Shown: piece after piece, positions 1-61,056 of the stretch
Position numbering within the stretch: the first letter of the stretch is position 1
Layout: the number at the start of each line of letters is the position of its first letter
Assembly: GCA_007693325.1 (NCBI GenBank)
Contig: REDW01000115.1
Span: 1 to 61,056, forward strand
Direction: 5' to 3'
DNA length: 61,056 bases
Origin: Spirochaetaceae bacterium
GTDB lineage: Bacteria > Spirochaetota > Spirochaetia > DSM-27196 > PWMO01
The notes under the pieces: model-generated
Told to the model about the DNA's origin: nothing
Database searches by the model: none
What the model saw: only the letters and a program-made list of their open reading frames with translations
Position numbers and translations under genes: made by a program

Positions 1-2
1 TT

Positions 3-1685
3 GACTGGACCGATGATCACTCGCCGCGGGTGCCGTGGAACGAGACGGTGATCTATGAGCTGCACGTCAAGGGCTTCTCGGTGATCCACCCCGAGATACC
101 CGCCGAGCTGCGCGGAACCTACAGCGCGCTGGCGCATCCGTCGTCGATCGACTACTTCAAGCGCCTGGGCGTGACCTCGCTGGAACTGATGCCGGTGCAC
201 CAGTTTGTGCACGACGGTCACCTGCTGGAAAAGGGCTTGCGCAACTACTGGGGCTACAACACCATCGGGTTCTTTGCGCCGCACAGCGAGTACGCCGCGC
301 GCGAGACCGCCGGGGTTCAGGTGGCTGAGTTCAAGCAGATGGTCAAGACGCTGCACAAGGCCGGTATCGAGGTTATCCTGGATGTTGTCTATAACCACAC
401 CGCCGAGGGCAATCACGATGGCCCGACGTTGTGCTTCAAGGGGCTGGATAACGGTGCCTACTACCGGCTCTCGTCCGAGGACCCGCGCTACTACGTTGAC
501 TACACCGGTACCGGTAACAGTCTCAACATGCGTCATCCCCACGTGCTGCAGCTGATCATGGATTCGCTGCGCTACTGGATCCTGGAGATGCACGTTGACG
601 GGTTCCGCTTTGATCTGGCCAGTACGCTGGCGCGGGAGCTGCACGACGTGGATCGGCTGTCGGCCTTCTTCGACATTATCCAGCAGGACCCTGTGATAAG
701 CCAGGTCAAGTTGATAGCTGAACCGTGGGACGTAGGCGAGGGCGGCTACCAGGTCGGCAACTTTCCCCCGGGTTGGTCTGAGTGGAACGGCAAGTACCGC
801 GACTCCATCCGCAGCTTCTGGCGCGGGCAGGACCAGACGCTGGCCAAGTTTGCCTATCGCGTTACCGGTAGTTCGGATCTCTACGAAAACACCGGCCGCC
901 GCCCCTACGCCAGCATCAACTTCGTCACCTGCCACGACGGCTTCACTCTGACCGATCTGGTGTCGTACAATGAGAAACACAACCAGGCCAACGGCGAAGA
1001 CAACCGCGACGGAGAATCGCACAACCGTTCGTGGAATTGCGGTGTTGAAGGCCCCACCGAAGAGAGCGAAATTCTGGCACTACGGAATCGGCAGCGGCGC
1101 AACCTGATGCTGACGCTGTTTCTTTCTCAGGGAGTACCGATGCTGAGCGCCGGTGATGAAATTGGCCGCACCCAGAACGGCAACAACAACACCTACTGCC
1201 AGGATAACGAGCTTTCGTGGCTGCACTGGGACCGGGCCGACCGCGAGTTCCTGCGCTTCATGCGCACACTGGTGGCGTTCCGTCGTGAGCACCCGGTCTT
1301 TCGCCGCCGACACTGGTTTCAGGGCCAGGCGATCTACGGTCGCGGACTGGAGGACATCGCCTGGTTTACTCCTGACGGCAATGAGATGGAAGACAGTTAC
1401 TGGAACGAAGGCTACGCCAAGTCGATTGCTATCTATCTCAACGGCTCGGCTGTACCGAGTCCGGATGTCTTTGGGCTCAAGGTCATCGATGATTCGTTCT
1501 ACCTGATCTTCAACGCGCACTACGAGCCGCTGGATTTCACGCTTCCGGACAAGGTCTGGGGGCGACGCTGGCGCATGGTGATTGATTCCGCCGAGGGATG
1601 GATCGAGGATCGGCGCGTGCTGAGCGCCGGTGACCGCGTGGCGGCCGAGAGCCGCAGCGTGATTGTGCTGCAGGCACAGGAATAG
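3..1685 (+). CDS. glgX: Glycogen debranching enzyme (GlgX/TreX, isoamylase type), 5' truncated
   Basis: This enzyme hydrolyses alpha-1,6 branches of glycogen or maltodextrin and so frees linear chains for TreY and TreZ. The frame is open to the window edge, and residues upstream of the first possible GTG (position 30) already fit the family, so the true start lies outside the window. GH13 motifs are in order: DVVYNH in conserved region I, DGFRFDLAS with the nucleophile Asp in region II, AEPWD with the acid Glu in region III, and TCHDG in region IV. About 560 residues are visible; full-length family members are around 700, so the N-terminal CBM48 region is what is missing. The stop is two bases before treY, which indicates an operon. 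Confidence 0.93.
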   Translation, partial: DWTDDHSPRVPWNETVIYELHVKGFSVIHPEIPAELRGTYSALAHPSSIDYFKRLGVTSLELMPVHQFVHDGHLLEKGLRNYWGYNTIGFFAPHSEYAARETAGVQVAEFKQMVKTLHKAGIEVILDVVYNHTAEGNHDGPTLCFKGLDNGAYYRLSSEDPRYYVDYTGTGNSLNMRHPHVLQLIMDSLRYWILEMHVDGFRFDLASTLARELHDVDRLSAFFDIIQQDPVISQVKLIAEPWDVGEGGYQVGNFPPGWSEWNGKYRDSIRSFWRGQDQTLAKFAYRVTGSSDLYENTGRRPYASINFVTCHDGFTLTDLVSYNEKHNQANGEDNRDGESHNRSWNCGVEGPTEESEILALRNRQRRNLMLTLFLSQGVPMLSAGDEIGRTQNGNNNTYCQDNELSWLHWDRADREFLRFMRTLVAFRREHPVFRRRHWFQGQAIYGRGLEDIAWFTPDGNEMEDSYWNEGYAKSIAIYLNGSAVPSPDVFGLKVIDDSFYLIFNAHYEPLDFTLPDKVWGRRWRMVIDSAEGWIEDRRVLSAGDRVAAESRSVIVLQAQE

Positions 1686-1687
1686 AC

Positions 1688-4354
1688 ATGCCACACAGTG
1701 TGCTGTCGACCTATCGAATCCAGCTGCACGCCGGGTTTGACTTTGACGCTGCTGCGCGCATAGCCGACTACCTCGCCGATCTCGGCGTCTCGCACGTCTA
1801 CTGCTCGCCCTATCTTCAGGCTGCTCCCGGCAGCACTCACGGCTACGATGTTGTCGATCACGGAAGGGTCAACGCCGAGCTTGGGGGCGAGAAGGCCCAT
1901 CAGTGGTTCTGCCGCACGCTGGTAGAGAACGGTCTGGGCCAGGTGCTGGACGTGGTGCCTAACCATATGGCGATTTCCGGTCCCGAGAACCGTTGGTGGT
2001 GGGATGTGCTGGAAAACGGCCCATCGAGCCGCTACGCCTCGTACTTCGATGTGGACTGGCACTACTCGCAGGAAGAAGGTGATAACCGCATCCTGCTGCC
2101 GATCCTGGGGGATCACTACGGGCGCATAGTTGAGGCAAGGCAGCTCAGACTGGAACGCAGCGGCGGTGCGTTTGTCCTGCGCTACTTTGATCACGTGCTG
2201 CCGGTCGATCCACGGTCGCTGGCGCCGATTATCAGCAAGGCGGAACAGCGCCGCGGCTCGCCCGATCTGGGGTTTGTTGCCAGTGCGTTGGATTATCTGC
2301 CGCTTCCCACTGCAACCGACCGTGCCAGCACCCGCCGGCGCCACCGTGACAAGGAAGTGCTTCGTGTACAGCTCGGCCGTCTGCTGGACGAGCAGCCGAT
2401 GGTTCGCCGCGCCGTAGACGAGGAGATCGAGGCGGTCAACGCCGACGCCGACCGGATGGACGCACTGCTGAGCCGTCAGAACTACCGTCTGGCGTTCTGG
2501 CGCGTGGCGCGCAGCGACCTGGCCTACCGGCGCTTTTTCGATATCAACGATCTGGTGGGTCTGCGCGCCGAGGACGAAGACGTCTTCCAGGATACGCACG
2601 AACTGATCATCGAATGGCTGGCCGGGGGTGTAATTGACGGCTTGCGCATCGACCACCCGGACGGGCTTCGCGATCCGCAGGAGTATTTTTTACGGTTGCG
2701 CAATGCCGCTCCGCAGGCCTGGATAGTGGTGGAAAAGATTCTGCATCCCGGTGAGCGGCTGCCGGCGTCGTGGCCGGTACAGGGAACCACCGGCTACGAT
2801 TTTCTGATCAACGCCTGCCGGCTCCTGATCTATGCGCCGCACCAACAGGCATTCGATGATTACTATCACAGCTTCATTGGTGCCGAGGAGCCGGTTGATT
2901 ACCAGCAGTTGCTGCAGCAGAAGAAGGATCTGGTGGTGGCCGAGTTGCTCGGTAGCGATATGAACCGGCTGAGTTCACTTGCCACCGAGATTTTTCTGCA
3001 TCATCGCCGCTTCCGCGATTTTACCCGCGATGAGATCTACGACGCGTTGGCCGTGCTGGTTGCGTCCTTCGCGGTCTACCGCTCCTACGTGCGCAGCGCC
3101 GACGCGGCGCCTGACGAGCAAGACGTCCGCATCATCGACGAGGCGGTGGCTACCGCGCAGCAGCGGCGGCCGGATGTTGATCCGGAGCTGTTCGGTTTTC
3201 TGGGAGCGATTCTCAAGCTCGAGCACCCCGGCAGGGCAGAGCGTGAGCTGGCAACCCGCGTGCAGCAATTGACCGGTCCGGTTATGGCCAAGGGCGCGGA
3301 GGACACCGCCTTCTATTGTTATACCCGGTTTGCTGCGCTGAACGAGGTCGGCGGCGATCCGGGGAGCTTTGGCCTTGCGCTGGAAGAGTTTCACGCCGAG
3401 ATGCAGCGGCGCGTCGAGCACCACCCACGGGCCATGCTGGCCACTTCGACCCACGACACCAAGCGCAGCGAGGATGTGCGGGCGCGTCTCTGCGTGCTCT
3501 CCGAGATACCCGAGGCGTGGGCGGGTTTTTGTGACACACTGCGTGAACACGCCGCCGCCTATCGCAGCGGAGCCTTCCCCGATCCGGAGACCGAGTATCT
3601 GCTCTACCAGACGGTGGTTGGCGCCTGGCCGATAGACGTGGCGCGCGTCAGCGCGTACACGGAAAAAGCCATCCGCGAGGCCAAGCGTTTCACCACCTGG
3701 ACCAATCAGAACCAGGAGTACGAAAACGCAATCCGCAGCTTTGTCGAGCGTCTGCTGGCCGATGAACGCGCGCGCGGTGACATCGAACAGATGGTGCAGA
3801 GCATCGATGAGGCCGGCAAGCTGAACTCGCTATCGCTGGCGCTGATCAAGCTCACTGCTCCCGGGGTGCCCGATATCTATCAGGGCAACGAACTGTGGGA
3901 CTACAGCCTGGTAGATCCTGACAACCGCCGGCCGGTTGACTTTGACACGCGGCGCAAATTGCTGCAGCAGGAGCGGTCCATGGCGCCCGAGGAGGCACTG
4001 CGACGCAGCGCCGAGGGTATTCCCAAGCTGCTGTTGACCGCGCGTGCACTGCGGCTGCGCAGGCGCCGCCCCGATGTGCTCGGCCCCGGCGCTTCTTACA
4101 TCCCGCTGCACGCCCGGGGAGCCAAAGCCGGCCACGTCGTAGCCTATATCCGCGGTGAGTGTGTGCTGACCGTAGCGGTGCGTTTCCCGCTGTTACTGGC
4201 CGCCGACTGGGGTGACACCTCGCTCGAGGTGCCTGAAGGCCGTTGGACAGACGTGCTCAGCGGAGCCGCGGTAGAGCCGGGTGTCCAACCGCTGCACACG
4301 CTGCTGCGGGCCTTTCCGGTAGCTCTATTGGAGAAGCTCGATGAACAAGCATAG
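1688..4354 (+). CDS. treY: Maltooligosyltrehalose synthase
   Basis: TreY rearranges the reducing-end alpha-1,4 bond of a maltodextrin into an alpha,alpha-1,1 bond, giving maltooligosyl-trehalose in the cytoplasm. The 888-residue product is slightly longer than typical (about 700-850). It begins with the family's STYRIQ-type N-terminus and carries GH13 motifs VVPNHMA, GLRIDHPDGL (nucleophile Asp), the acid Glu in VVEKIL, and the TreY hallmark TSTHDTKRSEDVRARL. The ATG is two bases after the glgX stop, and the 3' end overlaps treZ by 14 bases, so the three genes are almost certainly co-transcribed and translationally coupled. Confidence 0.95.
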   Translation: MPHSVLSTYRIQLHAGFDFDAAARIADYLADLGVSHVYCSPYLQAAPGSTHGYDVVDHGRVNAELGGEKAHQWFCRTLVENGLGQVLDVVPNHMAISGPENRWWWDVLENGPSSRYASYFDVDWHYSQEEGDNRILLPILGDHYGRIVEARQLRLERSGGAFVLRYFDHVLPVDPRSLAPIISKAEQRRGSPDLGFVASALDYLPLPTATDRASTRRRHRDKEVLRVQLGRLLDEQPMVRRAVDEEIEAVNADADRMDALLSRQNYRLAFWRVARSDLAYRRFFDINDLVGLRAEDEDVFQDTHELIIEWLAGGVIDGLRIDHPDGLRDPQEYFLRLRNAAPQAWIVVEKILHPGERLPASWPVQGTTGYDFLINACRLLIYAPHQQAFDDYYHSFIGAEEPVDYQQLLQQKKDLVVAELLGSDMNRLSSLATEIFLHHRRFRDFTRDEIYDALAVLVASFAVYRSYVRSADAAPDEQDVRIIDEAVATAQQRRPDVDPELFGFLGAILKLEHPGRAERELATRVQQLTGPVMAKGAEDTAFYCYTRFAALNEVGGDPGSFGLALEEFHAEMQRRVEHHPRAMLATSTHDTKRSEDVRARLCVLSEIPEAWAGFCDTLREHAAAYRSGAFPDPETEYLLYQTVVGAWPIDVARVSAYTEKAIREAKRFTTWTNQNQEYENAIRSFVERLLADERARGDIEQMVQSIDEAGKLNSLSLALIKLTAPGVPDIYQGNELWDYSLVDPDNRRPVDFDTRRKLLQQERSMAPEEALRRSAEGIPKLLLTARALRLRRRRPDVLGPGASYIPLHARGAKAGHVVAYIRGECVLTVAVRFPLLLAADWGDTSLEVPEGRWTDVLSGAAVEPGVQPLHTLLRAFPVALLEKLDEQA

Positions 4355-6107
4355 AAAGCATGACCGTCTGAGCGTCTGGGCGCCGGCGGCGCAGGGCGTG
4401 GTGGTTGAACTCAACGAGCAGCGCCACCAGCTGAGCCGGGTGGAACGCGGCTACTGGATTCTGGACGAGCCGCGTCCGGCTGCCGGGGACCGCTACCTGT
4501 TCAGTGTTGACGGCGGCCCCTGGCGCCCCGATCCGAGGTCACGCTGGCAGCCGGACGGTGTTCACGCAGCCTCCTGTTGGGTCCAGCCGCTCAGCGGGCC
4601 TGCTGCAGACGCCGATCCGGCCGGCAGCTCGTTCCGCGCTGCGGCGCTGGATCGCGCGGTGATCTACGAGCTCCACGTGGGAACGTTCACCGCGGCGGGA
4701 ACCTTTGATGCGGCTATCGCACGCCTGGACTACCTGAGGCAGCTCGGCGTCAGCCACGTTGAGCTGTTGCCGGTTGCCGCGGCATCCGGCGCGCGCGGCT
4801 GGGGTTACGACGGAGTGGCGCTGTTTGCGGTATACGATGCCTACGGCGGGCCGGCCGGGTTGCATCGTTTTGTAGAGGCGTGCCACGCTCGCGGGCTGGC
4901 GGTGCTGATGGACGTGGTCTACAACCATCTCGGCCCCGAGGGTAACTACCTCGGCGAGTTTGGGCCCTATTTCACCGACGCCTACAAGACCCCCTGGGGA
5001 ACCGCAATCAACCTGGACGGGCCCGGCAGCGATGAAGTGCGCCGTTTCTTTTTTGATAACGCTCTGATGTGGCTGCACGACTACGGGTGTGACGGACTGC
5101 GTATCGACGCGGTTCACGCACTCTTTGATATGTCGGCGCTGCACTTTCTCGAGGAGCTGTCGATTGAAGTCGATATCCTCTCGCACCGGCTCGGCCGGCC
5201 GCTGCAGCTGATCGCTGAAAGCGACCTCAACGACCCGCGCCTGGTTACGCCGCGCTCATTCGGCGGCTACGGACTCGATGCGCAGTGGAGCGATGATTTT
5301 CACCACGCGCTGCACGTGGCGTTGACCGGAGAGCAGCAGGGTTACTACGCCGGTTTCAACGGCGTTGAGGACCTGGCTACAAGCCTGCGCGAGGTATTTG
5401 TTCACGCCGGCGACTACGCGCCCTCGCGCGGGCGGCGCCACGGGCGGCCGGTTTGCAACCTGCCGGGCAAGCGCTTTCTGGCCTACAGTCAGAACCATGA
5501 CCAGGTTGGTAACCGCGCCCGCGGAGAGCGCCTCTGCCACCTGGTATCAGCAGCGCAGGCGCAGATAGCCGCGGCGTTGACGTTACTGTCGCCGTTTGTG
5601 CCGATGCTGTTCCAGGGTGAAGAGTGGGCAGCCTCGAGCCCGTTTCTCTATTTCACCGATCACGCAGACGCCGACCTGGGCGCGGCGGTCAAGCAAGGCC
5701 GTCGGCGCGAGTTCTCGGCGTTTGGCTGGAAACCCGAGGATATCCCCGACCCCCAGGCAGCGCAGACTTTTCACGACAGCGTGCTCGACTGGCAGGAGCA
5801 GTCCAGCCCTGGTCATGCGGACATGCTCGAGTGGTACCGTGCGTTGCTGGCGCTGCGTCGCAGCGAGGCGGATCTGCGCTCGCCGGACCGCACGCGCTGC
5901 TCGGTGACCTGCGACCCCTACGCCGGCTGGCTGCAGCTGCGCCGCGGTTCGATCGATATCGTGGTGTCATTCTCCCAGCGGCCGCAGCAGGTAGCAACGC
6001 CGGCCGGTGAGCTACTGCTGTGTTCGCCGGAAGTCAGTGTTGATGCCGCCGGGGGCTTGCGTTTTGCGCGGCCGGGTGTGGCTGTCCTTCGGCGTAAGCG
6101 CGCCTGA
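4341..6107 (+). CDS. treZ: Maltooligosyltrehalose trehalohydrolase
   Basis: TreZ releases free trehalose from the TreY product. The 588-residue protein has a short N-terminal CBM48-like beta domain (SVWAPAA near residue 11) and a GH13 barrel with YELHVGTFT, DVVYNHLGPEGNYL, DGLRIDAVHAL (nucleophile Asp), the acid Glu in LIAESDLNDPR, and SQNHDQVGNR. LFQGEEW near the C-terminal third is characteristic of TreZ. It is the last gene of the glgX-treY-treZ operon and starts inside treY. Trehalose made this way usually serves as an osmolyte or stress protectant. Confidence 0.95.
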   Translation: MNKHRKHDRLSVWAPAAQGVVVELNEQRHQLSRVERGYWILDEPRPAAGDRYLFSVDGGPWRPDPRSRWQPDGVHAASCWVQPLSGPAADADPAGSSFRAAALDRAVIYELHVGTFTAAGTFDAAIARLDYLRQLGVSHVELLPVAAASGARGWGYDGVALFAVYDAYGGPAGLHRFVEACHARGLAVLMDVVYNHLGPEGNYLGEFGPYFTDAYKTPWGTAINLDGPGSDEVRRFFFDNALMWLHDYGCDGLRIDAVHALFDMSALHFLEELSIEVDILSHRLGRPLQLIAESDLNDPRLVTPRSFGGYGLDAQWSDDFHHALHVALTGEQQGYYAGFNGVEDLATSLREVFVHAGDYAPSRGRRHGRPVCNLPGKRFLAYSQNHDQVGNRARGERLCHLVSAAQAQIAAALTLLSPFVPMLFQGEEWAASSPFLYFTDHADADLGAAVKQGRRREFSAFGWKPEDIPDPQAAQTFHDSVLDWQEQSSPGHADMLEWYRALLALRRSEADLRSPDRTRCSVTCDPYAGWLQLRRGSIDIVVSFSQRPQQVATPAGELLLCSPEVSVDAAGGLRFARPGVAVLRRKRA

Positions 6108-6147
6108 TCCGACAAGACTGTGATCCCCTGCGCGCCGCCGTGCCTGC

Positions 6148-6176
6148 TTGCGCAAGATGCCCCAGCAGATTATGAT
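6148..6176 (+). promoter_or_regulatory. Possible sigma70-type promoter for the FMN-binding-like lipoprotein
   Basis: TTGCGC at 6148-6153 is separated by 17 bases from TATGAT at 6171-6176. The -10 box is one base from consensus, while the -35 box matches only at TTG. The predicted start near 6183 leaves a leader of about 65 bases with a good GAGGAG ribosome site before the ATG at 6248. Confidence 0.4.
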
Positions 6177-6247
6177 TGGCATTGTCATATACAGCAGACT
6201 GTTTTGCCGCGATAGCGCGATATACAGACACGAAGAGGAGAATCTCA

Positions 6248-7321
6248 ATGAAGAAGCTTTCGTTATTGTTGATGGCGGCGGTAATCGCCGTCGGTGTGAT
6301 TGCCGTGGCAGCCTGCGGGGATCGCTTGCGCGTGGGTGAACCGGTTGCCGAACCCTCGCTGGCCGGGCGTCACGTGGGCTACTCGTGGGGCGGTGAGGCG
6401 CGTGGTACCGCGTTTGAGGACGCCACGCAGTACATCGAGACCATTCTGACCCTCGATGAGGACGGCATCATAGAGGACGCCAAAATGGTCTTCTGGGTCC
6501 AGCGCGACGGGTACTGGATTCCGCGCAGCAGCGGCAACGCCTACGTGGCAATCGACTACAGTGTTGATCCAACGGCGGCCACGCCGGGTGATGACTACGC
6601 AGCCGGTGAATCGATGTTCACCGTTTACACCGTAGACATGATGTCGTTCTACGCGGTTGGCGTAAGCTCGGATAATGTTGCCGCGGTGGCAATTGTGTGC
6701 CCGGTAACCCGTTACCAGTACGAGATGAAATTCGATGCCGGTTTTGACTTCGACAAGCCCTTCGGTGAGGTCACAATTGCCAGCGGTGATCTGGTACCAA
6801 CATGGCGCACCTCCGGCAGCGGCCTGATGCGCCCACAGGATTGGGCGGAGATCGCTGAGCGGAACTTCTTCGAGATTCACGATTTGTGGTCTCACGTGGT
6901 CAACGATCGCGGCGTACTCTCCGGCGTGACACCCGCCTCATCGGTTCTTGAGTTCCTGGAAGCGCTGGGCGTCAGCTTTGACGGTGGAGTGCCGCAACCG
7001 GCAGAAGCAGCGTACGGTTACTTCGGTCTCGGCGGTTGGTCCGGTAATCACAGCGCCATCGCACAGTCACTGATCGGCGAAGACGCAACCAGCAAGACTT
7101 CGCTTGTGGACTGGTCGGTCGACCACTACGCCGGTGCCGTCAATGAGGACAACGTTTTTGGCGTTGACGTCAGATCGGGTGCCACCCGCACCGTGCAGAA
7201 CTCCTTTGACGGAATCTCCGGGGCAACGGTGCGCGTCAGCCGCGAGTCAACCTCGTATCAGCGCGCGCTGGTGGACGCCGGGATTCTGCAAGAAGGTGAC
7301 GTGATCATCGGCCGTTTCTGA
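6248..7321 (+). CDS. Putative lipoprotein with FMN_bind-like flavinylation motif
   Basis: I cannot name this protein. The ATG at 6248 follows GAGGAG at good spacing and starts a typical signal peptide with a loose lipobox (AVAAC, Cys23), so export and lipid anchoring are likely; upstream in-frame starts would bury this signal. Near the C-terminus GISGATVRVS (Thr327) resembles the D-x-x-SGAT-x motif of NqrC, RnfG and other FMN_bind domains, in which the Thr is covalently flavinylated by ApbE. The N-terminal part (YxxG..., LDEDGIIEDAK) is also FMN_bind-like. A redox or electron-transfer role outside the membrane is inferred. No ApbE, Rnf or Nqr gene is in the window, and the gene appears to be alone between the tre operon and the YchF-like gene. 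Confidence 0.6.
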   Translation: MKKLSLLLMAAVIAVGVIAVAACGDRLRVGEPVAEPSLAGRHVGYSWGGEARGTAFEDATQYIETILTLDEDGIIEDAKMVFWVQRDGYWIPRSSGNAYVAIDYSVDPTAATPGDDYAAGESMFTVYTVDMMSFYAVGVSSDNVAAVAIVCPVTRYQYEMKFDAGFDFDKPFGEVTIASGDLVPTWRTSGSGLMRPQDWAEIAERNFFEIHDLWSHVVNDRGVLSGVTPASSVLEFLEALGVSFDGGVPQPAEAAYGYFGLGGWSGNHSAIAQSLIGEDATSKTSLVDWSVDHYAGAVNEDNVFGVDVRSGATRTVQNSFDGISGATVRVSRESTSYQRALVDAGILQEGDVIIGRF

Positions 7322-7378
7322 TTCAGATGGGCCTGTGCGTTGCCTAAGCTGCGATGATCTGCCATTATTCGGCTCATC

Positions 7379-8461
7379 ATGAACATCGGCCTTATCGGTT
7401 TACAGAAGTCAGGCAAGACCACAATCTTCAACGCACTCACCGGGCAGAGTGCCGAAGTCTCAGAGTATGTCTCGCAGAAGCTCGAGCCAAATGTGGCGGT
7501 GGTCGACGTCCAGGACGAGCGCGTGACGCGCCTGTCCGAAATGTATCAGCCCAAAAAGACCATCTTTGCCACGGTAGAGTTCATCGATTTTGCCGGGCTT
7601 TCAGCGGGGGCCGCCGAGCACGGGGTCTTCTCAGGCGCCGCGATGCAGTTGATCAAGAACGCCGATGCGCTCTGTGTGGTAGCGCGCAACTTCCATGACC
7701 CGGTGATCGACGAGACACACGGGAGCCCCGATCCGGTGGCAGAAGTGGAGACTATTGCCACCGAGTTGATCCTGGCCGACTTGATTGTTGCCGAGCGTCG
7801 TCTGGAACGCATCGCTCACGATCTGCAGCGCGGCAAGAAGACGCCGCAGCTGGTCTCCGAGCAGAAGCTGATCGAGCGTCTGGCGGCTCACCTCACAGAA
7901 GGGCAGCCGCTGCGGACCCTGGATTTGAGCGCTGAAGAGCGCAAGGCGGTTGCCGGGTTTCAGTTCCTCTCGGCCAAGCAGATGTTTGTGGTGCTCAATT
8001 CCAGTGAGCAGAGCTACGGCAACAGTAACGCCGCGATAGATGCTATTGCGCAGCACTACGCGGTGGTTGAGTTCGCCGGAAGCTTTGAAATGGAGCTGGG
8101 CCGGCTGGACAGCGACGAGGAACGCCAGGCGTTCATGCAGGATATGGCTATCAGCGAGTCGGCGCAGAAACGGCTGACAGCCTTTGCCTACCGAACGCTC
8201 GGCTACATCAGTTTCTTCACCGTTGGCAAGGACGAGGTTCGTGCCTGGACCATACGCCAGGGGCAGAATGCAGTTGACGCCGCCGCTGCGATACATTCCG
8301 ACCTGGCGCGCGGTTTTATCCGCGCTGAAGTATTCAGCTATGATGATCTGGTGCACTACGGGTCGGAGAAAGCCGTCAAGGACGCCGGGAGGTTCCGCGT
8401 TGAGGGCAAGAGCTACATCGTAGCCGACGGCGATATCATCAACGTACGCTTCAGCGTGTAG
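7379..8461 (+). CDS. YchF/OLA1-family GTPase/ATPase, divergent
   Basis: The 360-residue length and layout match YchF (about 363): an N-terminal P-loop domain (GLQKSGKTT, residues 7-15), a G3-like DFAGLS, a helical insert, an NxxE nucleotide-specificity element (NSSE) in place of the NKxD of true GTPases, and a C-terminal TGS domain ending in the family pattern ARGFIRAEVFSYDDL...GRFRVEGKSYIVADGDI. YchF proteins bind ATP and associate with ribosomes. The P-loop (canonical GLPNVGKST) and other positions are more divergent than usual, so this may be a second paralogue instead of the main YchF. No Shine-Dalgarno sequence is visible before the ATG. Confidence 0.8.
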   Translation: MNIGLIGLQKSGKTTIFNALTGQSAEVSEYVSQKLEPNVAVVDVQDERVTRLSEMYQPKKTIFATVEFIDFAGLSAGAAEHGVFSGAAMQLIKNADALCVVARNFHDPVIDETHGSPDPVAEVETIATELILADLIVAERRLERIAHDLQRGKKTPQLVSEQKLIERLAAHLTEGQPLRTLDLSAEERKAVAGFQFLSAKQMFVVLNSSEQSYGNSNAAIDAIAQHYAVVEFAGSFEMELGRLDSDEERQAFMQDMAISESAQKRLTAFAYRTLGYISFFTVGKDEVRAWTIRQGQNAVDAAAAIHSDLARGFIRAEVFSYDDLVHYGSEKAVKDAGRFRVEGKSYIVADGDIINVRFSV

Positions 8462-8539
8462 CGGCAGGCCGGCCTTTCGGCTCAAAGACATAATCGACCG
8501 CCGTTCCATGCACAAATTCCAGTAGAGCCTGACATATTC

Positions 8540-8568
8540 CTGACAAAACCGCTCGTCTGCAGTATACT
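8540..8568 (+). promoter_or_regulatory. Sigma70-type promoter for the DUF3179 gene
   Basis: CTGACA (8540-8545) lies 17 bases upstream of TATACT (8563-8568). The expected start near 8575 gives a leader of about 45 bases with a GAGGAGGA ribosome site just before the ATG at 8619. Spacing and both boxes are close to consensus. Confidence 0.6.
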
Positions 8569-8618
8569 TGTAGTTACATATATAGCGACTCGTATACGCA
8601 TTGCAGAGGAGGAATACT

Positions 8619-9908
8619 ATGAAACGCAATTTTCTTGTTTTGTTGCTGCCGGCGCTGCTGATCATTGCCGCGGTGACGCTATTTGCCGGCGGTGGCCGCG
8701 AGCAGGCCGGCGAAAATGACTCGCAGCAGGACGCTCTCTCCGCTGCGCCCGGTGAACGGGCACAACAGGAGATGCGGCGGTTGGCTACCATCGGTGCCGA
8801 GTTGCGCACCGACGGCGGTACCTATGTGCCGCTGGAGCTGCCGCCGGAGTTGCAGGATCAGCCGCCACCGAGTGGAGCCGCTCAGTTCAGCACTGACTTC
8901 TCGCGCGCGCTGATATCGTATCGCGAGGTGGTTGCCGGCGGTCCGCCCAAGGACGGTATACCGGCAATCGACAACCCGCAGTTTGTCTCGATGTCCGAGG
9001 CGCAGCGGTGGATGCGTGGTGATGAGGCGGTGCTGGCTGTGACAGTGAATAACACGACGCGGATCTACCCGTTACAGATTCTGATGTGGCACGAGATTGT
9101 CAACGATGAGGTGGGTGGGAAACCGCTGGCGGTGACCTACTGTCCGTTGTGTAATACCGGTGTTGTTTTCGAGCGCACGTTTGACGATCAGCTGCTCGAT
9201 TTTGGTGTTTCGGGACGGCTGATCTATTCCAACATGATCATGTACGACAGGCAGACCGAAACGTGGTGGATACAGGCCACCGGCCGCGGTGTAGCCGGCC
9301 GCTACGCCGGGCAACAGCTGGCGTTCGTCCCGTCGATGCTGATTTCGTGGAGCGAAGCAGAAGCCGGCTTCGCGGACGCCGAGGTGCTCTCGTTTGAGAC
9401 CGGCTACCGCCGGGACTACGGACGCAACCCCTACGTGGGCTACGACAGTTCAACAAGCCCGTTTCTCTATCGCGGGCCGGATGTTGTAGCCGCAGACAGC
9501 GAGAATCCGATGACGCGAGTTCTGTCGGTGTATCACGGTGATGCCGTTGCCGCCGTGGGTTTCCCCGAACTGGAGGCCCAGCGGGTTATCGAGCGTGAAC
9601 TCGACGGCACGCCGGTGGTGGTATTCTGGGCACCGGGAACAGCCAGCGCGCTGGACGACGGTTGGGTTGCCGGTGGGCGAGACGTTGGTACCGCCAACGC
9701 GTTCTATCCCGAGGTCAACGGCCGTTCACTGACCTTTACCGTCGAGGCCGGGCAGATTATCGATCAACAGACCGCGAGCGTGTGGAACGAAGCCGGGCGC
9801 GCAATTGAAGGAGATCTGGCAGGGAGCCGCCTGGAGCCGGCACTGTCGATACACCACTTTCTGTTCTCGTGGCGGGCGTTTCACCCGGCGTCATCAGAGA
9901 CAAACTGA
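8619..9908 (+). CDS. DUF3179 domain protein, exported
   Basis: The 429-residue protein starts at an ATG behind a strong GAGGAGGA site and has an N-terminal signal peptide (LLLPALLIIAAVTLFAGGG) with no lipobox cysteine. The rest matches the DUF3179 pattern: DGIPAIDNPQF, a WHEIVND segment, the signature CPLCNTGVVFER with its CxxC-type cysteine pair, SGRLIYSNMIMYDR and TWWIQATG. The function of this family is not established. The two cysteines could bind metal or form a disulfide in the periplasm; that is inference. The 3' end overlaps the convergent acyltransferase gene by 28 bases. Confidence 0.8.
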   Translation: MKRNFLVLLLPALLIIAAVTLFAGGGREQAGENDSQQDALSAAPGERAQQEMRRLATIGAELRTDGGTYVPLELPPELQDQPPPSGAAQFSTDFSRALISYREVVAGGPPKDGIPAIDNPQFVSMSEAQRWMRGDEAVLAVTVNNTTRIYPLQILMWHEIVNDEVGGKPLAVTYCPLCNTGVVFERTFDDQLLDFGVSGRLIYSNMIMYDRQTETWWIQATGRGVAGRYAGQQLAFVPSMLISWSEAEAGFADAEVLSFETGYRRDYGRNPYVGYDSSTSPFLYRGPDVVAADSENPMTRVLSVYHGDAVAAVGFPELEAQRVIERELDGTPVVVFWAPGTASALDDGWVAGGRDVGTANAFYPEVNGRSLTFTVEAGQIIDQQTASVWNEAGRAIEGDLAGSRLEPALSIHHFLFSWRAFHPASSETN

Positions 9909-10570
9909 ACGTAGTCGGTGGTCATCTTCGACAGGTCAGCGTAATCGCCGCGCAGCTCGGGCGGCAGCAGAACCGCCAGCTGGTACATCATCTCGTCGAC
10001 CATCTGCCTGCGGTCCGCCGAGGTGATGGAGCCGCCTCCGGGTTTGCGCAGCCGGAACGGCTTACCCACGCGCACGCTGACCGGGGTTCGCTTGAGGCGT
10101 TTCAGGTTTGTCTTGAGATCGAGCAATCCCCAGTGAACGATCGGAAAGAGAGGCACGTCCTTGCGGGTTGCCAGCAGGGTAGCACCCGGTTGCCCTTTAC
10201 GAAGCTTGCCGGTCTTGCTGCGGGTGCCTTCGGCCGCCATTCCCAGGATGTAGCCTTCATCGAGCGCCCGCATGCACGCGCGCATCGCGTTGCTGTCTAC
10301 GCCGCCGCGCGCGATCGGGATGATGTTCCAGGTATTCATGTACAGGCGCGTGACGGGGTTGTCCCACAGTTCGCGTTTGGCCAGCGCGGTCATTTTGCGC
10401 GGGCGTAAGAACACGTAGTAGAGCGGGCCCTCGATGTTGGTCACGTGGTTGGACAGTAGCAGCGCAGGTCCATCCCACGGGATGGACTTCATTTCTTCGG
10501 CGTCGATTCTGCAGGTCGCATGCAGCAGTAAACGGGTGAAGGCGTTGAGAACGCGTTCCTTGAATTTCAC
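9881..10570 (-). CDS. PlsC-family 1-acyl-sn-glycerol-3-phosphate acyltransferase
   Basis: This enzyme is expected to acylate lysophosphatidic acid in phospholipid synthesis at the inner membrane face. The 229-residue protein has an acyltransferase core beginning with NHVTNIEGP (motif I) and AAEGTRSKTGKLRKGQPG (motif III, EGTRS), followed by PIVHWG. In motif I the usual H-x4-D reads H-x4-E. The GTG start at 10570 has CGGAGG seven bases upstream. The gene lies 88 bases downstream of speB in the same direction, and a possible -10 (TACAAT, complement of 10592-10597) suggests its own promoter. The substrate acyl chain and exact step cannot be told from sequence. Confidence 0.8.
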   Translation of the reverse strand: MKFKERVLNAFTRLLLHATCRIDAEEMKSIPWDGPALLLSNHVTNIEGPLYYVFLRPRKMTALAKRELWDNPVTRLYMNTWNIIPIARGGVDSNAMRACMRALDEGYILGMAAEGTRSKTGKLRKGQPGATLLATRKDVPLFPIVHWGLLDLKTNLKRLKRTPVSVRVGKPFRLRKPGGGSITSADRRQMVDEMMYQLAVLLPPELRGDYADLSKMTTDYVQFVSDDAG

Positions 10571-10658
10571 CGCAGAGCCTCCGTTAGAAGTATTGTATCA
10601 GCCCGGGCGCAGCGCGGGAATTGTTTTCCGCCAAACCTTGAACCGATCAACTAACAGC

Positions 10659-11543
10659 TCACGAAGCGGACCGGCGGGCAATAATCCCCATGACCTGGTA
10701 TACCAGACGGGCGGCGCAGAAGTCATCGGCGTGGCGGCCGTCTATCGGTGCCAGTTCCACCACGTCAAACGCTACAATCCGGTGCCGGCTCGCCAGCGAT
10801 TCAATCAGCGATAGTGTCTGGTACCAACCGAGTCCGCCCGGTTCGGGCGTCCCGGTGGCTGAGATCAGCGACGGATCGAGACCGTCCAGGTCGATAGTCA
10901 GATAGACCCGATCGGGAAACGCGGCAGGAAGCAGAACCTCGCCCACCGAGGATGGAACCAGGTCTACCGCATCCTGGAAGGTGATGCGATCGGGGTGCGC
11001 GCGGCGCATCTCCCGGTCATCCGGCGCGAGGGCGCGCACGCCGAGTGAATGGATGGGCACACCGAGCTCGTGGCACCGCCGCATCACCGAGGCGTGACTA
11101 TAGCGGTCTTTGTGATAGTGATCGCGAAGATCGCCGTGTGCGTCCAGCTGCACCACGCCGAGTTCAGCGGCAGCGGCCGCCGCCTCAACCGCCGCTAGCG
11201 TCAGCGCGTGTTCACCGCCCAGAACCACCGGAATGGCCGCGGCGGCCAGAGTACGCGCGCAGGCGGACTGCACGCGGTCCAGGACGGTTCTGGTGTCCCC
11301 GTCGCAGTCAACAGCGGGCCAGGTATAGATTCCGTGGCGCAGCGGAACATCGATTCCGTCAAACACTTCCAGCTGTTCGCTGGCTTCAAGAATAGCGCCG
11401 GGCCCCCGCGCAGCACCAACGCCGTAGGACACGCTGCGCTCAAAGGGTACCGGAATCACGTGGAACAGGGCCGTAGCGGGATCCGGGGTGGGGTTCTCGC
11501 TGCCCAGGAACTGCAGCGGCCGCCGGCCGCTGTTTGGGCTCAC
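10659..11543 (-). CDS. speB: Agmatinase (arginase/ureohydrolase family)
   Basis: SpeB hydrolyses agmatine to putrescine and urea. The 294-residue protein carries the binuclear manganese site motifs of ureohydrolases: GGEH, LDAHGDLRD and TIDLDGLDP, with the expected spacing, plus a final GGLGW segment. Arginase or formimidoglutamase would be alternative members, but position decides: it is the last gene of a unit with arginine decarboxylase and the carboxyspermidine pathway enzymes, overlapping the decarboxylase gene by four bases. It therefore supplies putrescine to the two enzymes encoded just upstream. Confidence 0.9.
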   Translation of the reverse strand: MSPNSGRRPLQFLGSENPTPDPATALFHVIPVPFERSVSYGVGAARGPGAILEASEQLEVFDGIDVPLRHGIYTWPAVDCDGDTRTVLDRVQSACARTLAAAAIPVVLGGEHALTLAAVEAAAAAAELGVVQLDAHGDLRDHYHKDRYSHASVMRRCHELGVPIHSLGVRALAPDDREMRRAHPDRITFQDAVDLVPSSVGEVLLPAAFPDRVYLTIDLDGLDPSLISATGTPEPGGLGWYQTLSLIESLASRHRIVAFDVVELAPIDGRHADDFCAARLVYQVMGIIARRSAS

Positions 11544-12715
11544 GCGTGTCGCCTCAGGAAATCGTGGTAATCGAAGCGCCGTACCAGCTGTGATTGTCCG
11601 TTGTCCGAGTCATAGATAACCAACGCCGGATGGCGTACTCCGTTGAACATGGTGGTTTTGACGATGGTGTAGTGCGCCATATCGTCAAAGACCAGCCGTT
11701 GGCCGGGCTGAAGCGGCTGCTCAAAGGAGTAATCGCCAATTACGTCGCCGGCCAGGCAGGTCAGGCCCCCGAGCCGGTAGGTGTGACTCAGTACCCCCGG
11801 CGCCGCGGTATTCCATACGTCCGGCCGGTACGGCATCTCGAGGACGTCGGGCATATGCGCGGTTGCCGATGTGTCCAGGATGGCGATAGGAATGCCATTG
11901 TCAATCACGTCGAGCACGCTGCACACCAGTATACCGCAGTGAATTATCGCGGCTTCGCCGGGCTCCAGAAATACTTCAACGCCGTAGTCCGATTGCAGAC
12001 GCTGTATCAGCGTCTGCAGGCGCGCTCGATCGTAGTCGGCACGGCTGATGTGGTGCCCCCCGCCGAGGTTGAGCCACTGCATCCGATCGAGGTAACTGCC
12101 GAACTTCTGCAGGAATGCCTCTACGGTGCGCTCGAGCGCGTCGACGTTCTGTTCGCAGAGCGTGTGGAAGTGCAATCCGCTCAGACCGTCGAGCTCGTCT
12201 GCTTCGAACGCCGCCTGCGTGACACCGAGACGCGAGTAGGGTGCGCAGGGATCGTACAAGGCCACTTCGGCTTCCGAATGCTCGGGGTTGATGCGCATTC
12301 CAAATCGCAGCGGCCGCTCGGCGGGCCGGGCCGCAGCGGCCGCACGGGCGCGCCGGCGCAGGCGCTTCCATTGGCTGAAAGAGTTGAAAACCACGTGGTC
12401 CGAAAGGTCTAGAATCTGGTCGAACTCGTCATCCCTGAACGCCGGCGCGTAGGTGTGAACCTGGCCGCCGAAGTGATCACGGCCGAGTTGAGCTTCCCAC
12501 AGCCCGCTGGCGCAGACACCGGCGAGCGGTGGGCAGATCTGTTCGGCCAGCGCCGGCATGGCAAACGCCTTGAGCGCCATCAGTACGGTGGCTCCGCTGT
12601 CGCGTTGTACCTGCTCCAGCAGCGCTACATTGCGGCGCACCGCTGCAGCGTCGATCACGAACGCTGGCGACGGGACATCCTGGGGATCAAAATTTACAAA
12701 AACGTCTCGGTCCAT
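11540..12715 (-). CDS. nspC: Carboxynorspermidine/carboxyspermidine decarboxylase
   Basis: This PLP enzyme removes CO2 from carboxyspermidine to give spermidine, the last step of the S-adenosylmethionine-independent route. It is a fold-III decarboxylase with the PLP lysine in MALKAFA, CASGLWEAQLG, and the glycine loop NLGGGHHIS. I chose the ATG at 12715 because it gives the usual family start (VPSPAFVIDAAAVRRN follows) and length of 391; the frame stays open upstream inside the neighbouring gene. It overlaps the dehydrogenase gene by 22 bases and speB by four. Confidence 0.92.
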   Translation of the reverse strand: MDRDVFVNFDPQDVPSPAFVIDAAAVRRNVALLEQVQRDSGATVLMALKAFAMPALAEQICPPLAGVCASGLWEAQLGRDHFGGQVHTYAPAFRDDEFDQILDLSDHVVFNSFSQWKRLRRRARAAAAARPAERPLRFGMRINPEHSEAEVALYDPCAPYSRLGVTQAAFEADELDGLSGLHFHTLCEQNVDALERTVEAFLQKFGSYLDRMQWLNLGGGHHISRADYDRARLQTLIQRLQSDYGVEVFLEPGEAAIIHCGILVCSVLDVIDNGIPIAILDTSATAHMPDVLEMPYRPDVWNTAAPGVLSHTYRLGGLTCLAGDVIGDYSFEQPLQPGQRLVFDDMAHYTIVKTTMFNGVRHPALVIYDSDNGQSQLVRRFDYHDFLRRHA

Positions 12716-13872
12716 GGTAGTCCGTACTTGTTCAATGCGTCCATAAAGGGATCGGGGTCGAGCTGCTCCATGTTGAAAACACCACTGCCGCGCCACACAC
12801 CGGTCAGCATCATAGTGGCGCCGATCATTGCAGGAACCCCGGTGGTGTACGAAATTGCCTGCGACTGTACCTCACGGTAGGCAGCTTCATGGTCGCAGAT
12901 ATTATAGACGTAGTAGCGCCGTTGTTGCGCATTTTTTTTTCCGTTGATCAGACAGCCGATGCAGGTCTTCCCCTTTGTCAGCGGTCCCAGGCTTGCGGGA
13001 TCGGGCAGCAGTGCTTTGAGAAATTGCAGCGGTACGATGTCGACCCCCTGGAAACGAACCGGATCGATGCGGGTCATACCGACATTCTGCAGTACCTCGA
13101 GGTGCTTGAGGTAGTTGTTCGAGAAAGTCATCCAGAAGCGCGCGCGGCGGATCCCAGGGATGTGCTGCGTGAGCGACTCGAGTTCCTCGTGATACATAAG
13201 GTAGATTCTGCGCGGCCCGATGCCCGCCGGGAAATCAAACTCCTTGCTCACCGAGAGCGGCTCGGTTTCAACCCAGGCTCCGTTCTCGAAGAAGCGTCCT
13301 TTGGCGCTAACCTCGCGGATGTTGATTTCAGGATTGAAGTTGGTAGCAAACGGCTGACCGTGATCGCCGGCATTGCAGTCGATAATGTCGAGTTCTTCGA
13401 TGGTGTCGAAATGGTGTTTGAGCGCGTAGGCGGTGAAGACGTTGGTCACACCGGGATCAAAGCCGCTGCCGAGCAGCGCCATCAGGCCGGCGTCCTTGAA
13501 CCTCTGCTGATATTCCCACTGCCACGAGTACGAAAAGCGCGCCTGGTCGCGTGGTTCGTAGTTGGCGGTGTCCAGATAGTCTACTCCGGTCTGAAGACAG
13601 GCGTCCATGATCGGCAGATCCTGATAGGGCAGGGCAACGTTGATAACCAGCTGCGGTCTGACGCGCTCGATCAGCGTCACCAGTTCCGCCACGTTGTCCG
13701 CGTCTACGCGTGCGGTCTCGATCGGACGTGCGAGCTGCGAGGCTATCCGCTTGCACTTCTCCTCTGTGCGGCTGGCCAGGACTATACGCTCAAACACTTC
13801 GGGCAGCTGCGCGCATTTGTGGGTTACCACCTGACCAACGCCGCCGGCACCGATAATCAGTACATCTGCCAT
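12694..13872 (-). CDS. Carboxynorspermidine/carboxyspermidine dehydrogenase (saccharopine dehydrogenase family)
   Basis: The enzyme condenses a diamine (putrescine here) with aspartate semialdehyde and reduces the Schiff base with NADPH, giving carboxyspermidine. The 392-residue protein opens with a Rossmann fold, VLIIGAGGVGQVV, and continues with the SASP elements DYLDTANYEPRD, LLGSGFDPGVTNVF and NCAGDHG-like NCNAGDHGQPF. The saccharopine dehydrogenase family alone is ambiguous, but the neighbouring NspC-type decarboxylase and SpeA/SpeB make the polyamine role secure. It starts 14 bases after speA and overlaps the decarboxylase gene, so the products are probably made together. Confidence 0.9.
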   Translation of the reverse strand: MADVLIIGAGGVGQVVTHKCAQLPEVFERIVLASRTEEKCKRIASQLARPIETARVDADNVAELVTLIERVRPQLVINVALPYQDLPIMDACLQTGVDYLDTANYEPRDQARFSYSWQWEYQQRFKDAGLMALLGSGFDPGVTNVFTAYALKHHFDTIEELDIIDCNAGDHGQPFATNFNPEINIREVSAKGRFFENGAWVETEPLSVSKEFDFPAGIGPRRIYLMYHEELESLTQHIPGIRRARFWMTFSNNYLKHLEVLQNVGMTRIDPVRFQGVDIVPLQFLKALLPDPASLGPLTKGKTCIGCLINGKKNAQQRRYYVYNICDHEAAYREVQSQAISYTTGVPAMIGATMMLTGVWRGSGVFNMEQLDPDPFMDALNKYGLPWTETFL

Positions 13873-13885
13873 ACACTCTCCCGCT

Positions 13886-15802
13886 TCAGGTCTTGAAATA
13901 GGTGTAGCCGTTGAGACTCTGCTCGTAGGTGTCCAGAATCCGACGTCTCTCGGCTACCGTCAGTTTGCCCGAACGCACCGCGCGTTCAGCCTTCTCACGG
14001 AACATCCGCAGCAGCGTCTTGGGTTCGTAGTTGACTATCGATATGACGTCGGCTATGGAATCACCCTCGGTCTCATTGAGAAAATCGAAACTGCCGTCTT
14101 CGTTGATGCGGATGCTTACCACGTTTGTGTCGCCGAAGAGGTTGTGAAGGTCGCCAAGAGTCTCCTGATAGGCTCCGACCAGGAAAACCCCGAAGTAGTA
14201 ATCCTGGTCGGCGGCAACTTCGTGTACCGCAATGGTACGTCGTACGTCGTGGAAGTCGGCGAAGCGGTCGATCTTCCCGTCCGAGTCGCAGGTGATATCG
14301 GCGATTATCGCTTTGCGCGTGGGTTCCTCGTTCAGCCGGTGAATCGGGATGACCGGAAAAACCTGATCGATTGCCCAGGTGTCGGGCAGGGACTGGAAGA
14401 CGCTAAAATTGCCGTAGTAGATGTCGAACATGGCATCGTCCAGTCCTTCGAGCTCAACCGGCGTCCGTTTGAGCTTGGACTTCAGCGTCAGCACCTGTTT
14501 GAGAATTTCCAGGAAGTAGTTCTCCGCCAGAGCGCGATCGCGCAGGCTGATCTGGCCAAGACGGAAGCGTTCGCGTATCTCCTCGCGATAATAGATAGCA
14601 TCATTGTAGCACTCCTGCACGTTCTTGACGCTCAAGCTGTGCAGCACCTCGTGCATGTTCTGTATCAGTTCGTGCGCGCCGTCCGGCAGCGACTGCGGCA
14701 GCTCCTCAGGCTGCGATCTGGAGATCTCCAGTGTGTTGAACAGCAGTACCGTAGAGTACGCAACGGTGGCGCGCCCGGACTCGGTGATCACGGTAGGATG
14801 CTCGATTCCCTTTTCATCGAGCACGTTCATGATCACCTCGATGACGTCGGCGCAGTACTCGTCTATGGTGTAGTTCATGCTGTGTACAAAGTTGGTCTTG
14901 GATCCGTCGTAGTCCACCGCCAATCCACCGCCGAGGTCGATGTAGCCCATGGGCGCACCCTCTTCTGCCAGTTCGGCGTAGAAGCGTACGGTTTCGTTGA
15001 CCGCGGTTCGAACATCGCGAATGTTGGGAATTTGTGAACCGAGGTGGTAATGCACCAGGCGGATGCAGTCGAGCATACCCGCAGCCTTCAGCAGGTCGAC
15101 CACCTCCACCAGTTGGGTTGTGGTCAGACCAAAAAGGCTGTAATCGCCGCCTGATTCGCTCCAGTGACCACCGGCTCTGGCCGCCAGTTTCAGTCTGAGG
15201 CCGATGTTGGGCCTGATTCCGGTGGCACGCGCGCGCTCGATCAGCAACGGTAGCTCACCCAGCATTTCTACCACAAAGAATACCTTGTAGCCCATGCGGG
15301 TTGCCTGAAGACCCAGGTCAATGAACTCTCGGTCCTTGTATCCGTTGCAGATCAGCGGGCTGTTGGTGTTGGTCAGCATTGCCAGAGCTACGATCAGCTC
15401 GGCCTTGCTGCCGGCTTCCAGCCCGTGGTCGTAGCGCTCACCGAAGCGCGAGATCGCTTCGATGATCTCCTGCTGCTGGTTGACCTTGATCGGGAAAACA
15501 CCCTGGTAGTTTCCGCCATACTTGTAGGACTTGATGACCTTGCGGAAGCTCTCGTTGATACGCTCGATCTGCGCGTCCAGCAGATTCTGGATGCGCAGCA
15601 GAACCGGCAGTCCCAGACCTCGCGCCTCGATTCCCGCCAGGATATCCATCAGGCTTACCGAGACGGCACCTCTGGTGAAGCGCGCGGTCACCGTGGCCTC
15701 GCCTTTTTGATTGAGGTCGAAGTAGCCGCCGCCCCACTCCTTTACTCCGTAGAGGTCGGCGGAATCAGATACTTTCCATTGTCGCAGCAACTCTCGTGGC
15801 AC
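13886..15802 (-). CDS. speA: Biosynthetic arginine decarboxylase
   Basis: SpeA converts arginine to agmatine, the entry to the polyamine pathway encoded by the next three genes. It is a fold-III PLP enzyme of about 638 residues with the early GVKEWGGGYFDLN segment, the PLP lysine in FPIKVNQQ, DLGGGLAVDYDGS, and a C-terminal domain containing CDSDGKIDRF. I prefer the GTG at 15802, which has AGGAG nine bases upstream and gives the usual N-terminus (LLRQWKVSDSADLYG); an in-frame ATG at 15844 would add 14 residues with no clear ribosome site. A DeoR regulator gene ends 68 bases upstream on the same strand. Confidence 0.93.
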   Translation of the reverse strand: MPRELLRQWKVSDSADLYGVKEWGGGYFDLNQKGEATVTARFTRGAVSVSLMDILAGIEARGLGLPVLLRIQNLLDAQIERINESFRKVIKSYKYGGNYQGVFPIKVNQQQEIIEAISRFGERYDHGLEAGSKAELIVALAMLTNTNSPLICNGYKDREFIDLGLQATRMGYKVFFVVEMLGELPLLIERARATGIRPNIGLRLKLAARAGGHWSESGGDYSLFGLTTTQLVEVVDLLKAAGMLDCIRLVHYHLGSQIPNIRDVRTAVNETVRFYAELAEEGAPMGYIDLGGGLAVDYDGSKTNFVHSMNYTIDEYCADVIEVIMNVLDEKGIEHPTVITESGRATVAYSTVLLFNTLEISRSQPEELPQSLPDGAHELIQNMHEVLHSLSVKNVQECYNDAIYYREEIRERFRLGQISLRDRALAENYFLEILKQVLTLKSKLKRTPVELEGLDDAMFDIYYGNFSVFQSLPDTWAIDQVFPVIPIHRLNEEPTRKAIIADITCDSDGKIDRFADFHDVRRTIAVHEVAADQDYYFGVFLVGAYQETLGDLHNLFGDTNVVSIRINEDGSFDFLNETEGDSIADVISIVNYEPKTLLRMFREKAERAVRSGKLTVAERRRILDTYEQSLNGYTYFKT

Positions 15803-15870
15803 CGATGCATTCTCCTGTAGTGTGTGCCTGAATGTACTACACATATGGCTCCGCGAGCAATTGTGGTGCT

Positions 15871-16650
15871 TCAGGTAACCTCGGCGCCCGGAGCAACAAC
15901 CACTCGAGTCATAGCCGAATAGCGGGCGAGGTCAGATTCCGTGATTCCCGATGAGGTTATCCAACCGTCGAACTCATCCAGGCGGGCGTACGCCATATGG
16001 GCCTTGGCATGGATCTTGGTGTGGTCTGCTACCAGGATCTTTTTGTTGGCGCTGGACATCATGATTCTGGTAAGCCGCGCCTCTTCCGGGGTTGGAATCA
16101 TACAGCGTCCTTGCTCATCAACGGCGTCAGCACCGAGAAAGACCCGATCAAAGTGCAGTGTTTCCAGGACATGCTCAATAAGGCTGCCGCGCAGCGAGTA
16201 GTGTTCCTCTGCGTATTCTCCGCCCAGGATGAAGAGCTTGATGCCGGCAAAGCGACTGAACTCCGAAATCATCGCCAGTGAATTGGTGTATATTGTACAA
16301 CCTTCGATCCGGTTGATCTGCATTGCGACGTGGAATGTGGTGGAACCGTCGTTGAGAAGAATTGTCTCACCCGGGCAGATTTCTTTGACCGCTTCCTGGG
16401 CTACAGCCTTTTTCAGCACAAAATTACGCGCCACTTTGCGGTGATACTCGGTTTCCAGTGCAGCCCTGCCCACCGCGAGGCAGCCCCCGTGGGTGCGGAT
16501 GACTGTGTAGTCCTCTGCCAACGCGTCGAGGTCTCTGCGTATCGTCAGATGAGAGACGCCAAACTCAGAGGCGAGGTATTCTACGCGCAGCTCCTTCTGC
16601 ATGGCGCGTAGCAAGTCAAGAATTCGGTTTCTCCGCTCGAGCGGTTTCAT
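15871..16650 (-). CDS. DeoR-family transcriptional regulator
   Basis: The 259-residue protein has the classic DeoR N-terminal winged helix-turn-helix (RRNRILDLL, then VEYLASEFGVSHLTIRRDLDAL) and a C-terminal sensor domain of the sugar-phosphate isomerase type (LNDGSTTFHVA, YTNSLAM, FLGADAVD, VLADHTK-like ILVADHTK). Such regulators usually repress carbohydrate genes and respond to a phosphorylated sugar. Here the next gene on the same strand is speA, 68 bases away, and the divergent gene is an M20 peptidase, so its target is unclear; I see no sugar operon adjacent. Confidence 0.88.
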   Translation of the reverse strand: MKPLERRNRILDLLRAMQKELRVEYLASEFGVSHLTIRRDLDALAEDYTVIRTHGGCLAVGRAALETEYHRKVARNFVLKKAVAQEAVKEICPGETILLNDGSTTFHVAMQINRIEGCTIYTNSLAMISEFSRFAGIKLFILGGEYAEEHYSLRGSLIEHVLETLHFDRVFLGADAVDEQGRCMIPTPEEARLTRIMMSSANKKILVADHTKIHAKAHMAYARLDEFDGWITSSGITESDLARYSAMTRVVVAPGAEVT

Positions 16651-16830
16651 TGCCGGTCCTCATCATGGTTCTGTCTATAGCCGAGAGTGTATTATGACAG
16701 AAAGGCAGGCCTTGTCCTACTCATATTGTGATGATGCCCCTTGTGAAACTGGAATAGATAACGCAAGATAGCGGTGCCTTAGCGGAATGCATAAAGGAAC
16801 GGCCAACAAAAATGAAAGTGGGGGTGCGGC
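16651..16830. other. Divergent intergenic region between DeoR gene and M20 peptidase gene
   Basis: This 180-base region must hold promoters for both flanking genes. On the minus strand AGGACA and CATAAT are 16 bases apart (CATAAT is the complement of 16691-16696) and could drive the DeoR gene. On the plus strand GGGGGTG at 16822-16828 is the likely ribosome site of the peptidase gene. No coding sequence or clear palindrome was found. Confidence 0.35.
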
Positions 16831-18138
16831 ATGCAGTTGACTGAGCAGGTGGACCGATGGATTGAATCGAATCGCGAAGAAATGGTGGAGACACTCTCAA
16901 AGCTGATTCGGATAAAGACCGAGAACCTGCCGCCGGGCGGGGAAGAGAAGCCGGGCCAGGAGTTCCTGTACGATGAGCTTCGCAGAATGGTACCGAAAGC
17001 CAGTCTCGACGTGTTTCAGATCGACGATGTACCGGCAATTCGGGAACATCCGGACTTCTTTGCCACGCTTGATGGTGTAGAGCGCAACTACAACGACAGG
17101 CCGATAGTTAGCGCCTGTCTTCCAGGATCGGGTGGTGGCCGTTCAATGGTGTTTTCCGGCCACATGGACACTATGCCGGCCGCCGGCCAGACATGGTCGG
17201 TATTTGCGGATCCGTTCAGCGGTGAAGTCCGTGACGGCAAGATGTACGGACGAGGTTCCATGGACATGAAAGCCGGCACGCTCAGCGGGTTCTACGCGTT
17301 GAAGTGCCTGCAGGATCTGGGGCTGCAGCTCTCGGGTAACGTGTACGCCGAAAGCGTTGTTGACGAGGAGAACGGCGGCGCCAACGGGACCCTGGCCGCG
17401 CGGCTGCGCTATCCCAAGATCGATTTCGGCATTGTCACCGAACCTACCGACCTCGTAGCGGGCATAGAGACGCTCGGTGGCGCCGACTGGAAGGCTTCGG
17501 TCAGCGTAGAAGGGCCGGGCGGATTTGCCTTTGGCCAGGAGATTCCAAACGCGGCCTACAAACTGGCCCGTTTAGCCACTGCACTGGATCAATACGACAG
17601 ACAGCGGCAGAAGACCGCAGCTATTCCGCAAGCGTATACCAGAGACACGCTGTTACGCATACTGACGTTGCAGCTTTGTGCCGGAGGCTCCACATACCTG
17701 GAGTCAGGTTCGGTGCCGACAAAAGGACACATCTACTTCTGGATGGAAGCGTTCGAGTACATGAAGCAGAACGATGTACGCCGCGATCTGGTGGAATTCA
17801 TGGAGCGGGAGCTGAAGCAATACGCCGAATTCCAGGACTCGCTGCCGGTGTTCGAGCCGGTGACGCGCTTTCTGAACGGCCATCGAACCGATCCAAAACA
17901 TCCGGCGCTTGAGTGCGTGCGGGCCGCGTTTGCTGCTACGGGGCTCGAGTACCGCCCTCGCGGGCTTGACCTTGCGTGCGATGCGTTCATCTTTCAGCGT
18001 GCAGTCCCGCACTGCGACGTTGTAGTAATGGGCCCCAGCGGCGGAAATCCCCACGGTAGCGACGAGTATGTTGAGCTGGATAGTGTTTTCTCGCTGCTGC
18101 GTATTCTGGTCCTGAGTGCGGCCTCCTACTGCCGCTAG
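16831..18138 (+). CDS. M20-family metallopeptidase (ArgE/DapE/succinyl-diaminopimelate desuccinylase type)
   Basis: The 435-residue protein has the M20 zinc-site motifs in order: SGHMDTMPA (metal His and catalytic Asp), GRGSMDMKAG (bridging Asp), VVDEENGG (catalytic Glu and metal ligand), and TEPTDL. The C-terminal third ends with MGPSGGNPHGSDEYVELDS, carrying the last metal His. Family members remove N-acyl groups or cleave dipeptides; the substrate cannot be read from sequence. It is monocistronic, divergent from the DeoR gene and convergent with the ROK gene 13 bases away. Confidence 0.85.
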   Translation: MQLTEQVDRWIESNREEMVETLSKLIRIKTENLPPGGEEKPGQEFLYDELRRMVPKASLDVFQIDDVPAIREHPDFFATLDGVERNYNDRPIVSACLPGSGGGRSMVFSGHMDTMPAAGQTWSVFADPFSGEVRDGKMYGRGSMDMKAGTLSGFYALKCLQDLGLQLSGNVYAESVVDEENGGANGTLAARLRYPKIDFGIVTEPTDLVAGIETLGGADWKASVSVEGPGGFAFGQEIPNAAYKLARLATALDQYDRQRQKTAAIPQAYTRDTLLRILTLQLCAGGSTYLESGSVPTKGHIYFWMEAFEYMKQNDVRRDLVEFMERELKQYAEFQDSLPVFEPVTRFLNGHRTDPKHPALECVRAAFAATGLEYRPRGLDLACDAFIFQRAVPHCDVVVMGPSGGNPHGSDEYVELDSVFSLLRILVLSAASYCR

Positions 18139-18151
18139 TGTGGCCAATCCG

Positions 18152-19333
18152 CTAGTCAGCGGGACTGGTGGTGTCAAGCATTGCGATGATTGCGCTACCG
18201 AGCGCTGATCCGTCGATGCCGAGTTCGGAAACCGACAGTTCCAGCTCGTTGAAGATTTCGGCCATGGTGTGCAGCGAGAGTGCTTCGCGCACGCTGTCCA
18301 GCAGGATTGCGCCGGCGTTGATCATCCCCCCTCCCAGAACGATATGCGAGGGGTTGAGCAGGTTTGCCGCGTTGGCCAGAGCCAATCCGATGAAACCGCC
18401 CGCGCTGCGAAGCAAGTCTCGGGCCAGCGCATCGCCGGTGTTGGCAGCTACGCCGACGTCGGCTGCCGAAATCGAATCCACGTTGCCCTGGACCAAGTCC
18501 ATGAGCATCGGCGATTTGCCCTGGCGTACCGCCGTCCGTGCAATTGCCGCCACGGCCTTACCCGAAGCTACGGTTTCCAGGCAGCCGTGCTTGCCGCAGG
18601 TGCAGACGGTTCCATCCGGAACCACGGTAACGTGGCCAATCTCGCCGGACTTGTAGTTTGTTCCCCGGTAGAGCTCGCCTCCGGCGTAAATCGCCATGCC
18701 TACGCCGTAACCGATATCGATCACCAGAAAGTCGCTTGCACGTTGAACCGAACCGGTCCAGCGTTCGGCAACTCCCAGCGTTCGCGAGGAGTCTTCGATA
18801 ACCAGCGGCGCGGTAGTGTCGGCTGAGAGAATCTTGTGCAGCTGGATGTTGCGCCACCCGACGATGTTCTCGGCTACGATCGAAACGCCGGCACGCGGAT
18901 CAACGAAGCCAGGAACGCAAACCCCCACTCCGCCTACGGAAGCTGTGCGATTTTCGGACACCTGCAGGCGGTTTGCAACGCTACGCAGCTGGCTGATGAT
19001 CATCTCAACACCAAGGCCGGGGCGGATGTCGAATGCTACGCGCTCCAGCACGCTGCAATTGGCGTCTACCAGAATACCAATGATGTGAGTTGCGCCGAGA
19101 TCAAGCCCAATGTAATTGCGGTACGAACTGTTTATCGAAAACAACTCCTGCCGGCGACCCGCGGCGGACTGCTGCCGGCCGGCCGGGATCAGCAATCCCC
19201 TGTCAAGGAGCGTCTTGACGGTGTGCGCAACCGTCCTGGTGTGCAGGCCGAGCGCTGCCGCAAGATCCGAGCGCGTAGCCGTGCGGTTTTGCCGCAGGTA
19301 GCTGAGAATGAGTGTGATTGTTTGATTGCTCAT
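18152..19333 (-). CDS. ROK-family transcriptional repressor (NagC/XylR type)
   Basis: This 393-residue protein combines an N-terminal MarR-like winged helix (ILSYLRQNRTATRSDLAAAL) with a ROK sugar-kinase fold. ATP-site-like GLDLGATHI, VCVPGFVDP and the zinc-binding CTCGKHGCLET are all present. I chose the ATG at 19333, since the 56 residues upstream look non-coding. It is divergent from a NagB-like gene, so it probably controls amino-sugar or related carbohydrate genes in response to a sugar ligand. A possible promoter lies on the minus strand with TACAAT (complement of 19399-19404). Confidence 0.88.
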   Translation of the reverse strand: MSNQTITLILSYLRQNRTATRSDLAAALGLHTRTVAHTVKTLLDRGLLIPAGRQQSAAGRRQELFSINSSYRNYIGLDLGATHIIGILVDANCSVLERVAFDIRPGLGVEMIISQLRSVANRLQVSENRTASVGGVGVCVPGFVDPRAGVSIVAENIVGWRNIQLHKILSADTTAPLVIEDSSRTLGVAERWTGSVQRASDFLVIDIGYGVGMAIYAGGELYRGTNYKSGEIGHVTVVPDGTVCTCGKHGCLETVASGKAVAAIARTAVRQGKSPMLMDLVQGNVDSISAADVGVAANTGDALARDLLRSAGGFIGLALANAANLLNPSHIVLGGGMINAGAILLDSVREALSLHTMAEIFNELELSVSELGIDGSALGSAIIAMLDTTSPAD

Positions 19334-19486
19334 ACGAGCCTCACTATCGGTATCGGTGACCACGTACACGCGGCCCGGACCTGCGCGGTACGGCGGGTAT
19401 TGTACAATGGCTCCGCGCAAAAAAGCAATAGCGTGCTGTAAATCGAGATATAAAGAGTGCAATAGCAGTAATGGACCATTTATTTC

Positions 19487-19515
19487 TTGACGTGTACTCA
19501 ATACCCGGATAGGAT
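19487..19515 (+). promoter_or_regulatory. Sigma70-type promoter for the NagB-like gene
   Basis: TTGACG (19487-19492) and TAGGAT (19510-19515) are 17 bases apart. The predicted start near 19522 leaves a leader of about 60 bases ending in AGGAGGA before the ATG at 19583. It lies in the 249-base divergent region shared with the ROK repressor, so ROK control is plausible; I did not find a clean ROK operator. Confidence 0.5.
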
Positions 19516-19582
19516 GACAGTAATGTCTGTTTAGCGCCCATTAAAGCTATTCTAAGGACAATAATCGCAGGAGGAATTGTAG

Positions 19583-20518
19583 ATGAGTGATTTCACGTTC
19601 AGACCGGCGGATTTCGTCCCGTTCAAGGACGCTGCTGCACTGGCCAAAGCACGATCGGTCCATGGTAAGGAGCTGGAGAACTATTCAAATGAAAAAATGA
19701 AGATCCGGGTTACCAAGAACCCGCATCCAATTGTGATCGGGGATATCTTCACCAGAATCAAGTCCTCGGATGACCAGGACCGTAAGCAGGTGTTGATACT
19801 CGGTAATCCGGAACCCGAGACCTATGTCCCGGTGGCAGAGCTGATCAACTATCACAAAGTGAATTGCCGCAATCTCTACATCTTTGCCATGGACGAGTGG
19901 GCAGACCAGGACGGCAATATCGCTCCCGAGAGTTACCCGGCCAGCTTTGCGCGCTCGATGCTCAACTACTTTGTCTATCAGATCGATGAGAAGCTGCGGA
20001 TGCCGCTCGACCAGGTGTTTTATCCCACAAATCAGAACATCCGGGATTACTCCAAAATGATCACCGATACCGGTGAGGGCGGGGCTGACGTCTGTTACTC
20101 CAGTCCGGGATGGGCGGGGCACATCGCCTTTGTTGACCCGTCACCGGAGTTCCTGGTTGATGACATGGATGAATACCTCAAGCTCGATGCACGGATAGTA
20201 ACGCTGCATCCGCTGACAGTCTGTCAGAACTCGCTGCACGGCGTATTCGGGCAATCCGGCGATATTGCTAATGTTCCTCCCAAAGCGGCCACTATTGGCC
20301 CTGGGGATGTTGCCCGGTCACGGGAGAGAATCGAGATACACGCCTTGCAGACAATGGGAACCTTTGTCTCGTGGCAGCGGATGATTTCGCGTCTGATTCT
20401 GCTCGGGCCGGTTACGCCGTACGTCCCGAGTTCAATCTTTCAGCTGCTGGAGACGCAGGTCTACGTCAGCGAGGAAATCGCCGCACCGTTCGAGTGCTGG
20501 GAGACGGTCGGGTACTGA
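19583..20518 (+). CDS. Glucosamine-6-phosphate deaminase/isomerase-like protein
   Basis: The 311-residue protein is related to the NagB/SugarP_isomerase fold. Aligned by eye, FAMDEWADQDG corresponds to the NagB MDEY region and SSPGWAGHIAFVDPS to GxGxDGHIAF, and PKAATIGPGDVARSR to the later AxTVG segment. The N-terminal phosphate loop (LTGGSTP in NagB) is replaced by LGNPEPETY, and the protein is about 45 residues longer than E. coli NagB. It is therefore a divergent paralogue whose substrate may differ. It is divergent from a ROK repressor and has its own promoter and a strong AGGAGGA site. Confidence 0.75.
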   Translation: MSDFTFRPADFVPFKDAAALAKARSVHGKELENYSNEKMKIRVTKNPHPIVIGDIFTRIKSSDDQDRKQVLILGNPEPETYVPVAELINYHKVNCRNLYIFAMDEWADQDGNIAPESYPASFARSMLNYFVYQIDEKLRMPLDQVFYPTNQNIRDYSKMITDTGEGGADVCYSSPGWAGHIAFVDPSPEFLVDDMDEYLKLDARIVTLHPLTVCQNSLHGVFGQSGDIANVPPKAATIGPGDVARSRERIEIHALQTMGTFVSWQRMISRLILLGPVTPYVPSSIFQLLETQVYVSEEIAAPFECWETVGY

Positions 20519-20615
20519 GTGCGCCGGTGTGCCGGGCAGTGGCGCGTGACGATAGCGGATGGGTTGACCGGCTGCGTCTACAGTGCAAGGATAGGAGTAC
20601 GCAGGAGGTGCCGCT

Positions 20616-21794
20616 ATGAAAAAGTCACTCTGCGCACTGCTTCTCGTGGTGGTTGGTTGCGCTCTGGCGACCGCCGACGGTTCCATCAATGACGCAATGC
20701 TGCAGGACCTCGGCCGGATGGCGCCGGGACAGGCCGCAGATCGGTTGCAAAGTCTGGCGCCCGAAGAGGCGGTAGCGTACGGAACCGCGCTGTTCCAGCT
20801 GTGGATGCGCGACGGTCAAACCGCCGCTGCCGAGGCGATCCTGGAGAGCACAGTCCGCATAGCCACAGCAGCAGCGATGCACTTCAAAGAAGCAGAGCTG
20901 CTGTCAACCCAGGCGTTTCTGGCGCAGCGGCGCGGACAGATTCGCGACGCTATCTCACTTGCCAGTCGAGCCATCGAGGGCTACCGCCGCAGCGAAGCCA
21001 TCGATGCACAGCTCACAATGCTTATGTTCCTGGGGAACCTGCAGCACCGTCTCGGGGCCTTATCGGCGGCGCTGGAAACCATACAGGAGCTTATTGAGCG
21101 CCGCGAACAGATAGATGACGTTCTTTTCTACGCAGACGCGTTGACCGAGGCGGGCATGCTGCGCTACAAGATTGGACGGCTGGAACAGCTGCCGACGCTG
21201 CTGGACGAAGCGCTCGAAATCTATCGCGAGCATGACCAGCAAAACGGGATTGGCACGATCTACCGGATCTACGGCAATTACCACAACGCGCTGCGTGATC
21301 CGCTGACCGCGCTGGACTACTACGAGCGCGCGCGCGAGCACTACGTGCAGACCAACAATGTTCACGACTACGCTAACATCTCGTTCAACATCGGGATTGT
21401 TCATGTCGGTCTGGGTGCGGCCGAGGACGCCGTGGGCTATTTCGAGAACGCTATCGAGAACTTTGCCGCTGCCGGCTCATTCTCGGGCGCTGGGATGGCA
21501 GGTACCGAGCTGGCGCGCGCTCTGCTCACGCTCAACCGCCTCGCGGAAGCGCAAGTTATTGTGGAGCAGGCCAAGCGTCACCTGGAAGGCAGCCAGTCTT
21601 ATCGGCGCCTGGCCCAGGCGCACACTATCAGCGCCGCTATACGCTACGCTCAGGGCCGCGAAGAGGACGCGCTCGACGCCTATCGCGAGGCATTATCAAT
21701 CTACCGTGAACTCGGTCTAACAGACGATGCCCAGCATGTCCTGGAACTGATCAACCGGGTGCGTGACGGTTCGCACCGCGGACTGGGGATCTGA
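20616..21794 (+). CDS. Exported TPR-repeat protein
   Basis: This 392-residue protein starts with MKKSLCALLLVVVGCALATA, a signal peptide that could be cut either by signal peptidase I (after ALA) or, if VVGC acts as a lipobox, by signal peptidase II. The rest is alpha-helical with TPR-like units, for example around AISLASRAIEGYRRS, ALDYYERAREHYVQTN, AVGYFENAIENFAAAG and ALDAYREALSIYRELG. A scaffold or binding role in the envelope is likely, but no partner can be named. AGGAGG precedes the ATG, 97 bases after the NagB-like gene. Confidence 0.72.
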   Translation: MKKSLCALLLVVVGCALATADGSINDAMLQDLGRMAPGQAADRLQSLAPEEAVAYGTALFQLWMRDGQTAAAEAILESTVRIATAAAMHFKEAELLSTQAFLAQRRGQIRDAISLASRAIEGYRRSEAIDAQLTMLMFLGNLQHRLGALSAALETIQELIERREQIDDVLFYADALTEAGMLRYKIGRLEQLPTLLDEALEIYREHDQQNGIGTIYRIYGNYHNALRDPLTALDYYERAREHYVQTNNVHDYANISFNIGIVHVGLGAAEDAVGYFENAIENFAAAGSFSGAGMAGTELARALLTLNRLAEAQVIVEQAKRHLEGSQSYRRLAQAHTISAAIRYAQGREEDALDAYREALSIYRELGLTDDAQHVLELINRVRDGSHRGLGI

Positions 21795-21809
21795 GCCGGG
21801 GATCGTGGC

Positions 21810-23480
21810 TCAGCTGCGCGGCTCGATGCCCCGTTTGCGGAACCGCGCCACTATCTGTTCGAAGCTCAATCCGTAACCGCGGGCGACGTCGTGCGCGTAG
21901 CTGCTGCCGTACGGTGGGGCAAACCGAATCCGGTAGGTGCGGCGGCCGCCGTGCTCGTCATCGTTCTCAACTTCAGCGCGCAGGCTTACTACGCGGTCGC
22001 TGCGGTTGTCAGCTCCGGCGTCTGCGCCCGCCGCGGCGTTGATCTGTTCGCAGCGCGCAGCCAGATCGTGCAGGTGTGTGGCAAAGAGCGTACGGACGCC
22101 CAACTGACGCAACGCGCGCATCAGCTCTTCGGCGATCCCTGCCGCCTCCATTGGCCCGGTCCCCGACAGTGACTCGTTGCACAGTATCAGGCTGTGCGGC
22201 GTCACCTGCTCCATAATCGAGGATAGACGCTGCAGCTCCTCGGCAAAGCGGCCGGTGGGCTCGCCGGCCGACTCGCGAACCGGAAAGTGAGTCCATATCC
22301 CGTCTACGGGACTGATGCGCGTTTGTCCGGCCGGTACAAACAGGCCAGCCTGCGCCAGCACCTGGATAATGCCGGTGGCCTGCAGGTAAGTAGTCTTGCC
22401 GCCGTGATTGGGGCCGGTGAGAATCTGGATCCGGTGATCGCGGTCAAACTGAATATCGTTGCTGACTACGGTTGTGCTCGGCTGGTGGCTGGTTTCCGTG
22501 GCGCGTAGCGCCAGATGCAGATTGTACGCACCGCGGGCATGAAGGCAGCGCTCCTCTGCCGCGGCAACTTCGGGAGCGCTGATCTCAAAACCCGCCCGTT
22601 GCAGATGCTGCATCAGGTTGACTGCACCGATGTAGAAGCGCAGCTGCGGTTCCAGACAGCGCAACAGCGACGTGTTGGCCTGCAGGTAACGCTCCAGGCC
22701 GCGCTGCAGCGGACGCGCCACATCCCGCAGCAGTTTCTCGATATCGCGAAACAACGGCGCCAGCGGCATCTTGCTTCCCGGCGGATAATTGAGCGCCGCC
22801 GCGGAAGGCGAGCGGTGTAACGGCGTCGCGCTGAGATACTCCGAACTGCGACCCAGAAGACTTCCCATCAGAGTGTTGTCCCTGAACGGCCGTTCGTTGA
22901 CCGACAGGAGCGCAGCCTCTACCGGCCGCAGGCGTTCATCGAGATTGATGCCAACCGTAACACTACGGCGTTTCTGCAGCGCGGCGCGCATGCTCGGAAG
23001 TTCAGCGCTCAGTTCACCAAACTCCGCCGAGTTGACCCGCTCAGTCAGCTCGGCAGCCAGGGTGGACAGCGCACTGCTGCTGTGCAGGCTGCGCAGTGTC
23101 TGCTGCAGCTGTGCGGTGCACTCAACGTAGAGCTCGAGCTCACCGAGGCGCCAGATCGCCTGCAGCAGCGGGCTGTCGGACTCTCCGGCAGCGCGTGCAA
23201 AGGAGGTAAGCTCTCGCATGGGTTCAATGGTCTCGCGCAGCGAGTCACAGACGTGAGGATTGTCAAAAAGACCAAACAGGATCTGTTGGCGGTAGTCGAT
23301 TACCGCGGCGTCACGCGGAGGGTTACGCAGTACATCCAGTACCAATTCTGCACCAACGCCGTCAGGCGATATCGCGCGCGCCAGCTCGCGCAGTCCCAGA
23401 TCGACGACGGTATCCTCCGGCAGCAGGATGGGCTCGTTATGCGGAACCCCTGGTGGCCAGAGCAGGTCAATCATCGCCAT
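21810..23480 (-). CDS. MutS-family ATPase (MutS-like, domain V type)
   Basis: The 556-residue protein has only the core and ATPase part of MutS: a long helical region resembling the MutS lever and clamp, then Walker A GPNHGGKTTYL, a Q-loop-like region, a Walker B-like LILCNESLSGTGPMEA, and the switch histidines in ATHLHDL. Walker B reads N-E where classical MutS has D-E. No mismatch-recognition domain (F-x-E) is present, so it is not the mismatch repair MutS. The ATG at 23480 overlaps the TGA of the upstream ABC ATPase by one base (TGATG), which implies translational coupling to the peptide transporter operon. The role is unknown. Confidence 0.75.
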   Translation of the reverse strand: MAMIDLLWPPGVPHNEPILLPEDTVVDLGLRELARAISPDGVGAELVLDVLRNPPRDAAVIDYRQQILFGLFDNPHVCDSLRETIEPMRELTSFARAAGESDSPLLQAIWRLGELELYVECTAQLQQTLRSLHSSSALSTLAAELTERVNSAEFGELSAELPSMRAALQKRRSVTVGINLDERLRPVEAALLSVNERPFRDNTLMGSLLGRSSEYLSATPLHRSPSAAALNYPPGSKMPLAPLFRDIEKLLRDVARPLQRGLERYLQANTSLLRCLEPQLRFYIGAVNLMQHLQRAGFEISAPEVAAAEERCLHARGAYNLHLALRATETSHQPSTTVVSNDIQFDRDHRIQILTGPNHGGKTTYLQATGIIQVLAQAGLFVPAGQTRISPVDGIWTHFPVRESAGEPTGRFAEELQRLSSIMEQVTPHSLILCNESLSGTGPMEAAGIAEELMRALRQLGVRTLFATHLHDLAARCEQINAAAGADAGADNRSDRVVSLRAEVENDDEHGGRRTYRIRFAPPYGSSYAHDVARGYGLSFEQIVARFRKRGIEPRS

Positions 23481-24493
23481 CACGGAATCGAGCGTGGTTT
23501 GAGCTCGGCTTCGGTATAGATGCAGGCGCTGAACTGCTTCGGCCGGCGCTCCAGCAGCCGGTGGTCGCAGCCGGCACAATCGCTCTGCGCAAACGGACAG
23601 CGCGGCGTGAAACGGCATCCCTCTGGAAGGTTGATCTGATCCGGCGGAGCGTCATCAACGCTGACTTCTGCGCGTACGTAGTCAGGGTCGGCCACCGGGA
23701 CCGAACTCACCAGCACCCGGGTGTACGGGTGTTGCGGATACGCAATGACTTCATCGGCAGGGCCTATCTCTACGATCTTTCCCAGGTACATCACCGCAAT
23801 ACGGTCGCAAAGATACTTGATGGTTGCCAGATCGTGTGAGACGTAGATCATGGTCAGACCCATACGCCGGCGTAGCCGTTTCAGCAGATTCAGGATGTCG
23901 GCACGGATCGAGACGTCGAGCATCGATACCGGCTCGTCCGCAATCAGCACCTTTGGCTCCAGCACAATGCCGCGTGCAATGGCAACACGCTGTCGCTGGC
24001 CTCCCGAGAGTTCGTGTGGAAAGCGGTGCAGGTAGTTTGCCGCCGGTTTGAGTTCGGCAATCTCCAGCGACTCGCTGACGCGGCGCGCGATCTCGGACTT
24101 GAGGCGGACCCCGTGAATTCTCAGCGGTTCAGCTATGGTTTCAAAAACGTTGAAGCGTGGGTTGAGCGTCTCGTAGGGATCCTGAAAGATCATCTGCACC
24201 TCGCGCCGGAAGCGCTTGCGGTCGGCGCGGGTGTCCGCCTCCAGCGGGTGGCCGTCGAGCAGAATGACGCCAGAAGTGGCCTCCTGCAGACGCACGATGA
24301 TCTCACCGGTGGTAGTCTTGCCTGATCCGCTCTCGCCGGCCAGTCCCAGAATCTCGCCGCGCTCGACCTCCAGTGAGATATCGTCAACCGCGCGTACATA
24401 GTGCTGCTCTCTGTCAAACAGCCGGCGCAGCCTGCGGCGCACCGGATAGTACTTGGTCAGCTTCTCAACTTTTATCAATGGTCCGTTACTCAT
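23480..24493 (-). CDS. Oligopeptide/dipeptide ABC transporter ATP-binding protein (OppF/DppF type)
   Basis: This is the second ATPase of the importer. It has Walker A GESGSGKTT, the signature LSGGQRQRVAIARG, Walker B VLIADEPVSMLDVS, and the C-terminal oligopeptide-transporter extension with cysteines (GCRFTPRCPFAQSDC), giving 337 residues from the ATG at 24493. That ATG overlaps the stop of the OppD-type gene by four bases (ATGA). With its partner it should form the heterodimeric cytoplasmic motor. The transported peptide is not evident from sequence. Confidence 0.93.
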   Translation of the reverse strand: MSNGPLIKVEKLTKYYPVRRRLRRLFDREQHYVRAVDDISLEVERGEILGLAGESGSGKTTTGEIIVRLQEATSGVILLDGHPLEADTRADRKRFRREVQMIFQDPYETLNPRFNVFETIAEPLRIHGVRLKSEIARRVSESLEIAELKPAANYLHRFPHELSGGQRQRVAIARGIVLEPKVLIADEPVSMLDVSIRADILNLLKRLRRRMGLTMIYVSHDLATIKYLCDRIAVMYLGKIVEIGPADEVIAYPQHPYTRVLVSSVPVADPDYVRAEVSVDDAPPDQINLPEGCRFTPRCPFAQSDCAGCDHRLLERRPKQFSACIYTEAELKPRSIP

Positions 24494-25530
24494 TGCTGCG
24501 GCGTCTCCTGCTGTTCGATCCGCGTGCGGACAGCTTCCCACGTATCGCGGTTGCGTGCCCGGGTGCGGAAATCATTGACCTGGTCGGTATACCAGCAGGC
24601 CGCGTGATGGTTCGATTTGACCTTCACCAGCGGCGGGGTCCGGCTGCGGCATTGGCTGGTGGCGAATGGACAACGCTCCTGAAAACGGCAGCCTGGCTGT
24701 TCCTGCATCAGGTTGGGTGGTGTCCCCGGGATTGAGACCAGCTCTTCACCGGTGATGTCGGTGATGCTCGGGAAGGCGTTCTGCAGTCCCAGCGAGTATG
24801 GGTGGTACGGCGCGCGAAAAAAGCTTGCGCTATCGGCCTGTTCCATGATCTTGCCGCCGTACATTACGATGATTCTTTCGCAAATCTCGCTGACTACCGA
24901 GATATCGTGGGTGATGAAGATCATGGAAGTCGAGATCTGCCTCTGGATCGCCCGGATGCGCTGCAGGATGCGACCCTGCACCACCACGTCCAGCGCAGTT
25001 GTCGGCTCATCAGCAACGATAATATCGGGCTCCAGTGAGAGCGCCATAGCGATGATTGCACGCTGCTTCATACCGCCGGAAAGCTGGTGCGGATAGCTCG
25101 ACAGGCGTTTTTCTTCCAGTCCCACCATACCGAAGACCTCGACGCAGCGCGCATGCGCCGCGTGCCGGCCGATGTTCGAGTGCGCAAGGATACCTTCCCT
25201 GATCTGGTGGCCGACGGTGTACACCGGGTTGAGCGAGTTCATCGCGCTCTGCGACACCAGCGCGATCTTGCTGTGACGGATGCGGCGCATATGGTCGGGG
25301 CTCTTGCCTACCAGGTTCTCGCCGTGGAACAGTACTCTACCGCCGGAAATCGCGCCGTTTTCGGGCAGCAGCCGCAGCAACGCCTTGGCCACGGTGGTCT
25401 TGCCGCATCCCGATTCACCGACGATTCCCAGGCTCTCGCCGCGTTGGAGGTTGAACGAGACATCATCCACGGCCTTCAGAACGCCGTCCTCGGTAGTGTA
25501 TTCGATACTTAGATTCTGTACTTCCAGCAT
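24490..25530 (-). CDS. Oligopeptide/dipeptide ABC transporter ATP-binding protein (OppD/DppD type)
   Basis: The 346-residue ATPase has Walker A GESGCGKTT, the signature LSGGMKQRAIIAMAL, Walker B IIVADEPTTALDVV, and the C-terminal cysteine-containing extension (GCRFQERCPFATSQC) typical of OppD/DppD. It pairs with the OppF-type ATPase encoded immediately downstream with a four-base overlap. The start is 12 bases beyond the stop of the OppC-type permease gene. It belongs to the importer operon that begins with the binding-protein gene at 29175. Confidence 0.93.
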   Translation of the reverse strand: MLEVQNLSIEYTTEDGVLKAVDDVSFNLQRGESLGIVGESGCGKTTVAKALLRLLPENGAISGGRVLFHGENLVGKSPDHMRRIRHSKIALVSQSAMNSLNPVYTVGHQIREGILAHSNIGRHAAHARCVEVFGMVGLEEKRLSSYPHQLSGGMKQRAIIAMALSLEPDIIVADEPTTALDVVVQGRILQRIRAIQRQISTSMIFITHDISVVSEICERIIVMYGGKIMEQADSASFFRAPYHPYSLGLQNAFPSITDITGEELVSIPGTPPNLMQEQPGCRFQERCPFATSQCRSRTPPLVKVKSNHHAACWYTDQVNDFRTRARNRDTWEAVRTRIEQQETPQQ

Positions 25531-25542
25531 GGTGTACTCTTC

Positions 25543-26454
25543 TTATCGCTTTCTCAGACGGGGATCGACAACGGCCTCCAGCGACCGCGCTACAAAGAAA
25601 ATCGACAATAGCAGCAGCACGATGGCAAGCCCCGGTGGTGCGGTCCACCACCACGCCAGCCGCGAGTAGCCCGAGACGAAGTTGATATGCAGGATCTGTC
25701 CCCAGCTAGTCACGCGCGGATCGCCGAAACCGAGGAAAGCAACGCTGGCCTCAGCCATAATCGCCCAGTTGACCATGAACGCCATTTCCAGCAGCACCAG
25801 CGGTATGACATTGGGCAGAATGTAGCGTGCCATGATGCGCACGTGCCCGGCGCCGGCAACCCGGGCTGCCTTGATGTAGGGCCGCTGCGCAATCGAGAGA
25901 ACCTGCGACCGCACGATACGCGCAACAGTACGCCACGAGAGCAGCGAGACCGCCAGAATGATATTCCACATGCTCGGTTGCAGAATTGCCGAAAGAACGA
26001 TGACAAACGGTATAAACGGTATTGCGTAGAAGAAGTCGACTATCCGCATCAGTACGGTGTCAATCCAGCCGCCGAAGTAACCGGCAATGATGCCGACCAC
26101 CGACCCAACCAGCGTAACCAGCACGGCGGCCAGAAAGCCTACCGTCAACGCGGTACGGGTTCCCAGAATCACCTGGCTGAAAATATCGCGGCCTACGTCG
26201 GTGGTACCAAAGGGGTACTGCCACGACGGTTGTTCCAGCCGCCGGATAGAGCCCTCGGCGTCATAGTGCCGCTCGCGCGGCCCGTGCGGGGCCAGGCTTT
26301 CGGCAAAGACGCCGATAAAGATGAAGCAGAGCAGCAGAATCACGCCGAACAGTGCCAAACGGTCACGCTTGAGATTGGACCAGAAGATGTAGAACAGGCT
26401 CTGCCTGTTGACGGAACGTCGCGACCTGATCTTCATACTCGCTTCATCCTTCAT
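25543..26454 (-). CDS. ABC transporter permease (OppC/DppC type)
   Basis: This is an inner-membrane permease of about 303 residues with an N-terminal membrane helix preceding the BPD_transp_1 domain, as in OppC. Visible features are a first hydrophobic helix (LFGVILLLCFIFIGVF), GTDVGRDIFSQV-like TTDVGRDIFS, several further helices, and the EAA loop (RVAGAGHVRIMARYILPN). An internal ATG at 26436 is an alternative start. It overlaps the OppB-type gene by four bases. With OppB it forms the translocation channel. Confidence 0.92.
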   Translation of the reverse strand: MKDEASMKIRSRRSVNRQSLFYIFWSNLKRDRLALFGVILLLCFIFIGVFAESLAPHGPRERHYDAEGSIRRLEQPSWQYPFGTTDVGRDIFSQVILGTRTALTVGFLAAVLVTLVGSVVGIIAGYFGGWIDTVLMRIVDFFYAIPFIPFVIVLSAILQPSMWNIILAVSLLSWRTVARIVRSQVLSIAQRPYIKAARVAGAGHVRIMARYILPNVIPLVLLEMAFMVNWAIMAEASVAFLGFGDPRVTSWGQILHINFVSGYSRLAWWWTAPPGLAIVLLLLSIFFVARSLEAVVDPRLRKR

Positions 26455-27422
26455 CTGTACGCGATTCGCGGATCGAGAAAGGCGTACAGGATGTCCGCCA
26501 CCAGATTCATGAACATCACCAATGCGGAAATTATGATGAAGATGCCCTGTGCCAGCGGGTAATCAGAACGCGTGACCGCTTGAACAATCTCGCGTCCCAG
26601 TCCGGGCCAGCTGAAGACAACCTCGATCAGCACCTGCCCACCGATAGCAGCGCCAATGAACAGGGCGCCTGCGGTTACCACAGGAAGCAGTGCGTTGCGC
26701 GCAGCGTGCTTGTAGAGTACGCTGCGGTCGCGCAGGCCCTTGGCGCGAGCCATTTCGATGTAGTCCTCGGACATCACCTCCAGCATGCTGTTACGCATGA
26801 TCAGAAGCGGTGTAGCCAAAAAATAGAGCCCGGCAACAAAAGCGGGCAGAATCAGGTGGCGCACAAAATCACGGTTCAGGAACACCTCGGCAAAGCTGTC
26901 GCCAACGTATCCGGTGGTGCGCATGCCCTGGGCTGGAAACCAGCCCAGGGTCACCGAGAAGAGCATGATTGCCATCAGCCCGACCCAGAACGTTGGTGCC
27001 GATCTGAATATCAGGCTGAACGTGACCCCAACCGACTCCAGCCGCGAGCCGCGGTTCCACGCCATCCAGGCGCCCCACAGAATACCGAACGTATAGGCAA
27101 ACAGCATCGCAGTGAGCATAAGGATCAGCGTTGCCGGCAGCCGATCCCCGATCACGCGCAGCACGGTGCGGTTGTAGAAGTAGGAGTTGCCAAAATCCAG
27201 CTGTACCAGGTCCCTCATGAAAATCCGGTACTGGGTCCACAGACTTTCATGAAGGCCGTAGCGCTCGAGCAGCGCCTGACGCGCTTCACGCGGTATCGAC
27301 GGATCAACCATGCTGGCGGTTGGATCTCCGGGCATCGTGCGGAACATGAGAAAGATCATCGTGGCTACCAGCAGCAGCATCACGATCATAATCAGAAGCC
27401 GTTTCACGATATAGGCTAACAC
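26451..27422 (-). CDS. ABC transporter permease (OppB/DppB type)
   Basis: The 323-residue protein begins with the OppB-like N-terminal helix (YIVKRLLIMIVMLLL) and a periplasmic segment (MPGDPT), then the BPD_transp_1 domain with the EAA loop (MARAKGLRDRSVLYKHAARNALLP) and terminal helices. It is the first permease gene after the binding-protein gene, from which it is separated by 88 bases containing a strong stem-loop, and it overlaps the OppC-type gene by four bases. Confidence 0.92.
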   Translation of the reverse strand: MLAYIVKRLLIMIVMLLLVATMIFLMFRTMPGDPTASMVDPSIPREARQALLERYGLHESLWTQYRIFMRDLVQLDFGNSYFYNRTVLRVIGDRLPATLILMLTAMLFAYTFGILWGAWMAWNRGSRLESVGVTFSLIFRSAPTFWVGLMAIMLFSVTLGWFPAQGMRTTGYVGDSFAEVFLNRDFVRHLILPAFVAGLYFLATPLLIMRNSMLEVMSEDYIEMARAKGLRDRSVLYKHAARNALLPVVTAGALFIGAAIGGQVLIEVVFSWPGLGREIVQAVTRSDYPLAQGIFIIISALVMFMNLVADILYAFLDPRIAYR

Positions 27423-27449
27423 GAAACAGAATCTCCTCTGCTGAAGCTA

Positions 27450-27474
27450 GAGGGCCGGCCGGGTGCCGGCCCTC
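27450..27474 (-). terminator. Intra-operon stem-loop between binding-protein and permease genes
   Basis: A perfect 10-bp inverted repeat (GAGGGCCGGC at 27450-27459 and its complement at 27465-27474) flanks a five-base loop. There is no run of T on the minus-strand 3' side, so it is a poor intrinsic terminator. In binding-protein operons such hairpins commonly protect the 3' end of the abundant first message or attenuate read-through, which fits its place 36 bases after the binding-protein stop. Confidence 0.65.
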
Positions 27475-27510
27475 CATCAGGTCAGGTCAGATCGGGTGAC
27501 GTGCTGCAGT

Positions 27511-29175
27511 TCAGCCGCGCGGTAAGCGCAGACGCCCCTGGCTGTCCCAGGTGAAGCCGGCTTCTTCGAGAATCTCGCGTGCGCGCTCGGGGTCGTAGGT
27601 GTCGTAAATCGGCACGTCAGGGTTGTGCCAGAATTCATTGGCGGCGTTGATTACCAGCCCAGCGCCACCACGGCTGCCATAACCGTCCAGCAGAACGTCC
27701 AACGCGTAGTCGTAGTCAACCAGGTGCGCTATTGCAACGCGGAAGGCCTTGTTGTCAAACGGGGGGCGATTATTGTTCATGCCGATGTAGAAGAAGCCGA
27801 TATCCTGGGCCTCGGTCAGCTCGAGGTGGTCAAAGCGGCCGCCTTCGTTATCCTTGATCTGGTTGATGTGCGCCGGGATCAGATCGTAGGAAATCACGTC
27901 CACGTTTGCCAATTCGAGGTCGGTCAGCACACCTTCGGGCGAAGCGTAGATCTTGAAGATGTAGCCCTCGATCTTGGGTGGTTCAAAATAATCATCGAAG
28001 CGTTCGGTGACCAGTTCCTCGCCGGTGCGAAAACGCACAAACTGGAACGGGCCGCTGCCAATTGGGTTCTCGTTGGCGTACTGGGTGACATCTCCCACAT
28101 CCTCCCAGACGTGCATGGGCAGAATCGGGATCTGGGTCAGAGTGGTGGTGATGAACGGAGCGTAGGGCTCTTCGAGTACAAAGCGGATGGTATTGTCTCC
28201 CACAGCCTCTACCGAGGCAATCGGGTTGGTGAACGATGCAAAGTAGCTCTCCGGCAGATCCATCCAGGTCTGATAGCTCCATACTACGTCCTCGACCGTT
28301 ACCGGCCGGCCGTCGTGGAAGTTCATGCCCTCGCGCAGTTCTACGTCGATTGTGGTGTCGTCAACGATCTGCCATCCGGTTGCCGCCCAGGGGCGCGGTT
28401 CGACTTCGGGACTCAGGCGCACCAGTTTGTCGTAGATGAGACGCAGGTTGCGCCAGTCGTAAACGCTGCGCGCGGCAAACGGATTGAGGTTGGTGATGTT
28501 GACGTTGCTGGCAACAATCGGAACGGTGTAGTCATCCGAGATCGGCTCCATCACCATCGGGCTCCATTCGTTGAACAGGCCTTCACCCGACATGTTGACC
28601 ATGTTGCTGAAACGGGTACGGTCGTAGGTCTGGACGTTGGCGCGTGAATAGAGGGTGATGCGCGGGATGTCTTCGGCCAGGATGCGTTGCGCCTGCCATA
28701 CGATCTCGCGCCGCGCCTCGATGTCCATTTCGCGCCGCTGCGCATCGGCGAGTTCGTCGAACTCCGGGTTGACGTAGCGGCTGGTGTTGTTGGCACCGGG
28801 CACCGCGTTGGATGAATGGTTGATCGAATGGATGAACATGTCCGGATCGAGGCGCTCGACGCGGCCCGACCAGCCGATGGTATAGGCGTCGTAGTCCATG
28901 TCTTCACCGTAGATCACATCCAGCAGGACCGAAAAATCGGTCGGGCGCGCTTCCATGGTAACGCCGATCTGCGCCAGCTCGTCGGCCAGTTCCTGGGCCA
29001 TTTCGTAGTTGACCAGGTTGGCCTCGGGCAGAGAGCTCAAGATGACAAGGTTGGGCACCGGGTCACCCATCTCTTCGTCGGCCAGCTCTGCCGGTCCGCC
29101 ACACGCTGCCAGTAGCAACACAGCAGCCAGCACCGCGCTGATGGCCATCAGCCGTAGGGTGGTTTTCGCGTTCAT
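27511..29175 (-). CDS. Substrate-binding lipoprotein (OppA/DppA family 5), apparently circularly permuted
   Basis: This is the solute receptor of the importer, lipid-anchored outside the inner membrane. The ATG at 29175 follows AAAGGAG and gives a signal peptide with lipobox LAAC (Cys25). The order of the family segments is swapped. Residues about 41-215 match what is normally the C-terminal half: QELADELAQIGVTMEARP, YDAYTIGWSG, RYVNPEFDEL, then IVWQAQRILAEDIPRITLY. Residues about 216-554 match the normal N-terminal half: NLNPFAARSVYDW, LIYDKLVRL, WQIVDDTTIDVELREGM with NFHDGRPVTVEDVVWSY, and finally PERAREILEEAGFTWD followed by GRLRLPRG. The protein ends where the normal sequence would run into residue 41. 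The total of 554 residues is typical for one full binding protein, so nothing appears lost. The ligand is unknown. Confidence 0.9.
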   Translation of the reverse strand: MNAKTTLRLMAISAVLAAVLLLAACGGPAELADEEMGDPVPNLVILSSLPEANLVNYEMAQELADELAQIGVTMEARPTDFSVLLDVIYGEDMDYDAYTIGWSGRVERLDPDMFIHSINHSSNAVPGANNTSRYVNPEFDELADAQRREMDIEARREIVWQAQRILAEDIPRITLYSRANVQTYDRTRFSNMVNMSGEGLFNEWSPMVMEPISDDYTVPIVASNVNITNLNPFAARSVYDWRNLRLIYDKLVRLSPEVEPRPWAATGWQIVDDTTIDVELREGMNFHDGRPVTVEDVVWSYQTWMDLPESYFASFTNPIASVEAVGDNTIRFVLEEPYAPFITTTLTQIPILPMHVWEDVGDVTQYANENPIGSGPFQFVRFRTGEELVTERFDDYFEPPKIEGYIFKIYASPEGVLTDLELANVDVISYDLIPAHINQIKDNEGGRFDHLELTEAQDIGFFYIGMNNNRPPFDNKAFRVAIAHLVDYDYALDVLLDGYGSRGGAGLVINAANEFWHNPDVPIYDTYDPERAREILEEAGFTWDSQGRLRLPRG

Positions 29176-29212
29176 TGTGATTGACTCCTTTGGGATTGCT
29201 TTGTTGGCAGCT

Positions 29213-29241
29213 ATTATGGATCGATATCGATAATCCCGCAA
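29213..29241 (-). promoter_or_regulatory. Promoter of the ABC importer operon with palindromic spacer
   Basis: On the minus strand TTGCGG (complement of 29236-29241) and CATAAT (complement of 29213-29218) are 17 bases apart. The spacer contains a perfect 12-base palindrome, ATCGATATCGAT, at 29220-29231, well placed for a repressor operator. The predicted start near 29206 leaves about 30 bases of leader containing the AAAGGAG ribosome site. Confidence 0.5.
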
Positions 29242-29260
29242 GTGCAGCTGTTACCGCCGG

Positions 29261-30577
29261 CTAGCTGCGTTCATCGATCGGCACAAACGGGCGCGGCTTC
29301 TGGCCCACGTATATCTGGCGCGGCCGCACCAGCTTCTGCTCCGGATCGTTGTGCATCTCCAACCAGTGGGCAATCCAGCCCGGCAGCCGCCCGAGAGCAA
29401 ACATCACGGTAAACATATTGGTAGGGATTCCCATTGCCCGATAGGTTATTCCAGTGTAGAAGTCCACGTTGGGGTAGAGCTTCTTTTCGCGGAAGTAATC
29501 ATCGGCCAGGGCGGTTTCCTCGAGCTCCATCGCAATATCCAGCAGTGGATCGCTGCTAATTCCCAGGTGCGTCAGCAGATCACGGCACGTCTGCTTGGCG
29601 ATCCGCGCCCGCGGATCGTAAGTCTTGTATACCCGATGGCCAAATCCCATCAGTCGGAAGGGGTTGCTGCGGTCTTTGGCTTGCAGGACCACCTGCGCGA
29701 TGCTCTTGCCCGAATCACGGATATCCTCCAGCATACCGATGACCGCCTGGTTGGCGCCGCCGTGCAGGGGGCCCCAGAGCGACGATATTCCGGCCGCCAC
29801 CGATGCGTAGAGGTTGGTACCCGAGCTGCCGACGCCGCGTACTACGGTGGTTGAAGCGTTCTGCTCGTGATCGGCGTGCAGGATAAGAAACTTATTCAGG
29901 GTTGCCTCGACTACCGGATCGATCTGATAATCCGCCACCGGCGATGAGAACATCATGTTGAGGAAATTCTCGCAGTAATACAGCTTGTGACTGGGGTAGA
30001 CAAACGGCTCGCCGATAGATTTTTTGTAGCTGAATGCAGCAATAGTGCGCATTTTTGACAACAGATTGGTTACGGTTTCATCCAGCGGCAAGTCCCCGTT
30101 GAACCGCGCGATCTCCGGATAGAACGACGACAGCGAAACCACCATGGCCGATAATATCGCCATCGGGTGCGAGTTCTCAGGGTAGTTGTCGAAGAACTGA
30201 ATCATGCCTTCGTGCAGCATTGAGTTCTTGTTCATCAGCAGCGTGAATTGCTTGCGTTCTTCACGGTTGGGCAGCGTCCCGGTAATCAGCAGCAGCGCAA
30301 CTTCCAGAAAGACGCAGTTAGCAGCCAGATCTTCGATTGCGTAACCGCGGTGCATCAATACGCCGTTCTCACCATCGAGATAGGTGATTGCGCTGCGGCA
30401 GGACGCCGTATTTGCCAGGCCCGGATCGTAAGTCACCAAACCGGTTTCGCTGCGCAGCCGGCCAATGTTGATCCCGCGGTCGCCCGCTGTAGGCTCTTCC
30501 AGTACCAGCCGCATTGGTTTGCCGCCCACGTGCAGTTCGGCTGTTTCGGCTCCTGTGCGCTCTTGCTCGTTCTTCAA
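29261..30577 (-). CDS. gltA: Citrate synthase (type II-like)
   Basis: The enzyme condenses oxaloacetate with acetyl-CoA. Of the catalytic residues, the first His is in HADHEQNASTTVVRG, the second in GFGHRVYKTYDPRA, and the Asp in VDFYTGITYRAMGIP. I prefer a TTG start at 30577, which has GGAGG seven bases upstream and gives 438 residues, the usual length; an ATG at 30631 would sit upstream of the predicted transcription start. No other TCA-cycle gene is in the window, so the role may be mainly glutamate synthesis. Confidence 0.94.
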   Translation of the reverse strand: MKNEQERTGAETAELHVGGKPMRLVLEEPTAGDRGINIGRLRSETGLVTYDPGLANTASCRSAITYLDGENGVLMHRGYAIEDLAANCVFLEVALLLITGTLPNREERKQFTLLMNKNSMLHEGMIQFFDNYPENSHPMAILSAMVVSLSSFYPEIARFNGDLPLDETVTNLLSKMRTIAAFSYKKSIGEPFVYPSHKLYYCENFLNMMFSSPVADYQIDPVVEATLNKFLILHADHEQNASTTVVRGVGSSGTNLYASVAAGISSLWGPLHGGANQAVIGMLEDIRDSGKSIAQVVLQAKDRSNPFRLMGFGHRVYKTYDPRARIAKQTCRDLLTHLGISSDPLLDIAMELEETALADDYFREKKLYPNVDFYTGITYRAMGIPTNMFTVMFALGRLPGWIAHWLEMHNDPEQKLVRPRQIYVGQKPRPFVPIDERS

Positions 30578-30601
30578 CCTGATGCCTCCAGAGAGTACCA
30601 A

Positions 30602-30631
30602 AGTATATTGCCGGGTCGCGATTAAGGTCAA
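30602..30631 (-). promoter_or_regulatory. Sigma70-type promoter for citrate synthase
   Basis: On the minus strand TTGACC (complement of 30626-30631) lies 18 bases before TATACT (complement of 30602-30607). Both boxes are one or two bases from consensus. The start near 30595 gives a short leader that contains GGAGG before the TTG at 30577, which supports that start codon. Confidence 0.6.
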
Positions 30632-30687
30632 CGGCCCAATGCTGATGTGTCACCAGCCGCGCGCTTCTTCCGTTGCAGCGGTTTTTC

Positions 30688-30696
30688 TGCTATGAT
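30688..30696 (+). promoter_or_regulatory. Extended -10 promoter for the coiled-coil protein gene
   Basis: TGCTATGAT is an extended -10 element (TGn before TATGAT at 30691-30696); no good -35 is seen 17 bases upstream. Transcription would begin near 30703, leaving a short leader with GGAGG before the GTG at 30732. Confidence 0.45.
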
Positions 30697-30731
30697 GAAG
30701 TTAGTGGATTAACACACAGCTGGAGGAACCT

Positions 30732-31325
30732 GTGAGCCAGATAAAGAGTGCCCTGGAACTTGCATTGGAAAAAACCCAGGATGTGCAGAGTGACAAGAAG
30801 AGCCTCGAGGCCCACGAGATGAGGCAGCACGGCAAGCGCCTGGTCTCGCGCCTGAATGAGAATCCCGAATTGGACATCCGCACGGAGCTCAAGCAGTACG
30901 GCAGTGAGCAGCAGAAGTGGGTCAAAGAGGGTTTCTACCAGGTGATCATGGCCAACCTCTCGCTGCCCAACAGTGAAGCCGATCTCGCCAAGGTAGATAC
31001 ACTGGAGAGGGGGCTGGGTTTTGTTATCAAGGACAAGAGCTCGCTGAGCCATCTGTTTGAACAGACACGCCAGTTGTTGAAGCAGTACCTCGAGAACCGT
31101 CAGCATCTGATCGAACAGCTGCGTGCCAGTTTCTCAGACCGCCTGCGTCAGCGCGAAGAGGAGCTTGCGCGGCAGTTCGGGCATCGCGTCAAGGTCGATC
31201 CGTCGCAGGATCCGGAGTTTGCCTCAGCTCTGCAGCAGCACATGGGGCGGCTGCAGCAACAGTACGAGGAAGTTCTGCAGCAGCTCAGGACTGAACTGGA
31301 TCGGCTATTCTCCGAAAGCGTCTGA
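30732..31325 (+). CDS. Uncharacterised coiled-coil protein
   Basis: The 197-residue product starts at GTG with GGAGG six bases upstream. It has no signal peptide or membrane segment. Most of it is predicted helical and strongly charged; heptad-like stretches run through EQTRQLLKQYLENRQHL, FSDRLRQREEELARQF and MGRLQQQYEEVLQQLR. I recognise no catalytic motif. It is divergent from citrate synthase and 61 bases before purK, so it may be co-transcribed with the purine genes. The function is unknown; a cytoplasmic structural or scaffolding role is only a guess. Confidence 0.75.
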   Translation: MSQIKSALELALEKTQDVQSDKKSLEAHEMRQHGKRLVSRLNENPELDIRTELKQYGSEQQKWVKEGFYQVIMANLSLPNSEADLAKVDTLERGLGFVIKDKSSLSHLFEQTRQLLKQYLENRQHLIEQLRASFSDRLRQREEELARQFGHRVKVDPSQDPEFASALQQHMGRLQQQYEEVLQQLRTELDRLFSESV

Positions 31326-31386
31326 CGCGCAATGGTCCGGCCGCGGTGCTTGGACAGAGACTGTGATATCCCGGCCAGGTACTAGT

Positions 31387-32523
31387 ATGAAGCCGTATCA
31401 GCTCGGAGTGCTTGGTGGTGGCCAGCTCGGCAAGATGCTGATTGCCGAGGCGCGGCGTATGGACATTTCGGTTGCAGTCCTCGATCCAGCCGCTGACGCA
31501 CCGTGTGCACCGCTGGCTGATCGGTTCATCCGCGGCTCGTTTGACGATCCCGACGCAATTGCCGGTCTTGTAGCGTGCAGCGAGGTTAGCACCTACGAAA
31601 TCGAGCACATCGACACTGCTGTGCTACAGCGGCTGCAGCGCGCCGGCCATCGGCTGGTTCCGGATGCGCGAGTGTTGGCGCTGGTGCAGGACAAGCTGGC
31701 GCAGCGCCGGCTGTTTGAGGAGGCTGGGCTGCCGGGGCCGCGTTACCGCGAGTTCTCAGCGCACGATGAAGCTGAGCTGATCGGCTTCGGGCTGCCGGCC
31801 GTGCAGAAGGCACGCCGCGGCGGATACGACGGGCGGGGCGTTGCGGTACTGCGTAGCAGCACGGAACCGCGGATCGACCGGCCGTCGCTGCTGGAAGAGC
31901 TGGTCGAGATCGAGCGCGAGCTGGCGGTGCTGGTAGTCCGCAGCGCCGGCGGAGCGGTAGTATCGTATCAGCCGGTGGAGATGATATTCGACACGCGCTC
32001 CAACATCTGTACCCACGTAATTGCACCGGCGGAACTCGATCCGCATCTTGCCGCCGAGGCAGTCCGGATTGCCGAAACTGCCGTAGCGGCGCTCGGTGGG
32101 GTGGGAGTGCACGGTGTTGAGCTCTTCCTGGCGCGAGACGGTCGCATGCTGCTGAACGAGATTGCACCACGGCCGCACAACAGCGGCCACTACACTATAG
32201 AGGCGTGCGTCACCAGTCAGTTTGAGCAGCATTTGCGCGCTGTGCTCGGCTTTCCGCTCGGCAGCGCCGAGGCGTTGACGCCCGGTGTCATGGTGAACCT
32301 GTTGGGCAAACCGGGCTGCATCGGGGCTACGGTAGTAGAGGGAAGCGCCGAAGCGTTGGCGGTACCGGGGGTGTCGCTGCACCTTTACGGCAAGCGGCAG
32401 TGCATTGGCGGGCGCAAGATGGGACACATTACCGCGGTGGCGCGTGACGCCGTCAGCGCGATGCAACGCGCACAAACCGCTGCATCGCTGCTGACCATCC
32501 GAGGAGGCGAGTATGTCACATGA
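31387..32523 (+). CDS. purK: N5-carboxyaminoimidazole ribonucleotide synthase
   Basis: PurK uses ATP and bicarbonate to carboxylate aminoimidazole ribonucleotide in purine synthesis. The 378-residue ATP-grasp protein opens with [13 protein letters not shown], and has STYEIEHID, a [17 protein letters not shown]-binding loop, and [18 protein letters not shown] near the active site. I chose the ATG at 31387 since the preceding in-frame sequence is out of character for the family. It overlaps purE by 11 bases, consistent with the usual purK-purE pairing. Confidence 0.95.
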
Positions 32524-33025
32524 CGGCGCGGCGGGACCGCGGGTTGGGGTCATCATGGGCAGCGATTCCGATCTTCCGGTGATGAAGCCGGCAATCGAAA
32601 TCCTGACAGAACTGGGTGTCAGTAGCGAAGTGACAATCGTCTCGGCGCATCGCACGCCGCAGCGGATGTTTGACTATGGCCAGCATGCCGCAGAGCGCGG
32701 GATCCGCGTGATTATCGCCGGAGCCGGTGGAGCAGCGCATCTGCCGGGAATGGTGGCTGCGCTGACCTGGCTTCCGGTCATCGGAGTCCCGGTGCGCGCT
32801 GCATCGCTTGACGGACTGGACTCATTGTTATCGATTGTGCAGATGCCGCGCGGCATCCCGGTTGCAACGGTGGCAATCAATAACGCACAGAATGCCGGTT
32901 TGCTCGCGGCACGGATTCTGGCTGTAGCTGATTCTGCGCTCCGCCGATCGTTGATCGATTACGCCGAGGCGCGCCGTATGGAGGTAGAAGCCAAAGCCGC
33001 CGCTCTGGAAAGCAAATCGATATGA
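32513..33025 (+). CDS. purE: N5-carboxyaminoimidazole ribonucleotide mutase (class I)
   Basis: PurE moves the carboxyl group from N5 to C4 of the ring, acting directly after PurK. The 170-residue product has the family motifs [24 protein letters not shown] and [15 protein letters not shown]. Presence of purK and the SAHRTP motif support class I, the N5-CAIR mutase, over the direct AIR carboxylase. It starts within purK and overlaps the next small gene by four bases. Confidence 0.95.
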
Positions 33026-33240
33026 GCAGCTACGATTTCTACATGCTGCTGCGCAGCGTTGACGAACTGTTATCGCGGCTCATGCCGCTGTTGATCATTC
33101 TGACGGCGGGACTGGTTGGGCTGGTACTGCTGCGGGTTTGGATCAAGCGGCGGCCGGCAGAGCGCTTCGATAAGCAGATGCTGGATCTGCAGCGGCGTGT
33201 AGAACGGCTCGAGCAGCGCCTGCCGCCCGACTCGCGTTGA
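33022..33240 (+). CDS. Small membrane protein with C-terminal coiled coil
   Basis: The 72-residue product has one membrane helix ([18 protein letters not shown]) followed by basic residues (RVWIKRRP) that place the C-terminus inside, and a short coiled coil ([15 protein letters not shown]). I recognise no family. Its ATG overlaps the purE stop by four bases, so it is translated with the purine genes, although nothing in it suggests a purine role. Confidence 0.65.
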
Positions 33241-33300
33241 ACCGCGCCGGGGGTGTGCGCCTGCGCTGAGTCTGCGTCCGCCGCCGACGAAAGCCGGAAT

Positions 33301-33328
33301 TTGCAAATTCGTCCGAATGACGTATATT
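33301..33328 (+). promoter_or_regulatory. Possible promoter for the PAS sensor-like gene
   Basis: TTGCAA (33301-33306) and TATATT (33323-33328) are 16 bases apart. The predicted start near 33335 falls on the GTG at 33336, so either the message is nearly leaderless or translation begins slightly later, for example at TTG 33342, which has GGAG five bases upstream. Confidence 0.4.
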
Positions 33329-33335
33329 TTATGGA

Positions 33336-34415
33336 GTGAAGTTGCCCATCCAGGTTGCACCCGCCTCTATCGACGGCGGGTGCAACCTACTCTATATCTA
33401 CAAGACCAAACACGAACGTCTGCTGAAGATTCTTTCCTTCCTGCTGCCCTCGGATTCCGATACCGATTGCCCGGTCATAGTTGCTGATGGAGGAATGGTA
33501 TCGCTGGTTGATTCTGTGCTGCACTACTCGGGCGGTCGGCAGTCGCGCACGCAACTGTATCCGGTAGTAGTTGAAGAACTGGCGATACCCGGCGAGATCC
33601 TGCGTGCCCAGCCGTTCGTTACCGCGGTAGAGCGCGAACTGGACAGTGCGCAGCAGCGCTGCGGTGTAGCGCCCGCCCGGCTTGTATTGGACATGCAGTT
33701 TATTGCAGCGCAGATTGGTTCTGCGGCCGATTTGACGCGGGTTGCCAGACAGCTGCGCCGCGTAAGTGCTTCACGCAACGTTTCCATCCTGACGCTCTTC
33801 TTTGCGGAGACGCTGCCCAAGTACGGTCTGCAACCGTTTCTGGACCAGTTCGATCGTGTGACACTGTGCGACACGCTGCAGCGATTTGTCTGTCGACACG
33901 ATTCAGACAGCTTCACCGCCTATCATGGGACTTTGCTGCAGCTGGCGCTCGGCCACGAAGCCGTGGTGCAACAGGTTCTGACCATAGACGCCGGCGAACC
34001 GCGAGGCTCGACTTTTATTCCCGAAACTGCAGTGCAGGGCTTGCCGCAGCTGAGTGACCTCATCGATGACGCACTGCTGTTGCTCGATCCAGACCTTCAA
34101 ATAGTTTTCTGCAGTCTAGTTGCCGCGCGCCTGCTCGGCGGGCGCCGTAGTGAACTGCTCGGCACCGCCCTTGACCGCCATCTGCGGAGCGCGGACGTTG
34201 AGAGCGTGCGCCGCCGCATACGCGGCCGCGCTGGATCCGCAGACAGTATCGAGAGCGCCCTGCGCGTTACGCTTCGATCCGGCCGGATATTTGATGCGGA
34301 GCTGCACGCCATTGAGCTTGCCGATATCTCGATTGCGCACGTTCTCCAGCTACGGCCGCCTGCCGGACCTTCCGCCGGGCACAGCAGGAGGCGCAATAAA
34401 TCGCGGCCGGCGTGA
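33336..34415 (+). CDS. Sensor-like protein: possible MEDS (DcmR-type) domain plus PAS domain
   Basis: The 359-residue protein has two parts. Residues 1 to about 230 (GCNLLYIYKTKHERLLKI..., then LVLDMQFIA, ILTLFFAETLPKYGLQPFL) resemble the MEDS sensory domain found in DcmR-like regulators, a tentative match. Residues about 235-340 form a PAS domain (LIDDALLLLDPDLQIVFCS, then LLGTALDRHL). No kinase, cyclase, HTH or phosphodiesterase output is present, so it must act through another protein. Its 3' end overlaps the convergent AI-2E permease gene by 66 bases. The start could be GTG 33336 or TTG 33342. Confidence 0.6.
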   Translation: MKLPIQVAPASIDGGCNLLYIYKTKHERLLKILSFLLPSDSDTDCPVIVADGGMVSLVDSVLHYSGGRQSRTQLYPVVVEELAIPGEILRAQPFVTAVERELDSAQQRCGVAPARLVLDMQFIAAQIGSAADLTRVARQLRRVSASRNVSILTLFFAETLPKYGLQPFLDQFDRVTLCDTLQRFVCRHDSDSFTAYHGTLLQLALGHEAVVQQVLTIDAGEPRGSTFIPETAVQGLPQLSDLIDDALLLLDPDLQIVFCSLVAARLLGGRRSELLGTALDRHLRSADVESVRRRIRGRAGSADSIESALRVTLRSGRIFDAELHAIELADISIAHVLQLRPPAGPSAGHSRRRNKSRPA

Positions 34416-35519
34416 CGATCGTTCCGCGTTGCGGTCTTTGCCGGCGTACTGGCTGTGGTAGAAGCGCGCAAACTGGCTCCATACGGCCGTGAACAGCGCT
34501 GCGATCAGCGGTCCGATCAGGAATCCTATCAGGCCCAGCCAGGCGATGCCGCCAATAGTTGACAGCAGCACCAGCGCCGGATGCATGCCGGTGCGGTCGC
34601 CGAGCAGTTTGGGACGGATGAGATTCTGGGTTAGCGCCGCTCCGGCGTAGCCCAGCAGCGTCAGCACCAGTCCAGCCACTACATTGCCCGACAGCATCAG
34701 CATGATTCCAGCCGGCGTCAGAATCAGGTTGGAGCCGATAAGCGGAACCATCGACAGAATCATGATCACAACACCCCACAACATCGGGGAGGGCAGTCCA
34801 AAGATCCAGAACAGAATTGCCCCATAGGCTCCTTCGATCATACCGATCAAGACGGTGCTGATCAGCGTAGCGGCGGTGGTGTGCAGCGTCTCGCTGGACA
34901 ATTGGTGCAGATAGCTGTCAGGCAGAGGGATGGCCGCATAAAGGCGCTGAACGATGCGTTCCCCGTCGAGCAGCAGGAAGAACATCAGGAACAGTATCAG
35001 CACGGAGTTGACCAGCGCCGCGGCGATGCTGACAAAAGAACGCCGTGACATCTCAACCACAAAACTGGAACTAAACTCAAAAACTCCGCGAAGAACCTCT
35101 CCCAGCTCGATTGTGGGTCCGTCTTCCAGTAGAGCCCCCACCAGCGGCAAACGCTGCAGCCAAAGGCGCACATCGATCTCGTCCAAACCATTGTTGATCG
35201 CAGGCCACATCTCCTGCAGCCTGGCGTAGCCTTCAACCGCTTCGTGGTAGATCAGCAGTCCGATCATGCTGAGCGGAATAGCCACCAGGAAGAAAGCTGC
35301 TACCACCGTGATAACGGCTGCGGGAACAGCACGGTTGTTCAATGCGGATCTCAGACGGACGTACGGTTTCCAGCAGATATTGGCAAAGACCACCGCCAGG
35401 AAGATATTTAACACAAACGGCGCCATCACGCGGTAGAACGCCCACGTAAAACCGATCAGGATCAGCAGGAAGGACAGCTCGACAACATGAACTCTCGGTT
35501 TCGCGATCACGAGGACCAT
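34350..35519 (-). CDS. AI-2E family transporter (PerM/YdiK-like permease)
   Basis: The 389-residue integral membrane protein has the AI-2E/PerM layout: two N-terminal helix pairs, a soluble stretch (ARLQEMWPAI...), a block of C-terminal helices with GIMEGAYGAILFWIFGLPSP-like elements, MVPLIGSNLILTPAG, and GPLIAALFTAVW. Family members export autoinducer 2 or act as Na+/H+ antiporters; which applies here is unknown. The ATG at 35519 is preferred over 35540. It is divergent from the alarmone synthetase gene across 50 bases. Confidence 0.88.
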   Translation of the reverse strand: MVLVIAKPRVHVVELSFLLILIGFTWAFYRVMAPFVLNIFLAVVFANICWKPYVRLRSALNNRAVPAAVITVVAAFFLVAIPLSMIGLLIYHEAVEGYARLQEMWPAINNGLDEIDVRLWLQRLPLVGALLEDGPTIELGEVLRGVFEFSSSFVVEMSRRSFVSIAAALVNSVLILFLMFFLLLDGERIVQRLYAAIPLPDSYLHQLSSETLHTTAATLISTVLIGMIEGAYGAILFWIFGLPSPMLWGVVIMILSMVPLIGSNLILTPAGIMLMLSGNVVAGLVLTLLGYAGAALTQNLIRPKLLGDRTGMHPALVLLSTIGGIAWLGLIGFLIGPLIAALFTAVWSQFARFYHSQYAGKDRNAERSSRRPRFIAPPAVPGGRSGRRP

Positions 35520-35569
35520 GATATAGTGAAAGCAGACCAAGAATCCACTACGGCGGGAGCATCAGTGTC

Positions 35570-36835
35570 ATGACGTGGGTAGATATTCCTCCAGCCAGCC
35601 GTACCGAGCTCAAGCAGAAGTATCAACTACGATACGATGTGTATTCCAAGGCATTACACGAGGTACAGCGCCGTTTGCGCGCATCGCTGGGTCGTGTCGG
35701 ATTAACACCAACCATAAAGTATCGGGTGAAGGGTTTTGACAGTTACTACGATAAGGTCCTCAGACGCATGAAGCAGAACGGGCTGAAGCAACGCAAGCTG
35801 CAGTTGACAGACCTGCTCGGCATTCGCGCGGTCTGTCCATTCATGTCAGACCTCAAGGAGATCGAACAGCATATTCAGCAGGAGTTCCGCGTGGTGGAGG
35901 TGGAGCGCAAGGGGGCTCACTTTTCCAGCCGCGAGTTTGGCTACGAGTCCACTCACGTGCTGATCGAGCTGCCCGAGGACATCGAGGAGAGCTTTCATCT
36001 CGACGAAGATCTGATAGTCGAGATACAGCTGCGCACCAATCTGCAGGACGCGTGGGCCGAGGTCGAGCATGAACTCATCTACAAGAGCGAATTCACGCCC
36101 TTCGATGAGCCGCTGCAGCGCAAGCTGGCCGCGCTGAACGCAAATCTCACTCTGGCTGACATCGTTTTTCAGGAAATTCGTGACTACCAGCGACAGCTTC
36201 ACGCCGAATTGTCCAAGCGTCGGCGGGAGTTCTGGCAACGGATTCAGGATGCCGGACGTGATCAGCAGACACCGGCCTCGGCGGAGGCACAGAATAACGT
36301 TGCAGTGGACGATGAACTGGGCATACCCGATGTCATCGACCCTGCGCTGGTAGCCGCGGTAAGCGATTCGGTGGATAACATGCTTCTCAAGGCGCTCTAT
36401 GCGCACAATCAGCAGCAGTTCAAGAAAGCGATCTCGATATACTCCAGGATCCTGCAGCAGGATCCCAAAGCGCATATCCAGGCAATCGTTCATATTCATC
36501 GCGGAATGGCGTACTTCGCCGAGTCGGATTACGAGAACGCAATAGCCGATTTCAGCCGCACGCTGGAACTCGATGATGACAACTGGAAGGCGTACTACTA
36601 TCGGGGCGTGGTCAAGCGGCTGCTCGGCCGGCACGACGAAGCTCTCTGTGACTTTGATGCCGGACTATCCGTGGACGGGTTTCAGTTCGACACGCTGCTT
36701 GCGCGCGCGCAGCTCTACTTTGAACGCGGACAGTTTGAACGCACCCTCGAAGATTGTGGCACCGCTCTCAACGTGTTTCCCGATTCAGCCGAGGTTCTCG
36801 ACCTGAAACGGCGCGCCGGCGCCGCGCTGCGTTAG
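35570..36835 (+). CDS. Small alarmone synthetase with C-terminal TPR domain
   Basis: Residues 1 to about 230 are a RelA/SpoT synthetase domain with the catalytic set visible: YRVKGFDSYYDKVLRR (Arg52, Lys54), DLLGIRAVCPF (Asp81, Arg86), GYESTH (Tyr125, His129), and VEIQLRTNLQDAWAEVEHELIYK-type motif with Glu151. It should make (p)ppGpp from ATP and GDP/GTP. There is no HD hydrolase, TGS or ACT domain. Residues about 255-421 contain three to four TPR units (LYAHNQQQFKKAISIY, GMAYFAESDYENAIADF, ARAQLYFERGQFERTLEDC), so protein partners may control it. An HPt gene follows after 15 bases. The synthetase call is firm; regulation is inference. Confidence 0.88.
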   Translation: MTWVDIPPASRTELKQKYQLRYDVYSKALHEVQRRLRASLGRVGLTPTIKYRVKGFDSYYDKVLRRMKQNGLKQRKLQLTDLLGIRAVCPFMSDLKEIEQHIQQEFRVVEVERKGAHFSSREFGYESTHVLIELPEDIEESFHLDEDLIVEIQLRTNLQDAWAEVEHELIYKSEFTPFDEPLQRKLAALNANLTLADIVFQEIRDYQRQLHAELSKRRREFWQRIQDAGRDQQTPASAEAQNNVAVDDELGIPDVIDPALVAAVSDSVDNMLLKALYAHNQQQFKKAISIYSRILQQDPKAHIQAIVHIHRGMAYFAESDYENAIADFSRTLELDDDNWKAYYYRGVVKRLLGRHDEALCDFDAGLSVDGFQFDTLLARAQLYFERGQFERTLEDCGTALNVFPDSAEVLDLKRRAGAALR

Positions 36836-36850
36836 GACGGAGGTAGTGAA

Positions 36851-37213
36851 GTGAGTGATCAACGCAGATCCAATAACGAAATCGATCAGATGATTTCAAC
36901 CTACCGTGACTCGCCGGAGCTGTTGAGCGAGATCTTTGCTATCTTTCTCGATGAGGCGCCCCGGCGTTTGCAAGCGCTGCAGCAGGCGGCCGCGCAGCGT
37001 GACTTCGACTCGGCGCGGCGCGCCGCACATTCGCTGGCCAACACTACCGGAACGCTGCGCGCCGACGACGCGTTGAAAGCTGCCAGGGCAGCCGAGAGCG
37101 CTGCGCGTTCAGCTGACGGGGCGGGGTTAGAGCAAGCCGTCGGCGATCTCGTACAGGCTGTCGGAGAGGTGGTTGCTGCAATTGAAGCGTACCGCAGCGG
37201 CGCGGTTGATTGA
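36851..37213 (+). CDS. Orphan HPt (histidine phosphotransfer) protein
   Basis: The 120-residue helical protein has the HPt signature around ARRAAHSLANTTGTLRA with His60 as the expected phosphorylation site; the usual Lys after HxL is Ala63 here. Preceding helices (LLSEIFAIFLDEAPRRLQAL) fit the four-helix bundle. It would relay phosphate between a hybrid kinase and a response regulator, but none of these is adjacent; the nearest kinase is the PAS kinase at 38823. GTG start with GGAGG nearby, 15 bases after the alarmone synthetase gene. Confidence 0.8.
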   Translation: MSDQRRSNNEIDQMISTYRDSPELLSEIFAIFLDEAPRRLQALQQAAAQRDFDSARRAAHSLANTTGTLRADDALKAARAAESAARSADGAGLEQAVGDLVQAVGEVVAAIEAYRSGAVD

Positions 37214-37218
37214 GCCGG

Positions 37219-37569
37219 CTAGTCGAACAGTGACTCGGGACGGCGTTCCGGAATCGGTTGCGGTTCTTGACCGCTCGCGGCAAACTCCCGGCTGAGGAAG
37301 AGCGCGCAGAAACAGTGACCGTACTGCTGTTGATCCGGGACGTTGTAATCGCACGGACAGATAATGTCCCGGTCTTTCTGTCGCTCTCCGCTGCCATCGC
37401 GACAGGGGCACAGGAAGTAGCCGTAGCGCGCGTAGTTCTGCCGCAGGCCAGAGACCAGGTCGTCCAGGAACTGCGGATCCTTATTCAGCTCCCATCCCTG
37501 GTGTGCAGCAACCCGACGCACAAACTCGTAGACATCCTGTTGCGATTTCTCTTTGGACCGCCTGGACAC
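37219..37569 (-). CDS. Ferredoxin-thioredoxin reductase catalytic (beta) subunit-like protein
   Basis: The 116-residue protein has the six cysteines of FTR catalytic chains in CPC...CPC...CFC (Cys54, 56, 71, 73, 86, 88) within GYFLCPCRDG, IICPCDYNVPD and YGHCFCALF. These hold a 4Fe-4S cluster next to a redox disulfide. Spacing is CPC-X14-CPC-X12-CFC, against CPC-X16-CPC-X8-CHC in plant-type enzymes, and the His of CHC is Phe. The GTG at 37569 is chosen for AGGA eight bases upstream and its place 11 bases after the glutaredoxin stop. The two genes form a pair, so the likely electron path is ferredoxin to FTR to glutaredoxin. Confidence 0.85.
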   Translation of the reverse strand: MSRRSKEKSQQDVYEFVRRVAAHQGWELNKDPQFLDDLVSGLRQNYARYGYFLCPCRDGSGERQKDRDIICPCDYNVPDQQQYGHCFCALFLSREFAASGQEPQPIPERRPESLFD

Positions 37570-37579
37570 GCCGGCAGTC

Positions 37580-37891
37580 CTACGCGATACCGATTTCGCT
37601 GCGCCAGCGGTTCTCGTTGAACCCGGACAGCGCGCGTTGATCGTCGATGACCAGCACCGGAAAGACCGGGATATTGTCATACTTCTGCTTCAGCTCGGAC
37701 TTAACCCGGACTTTCAGCTGTGGATCGATCTTATCCAGGTAGATGTAGCGAAACGAGATATCCTGATCTTTGAGAAAATCGATAGCGCGCTTGCAGAAGG
37801 CGCAGGTGGACAGGGCATAGATTGTAAGCGAATGGTCGCTACTGCTGAGCTCTTCAACGGTGAAATCGAGTGTGTCTATTGCGCTTGCCAT
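37580..37891 (-). CDS. Glutaredoxin-like protein
   Basis: The 103-residue thioredoxin-fold protein has a CAFC active site (Cys30, Cys33) in ALSTCAFCKRAIDFL, followed by YIYLDKIDP and the cis-proline element NIPVFPVLVIDD. It is the first gene of a two-gene unit with the FTR catalytic subunit and is likely its redox partner. No glutathione reductase or thioredoxin gene is nearby. The start ATG at 37891 is the only one consistent with family length. Confidence 0.87.
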   Translation of the reverse strand: MASAIDTLDFTVEELSSSDHSLTIYALSTCAFCKRAIDFLKDQDISFRYIYLDKIDPQLKVRVKSELKQKYDNIPVFPVLVIDDQRALSGFNENRWRSEIGIA

Positions 37892-37973
37892 GATCTGCTA
37901 AGGATATCGGCCGGCAGGAGCTTATGCAAGCCCCGCCGGCGTCGGGTTTCCCGGCGTGGGCGGGAGCGCACGC

Positions 37974-38792
37974 TTACGCCTGCCCGGGGCTGACATCAGG
38001 TTTGGTTTCAAAACGTTCGAGACGCCGCTCAAGGTCTTCAAGCTTGTGCTGCAAGCTTCTGATGGTGCTCTCGAGACGCCGCTTCTCGCGCTGCAGTTGC
38101 CGCAGCGGGTCCTGCTGTTCGGCCGATCCGTTGACCAGCGCCCTGATCGAGTCACGGCTCTTACCGGCGGCAAACGCCTCGGTTGCCTGCCCGCGCCTGG
38201 CCGGATCGGCGATGCCCGCCAGCACTTTCATGTTCTCGTAACCGACCTCGGGTGGTACATCGTAGGAGTGCATGCGAATCAGGCTGCCTGCGGTGCGGGA
38301 TTCGAGCCGCAGTACGCGCTCAACGTAATCGTCAAAGCGCATGCGGTGCTGTTCGCACAGTTGCTGCGCCTCGAGCAGCGCCTCGCCAAACTCCTTCATA
38401 ATGCGGCCGCCGCCGGCCAGATAGCGGCTGCGGATACGCTCGGTCAGCGCCAGGAAGTCGGGGTCGCTGTCAAAGATGTTGCGGTAGACACCGATTTGTT
38501 CGGCTCGCTCCAGCAACTGGTGTAGAATGCGGCGGAACTCTATGGTGTGCGGTCGTGGCCCTACCGGTACCGCCGAGCGCGTGAAGTGCAGGTGGTGGGC
38601 AAACTCGTGCACCGCGGTATACATCATTGCGTTGTCGCTGTCGAAGTTTCTATTGTGCAGGATGATCTCGCGCTTGTCCGGATAGTAGAGGCCATTGGCC
38701 TTGCGGCTGACCTTGCCCGAGAGAATGACACTGAAGTCCTCTACATCCGGATCGAGCCGTAACAGCTCTGCTTTGACTTGATCTTGATTCAT
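37974..38792 (-). CDS. Putative HExxH zinc metalloprotease-like protein with coiled coil
   Basis: I do not recognise a named family. The 272-residue protein has HEFAHH at residues 62-67 in TAVHEFAHHLHF, the pattern of zincin metalloproteases, preceded by a beta-rich segment (GLYYPDKREIILHNRNF) as in minimal gluzincin/metzincin domains. The C-terminal 60 residues are a coiled coil (LRQLQREKRRLESTIRS...). There is no signal peptide, so it would act in the cytoplasm. A third zinc ligand is not obvious. It is divergent from the PAS kinase gene, whose promoter lies within its 5' end. Confidence 0.65.
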   Translation of the reverse strand: MNQDQVKAELLRLDPDVEDFSVILSGKVSRKANGLYYPDKREIILHNRNFDSDNAMMYTAVHEFAHHLHFTRSAVPVGPRPHTIEFRRILHQLLERAEQIGVYRNIFDSDPDFLALTERIRSRYLAGGGRIMKEFGEALLEAQQLCEQHRMRFDDYVERVLRLESRTAGSLIRMHSYDVPPEVGYENMKVLAGIADPARRGQATEAFAAGKSRDSIRALVNGSAEQQDPLRQLQREKRRLESTIRSLQHKLEDLERRLERFETKPDVSPGQA

Positions 38793-38805
38793 ATCGCTCT
38801 ATAAT
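38778..38805 (+). promoter_or_regulatory. Sigma70-type promoter for the PAS histidine kinase
   Basis: TTGATC (38778-38783) is 16 bases before a consensus TATAAT (38800-38805). The start near 38811 is close to the ATG at 38823, which is preceded by AGAGGGG. The -35 region overlaps the first codons of the divergent HExxH gene. Confidence 0.6.
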
Positions 38806-38822
38806 AGACCATAAGAGGGGTT

Positions 38823-40112
38823 ATGGCGAAGGCGGTTCACGACAGGCAGGAGATCATGAAACTGCTCAACTCCCTGGTCAATGGAAATTACCAGGAGTTG
38901 CCGCCGGAACAGTATCCGGATTCCGAAGAGCGGGAGTTTGTCCGTATCATCAACACGCTGTACCGGCAGCGTCAGCAGATTCAACAGTCATGGAGTGACA
39001 CCCTGCAGCGCAGCGAGAAACGGCTGCGCGAGATCATCGAAACCACACCAGTGGGAATCTGTATTACCAACCAGAGTGGAAACTTTGAATACGTCAATCC
39101 TCCCTACTGCCGGCTCTACCAATACGAGGCTGCCGAACTGCTGGGCAAACATTTCACCACGGTGGTGCCCGAAGGTGATCGTGACAGTCTGACTGAGCTG
39201 CACGAGGAGTTCATGGGCGGGCGCTGTGAACTGCGTGGTGAATGGACCGTCCGGCGCAAAGACGGATCGCTGCTCAATATTCTGGCCGACGCCGCCTACA
39301 TAGTCGATGTGGACGAGCAGCCGAAGAAGGTCACCTTTGTTGTCGATATCACCGACCGCAAGCGAGCCGAAGAACAGCTGCAGGAGACTGTGTCGCGTTT
39401 GCACAGCGAGATCGAGGAACGCAAGCGTATCGAGAAGGTCAAGCGCGAGGTAGAACGCATAATCCAGCACGACCTGCGTAATCCGCTGAACGGAATTCTG
39501 ACCGCAACCGAGCTGCTGCTGCGCGACGATCTGAGTGAAAGCCAGAAAGAGCTCGCACTGCTTATCCGTGAATCGGGCAGGAAGCTCAATACAATGATCA
39601 ACAGCTCGATGGATATCGTGCGCATGGAGGAGGGCAGTTACACACTCGAGGTGCAGCAGCTGAATCTGTTCCATGTGTTGAGTGACTGCCGCGCCGAGAC
39701 AATCGGTATAGCACGCAAATACGGTGTCAGGTTGGTATTTGAGGTTGACGGAGAGCCGATCGACTGGAACGCACACTTCACCGTGTACGCCGAGGAGATC
39801 TATCTCGAAGATATGCTGGTCAACCTGATCCGCAACGCCATTGAAGCGTCGCAGCCGAATGATGAGGTGCGCGTCAGCGTCACAACCGGCGATCCCTACG
39901 TGGTAGACATTCACAACCCGGCGCCGATTGCGCACGAGATCCGTGACAGGTTCTTCGAGCGCTACTCGACCTTTGGCAAGCCCGACGGCAACGGGCTTGG
40001 AACCTACATTGCCCGGTTGATCGCCCGCGTTCACAACGGCGATATCGACTTCACCTCGAACCAGAGCGATGGTACTCACCTGATCGTGAGCATGCCGCGT
40101 TCGGTGGTCTGA
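38823..40112 (+). CDS. Cytoplasmic PAS-domain sensor histidine kinase
   Basis: This 429-residue kinase has no membrane segment. Order of domains: a short helical N-terminus, a PAS domain (residues about 67-180, IIETTPVGICITNQSG), a coiled coil, the dimerisation helix with the phosphorylated His216 in IIQHDLRNPLNGIL, and the HATPase domain with N-box LVNLIRNAIEAS and G-box GNGLGTYIARLI. It should autophosphorylate in response to an internal signal. No response regulator is adjacent, so it may use the HPt protein at 36851 or a distant partner; that is inference. Confidence 0.92.
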   Translation: MAKAVHDRQEIMKLLNSLVNGNYQELPPEQYPDSEEREFVRIINTLYRQRQQIQQSWSDTLQRSEKRLREIIETTPVGICITNQSGNFEYVNPPYCRLYQYEAAELLGKHFTTVVPEGDRDSLTELHEEFMGGRCELRGEWTVRRKDGSLLNILADAAYIVDVDEQPKKVTFVVDITDRKRAEEQLQETVSRLHSEIEERKRIEKVKREVERIIQHDLRNPLNGILTATELLLRDDLSESQKELALLIRESGRKLNTMINSSMDIVRMEEGSYTLEVQQLNLFHVLSDCRAETIGIARKYGVRLVFEVDGEPIDWNAHFTVYAEEIYLEDMLVNLIRNAIEASQPNDEVRVSVTTGDPYVVDIHNPAPIAHEIRDRFFERYSTFGKPDGNGLGTYIARLIARVHNGDIDFTSNQSDGTHLIVSMPRSVV

Positions 40113-40123
40113 CGGGTGCTCCC

Positions 40124-40152
40124 TTGAACAAGCGGCCGGCAACGTGTAGAGT
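40124..40152 (+). promoter_or_regulatory. Possible promoter for the SDR gene
   Basis: TTGAAC (40124-40129) is 17 bases before TAGAGT (40147-40152). The -10 is weak. A GGAAAGGA stretch precedes the ATG at 40199. It lies in the 86-base gap after the kinase gene. Confidence 0.3.
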
Positions 40153-40198
40153 TGGGCCGTAATCTTCAGCAGAGTTCCGCGGAAAGGATAATCTTTGT

Positions 40199-41005
40199 AT
40201 GGCCGGTGCGCAGGCTCGACAGACCGTTCTCATTACCGGAGCCTCCAGCGGAATAGGTTACCAGCTGGCGCGCGTCTTTGCGCGTGAGGGCTATGATCTG
40301 GTACTGGTGGCACGGCGCGAGCAGCAGCTCGAGGAGCTGGCGGGCAGACTGCGCGAGACCGGCTCGGCGGTGTGGGTGCTGCCGTGCGACCTGAGCCGGC
40401 GTAGCGCGGTGCGTGAGCTGTATCGCAGTGTACAGCAGCTCGGGCGTCCAATTGACGTATTGGTCAATAACGCCGGATTTGGCGAACACGGCGGTTTCGC
40501 GGCCGGCAACCTGGATCGGATGCTCACGATGATCGATCTCAACGTCGCTGCACTGACGCACCTGACGCGGCTGTTTGTGCCGGATATGCAGGAGCGCCGT
40601 GCTGGACGCGTACTCAACCTTGCCTCGGTGGCGTCATTTCAGCCCGGGCCGTTGATGGCCGTGTACTACGCCACCAAGGCGTACGTGCTTTCGCTGTCCG
40701 AGGCGCTAGCCGAAGAGCTGGCCCCGTCTGGTATTGTTGTGAGCGCGTTGTGCCCCGGGCCAACCGCGTCGGAATTCCAGCGCGAGGCCGGGCTGGATCA
40801 GGTGCCGTTCTATCAACGCGTCAGGATGCCGAGCGCAGAATCAGTGGCGGAGTACGGCTATCGGGCGCTGATGCGCGGCAAGCGGGTCGCAGTCAACAGT
40901 GTACTGTTTCGGATCTCGATATTTCTGATCCGATTCATGCCCAGGCGCCTGGTTGCTATCAGCGTCAGAAAACTTCAAGAGAAGCGTAGAGTCAATACCA
41001 ATTAA
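40199..41005 (+). CDS. Short-chain dehydrogenase/reductase
   Basis: The 268-residue protein is a classical SDR: cofactor loop TGASSGIG at residues 13-20, NNAGFGEHG, catalytic Ser in ASVASFQ, and Tyr/Lys in YYATKAYV. Basic residues after the second strand (ARREQQ) favour NADP(H). The C-terminal hydrophobic stretch (FRISIFLIRFMPRRLVAI) suggests membrane association, as in the DltE/SadH-like group. Substrate unknown. It is followed after 17 bases by the aldolase gene, probably in the same transcript. Confidence 0.87.
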   Translation: MAGAQARQTVLITGASSGIGYQLARVFAREGYDLVLVARREQQLEELAGRLRETGSAVWVLPCDLSRRSAVRELYRSVQQLGRPIDVLVNNAGFGEHGGFAAGNLDRMLTMIDLNVAALTHLTRLFVPDMQERRAGRVLNLASVASFQPGPLMAVYYATKAYVLSLSEALAEELAPSGIVVSALCPGPTASEFQREAGLDQVPFYQRVRMPSAESVAEYGYRALMRGKRVAVNSVLFRISIFLIRFMPRRLVAISVRKLQEKRRVNTN

Positions 41006-41022
41006 CGAACAGGAGAGAGACT

Positions 41023-42099
41023 ATGACAAAACTCAAGCTCAAGCCCGGAATTGTGTCCGGTACGCAGTTGGATGAACTCTTTGAGTACTGCAAGGAGACT
41101 CAGTGTGCACTTCCGGCGGTCAACGTCATCGGTTCAAGCAGCATCAACGCCGCTATCCGGTCCGCCCGTGAGGCCAATGCGCCAATTATCATTCAGTTCT
41201 CAAACGGAGGCTCGGTGTTCAACGCGGGGAAGTACTTCGACAACACCGATCAGAAGACCGCGATAGCCGGTGGCATAGCCGGCGCGCATCATGTGCGGCT
41301 GATAGCTGAAGCTCACGGGGTTCCGGTAGTGCTGCATACAGACCACTGCGCCAGGAAGCTGTTGCCGTGGATCGACGGCTTGATCGAAGCCGGGCAGCAG
41401 TACTACAAGCAGAACGGCGTTCCGCTGTACAGCTCGCATATGCTCGATCTGTCTGAAGAGACGCTGGAAGACAATATCGCCATCTCAAAGCGATACCTCG
41501 AACGGCTGGCGAAGATCGACATGTACCTCGAGATCGAACTCGGGGTCACCGGCGGCGAAGAGGACGGTGTTGACAACACCGATGTAGATAACTCCAAGCT
41601 CTACACGCAGCCCGACGACGTGCTGGCCGCCTACGACGCGCTCAGCCCCGTCGGCCGGATTACGGTTGCCGCGTCCTTTGGCAACACGCACGGCGTCTAC
41701 AAGCCGGGCAACGTTCAGCTGCGGCCGGATATTCTCAAGCATTCACAGGCCAGGATCTATTCAGAGCGCAAGACTCCCACCGAGAAGCCGTTGAGCCTTG
41801 TGTTCCACGGCGGGTCGGGATCGAGTGAAAAAGAGATTCAGCAGGCGGTGTCATACGGCGTCATCAAGTTCAACATCGATACCGATACCCAGTGGGCTTT
41901 TACGCATCCGATCAAGAAGTACATGGACGAGAACGACGCCTACCTGCGGTCGCAGATCGGTAACCCCGAAGGTGATGACAAGCCGAATAAGAAGTACATC
42001 GATCCGCGCGCGTGGATGGTGCTGGGAGAAAAGGGGATGATTGCGCGCCTGAAAGAAGCGTTCAGCCACCTCAACGCAACCGACAAGTTTGATTTCTAG
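41023..42099 (+). CDS. fbaA: Fructose-bisphosphate aldolase, class II (type A)
   Basis: The enzyme splits fructose-1,6-bisphosphate to the two triose phosphates in glycolysis, using zinc. The 358-residue protein matches E. coli FbaA: LPAVNVIGSSSINAA, the zinc and catalytic residues in VVLHTDHCARKLLPW, EIELGVTGGEEDGVDN, SFGNTHGVY, FHGGSGS and FNIDTDTQWAFT. GGAGAGA precedes the ATG. It is the 3' gene of a pair with the SDR, and a long imperfect inverted repeat follows it. Confidence 0.96.
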   Translation: MTKLKLKPGIVSGTQLDELFEYCKETQCALPAVNVIGSSSINAAIRSAREANAPIIIQFSNGGSVFNAGKYFDNTDQKTAIAGGIAGAHHVRLIAEAHGVPVVLHTDHCARKLLPWIDGLIEAGQQYYKQNGVPLYSSHMLDLSEETLEDNIAISKRYLERLAKIDMYLEIELGVTGGEEDGVDNTDVDNSKLYTQPDDVLAAYDALSPVGRITVAASFGNTHGVYKPGNVQLRPDILKHSQARIYSERKTPTEKPLSLVFHGGSGSSEKEIQQAVSYGVIKFNIDTDTQWAFTHPIKKYMDENDAYLRSQIGNPEGDDKPNKKYIDPRAWMVLGEKGMIARLKEAFSHLNATDKFDF

Positions 42100-42111
42100 A
42101 CGGAGCTGAGC

Positions 42112-42194
42112 AATTCCGGGTAGTCAGGAAGCCGGGGGGCGGCAACCGCCGCCGGGCGGCGGATTCGGCGCTTCGCATGTGCTACCCGGAAATT
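42112..42194. repeat. Imperfect inverted repeat with GC-rich interior after fbaA
   Basis: AATTCCGGGTAG at 42112-42123 pairs with CTACCCGGAAATT at 42182-42194 (one extra base). The 58-base interior is very GC-rich with several nested hairpins built from GGCGG and CCGCC blocks. It sits in the 187-base gap between fbaA and the Mrp operon. It could form a large cruciform or RNA structure, act as a terminator, or be a copy of a dispersed palindromic element; no other copy is visible in this window. Confidence 0.5.
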
Positions 42195-42286
42195 CCACAA
42201 ACCTGGCACTACTCTCCACATGTTGATGAAAACCCGACGTCGTGCTACCGTTCGCTGGGCTCACAGCTCATTTTGCGGACAGGCAC

Positions 42287-42817
42287 ATGGGCAAAAGACT
42301 GACCGACAGGCTTCATCCCACTCCGGGTATCATGGCTTTCATCGCGTTTGCGCTCGTCCTCTACCTGTTCTGGCTGGTCATCGCGGGTAATATCAGTGTA
42401 CCGGTCCTGCTCGCCGGTATACCCATCGTTCTCGCCCCAATCTTTCTGTTCCGCTGGACCAATCGGGCGGTGGTCGGCTCGCCGATACCGCTGCGATTTC
42501 TGCTGCTGGGACCGTTCATCGTGCGTACAGCGTGGGAGATGGTCAAGGCCGCGATTCAGGTTGCCGGGTGGACGCTACGGGTCCGACTTCCGCTGCGCTC
42601 GTGGATCTTTGCCTATCCAACCGAAATCGAAGACCGACTTGGACTGATGTTGCTCTCCAGCGCGATCACGCTGACTCCGGGAACGATATCGGTGGAACTC
42701 GACCGCGTAGAGAAGGTTTTGCACATACACGCGCTGGCTCCGTATGACACGTCGACAGAAGAGGTAGCCGCCGGGGTTCGCCTGCTGGAGCGCGCATTGA
42801 TGAGAGCGCTACCGTGA
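42287..42817 (+). CDS. mrpE: Na+/H+ antiporter subunit E (MnhE/MrpE)
   Basis: First gene of an eight-gene Mrp antiporter operon. The 176-residue protein has two N-terminal membrane helices (FIAFALVLYLFWLVIAG; VPVLLAGIPIVLAPIFLF) and the C-terminal MrpE domain with SSAITLTPGTISVELD, the signature of the family. I chose the ATG at 42287; a GTG at 42242 and an ATG at 42332 are alternatives. Its stop overlaps mrpF by four bases. Confidence 0.9.
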   Translation: MGKRLTDRLHPTPGIMAFIAFALVLYLFWLVIAGNISVPVLLAGIPIVLAPIFLFRWTNRAVVGSPIPLRFLLLGPFIVRTAWEMVKAAIQVAGWTLRVRLPLRSWIFAYPTEIEDRLGLMLLSSAITLTPGTISVELDRVEKVLHIHALAPYDTSTEEVAAGVRLLERALMRALP

Positions 42818-43071
42818 TCGTTGTGGCCATGGTCGTCACGGTTGTTACCGCACTCGCGGCGGTTGTACGGCTGATGCTCGGCCCGTCTCTGGTGGATCGG
42901 ATCGTCGCCGGCTCGGTGATTGGAACGATGCTCTTCGCACTGATCCTGCTGTTCGGATTGCTGCTCGATGAACCGATGATGATCGACGTGGCGCTGGTCT
43001 ATTCGGTACTGCACTTCGCAGACATGTTGATCTACGCCAAATTCCTTGGGCGTCACAGGGGGTTCATGTGA
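42814..43071 (+). CDS. mrpF: Na+/H+ antiporter subunit F (MnhF/MrpF)
   Basis: The 85-residue protein has three membrane helices and the MrpF pattern RLMLGPSLVDRIVAGSVIGT, followed by MIDVALVYSVLHF. It is needed for assembly of the multi-subunit antiporter. GTG start inside the mrpE stop; overlaps mrpG by four bases. Confidence 0.92.
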   Translation: MIVVAMVVTVVTALAAVVRLMLGPSLVDRIVAGSVIGTMLFALILLFGLLLDEPMMIDVALVYSVLHFADMLIYAKFLGRHRGFM

Positions 43072-43418
43072 TACTACGCGAGATCTTGTCGGCCGGGTTT
43101 CTCGGGTTGGCGATGTTTTTCTTCCTTGTAACCGCGGTTGGCCTGTTCCGTTTCCGCAGCTCGTACGCACGTCTGCATATCGCCGGCAAGTGCCTGACCG
43201 GCGGCGCTCTCTCGTCGATCCTCGCCTACCTGGTGGTCGCACCACGTGCGGCGGTATTCGCGCGCCTGGTGATAGCCGCGCTGTTGTTGTTGTTCACCAA
43301 CGCACTCGGCACGCACGCGATTGCACGCGGGGCGCATCACACCGGGGTTGACATTGACACGCTCGAATCGAACAGCATGGAAGGCACCCCGTTCGATCCG
43401 CGCAGAGGCCCGCGATGA
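43068..43418 (+). CDS. mrpG: Na+/H+ antiporter subunit G (MnhG/MrpG)
   Basis: The 116-residue protein has three membrane helices and the MrpG signature FFFLVTAVGLFRFRSSYARLHIAGKC-type segment, then GGALSSILAYLVVA and a short polar tail. GTG start overlapping mrpF by four bases; the stop overlaps the following DUF4040 gene by four bases. It is a structural subunit of the antiporter. Confidence 0.92.
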   Translation: MILREILSAGFLGLAMFFFLVTAVGLFRFRSSYARLHIAGKCLTGGALSSILAYLVVAPRAAVFARLVIAALLLLFTNALGTHAIARGAHHTGVDIDTLESNSMEGTPFDPRRGPR

Positions 43419-43666
43419 TCTGGGTTACGCTGGCTCTGGTGACACTGCTGGTTGTCATCGCGTTTTACGCGGTGATTTGCAGATCGGTCATCGCTGCGAT
43501 CGTAGCGGTGGGCGTATTCAGCTTCGTTGTCAGTGCCATCTTCGTGGCGTTGCGTGCGCCGGACGTGGCGATGACGCAGGCTGTTGTCGGTGCCGGTCTG
43601 ACCACGGCGTTCTTTGTAATTGCCCTGGACAAGACCGAGGCTGCCGATGATCAGGAGTCTCGCTGA
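43415..43666 (+). CDS. MbhD-like subunit (DUF4040; C-terminal part of MrpA)
   Basis: The 83-residue product has three membrane helices and the DUF4040/MbhD motif APDVAMTQAVVGAGLTTAFF. In classical Mrp systems this segment lies in the C-terminal region of MrpA; in archaeal Mbh and some bacterial Mrp operons it is a separate gene, as here. It overlaps mrpG by four bases and the next gene by one base. Confidence 0.88.
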   Translation: MIWVTLALVTLLVVIAFYAVICRSVIAAIVAVGVFSFVVSAIFVALRAPDVAMTQAVVGAGLTTAFFVIALDKTEAADDQESR

Positions 43667-44358
43667 TGCGCCGCACGCTGGCTCTGCTCATCAGTGGATC
43701 GATCGTTGCGTTGGGGGTAACAACGCTGATGCTCACCGGAACGCTTTCCGATGCCATCCGGCCGGTGGACTACACGCTGCGGACGGTTCGCGATACCGGA
43801 GCGATCAACGCCGTGACCGCGATCCTGTTCGACTACCGCGCGCTCGACACCCTTGGCGAAGCCACTGTGATTTTTGCGGCAAGCTCGGTTCTGGCGTTTC
43901 TCGCTCCGCGATCGAGTGCATCGATGCTCTCGGTCCGGCTTTCGATGCTGATCCTGTATGGAATTGCGTTTCTGTTGCCGTTTATCATGGTCTTCGGGTT
44001 CGGCACGATCGTTTTCGGCCACGTCTCGCCCGGCGGCGGCTTTACCGGTGGTGTGATGCTCTCGTCAAGCGTCGTGATTTTTGCGGTGGTCTACTCGGTT
44101 GGCGGCCAGCAGAGTTACGTGTTGCCCATCCTGGTCAAGAAATACGTCGAGAACGCTGCGATGTTTGTTTTTGTCTCGCTGGGTTTCATCGGGTTATTCA
44201 GCGGTGGCGCATACCTTGCGAACGCGCTGACCGGGATTCCGCTCGGTGAACCGGGATCATTGCTGAGCGGTGGGCTGATTCCGTTATTGAATATTGCGAC
44301 CGGCTTCAAGGTAGGTATGGGTTTGGCCCTCATTATCATCAGCCTGTTCGCAGAGTGA
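43666..44358 (+). CDS. mrpB: MbhE-MrpB-like fusion subunit of the Na+/H+ antiporter
   Basis: The 230-residue protein joins two units. Residues 1 to about 85 carry TGAINAVTAILFDYRALDTLGEATVIFAA, the very end of MrpA (MbhE-like). Residues about 95-230 match MrpB: FLLPFIMVFGFGTIVFGH then VSPGGGFTGGVMLSS and YLANALTG further on. This gives the operon the MrpA C-terminus in pieces: MbhD alone, MbhE fused to MrpB. The start overlaps the preceding gene by one base. Confidence 0.88.
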   Translation: MRRTLALLISGSIVALGVTTLMLTGTLSDAIRPVDYTLRTVRDTGAINAVTAILFDYRALDTLGEATVIFAASSVLAFLAPRSSASMLSVRLSMLILYGIAFLLPFIMVFGFGTIVFGHVSPGGGFTGGVMLSSSVVIFAVVYSVGGQQSYVLPILVKKYVENAAMFVFVSLGFIGLFSGGAYLANALTGIPLGEPGSLLSGGLIPLLNIATGFKVGMGLALIIISLFAE

Positions 44359-44362
44359 AACC

Positions 44363-44704
44363 GTGCTAGCGCCGACGATACTGACCGGGGCAATCGTACT
44401 CACCGGCTGCGCGTTTTACGGACTCATCACGCATCGCCATATGATCCGGCTTGTCATCTGTCTGAACATTCTCGATTCGGCGGTGCTTCTCGTCATCGTT
44501 CTGCTTGGCTACGAGCCCGATGCGGCCGCGCCGATTGTGCGGCAAGCCGATCTTCAGTACGTTCTCGGTCTGCCACACGCGCTCTCGCTCACCGCGATCG
44601 TCATAAGCGCCTGCACCACCGCGCTGATGCTCGGTTACGCGGTACGCGTTCACCGACTGCGCGGCACGGTCTATGTTGACCGGCTTACCAGGTGGCGTGG
44701 ATGA
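44363..44704 (+). CDS. mrpC: Na+/H+ antiporter subunit C (MnhC/MrpC, NuoK-like)
   Basis: This 113-residue NuoK homologue has three membrane helices, LVICLNILDSAVLLVIVLLGY in the second, and DLQYVLGLPHALSLTAIVISACTTALML-type C-terminal motif (PHALSLTAIVI is diagnostic of MrpC/NuoK). GTG start at 44363, four bases after mrpB; its TGA overlaps the ATG of mrpD (ATGA). Confidence 0.92.
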   Translation: MLAPTILTGAIVLTGCAFYGLITHRHMIRLVICLNILDSAVLLVIVLLGYEPDAAAPIVRQADLQYVLGLPHALSLTAIVISACTTALMLGYAVRVHRLRGTVYVDRLTRWRG

Positions 44705-46191
44705 CAACTTCGCAGTTCCCGGTTCTGCTGATCGCGATTCCACTAATGCTGGTGCCCGTTGCATTCTTTGTCTCGCAGGCAAAACTCTCGGTCCGCGGAT
44801 TCGCGATTGCGTCACTCGGTCTTGTCGCGATGCTGGCGTATGCACCGCTGGTCGCTGCGCTCGGCTTCGGGTTGGTTCTGCCGCTGGAAGCGCGCATGGG
44901 CGGTTGGGGTCCCGAGCTCGGTATCGTGCTAATGCTCGATCCGTTGGCAGCGCTCTTGCTTCCGATTACCAATACGATTATCGTGCTCGGTGCCGCAATC
45001 GGCTTTCCCGCCGGAGAACGAACGCCGATTCCATACTTTCCGCTCTGGTTCTTGCTCGCGGCCGGCAGCAACGGTTTGATCGTAACATCGGATCTGTTCA
45101 ACGCTTACGTCTTTCTGGAAATCATCGCGATCTGTTCGCATGCGCTTGTGGCGTATCGCGGCGACGGTTACGCTTTCGAGAGCGCGTTCAAGTATCTGAT
45201 CGCCGGTCTGATCGGCAGCGCGTTTATCCTGTGGGGGATCATCGCGCTGTTCGCGGCGACCGGAGCGCTCTCGTTGTCCGTCATCGTTGACCGTCTGCCC
45301 GGCGCGCCCCCGGCGCTGGTGGCGGCAGGGTTTTCGCTCATCGTAGCCGGAATCTGCGTGAAGCTGGCGATCGTTCCGTTTCATAGCTGGAAGCCGGACG
45401 GATTGACCGGAGCGCCGCCTTCGTCAGCAGGTGCCATCTCCGGCGTGGTGCTCAGTGCGGTACTGGTGCTGATGCTGCGTGTACTGGTAGGGCTGGGTGG
45501 CATCGGTGGGCCGGCGCAGACGCTTTCGGCGGTCAGCCCCTTTCCCGTCATTCTGACGTTTCTCGGAGCTGTCAGCGTTGTTGTCGGTCATTCGATGGCG
45601 CTGGTGCAGGGGAGATTGACCCGAATGCTCGCCTACTCCAGCATTGGCCACTTTGGCGCGATGCTGCTGGCGCTGGCGCTGGTGACTCCAGCCGCAACTG
45701 CGGCGGTTGTCTTTCACGGTGCAAACCATGCGGTTCTCAAGAGCGGATTATTCTTTCTCTGTGCCGCTGCTGCAACCGAACGCGGAACAGACCGTATCAC
45801 CGGGTTGTCCGGCTATCTGGCGCGGCGCCCGCTGGAACTCGCTGCCTGCGCTATCCTGATGCTCGCGCTCGTTGGTCTTCCGCCGACGGTGGGGTTCGCG
45901 AGCAAGTGGGCAATGATCGTCGAGGTGGTTCGTGCCGGTGGGATTGTCCGGGCGTTGTTGATCGGCGGCGGAAGTGTGATTGCCGTGGTCTATTACCTGC
46001 GCGCACTGCATACGATGATCTGGGACGGGGCGCCGCGGCAGTTGCCGGACCTGGGGGACCCGCGTGCGCGCGTCACGAGACTGGCGCTGGTGGTAGGCGC
46101 CGGCTACACCCTGGTCGGCTTTGTCGGCGCTGGATTCATCTTCGCGGTTGCCTCCAGCGCGGTCAGCGTGCTGCTTGGGGGGCCGCAGTGA
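44701..46191 (+). CDS. mrpD: Na+/H+ antiporter subunit D (MrpD/NuoN-M-like)
   Basis: The 496-residue protein has about 14 membrane helices of the proton-antiporter family. Conserved polar residues in the ion path are visible: VFLEIIAICSHALVAY (Glu in TM5), KLAIVPFHSWKPDGLTGAP (Lys in TM7), YSSIGHFGAML, and HGANHAVLKSGLFFL (Lys in TM12). It is a proton-pumping core subunit. The ATG overlaps the mrpC stop, and its TGA overlaps the next GTG (GTGA). Confidence 0.93.
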   Translation: MTTSQFPVLLIAIPLMLVPVAFFVSQAKLSVRGFAIASLGLVAMLAYAPLVAALGFGLVLPLEARMGGWGPELGIVLMLDPLAALLLPITNTIIVLGAAIGFPAGERTPIPYFPLWFLLAAGSNGLIVTSDLFNAYVFLEIIAICSHALVAYRGDGYAFESAFKYLIAGLIGSAFILWGIIALFAATGALSLSVIVDRLPGAPPALVAAGFSLIVAGICVKLAIVPFHSWKPDGLTGAPPSSAGAISGVVLSAVLVLMLRVLVGLGGIGGPAQTLSAVSPFPVILTFLGAVSVVVGHSMALVQGRLTRMLAYSSIGHFGAMLLALALVTPAATAAVVFHGANHAVLKSGLFFLCAAAATERGTDRITGLSGYLARRPLELAACAILMLALVGLPPTVGFASKWAMIVEVVRAGGIVRALLIGGGSVIAVVYYLRALHTMIWDGAPRQLPDLGDPRARVTRLALVVGAGYTLVGFVGAGFIFAVASSAVSVLLGGPQ

Positions 46192-47693
46192 TTGGCGTCG
46201 CGGCATTTCAGGCGGTCACGCCGTTCGGACCCGGGTTGTTGGGTCTTGGTCAGGCCGCCATAGTCGACGATGCGGCGGTTCTGACCGCCGCCGGGTTTCT
46301 CGTGTTCTGCGTCTTTGCAGCGCTGTTCGCGCGTGAGAGCGGCCGGGAGCGAACCAGGGGAAGGCGTCTGCTCTTCCGAGCCGGAGTCGCGCTTCAATTG
46401 CTGGCGGCAACAACGCTTCCGTTTGCCGCCGATCTTCTGCAGTTCTTCATTCTCTGGGAACTGGTCAGCCTCGGTGCGGTAGCCATCCTTCTTTGCGAGT
46501 CCGGGCGACTTCGGCTGCTGCGGATCTACCTTCCGATACAGATCGCAGCAGCAGTTGCGCTGATCGTGGCCATCGCACTGCACAGTGTCGCTGCGGACGG
46601 CCTGTTGCTGCCGGCTTCCGGTGGACTTGCGGCTGGACAGCCGTTTGCGCTGTTCGCTGTGTTGGTGAAGGCCGCGGTCTTCCCGCTGCATATCTGGATG
46701 GTGCAGACCTATCCCCGCGTGAGCCCCGCTTCGACGGTGATTCTCTCGGCTTTCGGGACCAAGTCGGGTGTTTTTGCGGCGTACCGTCTGCTTCCCGGTC
46801 TTGCCGGCCTTGAACTGTTTGGAGCTCTGAGCGCGCTGCTGGCCGTGCTCTATGCGTTACGCCAGCGTCAGCTTCGCCCGTTTCTTACCTTTCATATCGC
46901 CAGCCAGATCGGCTACATGATCGCCGGAATTGGGGGTGTTGCGGCGGCCTCGCAACTTGCCGGGGTTTACCATCTTTCTAACCACGTGATGTACAAGGGC
47001 CTTCTGCTGATGACCGCCGCAGTGCTGGTTCGCCGATTCGGCACCGAGGACATGTATACTATTCGTAGCCACGGCGCCAGCACCAACGGTCCGCTATTTG
47101 CCGCTGCGCTGATCGGGGCGCTGGCGATATCCGGTGTTCCGCCATTCAACGGCTTTGTAAGCAAAGCTCTGTTGAAAGCACACGCCGGGAGCGCCGCGAG
47201 CTACTGGTTGATGGTCGCGGCGAGCGTCGGCACAGCGATGTCGTTCACTAAGTTTCTCTGGCTCGCTTTCCTCGGTGGGCACATTCACAAAGGCGTGCAA
47301 GACGAAGCGGCCCCACCGCTTCTCAAGCGTTGGTCAGGACCGGCGGAGCTGACAGCGATGGGCGCCCTGGCAACGCTGTGTATCTCAATGACGGTTCTTC
47401 CCGTCTTCCTGTTTCCCGAGCTGCAGCTTGCCTACCCGTTCTCACGCGCTTCGATCATCGCCGGACTCTGGCCGGCAGCGCTTGGTTGCGCCGGCTACTT
47501 TCTCTTCTATCCCCAACTGCTGCGGGTGTTCAAACTGCTTCCCGATGGCCGCCCAGCGGGTCAAGTTTCTCTGGAATTCGCAAGAGGTGTGATCCGCACA
47601 ATGCGCTCCCTGCACAGCGGCGATCTGCGCGACAGTATTGCGTGGATGCTGACCGGATTGATACTGGTCTGGCTGCTGACGCTGGTGCTGTAG
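46188..47693 (+). CDS. Second proton-antiporter core subunit (MrpA N-terminal/MrpD-like)
   Basis: The GTG at 46188 overlaps the mrpD stop by four bases and gives a 501-residue, roughly 14-helix member of the NuoL/M/N family. Ion-path motifs include FFILWELVSLGAVAILL, VLVKAAVFPLHIWMVQTYP, HIASQIGYMIAGIG and HLSNHVMYKGLLLM, then SGVPPFNGFVSKALL. It stands where MrpA would be required, so with the separate MbhD- and MbhE-like pieces it likely supplies the MrpA function. Assignment between MrpA-N and a second MrpD cannot be made by eye. Confidence 0.88.
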   Translation: MIGVAAFQAVTPFGPGLLGLGQAAIVDDAAVLTAAGFLVFCVFAALFARESGRERTRGRRLLFRAGVALQLLAATTLPFAADLLQFFILWELVSLGAVAILLCESGRLRLLRIYLPIQIAAAVALIVAIALHSVAADGLLLPASGGLAAGQPFALFAVLVKAAVFPLHIWMVQTYPRVSPASTVILSAFGTKSGVFAAYRLLPGLAGLELFGALSALLAVLYALRQRQLRPFLTFHIASQIGYMIAGIGGVAAASQLAGVYHLSNHVMYKGLLLMTAAVLVRRFGTEDMYTIRSHGASTNGPLFAAALIGALAISGVPPFNGFVSKALLKAHAGSAASYWLMVAASVGTAMSFTKFLWLAFLGGHIHKGVQDEAAPPLLKRWSGPAELTAMGALATLCISMTVLPVFLFPELQLAYPFSRASIIAGLWPAALGCAGYFLFYPQLLRVFKLLPDGRPAGQVSLEFARGVIRTMRSLHSGDLRDSIAWMLTGLILVWLLTLVL

Positions 47694-47891
47694 AACGGCT
47701 ATGTGCGGTGGAATGTGTCGATGTCGCTCTTCCCGCCAGTTACGGTCGGGCCGATGCGGGAGACCAATCCGTTTGGTTCCTCGACATCTTCGCGCGCGAG
47801 CGTAACCGCATGCTGCATGCGATTCCCGGAATTGCGCGATCAACCCTCTTTTTCGACACTGGATTCCCGGGAGAACGAATAGGAGGTTCAG
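47694..47891. other. Intergenic region between the Mrp operon and the copper ATPase gene
   Basis: This 198-base region has no gene I can support. Only short open frames exist (for example a 35-codon frame from 47701 with a few cysteines, no ribosome site). A good ribosome site (AGGAGG, 47881-47886) precedes the copper ATPase ATG. No clear promoter or terminator was found. Confidence 0.4.
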
Positions 47892-49910
47892 ATGAAGACA
47901 AACGTTGCCGATCCGCACGCCGATCACGCCCACGGCAGTCACGACAAACACGAGGGGCACAGCCCGAAGATGTTTCGCGACAAGTTCTGGCTCTCGCTGG
48001 TAATGACCCTTCCGGTGCTGTTCTGGTCGGCGCACATACAGGCGTTGCTCGGGTATCAGGCACCCGAGTTCGCCGGTTCGAGGTGGGTGGCTGCGCTACT
48101 GGGCACCGCGGTCTTTCTCTACGGTGGGCTGGTCTTTCTGAAGGGTGCGTCACGGGAGTTGAAGGAGCGTCTGCCGGGGATGATGACGCTGATCTCGCTT
48201 GCCATCAGCGTGGCGTTCCTTTTCTCCTGGGTAGTGCAGCTCGGCATCATCGAGGCCGAAGCGCTCTGGTGGGAGTTGGCGAGTCTGGTGACCATCATGC
48301 TGCTGGGCCACTGGATCGAGATGCGCTCGATTTCGCAGGCACAGGGCGCGCTGCAGGAGCTGGCGAAGCTGCTGCCCGATACCGCCACGCGGGTGACCGA
48401 CGACGGTGAGCAGACCGTGCCGGTGGGCGAGCTCGTTGCGGGCGATATCGTTCTGGTTCGCCCCGGCGAGAGTATCCCCGCGGACGGGATCGTGCGCAAG
48501 GGAGAGAGTGCGGTCAACGAGGCGATGCTCACCGGCGAATCCCGGCCGGCCAAGAAGCGCGAGGGCGATGAGGTGATCGCGGCAACGATCAACGGCGAAG
48601 GCTCGCTGCGCGTGGAAATCGTTGCCACCGGAGAGCAGACCAAACTCTCGGGAATCATGCGGCTGGTGGCCGATGCACAAGAGTCCAAATCCCGCGCCCA
48701 GCATCTCGCAGACCGTGCAGCCCGGATCCTGACCGCGGTGGCTATAGGCTCGGCAGCCGTCACCCTGGTGGTGTGGTTGACCGTCGGGGAAAGCATCGAC
48801 TTCACGGTCATTCGGGTGGTGACGGTACTGGTCATCGCCTGTCCTCACGCCCTCGGCCTGGCTGTACCGCTGGTGGTGGCCATCTCCACGACCCTCGGTG
48901 CGCAGAACGGTCTGCTCGTGCGAGACCGGCGTGGGTTGGAGGAGGCGCGGAATCTGGACACCGTTATCTTTGACAAGACCGGAACACTGACGCTGGGAGA
49001 ATTCCGCGTGGTTGACACGTCGGTGGCCGAAGGCCAGGCCGAGCCGGATGTACTGCGCATCGCGGCGGGGGTGGAGTCCGAATCCGAACACTCGATTGCC
49101 CGTGGCATCGTGACAACCGCCGAGGAGCGCGACATCGAGGTGCCGTCGGCCGACGGTTTCCGGGCAATCACCGGCAGGGGCGTTGCAGCGTCGGTGGACG
49201 GGGCCGAGTACCACATGGGTGGCCCGGCGCTATTGGAAGCGGAAGGCGCCTGGGTGCCCGATACGCTTCGCAATGCAGCCGAGGCTGCGGCCTCGCGGGG
49301 TCAGGCGGCGATCTACCTGCTGCGCGACGGCAAGGCGCTTGCGGTCTTTGCGGTTGCCGATGCGATCCGTGAAGAGAGCCGTGAGGCGGTCAGCGCGCTG
49401 CACGAGCGCGGTATCGAAGTGGCCATGCTCACCGGTGACGCGCAGGCGGTGGCCGACGCGGTTGCCTCAGAGCTCGGCATCGACACGGTCTTCGCTCAGG
49501 TGTTGCCGGAAGACAAGGCTTCAAAGGTGCAGGAGCTGCAGAGGCAGGGCAAGAAGGTGGCGATGGTGGGCGACGGCGTAAACGATGCCCCGGCGCTGGC
49601 TACCGCCGACATCGGCATTGCGATCGGGGCGGGGACCGATGTCGCGGTGGAAGCCGGACATATTGTGCTGGTGCGTTCGGATCCACGCGACATTCCAAAG
49701 ATTGTCGCCTTGTCGCGCGCCACCTATCGCAAGATGCTGCAGAACCTCTGGTGGGCCGCCGGCTACAACATCGTCGCAATTCCACTGGCCGCAGGGGCGC
49801 TTGCCGCCTGGGGTATCCTGCTCACGCCGGCGGCAGGCGCCGTGCTGATGTCGGCCAGTACGGTGGTTGTGGCCATCAACGCGCAGCTTCTGAAACGGTT
49901 GAGACTGTGA
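47892..49910 (+). CDS. copB: CopB-type copper/silver P1B-ATPase
   Basis: This 672-residue P-type ATPase exports copper or silver across the inner membrane. The N-terminus is His-rich (HADHAHGSHDKHEGHS) in place of CxxC domains, and the membrane metal site is CPH in VIACPHALGLAVPL, both marks of the P1B-3 (CopB) group. Also present are the actuator TGES, the phosphorylation motif DKTGTLT, an SEH(S)IA loop in which the usual Pro is Ser, and the hinge GDGVNDAPAL. AGGAGG lies five bases before the ATG. Neighbours are the Mrp operon and a SHOCT-domain protein. Confidence 0.95.
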   Translation: MKTNVADPHADHAHGSHDKHEGHSPKMFRDKFWLSLVMTLPVLFWSAHIQALLGYQAPEFAGSRWVAALLGTAVFLYGGLVFLKGASRELKERLPGMMTLISLAISVAFLFSWVVQLGIIEAEALWWELASLVTIMLLGHWIEMRSISQAQGALQELAKLLPDTATRVTDDGEQTVPVGELVAGDIVLVRPGESIPADGIVRKGESAVNEAMLTGESRPAKKREGDEVIAATINGEGSLRVEIVATGEQTKLSGIMRLVADAQESKSRAQHLADRAARILTAVAIGSAAVTLVVWLTVGESIDFTVIRVVTVLVIACPHALGLAVPLVVAISTTLGAQNGLLVRDRRGLEEARNLDTVIFDKTGTLTLGEFRVVDTSVAEGQAEPDVLRIAAGVESESEHSIARGIVTTAEERDIEVPSADGFRAITGRGVAASVDGAEYHMGGPALLEAEGAWVPDTLRNAAEAAASRGQAAIYLLRDGKALAVFAVADAIREESREAVSALHERGIEVAMLTGDAQAVADAVASELGIDTVFAQVLPEDKASKVQELQRQGKKVAMVGDGVNDAPALATADIGIAIGAGTDVAVEAGHIVLVRSDPRDIPKIVALSRATYRKMLQNLWWAAGYNIVAIPLAAGALAAWGILLTPAAGAVLMSASTVVVAINAQLLKRLRL

Positions 49911-50041
49911 TTGTATGCGCTCTTCGCGCGATGGGCCCGAAACCCGGAGGGCGAAATTGCTGGTCACCACCGTTGTGGCGCTGGCTCGCGCTACGCGCCA
50001 GACCGCGGTCATGAGTTTCTCGCCGGAGGACGACTCGGCAG

Positions 50042-50293
50042 TCACTGAAGGTCGTTTTTCTTCTGCTCGAACTCGTCCTTGTCGATTTCTCCTTTCGCGT
50101 AGCGCTCCTTGAGGATATCCAGCGCATCGCGACGCGGACTCGCTCCCGAACCCTCGTTTCGTGTCTTTGCCAGCAGAAATCGAATCAGTACAACCAATCC
50201 GATAACGATGAGTACCCAGAAGAGTATCATTGCGATTCCTGCGGCCCATCCCCATGCGCCCATCTGGGCTCCCGAACCGTACCATCCATGCAT
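50042..50293 (-). CDS. SHOCT-domain small membrane protein
   Basis: The 83-residue protein has one membrane helix (IAMILFWVLIVIGLVVLIRFLLA) and a C-terminal SHOCT motif (ALDILKERYAKGEIDKDEFEQKK). Proteins of this build often sit next to heavy-metal resistance genes, as here beside copB on the opposite strand. I start it at the ATG at 50293, nine bases after AAGGAGGG; an in-frame start at 50311 is less likely. The function of SHOCT proteins is not well established; oligomerisation or membrane targeting is proposed. Confidence 0.85.
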   Translation of the reverse strand: MHGWYGSGAQMGAWGWAAGIAMILFWVLIVIGLVVLIRFLLAKTRNEGSGASPRRDALDILKERYAKGEIDKDEFEQKKNDLQ

Positions 50294-50405
50294 CGTGCCC
50301 TCCTTGTACATTGAATTTCTTCGCTGGTACCAACGTACTAATAAAATGTGAACGCGACGTGAATCGGCTGCACTTTGTTCATGGATTGTCCGCAGCAGCA
50401 GTCTG

Positions 50406-51428
50406 CTATACGTCGCTGGAGCTGCCGCCGCCGTGGTCGATCACACGGCTGCGGCCGTTGGTGATTTCCAGAACCCTTATTGTGGCCGCGTCAACCGCCT
50501 GCCGAGCGATAAGTTCGCGGGCGGCGTCCACGGCTCTGGACCGATTATGGAACAGCGCAAAAAACGCACCGCCGCCGCCGGCTCCGCTGAGTTTTCCGCC
50601 TGCTGAGCCGCATTCGCGGGTAATCTGCAGGCAGCGTTGCAACTGCGGTGTCTCGAGGCCGAGCCGGGCCAGTGCAGCGTGGGCCTGGTCAGCCATAGTT
50701 CCCAGCCGTGAGATGCCTGCCGCATCGGACGTGTGCGGCAGCAGATCGATTGCACTTGATGCCAGCTGTCCGAGCTGCGCCAGCACGGCGGCGGTGCGGC
50801 TGTCTCCGGCTTGCATCCGCTCTGCGATGGCGCTGATCAACTCGCGCGTGCTGGCGCGGCGCGGCAGCGCAGCGGCAACCACAATCAGTGAACCACTCTG
50901 CAGCGGAAGCGCCTGCGGCAGATCGGAGCCGTCAAAACGGAACGCGGTTATTCCCTGGTGAAGCGCCAGCCCGGTATCGATCCCCGATGGCCTGCCGTGA
51001 AACAGCCGCTCCAGGCGGTTGGCCAGCGCCCAGACCTCTGGTGACGCGGCGCTGCTGCCGGCGTGCCCGTCAGCGGCCTCCAGTGCGCTCAGCGCCGCCT
51101 GCGCAACGGCAACGCACAGCGAAGCCGACGAGCCGAAGCCGTGAGCCACCGGAATAGTGGAGCTGATATCCGCCCGGCCACGGATGTGAGGTATCGCCTG
51201 TCGGTGGCCCATCGTGGTCAATTCATGCTCGAGCGCATCCAGCACGTTCTGGAGGTACGGCTTATACAGCGGCGGAATCTGCGCGGTGTCCCACTGTTGA
51301 TTGTCGGCCGGCGTAATCGATACTATCGTCTCGTCGGTCAATGCCAGACCGAGTGCCGGATAGCCGTAGACCGCAGCGTGTTCTCCAAACAGCAGCAGCT
51401 TGCCAAACCCCCTGCCGTGGTGCGTCAT
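50406..51428 (-). CDS. mvk: Mevalonate kinase
   Basis: MVK phosphorylates mevalonate with ATP. The 340-residue GHMP kinase has GFGKLLLFGEHAAVYGYPAL at the start, the GHMP ATP loop PVAHGFGSSASLCVA, GIDTGLAL-like substrate residues and the C-terminal KLSGAGGGGAFFA. It is the last gene of the mevalonate operon. I prefer the ATG at 51428, which overlaps the stop of the phosphomevalonate kinase gene (ATGA). Confidence 0.92.
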   Translation of the reverse strand: MTHHGRGFGKLLLFGEHAAVYGYPALGLALTDETIVSITPADNQQWDTAQIPPLYKPYLQNVLDALEHELTTMGHRQAIPHIRGRADISSTIPVAHGFGSSASLCVAVAQAALSALEAADGHAGSSAASPEVWALANRLERLFHGRPSGIDTGLALHQGITAFRFDGSDLPQALPLQSGSLIVVAAALPRRASTRELISAIAERMQAGDSRTAAVLAQLGQLASSAIDLLPHTSDAAGISRLGTMADQAHAALARLGLETPQLQRCLQITRECGSAGGKLSGAGGGGAFFALFHNRSRAVDAARELIARQAVDAATIRVLEITNGRSRVIDHGGGSSSDV

Positions 51429-52381
51429 TGATGCTGCACCGCGCACGGTTGTACCCGCGCAGCCGGGGCTTCGGGTACCAGAGGCGGCCCCGCCGACGGA
51501 TCAACAAACTGCCCTATGAGCTCATTGCCCGCTCCGAGGCACTTGGCAAGGCTATGCGGCGTGTCGGGATGCTGCGGGTCCGCCGGTACCCCGATTGCGT
51601 CTCCGAGTGCCGCTGCCTGTTCACGCGCGCGGGCCAGTGCCGTCCGCTGCGACTGCCAGTCTGGTGCCCGCGCAAACGCCTCAACGGCGCGGTTGGACGC
51701 ATCCACAAAGCGGCTGACGAGCGCCGGGTCACGCCGCTTGAGCTCCTCGTAGCGCACTATTGCCTCGCGCGTAGAAACCGCTGCCGGCCCGGATCTCAGA
51801 AACAGTTGCGGCCAGCGTGAATGGTTCAGCGGAGTGAAGCGCGGTAGCGCGCCGCCGCAGAACAGTCCTGCGCCACCGTGCAGCGACGCGGCAATATCGT
51901 ATCCGCTGCCGCGGCCGTCTTGCGCGGCGCGGTGGACCTCTACCGCGGTCTGTAACAGATCTACCCGCTGCAGCGCAGCCGGGTCGGCATCACTCAGCGC
52001 GTGTGCAACTGAGGTCACCAGTGCTACTACCACAGCGGCACTCGAGCCGAAGCCGCGCTTGTTGCCGCGGCCGTCAAAGAAATCGCACGAGTTGAGCTCG
52101 AGCGCAACGCGCAGGGCGGCCAGCTCCACACCGGCCCGGTTCTTCAAACAGCCAAACAGCGCTGCGGCTGCACGGGCGATGAACGTCTTCTCGGCGGCCC
52201 CCGGGTGCCATCGATCGCTGGCATGCGGAGTTACTCCGGTCAGGCAGAAATGCGGTGCCGAGGCCCAACTGGCAACCACGTATGGCTTGACGGCCATCAC
52301 AACGCCCAGTCCGCCGGGCTCGAGGACAGCGTACTCACCGAGCAGTAGCAGATTGCCCGGAATGCGTAGCGTCTGTTTCAA
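51425..52381 (-). CDS. Phosphomevalonate kinase
   Basis: The enzyme makes mevalonate diphosphate. The 318-residue GHMP kinase starts with IPGNLLLLGEYAVLEPGGLG and has GFGSSAAVVVAL and the PMK-type RGSGYDIAASLHGG that separates it from mevalonate kinase. C-terminal GHMP residues follow (LAKCLGAGNELIGQF). It overlaps the decarboxylase gene by four bases on one side and mvk on the other. Confidence 0.9.
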   Translation of the reverse strand: MKQTLRIPGNLLLLGEYAVLEPGGLGVVMAVKPYVVASWASAPHFCLTGVTPHASDRWHPGAAEKTFIARAAAALFGCLKNRAGVELAALRVALELNSCDFFDGRGNKRGFGSSAAVVVALVTSVAHALSDADPAALQRVDLLQTAVEVHRAAQDGRGSGYDIAASLHGGAGLFCGGALPRFTPLNHSRWPQLFLRSGPAAVSTREAIVRYEELKRRDPALVSRFVDASNRAVEAFARAPDWQSQRTALARAREQAAALGDAIGVPADPQHPDTPHSLAKCLGAGNELIGQFVDPSAGPPLVPEAPAARVQPCAVQHQ

Positions 52382-53370
52382 GTCACCGCCCCGGTTTCGA
52401 TGAGGCGCGGTCCCGCGCCCGCGCCCACCACCAGTATTTCTCCGTTTCCGGTCTCGCGGCTGAGTGCCTCAGCCACACGGCCGGACCACCGCGCGGTGGT
52501 AATCACCTTAACTTGCGGCCCCGCATCCATAGTCTCCCAGGCCGGAATGCCGTTGTGCCGCAAGCGCTCGCAGGCGCGGATAACCGCAACGGTTTCGGGA
52601 AGCCAGTAGACTATCGGTGGTTCGGCAGTAAACATGGTGCAGAACATGCGCAGATAGCTTTGCCGCATCGCGCTACCCAGCGCTTCAATATCGCGGTGCA
52701 GAATCGCACGCTCGGCGCGCTGCGCCAGGTCCTCAGAGGAGTCAATCCAGTTCCGGTAGTAAATTGAAGTCTCGGCGCTGCGGCTCATCGCGCTGCGCGA
52801 AGAGATCGACTTGGGGCCACTGTCCACAACCGCAATTACCACGCGCAAGTCGCTCCAGTGCTGCTGTGGGGCAATCTGCTCTGCCTGTTGAGCGCCGGCT
52901 GACAGGCGGGTGAATCCTCCGTATACAGCGCGCGCGGCTGATCCGCTGCCCACCCGGGCAATGCGCGATAGCTGCGCTGAAGGCACGGACCTTCCGAGCG
53001 CCCGGGTACAGCCAAAGGCCAGCGCGGCAAAAGCCGAGGATGAGCTCGCCAGCCCGGCGCCGGTTGGAAACGAATTGATGCTGTCAACCTCAAACCAGGC
53101 ATCGTGGTCCAGTGTTGCGCGCAGGTTGTCGAAGAACGGCGAGTAACGCTCACTGTCCTGCAGGCAGCCGGCAACCCGGACGCAGTGTTTTTCGTAGGAA
53201 TCCACCAGGCGAACCTCGGTGATGGTTTCCAGGTGCGACAGTGTCACCGCGATGCTGGTAGTAGCCGGCAGGTTCACCCCACCGGCCTGCTTGCCCCAGT
53301 ACTTGACCAGAGCCAGACTCGGTGATGCCGCACAGCGAGTAGTCTGGTGCTGCTTCTGCTCTTGATCCAT
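52378..53370 (-). CDS. mvaD: Diphosphomevalonate decarboxylase
   Basis: MvaD converts mevalonate diphosphate to isopentenyl diphosphate with ATP. The 330-residue protein has the family start SPSLALVKYWGK, LPATTSIAVTL, the GHMP loop FPTGAGLASSSSAFAAL, GSGSAARAVYGGF, and the catalytic Asp region ETMDAGPQVKV. The ATG at 53370 lies five bases after the HMG-CoA reductase stop; upstream in-frame starts fall within that gene and are rejected. Confidence 0.93.
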   Translation of the reverse strand: MDQEQKQHQTTRCAASPSLALVKYWGKQAGGVNLPATTSIAVTLSHLETITEVRLVDSYEKHCVRVAGCLQDSERYSPFFDNLRATLDHDAWFEVDSINSFPTGAGLASSSSAFAALAFGCTRALGRSVPSAQLSRIARVGSGSAARAVYGGFTRLSAGAQQAEQIAPQQHWSDLRVVIAVVDSGPKSISSRSAMSRSAETSIYYRNWIDSSEDLAQRAERAILHRDIEALGSAMRQSYLRMFCTMFTAEPPIVYWLPETVAVIRACERLRHNGIPAWETMDAGPQVKVITTARWSGRVAEALSRETGNGEILVVGAGAGPRLIETGAVT

Positions 53371-53375
53371 AGTGG

Positions 53376-54647
53376 CTATTGCCCGCTTCTGACCGATTTC
53401 AGTGCCGCAGCGGCACCGTCGGCATTGTAGCGTCCCAATTGCGCAATCCGCTCGGCGACCTGCGCAACCTCGTCTCCGCGCGCCCCCGCGCTCCACGCCA
53501 GCCGTGTGGAGTGCAGCCGCATATGTCCGCTCTGAATACCCTCGGCAACCAGAGCATACAGCGCAGCGAAGTTTTGCGCCAGACCGACCGCGGCGGCGAT
53601 GCGCGCAAGGGTGGCCGCGTCGGGATTACCCAGCAGTTTGAGTGCAAAGCGGCTGGCGGGGTGAAACCCGACCGCACCGCCTATGACCCCAAACGGCAGC
53701 GGCGCTTCGATGCTGCCGCTCAAGACGCCGTCGGACAGCTGGTAGTGGGTCAGACTGCGGTAGCGTCCGCTGCGTGCGGCCCAGGCGTGGACTGCAGCCT
53801 CAATCCCGCGCGTGTCGTTTGCGGTTGCAAGCGCCAACGACGTAATCCCGTTCATGACCCCCTTGTTGTGGGTCACCGCCCGCTCGGGGTCCTCGTCGGC
53901 AAATTGCGTTGCCAGTACGATTCGTTCGGCAATCTGGCGGCCGCTGTAGCCGGCGCGGCCCAGCAGCTGCAGTGGCAGCGAGAACTGCGCCCGCGCGCAG
54001 CGCTGACTGGCGGCGTTGGTCAGGATCGCCATCAGCCGCGCGCAGTCCAATCGGCTGCAAAGGAACTCCGCTGTTTGCTCGGCTACGCTGTTGAGAACGT
54101 TTGCGCCCATAGCATCGCGTACATCGATGTGCATCCTCACGCGTACCAGGCCGGTCTGTTGCAGGCGTGCTACGTCCATACCGCGGTAGCCACCGCCGCG
54201 GCGCTGCATCCCGCTCAGCAGCGGCTCGATCCGCTGCACGATATCAGACTCCCACGCGGTAATCTGTTCCTCGGCGTCTACGCCACAATCGCTCAGCACT
54301 ACCTGGCAGGTCATGACAGGTTCAGTGGTGGATGTGGAGAAGCCGCCGCTGCGGCGGACAGTAGCAGCGGCATAGCTTGCAGCGGCCACCACCGACGGCT
54401 CCTCGACCGCCAATGGTACCGAGCGCAGCACACCGTCTATCAGGAACCCGTGCGCCAGGCCGAGTGGAACCGGCATGACGCCGATAGCGCTCTCAACCAT
54501 TATGTCGGCAAGGCTGAGCAGCTCGCTGCTGCCGGCGGTGGCGTCCAGTTCATCCTGTTGCAACATGAATCGTTCGCCGAGCAGTTTCCGGCGCTCAACG
54601 GTGCTGAGCTTGCGAAAACCGGCCGGAAGATCGATCCCTGAGGTCAC
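53376..54647 (-). CDS. mvaA: HMG-CoA reductase, class II
   Basis: The enzyme reduces HMG-CoA to mevalonate. The roughly 423-residue protein lacks a membrane domain and shows bacterial class II features: GFRKLSTVERRKLL at the N-terminus, ESAIGVMPVPLGLA with the catalytic Glu, GVDAEEQI..., THNKGVMNGITSLALAT with the catalytic Lys, and a C-terminal HMRLHSTR-type His. A GTG start at 54647 overlaps the TAG of the IPP isomerase gene by one base and keeps the conserved N-terminus. Confidence 0.93.
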   Translation of the reverse strand: MTSGIDLPAGFRKLSTVERRKLLGERFMLQQDELDATAGSSELLSLADIMVESAIGVMPVPLGLAHGFLIDGVLRSVPLAVEEPSVVAAASYAAATVRRSGGFSTSTTEPVMTCQVVLSDCGVDAEEQITAWESDIVQRIEPLLSGMQRRGGGYRGMDVARLQQTGLVRVRMHIDVRDAMGANVLNSVAEQTAEFLCSRLDCARLMAILTNAASQRCARAQFSLPLQLLGRAGYSGRQIAERIVLATQFADEDPERAVTHNKGVMNGITSLALATANDTRGIEAAVHAWAARSGRYRSLTHYQLSDGVLSGSIEAPLPFGVIGGAVGFHPASRFALKLLGNPDAATLARIAAAVGLAQNFAALYALVAEGIQSGHMRLHSTRLAWSAGARGDEVAQVAERIAQLGRYNADGAAAALKSVRSGQ

Positions 54648-55765
54648 TATCGATGCTCCTCGATTGCGCGCAGTTCTTCTACCGTGCTTCGAAACGCAGC
54701 GCTCCACATCATTGGCGTGTGCTGCAACTCGGCCAACGATTGGGCGCCGCTGAGCAGCATGGCGCTGACGAGTACGCGCCGCACGCGCTCGGCCAGCAAC
54801 ACCACGCCGTCGACACCATCGTCTTTCAGCGCCCGAATAAACGGAAGCGCCATGCCAACCATGCCGGCGCCCAGCGCCACCGCTTTGGCAACGTCCAGAC
54901 CGCTGCGTACTCCGCCGGAGGCAATCAGCCGCCCACGGAACTGCGGTGCGGCAGCCAGGATAACTGCGGTCGAGAGTCCCCAGCGGTCAAACTCCAGGGC
55001 TGCGGCACGCTCGATGCTGTCCAGGCGATATGATTCAACTTTGACCCAGTTTGTTCCTCCTGCGCCGGCAACATTGACCCATTCCACCCCGGCGTCAAAG
55101 AGCGCGGCTATGTCCGCCGGCCGGATTCCGAAGCCGGTTTCCTTGACAATCAAGGGCACAGGTGAACGATCATTCAGACCGCGGATGGCGTCAATAACGC
55201 CGCGGAAGTCACGGTCTCCCTCCGGCTGGAAGATTTCCTGACCGGGATTGAGGTGAATCACCAGCGCCTGGACTTCCAGACGCCTGAGCATCTCAATGAG
55301 TTGGCTATGGTCCAGATCGCGTACCTGCACAGCGCCGATGTTTGCCATGACCGGTACATCGGGTGCCAGTTTCTTGAGCTGGAAGTGCTCGAGGACTTCC
55401 GGATGTTTGAACACCACTCTGATGGAACCCATGCCAACCGGAATGCCGAGCCGCTGCGCAGCACGCGCCAGCTCTTTGTTGGCCAGAAAACCTTCGGCCG
55501 AGCCGCCGGTCATCGAGGAGATCAGAATCGGCATTGGAATACGCTGCCCGAGAAAATCCGCCGAAGGATCGATCTGCTGCATCGAGAGCTCCGGCAAGGA
55601 GGTATGAATCAGCTGCAGCTGATCGAAGCCGGAGGCTCCGGACTCGACCTGGTAGCGAGCCGAGTCAACGCAAATTTCCAGATGCCTGGCCTTGCGCGCG
55701 CCAAAATCCTGATCACCATCGGTATTGCGGCTACGGGTTGAATCGGTACTCACGGTATCCATCAT
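54647..55765 (-). CDS. fni: Isopentenyl-diphosphate delta-isomerase, type 2 (FMN dependent)
   Basis: Fni interconverts IPP and DMAPP using reduced FMN. The 372-residue TIM-barrel protein has RKARHLEICVD at the N-terminus, PILISSMTGGSAEGF, GMGSIRV, HLNPGQEIFQPEGDRDF, VKETGFGI, the GAGGTNWVKVE loop, and IASGGVRSGLDVAKAVALGA for the FMN phosphate. It begins within the end of the HMG-CoA synthase gene (35-base overlap), which is long for this operon; the alternative Met one codon later makes little difference. Confidence 0.94.
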   Translation of the reverse strand: MMDTVSTDSTRSRNTDGDQDFGARKARHLEICVDSARYQVESGASGFDQLQLIHTSLPELSMQQIDPSADFLGQRIPMPILISSMTGGSAEGFLANKELARAAQRLGIPVGMGSIRVVFKHPEVLEHFQLKKLAPDVPVMANIGAVQVRDLDHSQLIEMLRRLEVQALVIHLNPGQEIFQPEGDRDFRGVIDAIRGLNDRSPVPLIVKETGFGIRPADIAALFDAGVEWVNVAGAGGTNWVKVESYRLDSIERAAALEFDRWGLSTAVILAAAPQFRGRLIASGGVRSGLDVAKAVALGAGMVGMALPFIRALKDDGVDGVVLLAERVRRVLVSAMLLSGAQSLAELQHTPMMWSAAFRSTVEELRAIEEHR

Positions 55766-57008
55766 CGCGTATATCGCCGAGGTAGTAGCGCTGCCGCGGT
55801 ACCGAAATACCGTCGAGAAGTGTGCGGTATTGGTCGGCCGGATAGGGCGCTCTCATCCAGGTCTCGTAATCCTCAAACGGCAGGGAGCGTTCATTGTCCC
55901 AGATTGCATCCAGATCCCAGCTCTCGATTATCGCCGGGGCACCGGTGGCCACGCGTCCGCCAACCACCGTCATAGTGTTGCCGGAACCGTACGATCCGAT
56001 CAGGACCCGCTTGCCCACTATGTCCTCGCCGAACTCACGGTAGCGGTCGGCCAGCGAAAACAGCAACGAAGCGTAGGCAGCTCCCGAGTAGATGTTGCCG
56101 ATCCGGGTGGCCGCATCGATTCCCTGCAGGAAACCACGCTGCCGCATGAACCCGTCGAATTCACCGGCGCTCATCTCGATATGCCGGCTTACCAGCCGGT
56201 GCAGCGCCGTGATTGCCATCTTGTAGAACGGGACGTGGAGCGCAAAGATATCGGTTTTGCGCAGGATCTCATCCGGCGCGCCGCCCACGCGGTTGCAATG
56301 ATCGAGAAAAGCGTTCTCGAACGCCTCGTTATAACACTGAACCGAGTAGCCGCCTTTGACCTTTGCGGTTACCGAGCCCAGCGGCCGGAAGAAATCATCT
56401 ACATCGCGCGACGAGTAGCCCTGGGTCTGGAGATCGAGCTCGATCAGCTGCGGCTCGGGTTGGATCAGCATCGCCACTGCCCCGGCACCTTGCGTTATCT
56501 CGGCGGTAGTATGCGATTGGTAGCGCGCAATATCAGAGCAGATAACCATGCCGGACTCTTCGCGGCGGCCGCATACCTGCAGCAGCGCGCTAACGCTCAG
56601 CATCGAAATTGTTCCGCCGGCGCAGGCGTGCTGCACCTGGAAGGTGGAAATGCTTTCTGGAATCTGCACACCGGCGGATTGCAGCATACCCTCTACATAG
56701 GCGGCAACCGGTTTTGAATGATCCACGCCGGTCTCGGTTCCAACCGCCAGGTAACGCATTCCCGAAAGGGTAGCGCCGTTGCTGCGTTGCAGCAGATTGT
56801 GCGCTGCCTGCGCACTCAGGGTGGCGTTGTCCTCCCACGGCTGCGGGTAGCGGATCGAACGCTGGCCGGTTGTTTCCATGGCACGCCGCAGGCGGCGTTC
56901 AAGTCTGGGGTCATCCTGACTGCGGTGCTGCAGAAGAGTCTCGAGGTCGATCAACGGGTCGGGGACGTAGAGCGCCAGATCGCTGATTCCAACTTGATTA
57001 ATTGTCAT
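55731..57008 (-). CDS. mvaS: Hydroxymethylglutaryl-CoA synthase
   Basis: This is the first gene of the mevalonate operon and the first committed enzyme, condensing acetyl-CoA with acetoacetyl-CoA. The 425-residue thiolase-fold protein has the nucleophilic Cys in VQHACAGGTISML, the catalytic Glu and His regions, YSGAAYASLLFSL and LIGSYGSGNTMT near the C-terminus. Six enzymes for IPP synthesis follow on the same strand, without a thiolase. A well-placed promoter lies about 80 bases upstream. Confidence 0.94.
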   Translation of the reverse strand: MTINQVGISDLALYVPDPLIDLETLLQHRSQDDPRLERRLRRAMETTGQRSIRYPQPWEDNATLSAQAAHNLLQRSNGATLSGMRYLAVGTETGVDHSKPVAAYVEGMLQSAGVQIPESISTFQVQHACAGGTISMLSVSALLQVCGRREESGMVICSDIARYQSHTTAEITQGAGAVAMLIQPEPQLIELDLQTQGYSSRDVDDFFRPLGSVTAKVKGGYSVQCYNEAFENAFLDHCNRVGGAPDEILRKTDIFALHVPFYKMAITALHRLVSRHIEMSAGEFDGFMRQRGFLQGIDAATRIGNIYSGAAYASLLFSLADRYREFGEDIVGKRVLIGSYGSGNTMTVVGGRVATGAPAIIESWDLDAIWDNERSLPFEDYETWMRAPYPADQYRTLLDGISVPRQRYYLGDIRDDGYREYRFNP

Positions 57009-57094
57009 TCACTAGCCTGCCTGTTCTGTAGTACCTTAGAAGCGGAGAATCGCCACACGCTCGGCATAGTCAGAAGACGTTGCGGCCACAGCGT

Positions 57095-57123
57095 ATTGTA
57101 GAATATACATATGGCGATTGCAA
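57095..57123 (-). promoter_or_regulatory. Sigma70-type promoter for the mevalonate operon
   Basis: On the minus strand TTGCAA (57118-57123, self-complementary) and TACAAT (complement of 57095-57100) are 17 bases apart. The start near 57088 gives a leader of about 80 bases before the ATG at 57008. No riboswitch-like structure was evident in that leader. Confidence 0.6.
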
Positions 57124-57156
57124 ACGGAAAATGAATAATTGTTTAACGATAGTGTC

Positions 57157-58251
57157 ATGAGAGTTGCACTGCTGCTGTCCGGCGGCGTCGACAGTTCGGT
57201 GGCTTTGTGCCGTCTGCGCGCCGCGGAGAACGATACAATCACCGCCTATTATCTCAAGATCTGGCTCGAGGACGAGTTGGCGCATATCGGTGACTGCCCC
57301 TGGGAAGACGATCTGTCCCACGCTCGTGCGGTCTGCGAGCAGCTCGATGTTCCGCTGCAGGTGATATCGCTGCAGCAGCAGTACTACGATCGGGTTGTAT
57401 CCTATTCGCTGGCGGAGTTGCGCGCCGGGCGCACTCCGAGCCCCGACATATTCTGCAACCTGCGCGTCAAGTTCGGCGTTTTCTGGGACCGAGTGCAGGG
57501 AGCCTGTGACCTGATTGCAACCGGGCATTACGCCCGCATCAGGCACCAGGATGGGCTCTTCCGCCTGTTGCGCGCGCCTGATCCGGTCAAGGATCAGACG
57601 TATTTCCTGTCGCACCTGAGCCAGCAGCAGCTTTCGCGTGCATGCTTTCCAATCGGCGATCTGGCCAAAGTTCAGGTGCGCGAGATTGCGCAGCGCTGGC
57701 AGCTTCCCAATCGGGATCGCCCTGACAGTCAGGGGATCTGTTTTCTGGGGTCGATTCGCTACCCTGAGTTTGTGCGCCACTACCTCGGGCAGCAGCCGGG
57801 AGCGATCGTGGAGCGCGAGACCGGGCGCGTGCTGGGCGAACACCAGGGGTACTGGTTCTACACTATTGGTCAGCGCCAGCGGCTGGGACTCGGTAACGGT
57901 CCGTGGTACGTGGTGGCAAAGGATGTTGCGCGCAACCGGATCGTGGTCTCCCACGCGCAGAACGTCACAGAATGGCTCTGTGACCGCTTCGAGGTCACCG
58001 ACCTGACCTGGATCGCCGAGCCGGCCGATCCGGCGCAACCGCTGCAGGTGAAGCTGCGCCACGGACCGCAGTTGATCGATGCCCACATCAGTGCTGTGAA
58101 CGCGGACCGCCTGACGGTAACCCTGGCACAGCCCGACCGCGGCGTTGCTCCCGGCCAGTTTGCTGTCTTCTATTCGGGCGACTACTGCCTGGGTAGCGGG
58201 CGGATAGCCAAAACGGCAACCTCCGGCACCGCGCACGGAATAGCTGTATGA
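57157..58251 (+). CDS. mnmA: tRNA-specific 2-thiouridylase
   Basis: MnmA puts sulfur on the wobble uridine of tRNAs for Lys, Glu and Gln. The 364-residue protein has the PP-loop LLSGGVDSSVAL at the start, GRTPSPDIFCNLRVKF with the first catalytic Cys, HYARI, and RPDSQGICFLG-type motif with the second catalytic Cys. The C-terminal beta domain ends with SGDYCLGSGRI. I chose the ATG at 57157 because the loop begins immediately after it. Divergent from the mevalonate operon and overlapping the next gene by four bases. Confidence 0.94.
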   Translation: MRVALLLSGGVDSSVALCRLRAAENDTITAYYLKIWLEDELAHIGDCPWEDDLSHARAVCEQLDVPLQVISLQQQYYDRVVSYSLAELRAGRTPSPDIFCNLRVKFGVFWDRVQGACDLIATGHYARIRHQDGLFRLLRAPDPVKDQTYFLSHLSQQQLSRACFPIGDLAKVQVREIAQRWQLPNRDRPDSQGICFLGSIRYPEFVRHYLGQQPGAIVERETGRVLGEHQGYWFYTIGQRQRLGLGNGPWYVVAKDVARNRIVVSHAQNVTEWLCDRFEVTDLTWIAEPADPAQPLQVKLRHGPQLIDAHISAVNADRLTVTLAQPDRGVAPGQFAVFYSGDYCLGSGRIAKTATSGTAHGIAV

Positions 58252-58799
58252 GTAGCGTAGATCGATGGCAACTGCTGTTTCGTGCGCTGTCCTTTGCGGC
58301 CCACAAGCACGCACACCAGAAGCGCAAGGGCCGCTCTGAGATCCCGTACCTCAACCACTGTATCCGCGTTGCCGATTATCTGGCACAGGTTGCCTGCATA
58401 GAGGACGCCGAGATCCTGGCCGCCGCCCTGTTGCATGATACCGTGGAGGACACCGATACCGCTGTGGAAGAACTGGAGCAGGAGTTCGGTCCGATGGTCT
58501 GCGCTATGGTAATGGAAGTCACCGATGACAAGCAGCTGCCTAAGCAGCGGCGCAAGCAGCTGCAGGTTGACCGCGCGCCGCACAAGAGTTACGGGGCGGC
58601 CCAGATCAAGCTGGCAGACAAGCTTGCAAACGTAATTGACGTTGTCGATGACCCTCCGCCGGGCTGGTCGCTCGAACGGCGAATAGAGTATCTTGATTGG
58701 ACCGAAAGAGTGGTAAGCTCGTTACCGCAGGCAAATTCGGCGCTGCTGAAGCTGTACCACCGTACGCTGCAGAGGGCGCGCAGAGAGTTGAGTTCATGA
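58248..58799 (+). CDS. Mesh1-type small alarmone hydrolase (HD domain)
   Basis: The 183-residue protein is a stand-alone HD hydrolase of the SpoT/Mesh1 group: HAHQKRKG...IPYLNHCIRVADYL, the metal-binding ALLHDTVEDTD, VTDDKQLPKQRRK, then KLADKLANVIDV and EYLDWTERVV. These residues match (p)ppGpp 3'-pyrophosphohydrolases; Mesh1 can also hydrolyse NADPH phosphate. No synthetase domain is present. It starts inside the mnmA stop and ends inside the dusA start, so it is made together with two tRNA-modification enzymes. Confidence 0.88.
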   Translation: MSSVDRWQLLFRALSFAAHKHAHQKRKGRSEIPYLNHCIRVADYLAQVACIEDAEILAAALLHDTVEDTDTAVEELEQEFGPMVCAMVMEVTDDKQLPKQRRKQLQVDRAPHKSYGAAQIKLADKLANVIDVVDDPPPGWSLERRIEYLDWTERVVSSLPQANSALLKLYHRTLQRARRELSS

Positions 58800-59821
58800 A
58801 TCGATACCCGGACCATCCTGCACTGCCGAGCCATCGCGTCAGCGTTGCTCCGATGATGGAGTATACCGACCGCCATTATCGCTACTTCCTGCGCCGAATC
58901 ACCCGCTGTGCGTTACTGTACACCGAGATGATTACCGCGGCCGCGATTATTCACGGCGACCGCGATTGGCTGCTGGATTTCCACCCGCAGGAGCATCCGC
59001 TGGCGCTGCAGATCGGCGGAGATGATCCGGCGGCCTGCGCCGAGAGCGTACGCATCGCGTCGCTTTATAACTACGATGAGTTTAACCTCAACGTCGGCTG
59101 CCCGAGTGACCGGGTACAGGAGGGAGCATTTGGCGCCTGCCTGATGGCAGATCCTCACAAAGTGGCGCGCATCACGCGGGCCATGAAAGATGCCACCGAT
59201 CGGCCGGTAACGGTCAAACACCGTATCGGCATCAACGGACGCGAGAGTTACGATCAGATGCGCAGCTTTGTCGAGACAGTTGCCGAGGCAGGCGCCGATC
59301 GACTGATCGTCCACGCGCGCATCGCGGTACTCGGCGGCCTGAGTCCCAAGGAGAACCGCAGCGTTCCACCGCTACGATACCACGATGTGTATCGACTCAA
59401 GCGCGAACTGCCGCAACTGACCATTGAGATAAACGGGCAGATAGCAACCGTTGAACAGATGCACGGCCATCTCAACCACGTTGACGGGGTAATGATCGGG
59501 CGCGCGGCGTACGACAACCCGTGGCTGTTTGCCGATGTCGATCGTGAGTTCTTTGGCCGGCAGCACGAAGCTCCGTCGCGCGGTGCGGTCATCGAGCAGA
59601 TGATTCCCTACATTGAACAGCTGCGCAGTGAAACCGGCAAACACCCGCGCGCGGTACTGCGCCACATGCTGGGGCTCTTTGCTTTTCAGCCCGGGGCCAG
59701 GCGCTGGAAACAGCACCTCAGCGGCCCTATCGATCACGATGTGGACATCGTGGCGCTGCTGAACCGCGCCACTGCCGCGCTGCCGGACGACGTGCTCGAT
59801 CGCGTGCCGGCAGCGGTGTGA
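58796..59821 (+). CDS. dusA: tRNA-dihydrouridine synthase A
   Basis: DusA reduces uridines 20 and 20a in tRNA D-loops with FMN and NADPH. The 341-residue protein has VAPMMEYTDRHYRYF, NLNVGCPSDRVQEGAFGACLM with the catalytic Cys, VKHRIGI, LIVHARIAVLGGLSPKENR (the DusA insert), and EINGQIAT near the FMN phosphate. The ATG at 58796 overlaps the upstream TGA (ATGA). DusA-specific features set it apart from DusB and DusC. Confidence 0.94.
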   Translation: MNRYPDHPALPSHRVSVAPMMEYTDRHYRYFLRRITRCALLYTEMITAAAIIHGDRDWLLDFHPQEHPLALQIGGDDPAACAESVRIASLYNYDEFNLNVGCPSDRVQEGAFGACLMADPHKVARITRAMKDATDRPVTVKHRIGINGRESYDQMRSFVETVAEAGADRLIVHARIAVLGGLSPKENRSVPPLRYHDVYRLKRELPQLTIEINGQIATVEQMHGHLNHVDGVMIGRAAYDNPWLFADVDREFFGRQHEAPSRGAVIEQMIPYIEQLRSETGKHPRAVLRHMLGLFAFQPGARRWKQHLSGPIDHDVDIVALLNRATAALPDDVLDRVPAAV

Positions 59822-59828
59822 GCGGACC

Positions 59829-60569
59829 GTGCTGCCGCTGCTCGAGCGCATCGCCGAGCTAGACGCAGGTGTTATGCTGGACGCCGGCTGCGGCGACGGA
59901 GAAACCGCGCGGCGTATCGTTGAAGCGGTTGGCGCAGTCAAGCGGCTGGTGCTGGTCGACATCGACGCCGCGGCGCTGGACGAGGCCCGTGATCAGTTTG
60001 AAGGCCTTGCCGACAGGCTGGAAGTAGCGTTTCGGGTTGCCGATGTTACGCAACTGCCGTTTGCCGCCGACAGTTTTGACAGCGTTCTGCTGAGCGACGT
60101 GCTGCACCATAGCGGTGATCCGCAACAGGCGCTGACACAGTGCGCGCGCGTCCTCAAGCCGGCGGGGATTCTGCTGTTCAGTGAGATGGTGTGCGATGAG
60201 CTCTCGGGGCCGGAGGCGGTCGGTCGCGATCTGCACCACTTCAAGTCGGCTATCGACCGGCTGTGCGGTGTGCCGCACCAGAATACCCTGCCGCGACCGG
60301 TAATCGAAGCAGCGCTTGCCTCTGCCGGGTTTGAAACGCTATGGTGGCAGCGTGAACGTTTTGATCCGGCACGCCCGGCCGATCCCGATGGCCGCCGGCG
60401 GATAGCCGCGCGTGAGCAGTTTCTTGAGACGTACCTGGAGCACGCCGAGCAGTTGCCGCAGTACGCCTCGCTGCGCAAACAGGCCGCGTTTCTGAACTAC
60501 CGCATGCTACGCTGCGGATTCACTGAGGCGCCGGAACTGCGTGTGATAGCACGCAAGCTCGCGATCTGA
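59829..60569 (+). CDS. Class I SAM-dependent methyltransferase
   Basis: The 246-residue protein has the Rossmann-type SAM site MLDAGCGDGETARRI, then LVLVDIDAAALDEAR (motif II acidic residue), VADVTQLPFAADSFDSVLLSDVLHH and a RVLKPAGILLFSE strand, matching the Methyltransf_11 family. The substrate is unknown; the family includes small-molecule and lipid methyltransferases. It starts with GTG eight bases after the dusA stop and is probably part of the same transcript. Confidence 0.85.
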   Translation: MLPLLERIAELDAGVMLDAGCGDGETARRIVEAVGAVKRLVLVDIDAAALDEARDQFEGLADRLEVAFRVADVTQLPFAADSFDSVLLSDVLHHSGDPQQALTQCARVLKPAGILLFSEMVCDELSGPEAVGRDLHHFKSAIDRLCGVPHQNTLPRPVIEAALASAGFETLWWQRERFDPARPADPDGRRRIAAREQFLETYLEHAEQLPQYASLRKQAAFLNYRMLRCGFTEAPELRVIARKLAI

Positions 60570-60597
60570 GATCTGAGAATTGGATGGAGGTCAGAGG

Positions 60598-61056
60598 ATG
60601 AAACCGCACGCTGATCAAACGGTGCTCCAGGAGGGCGTAGCCTTGAGTCAGGCGCGCGCGGCAATGGTGATGATACACGGCAGGGGCAGCAGCGCCGACA
60701 GCATCCTTGGGCTGCAGGCAGCACTGGAGGTAGACGGTATCGCGTACCGCGCTCCGCAAGCCGCAGGTGGCAGCTGGTACCCGCTGCCGTTCATGTCGCC
60801 TATCAGGAAGAACGAACCAGGTATCTCCTCGGCGCTGTGGGTTATCGGACAGCTGCTGCGCTCTTTCGAGAACTCCGCTATCCCGATGCACAAGTGCATG
60901 TTGTTGGGGTTCTCGCAGGGAGCGTGCCTGGTCCTGGAGTACGCCGCGCGCTATCCGCGTCGCTACGGCGCGGTGTTTGGACTTTCCGGCGGTCTGATCG
61001 GACCGCCGGGAACCGAGTGGAAGGTGAACGGCTCTCTGGACGGTACGCCGGTATTC
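60598..61056 (+). CDS. Phospholipase/carboxylesterase family hydrolase, 3' truncated
   Basis: The frame is open from the ATG at 60598 (AGAGGATG context with GGAGG upstream) to the window end, 153 codons. It is an alpha/beta hydrolase of the Abhydrolase_2 type: MVMIHGRGSSADS at the oxyanion strand, and the nucleophile elbow GFSQGA followed by CLVLEYAARYP. The acid and His of the triad lie beyond the edge. It follows the methyltransferase after 28 bases. Substrate cannot be stated. Confidence 0.85.
   Translation, partial: MKPHADQTVLQEGVALSQARAAMVMIHGRGSSADSILGLQAALEVDGIAYRAPQAAGGSWYPLPFMSPIRKNEPGISSALWVIGQLLRSFENSAIPMHKCMLLGFSQGACLVLEYAARYPRRYGAVFGLSGGLIGPPGTEWKVNGSLDGTPVF

Follow-up and report, generated by a model that had tools for sequence, protein, structure and literature searches.

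The closest described precedent comes from Treponema pallidum: Tp0684 (MglB-2), a glucose-binding protein of cluster B with a permuted chain, termed 'Type Ic / Cluster Bc', whose structure has been solved; MglB-2-type permuted binding proteins occur in spirochaetes and Gram-positives, and the authors proposed that the permutation may suit membrane anchoring (PMC4990184). A published permuted family-5 (SBP_bac_5, cluster C) binding protein was not found in the open-licence literature, in agreement with the initial annotation, to which no natural permutation in this family was known. PMC8303175, considered as a possible report of one, mentions permuted rRNA in its reference list only.

The gene at 27,511–29,175 lies in a spirochaete contig of 61,056 nucleotides (the window, i.e. 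the whole stretch of DNA that was analysed). Judged from its sequence, the encoded protein is a family-5 (DppA/OppA-type) binding protein whose whole chain is circularly permuted. It matched a single Pfam family, SBP_bac_5 (PF00496), in two stretches, with a score of 242.8 bits (gathering cut-off 32.4). When scanned alone, residues 26–212 matched model positions 288–365 (E = 2.5e-6) and residues 213–554 matched positions 1–285 (E = 2e-64), which are the two hits in swapped model coordinates that the initial annotation had expected of a family-5 HMM. Both half matches tile the model (368 positions in length) with zero overlap, and all domain segments are present. The PDB sequences 5isu, 5u4o and 8efz each gave two matches in swapped order, and the rotated sequence aligned in one collinear piece with each of the four sequences 5isu, 8efz (24–454), 1xoc and 5u4o; the linear segment order of PF00496 is thus absent from the protein as encoded and is collinear only after rotation. 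Since homology is certain and the order is swapped, the protein represents a permuted branch of SBP_bac_5 rather than an ordinary member. An HMM built solely from three proteins with the normal order, all encoded in the window's own genome, sorted the non-redundant ORFs into 81 permuted, 21 normal and 0 ambiguous ones. The circular permutation of an OppA/DppA-type protein, as first proposed, is therefore upheld by the PDB and Pfam matches, the rotation and the HMM classification. The coordinates, strand, lipoprotein signal (LAAC, Cys25), segment order and length given in that proposal were likewise correct, except that the protein does not stop right after PERAREILEEAGF: it ends 13 residues beyond it (TWDSQGRLRLPRG). 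The minus-strand ORF starts at ATG 29,175 and ends at 27,511; a TTG start called by the ORF finder 66 bases upstream is superfluous.

Features of the permuted gene and its operon in the window.
Feature	Coordinates	Strand	Description and basis
Circularly permuted family-5 substrate-binding lipoprotein	27511..29175	-	554 aa; Pfam, PDB matches, rotation
Shine-Dalgarno-like AAAGGAG	29185..29191	-	9 bases 5' of ATG 29175; read from sequence
Signal peptide and lipobox (LAA-C), Cys25	29101..29175	-	sequence
Half B, residues 38-212, C-terminal part of normal members	28540..29064	-	PF00496 288-365; 5isu residues 357-461
Junction ISDDYTVPI linking ancestral C- and N-termini	28513..28539	-	placement in alignments
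Half A, residues 213-554, N-terminal part of normal members	27514..28539	-	PF00496 1-285; 5isu residues 52-338
DppB-type permease, same operon	26451..27422	-	PF00528, PF19300; homologue after permuted gene in other genomes
DppC-type permease	25543..26454	-	PF00528, PF12911
DppD-type ATPase	24490..25530	-	motif and conserved operon order
DppF-type ATPase	23480..24541	-	start approximate; motif and conserved operon order

The cut of the main permuted family falls in the same place throughout, between WDSQGRLRLPRG (a helix and short loop) and the strand VPNLVILSS, a position equivalent to about 357 in OppA and about 343 in DppA. The linker between the ancestral C- and N-termini comprises roughly ten residues or fewer in the alignments. 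The AlphaFold2 model (41 family members) had a mean pLDDT of 92.1 and a pTM of 0.89, and its best Foldseek matches in the PDB were family-5 proteins, with about 330–400 columns aligned at a TM of about 0.5, the value over part of the chain that is expected from a sequential aligner on a permuted chain, where mainly one half is aligned. The permuted chain would very likely fold as an ordinary bilobed binding protein, in which a short linker joins the ancestral termini and the new termini open in a loop on the other lobe. In OppA, both natural termini are located in domain I, and the cut of the permuted family falls in domain III; we therefore infer that the lipid anchor at the N-terminus, in the members that have one, is placed on the lobe opposite to that of DppA/OppA relatives, which would be the main mechanical difference. 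The lipobox Cys was present in all sampled Bacillota members (12/12) and nearly all haloarchaeal ones (43/45), in 8 of 19 spirochaete members and in 0 of 7 proteobacterial/desulfobacterial members. Anchoring as an obligatory correlate of the permutation was accordingly not supported: with the lipobox missing from 11 of the 19 spirochaete members and from the whole proteobacterial/desulfobacterial sample, it cannot be a general requirement.

Orthologues with the same order, which had been suggested as a check in related genomes, were found there and well beyond. About 80 non-redundant relatives share both order and breakpoint, and belong to spirochaetes, Bacillota, Proteobacteria, Desulfobacteraceae MAGs and haloarchaea. 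Sixteen of 61 searched genomes were positive at E <= 1e-60 (the window's own counted), all of the same genus or order; among 247 genomes sampled from the phylum, the window's genome alone passed E <= 1e-50; and 32 of 97 sampled haloarchaeal genomes passed E <= 1e-45. The orthologue in Alkalispirochaeta alkalica DSM 8900 (L027) shows 82% identity. A DNA search in E. coli genomes gave no match. The Bacillota carriers are alkaliphilic (Alkaliphilus, Anoxynatronum and Evansella), and the alpha-proteobacterial carriers are Nitratireductor, Microvirga, Roseomonas and Neorhizobium plasmids. Phylogenetic analysis of the cyclically aligned proteins placed the permuted proteins of the main family in one clade (SH-aLRT 85), and the permeases of their operons, which are separate genes, also formed one clade (support 98). 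The patchy spread, together with the nesting of the spirochaete copies beside Alkaliphilus and Evansella, suggests that the main permuted family was spread by horizontal transfer. Contig SLHA01000029.1, binned as Candidatus Latescibacterota, has the whole operon with a copy that shares 76% identity with the spirochaete gene, which represents either a transfer or mis-binning. In one haloarchaeal genome (G303), two divergent permuted binding-protein genes adjoin each other (L101:5484-7256 and 8179-9927). Permuted members carry the bare annotation 'ABC transporter substrate-binding protein', so that methods assuming a linear order miss them.

A second permuted group with a different cut was observed in haloarchaea (L099:5568-7217, L128-L141 and L151-L154), where sisters of normal order occur in operons of the same type (L147:5079-6704, L148:7298-9025, L149:7991-9733 and L150:6961-8679). 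L099:5568-7217 is positioned outside the main permuted clade; 14 further sampled genomes encode full-length orthologues of it, permuted as well. The AlphaFold model of this group, with 15 sequences only, had a pLDDT of 65. The normal-order sisters, found in four genomes, show 44–49% identity in half A and 35–39% in half B; the cut between the halves is clean at L147 residues 343/348, and permuted and normal-order sisters occupy operons of one kind. Half A of L099 ends at PF00496 position 257, 28 positions earlier than 285, while the sisters match about 1–366 in one piece; the cut of the second group thus lies before the helix YDPEQARELL and not after it. In the tree of cyclically aligned proteins, the mixed group of permuted and normal-order proteins had 100% support and stood apart from the main family, and the permease tree likewise recovered the second group (100). 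The second haloarchaeal group is probably a separate permutation, two independent events being the simpler reading, although not a proven one. The protein tree puts the normal-order sisters among the permuted ones, and a clade of the main family with the whole second group, sisters included, was rejected only marginally (AU p 0.0501); both would suit one ancient permutation behind the two groups, after which a further permutation would have returned the four haloarchaeal sisters to the normal order. This history nevertheless appears unlikely, given that the breakpoints are 28 Pfam positions apart, that a clade of permuted proteins alone was rejected (AU p 1e-5), and that the permease tree sets the normal-order operons between the groups, where L168/L174 group with the main family (support 100). 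Within the second group, the permuted proteins may form one clade (p 0.12). Returning to two independent events, we tentatively propose, as a reading that falls somewhat short of an even chance, that permutation recurs in cluster C at least twice, with cuts flanking one helix (after YDPERAREILEEAGF in the main family and before the equivalent YDPEQARELL in haloarchaea) and a before-and-after pair kept in the same operon, and that the shift of termini and anchor to the other lobe may be selected for docking or tethering.

The protein at 27,511–29,175, whose family-5 (cluster C) fold is encoded in fully permuted form, very probably serves a Dpp/Opp-type ABC importer as its extracytoplasmic binding subunit. 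Its operon contains two permeases and two oligopeptide-type ATPases, the DppD and DppF ATPases being assigned by motif and homology and not by Pfam. Among the roughly 80 relatives, too, the permuted gene almost always stands first in an operon of two permeases and two ATPases. At 35 loci, the order binding protein-DppB-DppC-DppD-DppF is kept as far as the contigs reach, with the exception of L044, in which DppC was unrecognised. Several divergent haloarchaeal permuted proteins (L098, L100, L104, L112 and L116) have no recognised Dpp-like permease nearby and possibly are orphans or have divergent partners. A gene for a 602 aa MutS-like ATPase (GPNHGGKTTY) lies directly downstream of the transporter operon on the minus strand of the window (21,810–23,618), a synteny kept in L024 and L025. 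In the proposed mechanism, the folded protein would capture a putative peptide or peptide-like amide and close, and the closed form would dock on the DppBC permease, powered by DppDF, for presumed import.

In other genomes, the operon neighbours are often peptidases (M28, M20, M19 and S15), creatininase, hydantoinase/oxoprolinase or Asp/Glu racemase, and these peptidase and amide-metabolising genes indicate that the ligands are probably peptides or peptide-like amides. The neighbours in the window itself (citrate synthase and the MutS-like protein) give no ligand clue. In DppA and OppA, an Asp (D408 and D419, respectively) holds the amino group of the peptide. The equivalent residue is not Asp in the aligned main family, nor in the second group; in its stead, an R-x-D-P motif is invariant. 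Because the amino-group Asp is not conserved, the ligand may be something other than an ordinary peptide, and the residue pattern suggests that the bound molecule may lack a free amino end. The same loss could be expected of a receptor or scaffold outside transport that merely keeps its operon position; yet the strict co-occurrence with permeases and ATPases and the agreement in grouping between protein and permease trees make such a protein very unlikely and favour the importer subunit.

As to origin, the permutation itself stands, whereas the route given in the initial annotation, loss of the outer halves of a duplicated gene, is neither demonstrated nor contradicted and, if taken, would lie far in the past; a local event in this genome does not hold, the order and breakpoint being common to about 80 homologues. 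Sharing of both across bacterial groups and haloarchaea implies that the event is old. In textbook accounts, circular permutations arise through tandem duplication with subsequent truncation, but a recent event of this kind in this spirochaete is extremely unlikely, since the permuted clade spans bacteria and haloarchaea, the normal copies in the same genome are merely about 25–31% identical, and no fused tandem intermediate was seen among the non-redundant ORFs classified. Two over-long ORFs (L102:4946-7621 and L084:967-3168), considered as fused genes, were rejected as start-codon over-calls, with the signal peptide and lipobox starting at residues 311 and 162, respectively. A contig mis-joined within an ordinary gene, the refutation foreseen in the initial annotation, has a next to negligible probability, even with the window as one contig of a 150-contig genome, because dozens of independent genomes of several phyla show the identical order and breakpoint (among them cultured Alkalispirochaeta, Alkaliphilus and Evansella, the last with a 5.5 Mb contig, as well as complete plasmids and other long contigs) and dN/dS is low in both halves. 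Compared with L025, dN was 0.06 and dS 0.99 (dN/dS about 0.06); on these substitution rates, both halves are under purifying selection and the gene is not broken.

The permuted branch of cluster C is old and widespread, and has apparently gone unremarked. Rarely can a natural permutation be seen in both its earlier and its later state, and here a very large family of transporter proteins is affected. The haloarchaeal sisters (L147-L150 vs L099, L153 and L154) make the effects of chain order on folding, secretion, anchoring and permease docking directly testable, and naturally tolerated permutation sites are usable for sensors built from peptide-binding proteins. Compared with the known members of SBP_bac_5/cluster C (E. 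coli DppA and OppA, B. subtilis AppA and Listeria CtaP), the permuted protein has the same domain segments and the same Dpp/Opp operon partners, but its halves are swapped, its new termini lie in the middle of the normal sequence and the equivalent of DppA D408 is not conserved. Like MglB-2, it is a binding protein of the ABC-importer type with a naturally permuted chain; however, MglB-2 has a cluster B sugar-binding fold and another cut, whereas the protein described here matches family 5/cluster C in both sequence and fold, and the suggestion that permutation serves anchoring does not hold generally for permuted family-5 proteins. The permuted order in common with MglB-2 is a shared trait, not shared descent.
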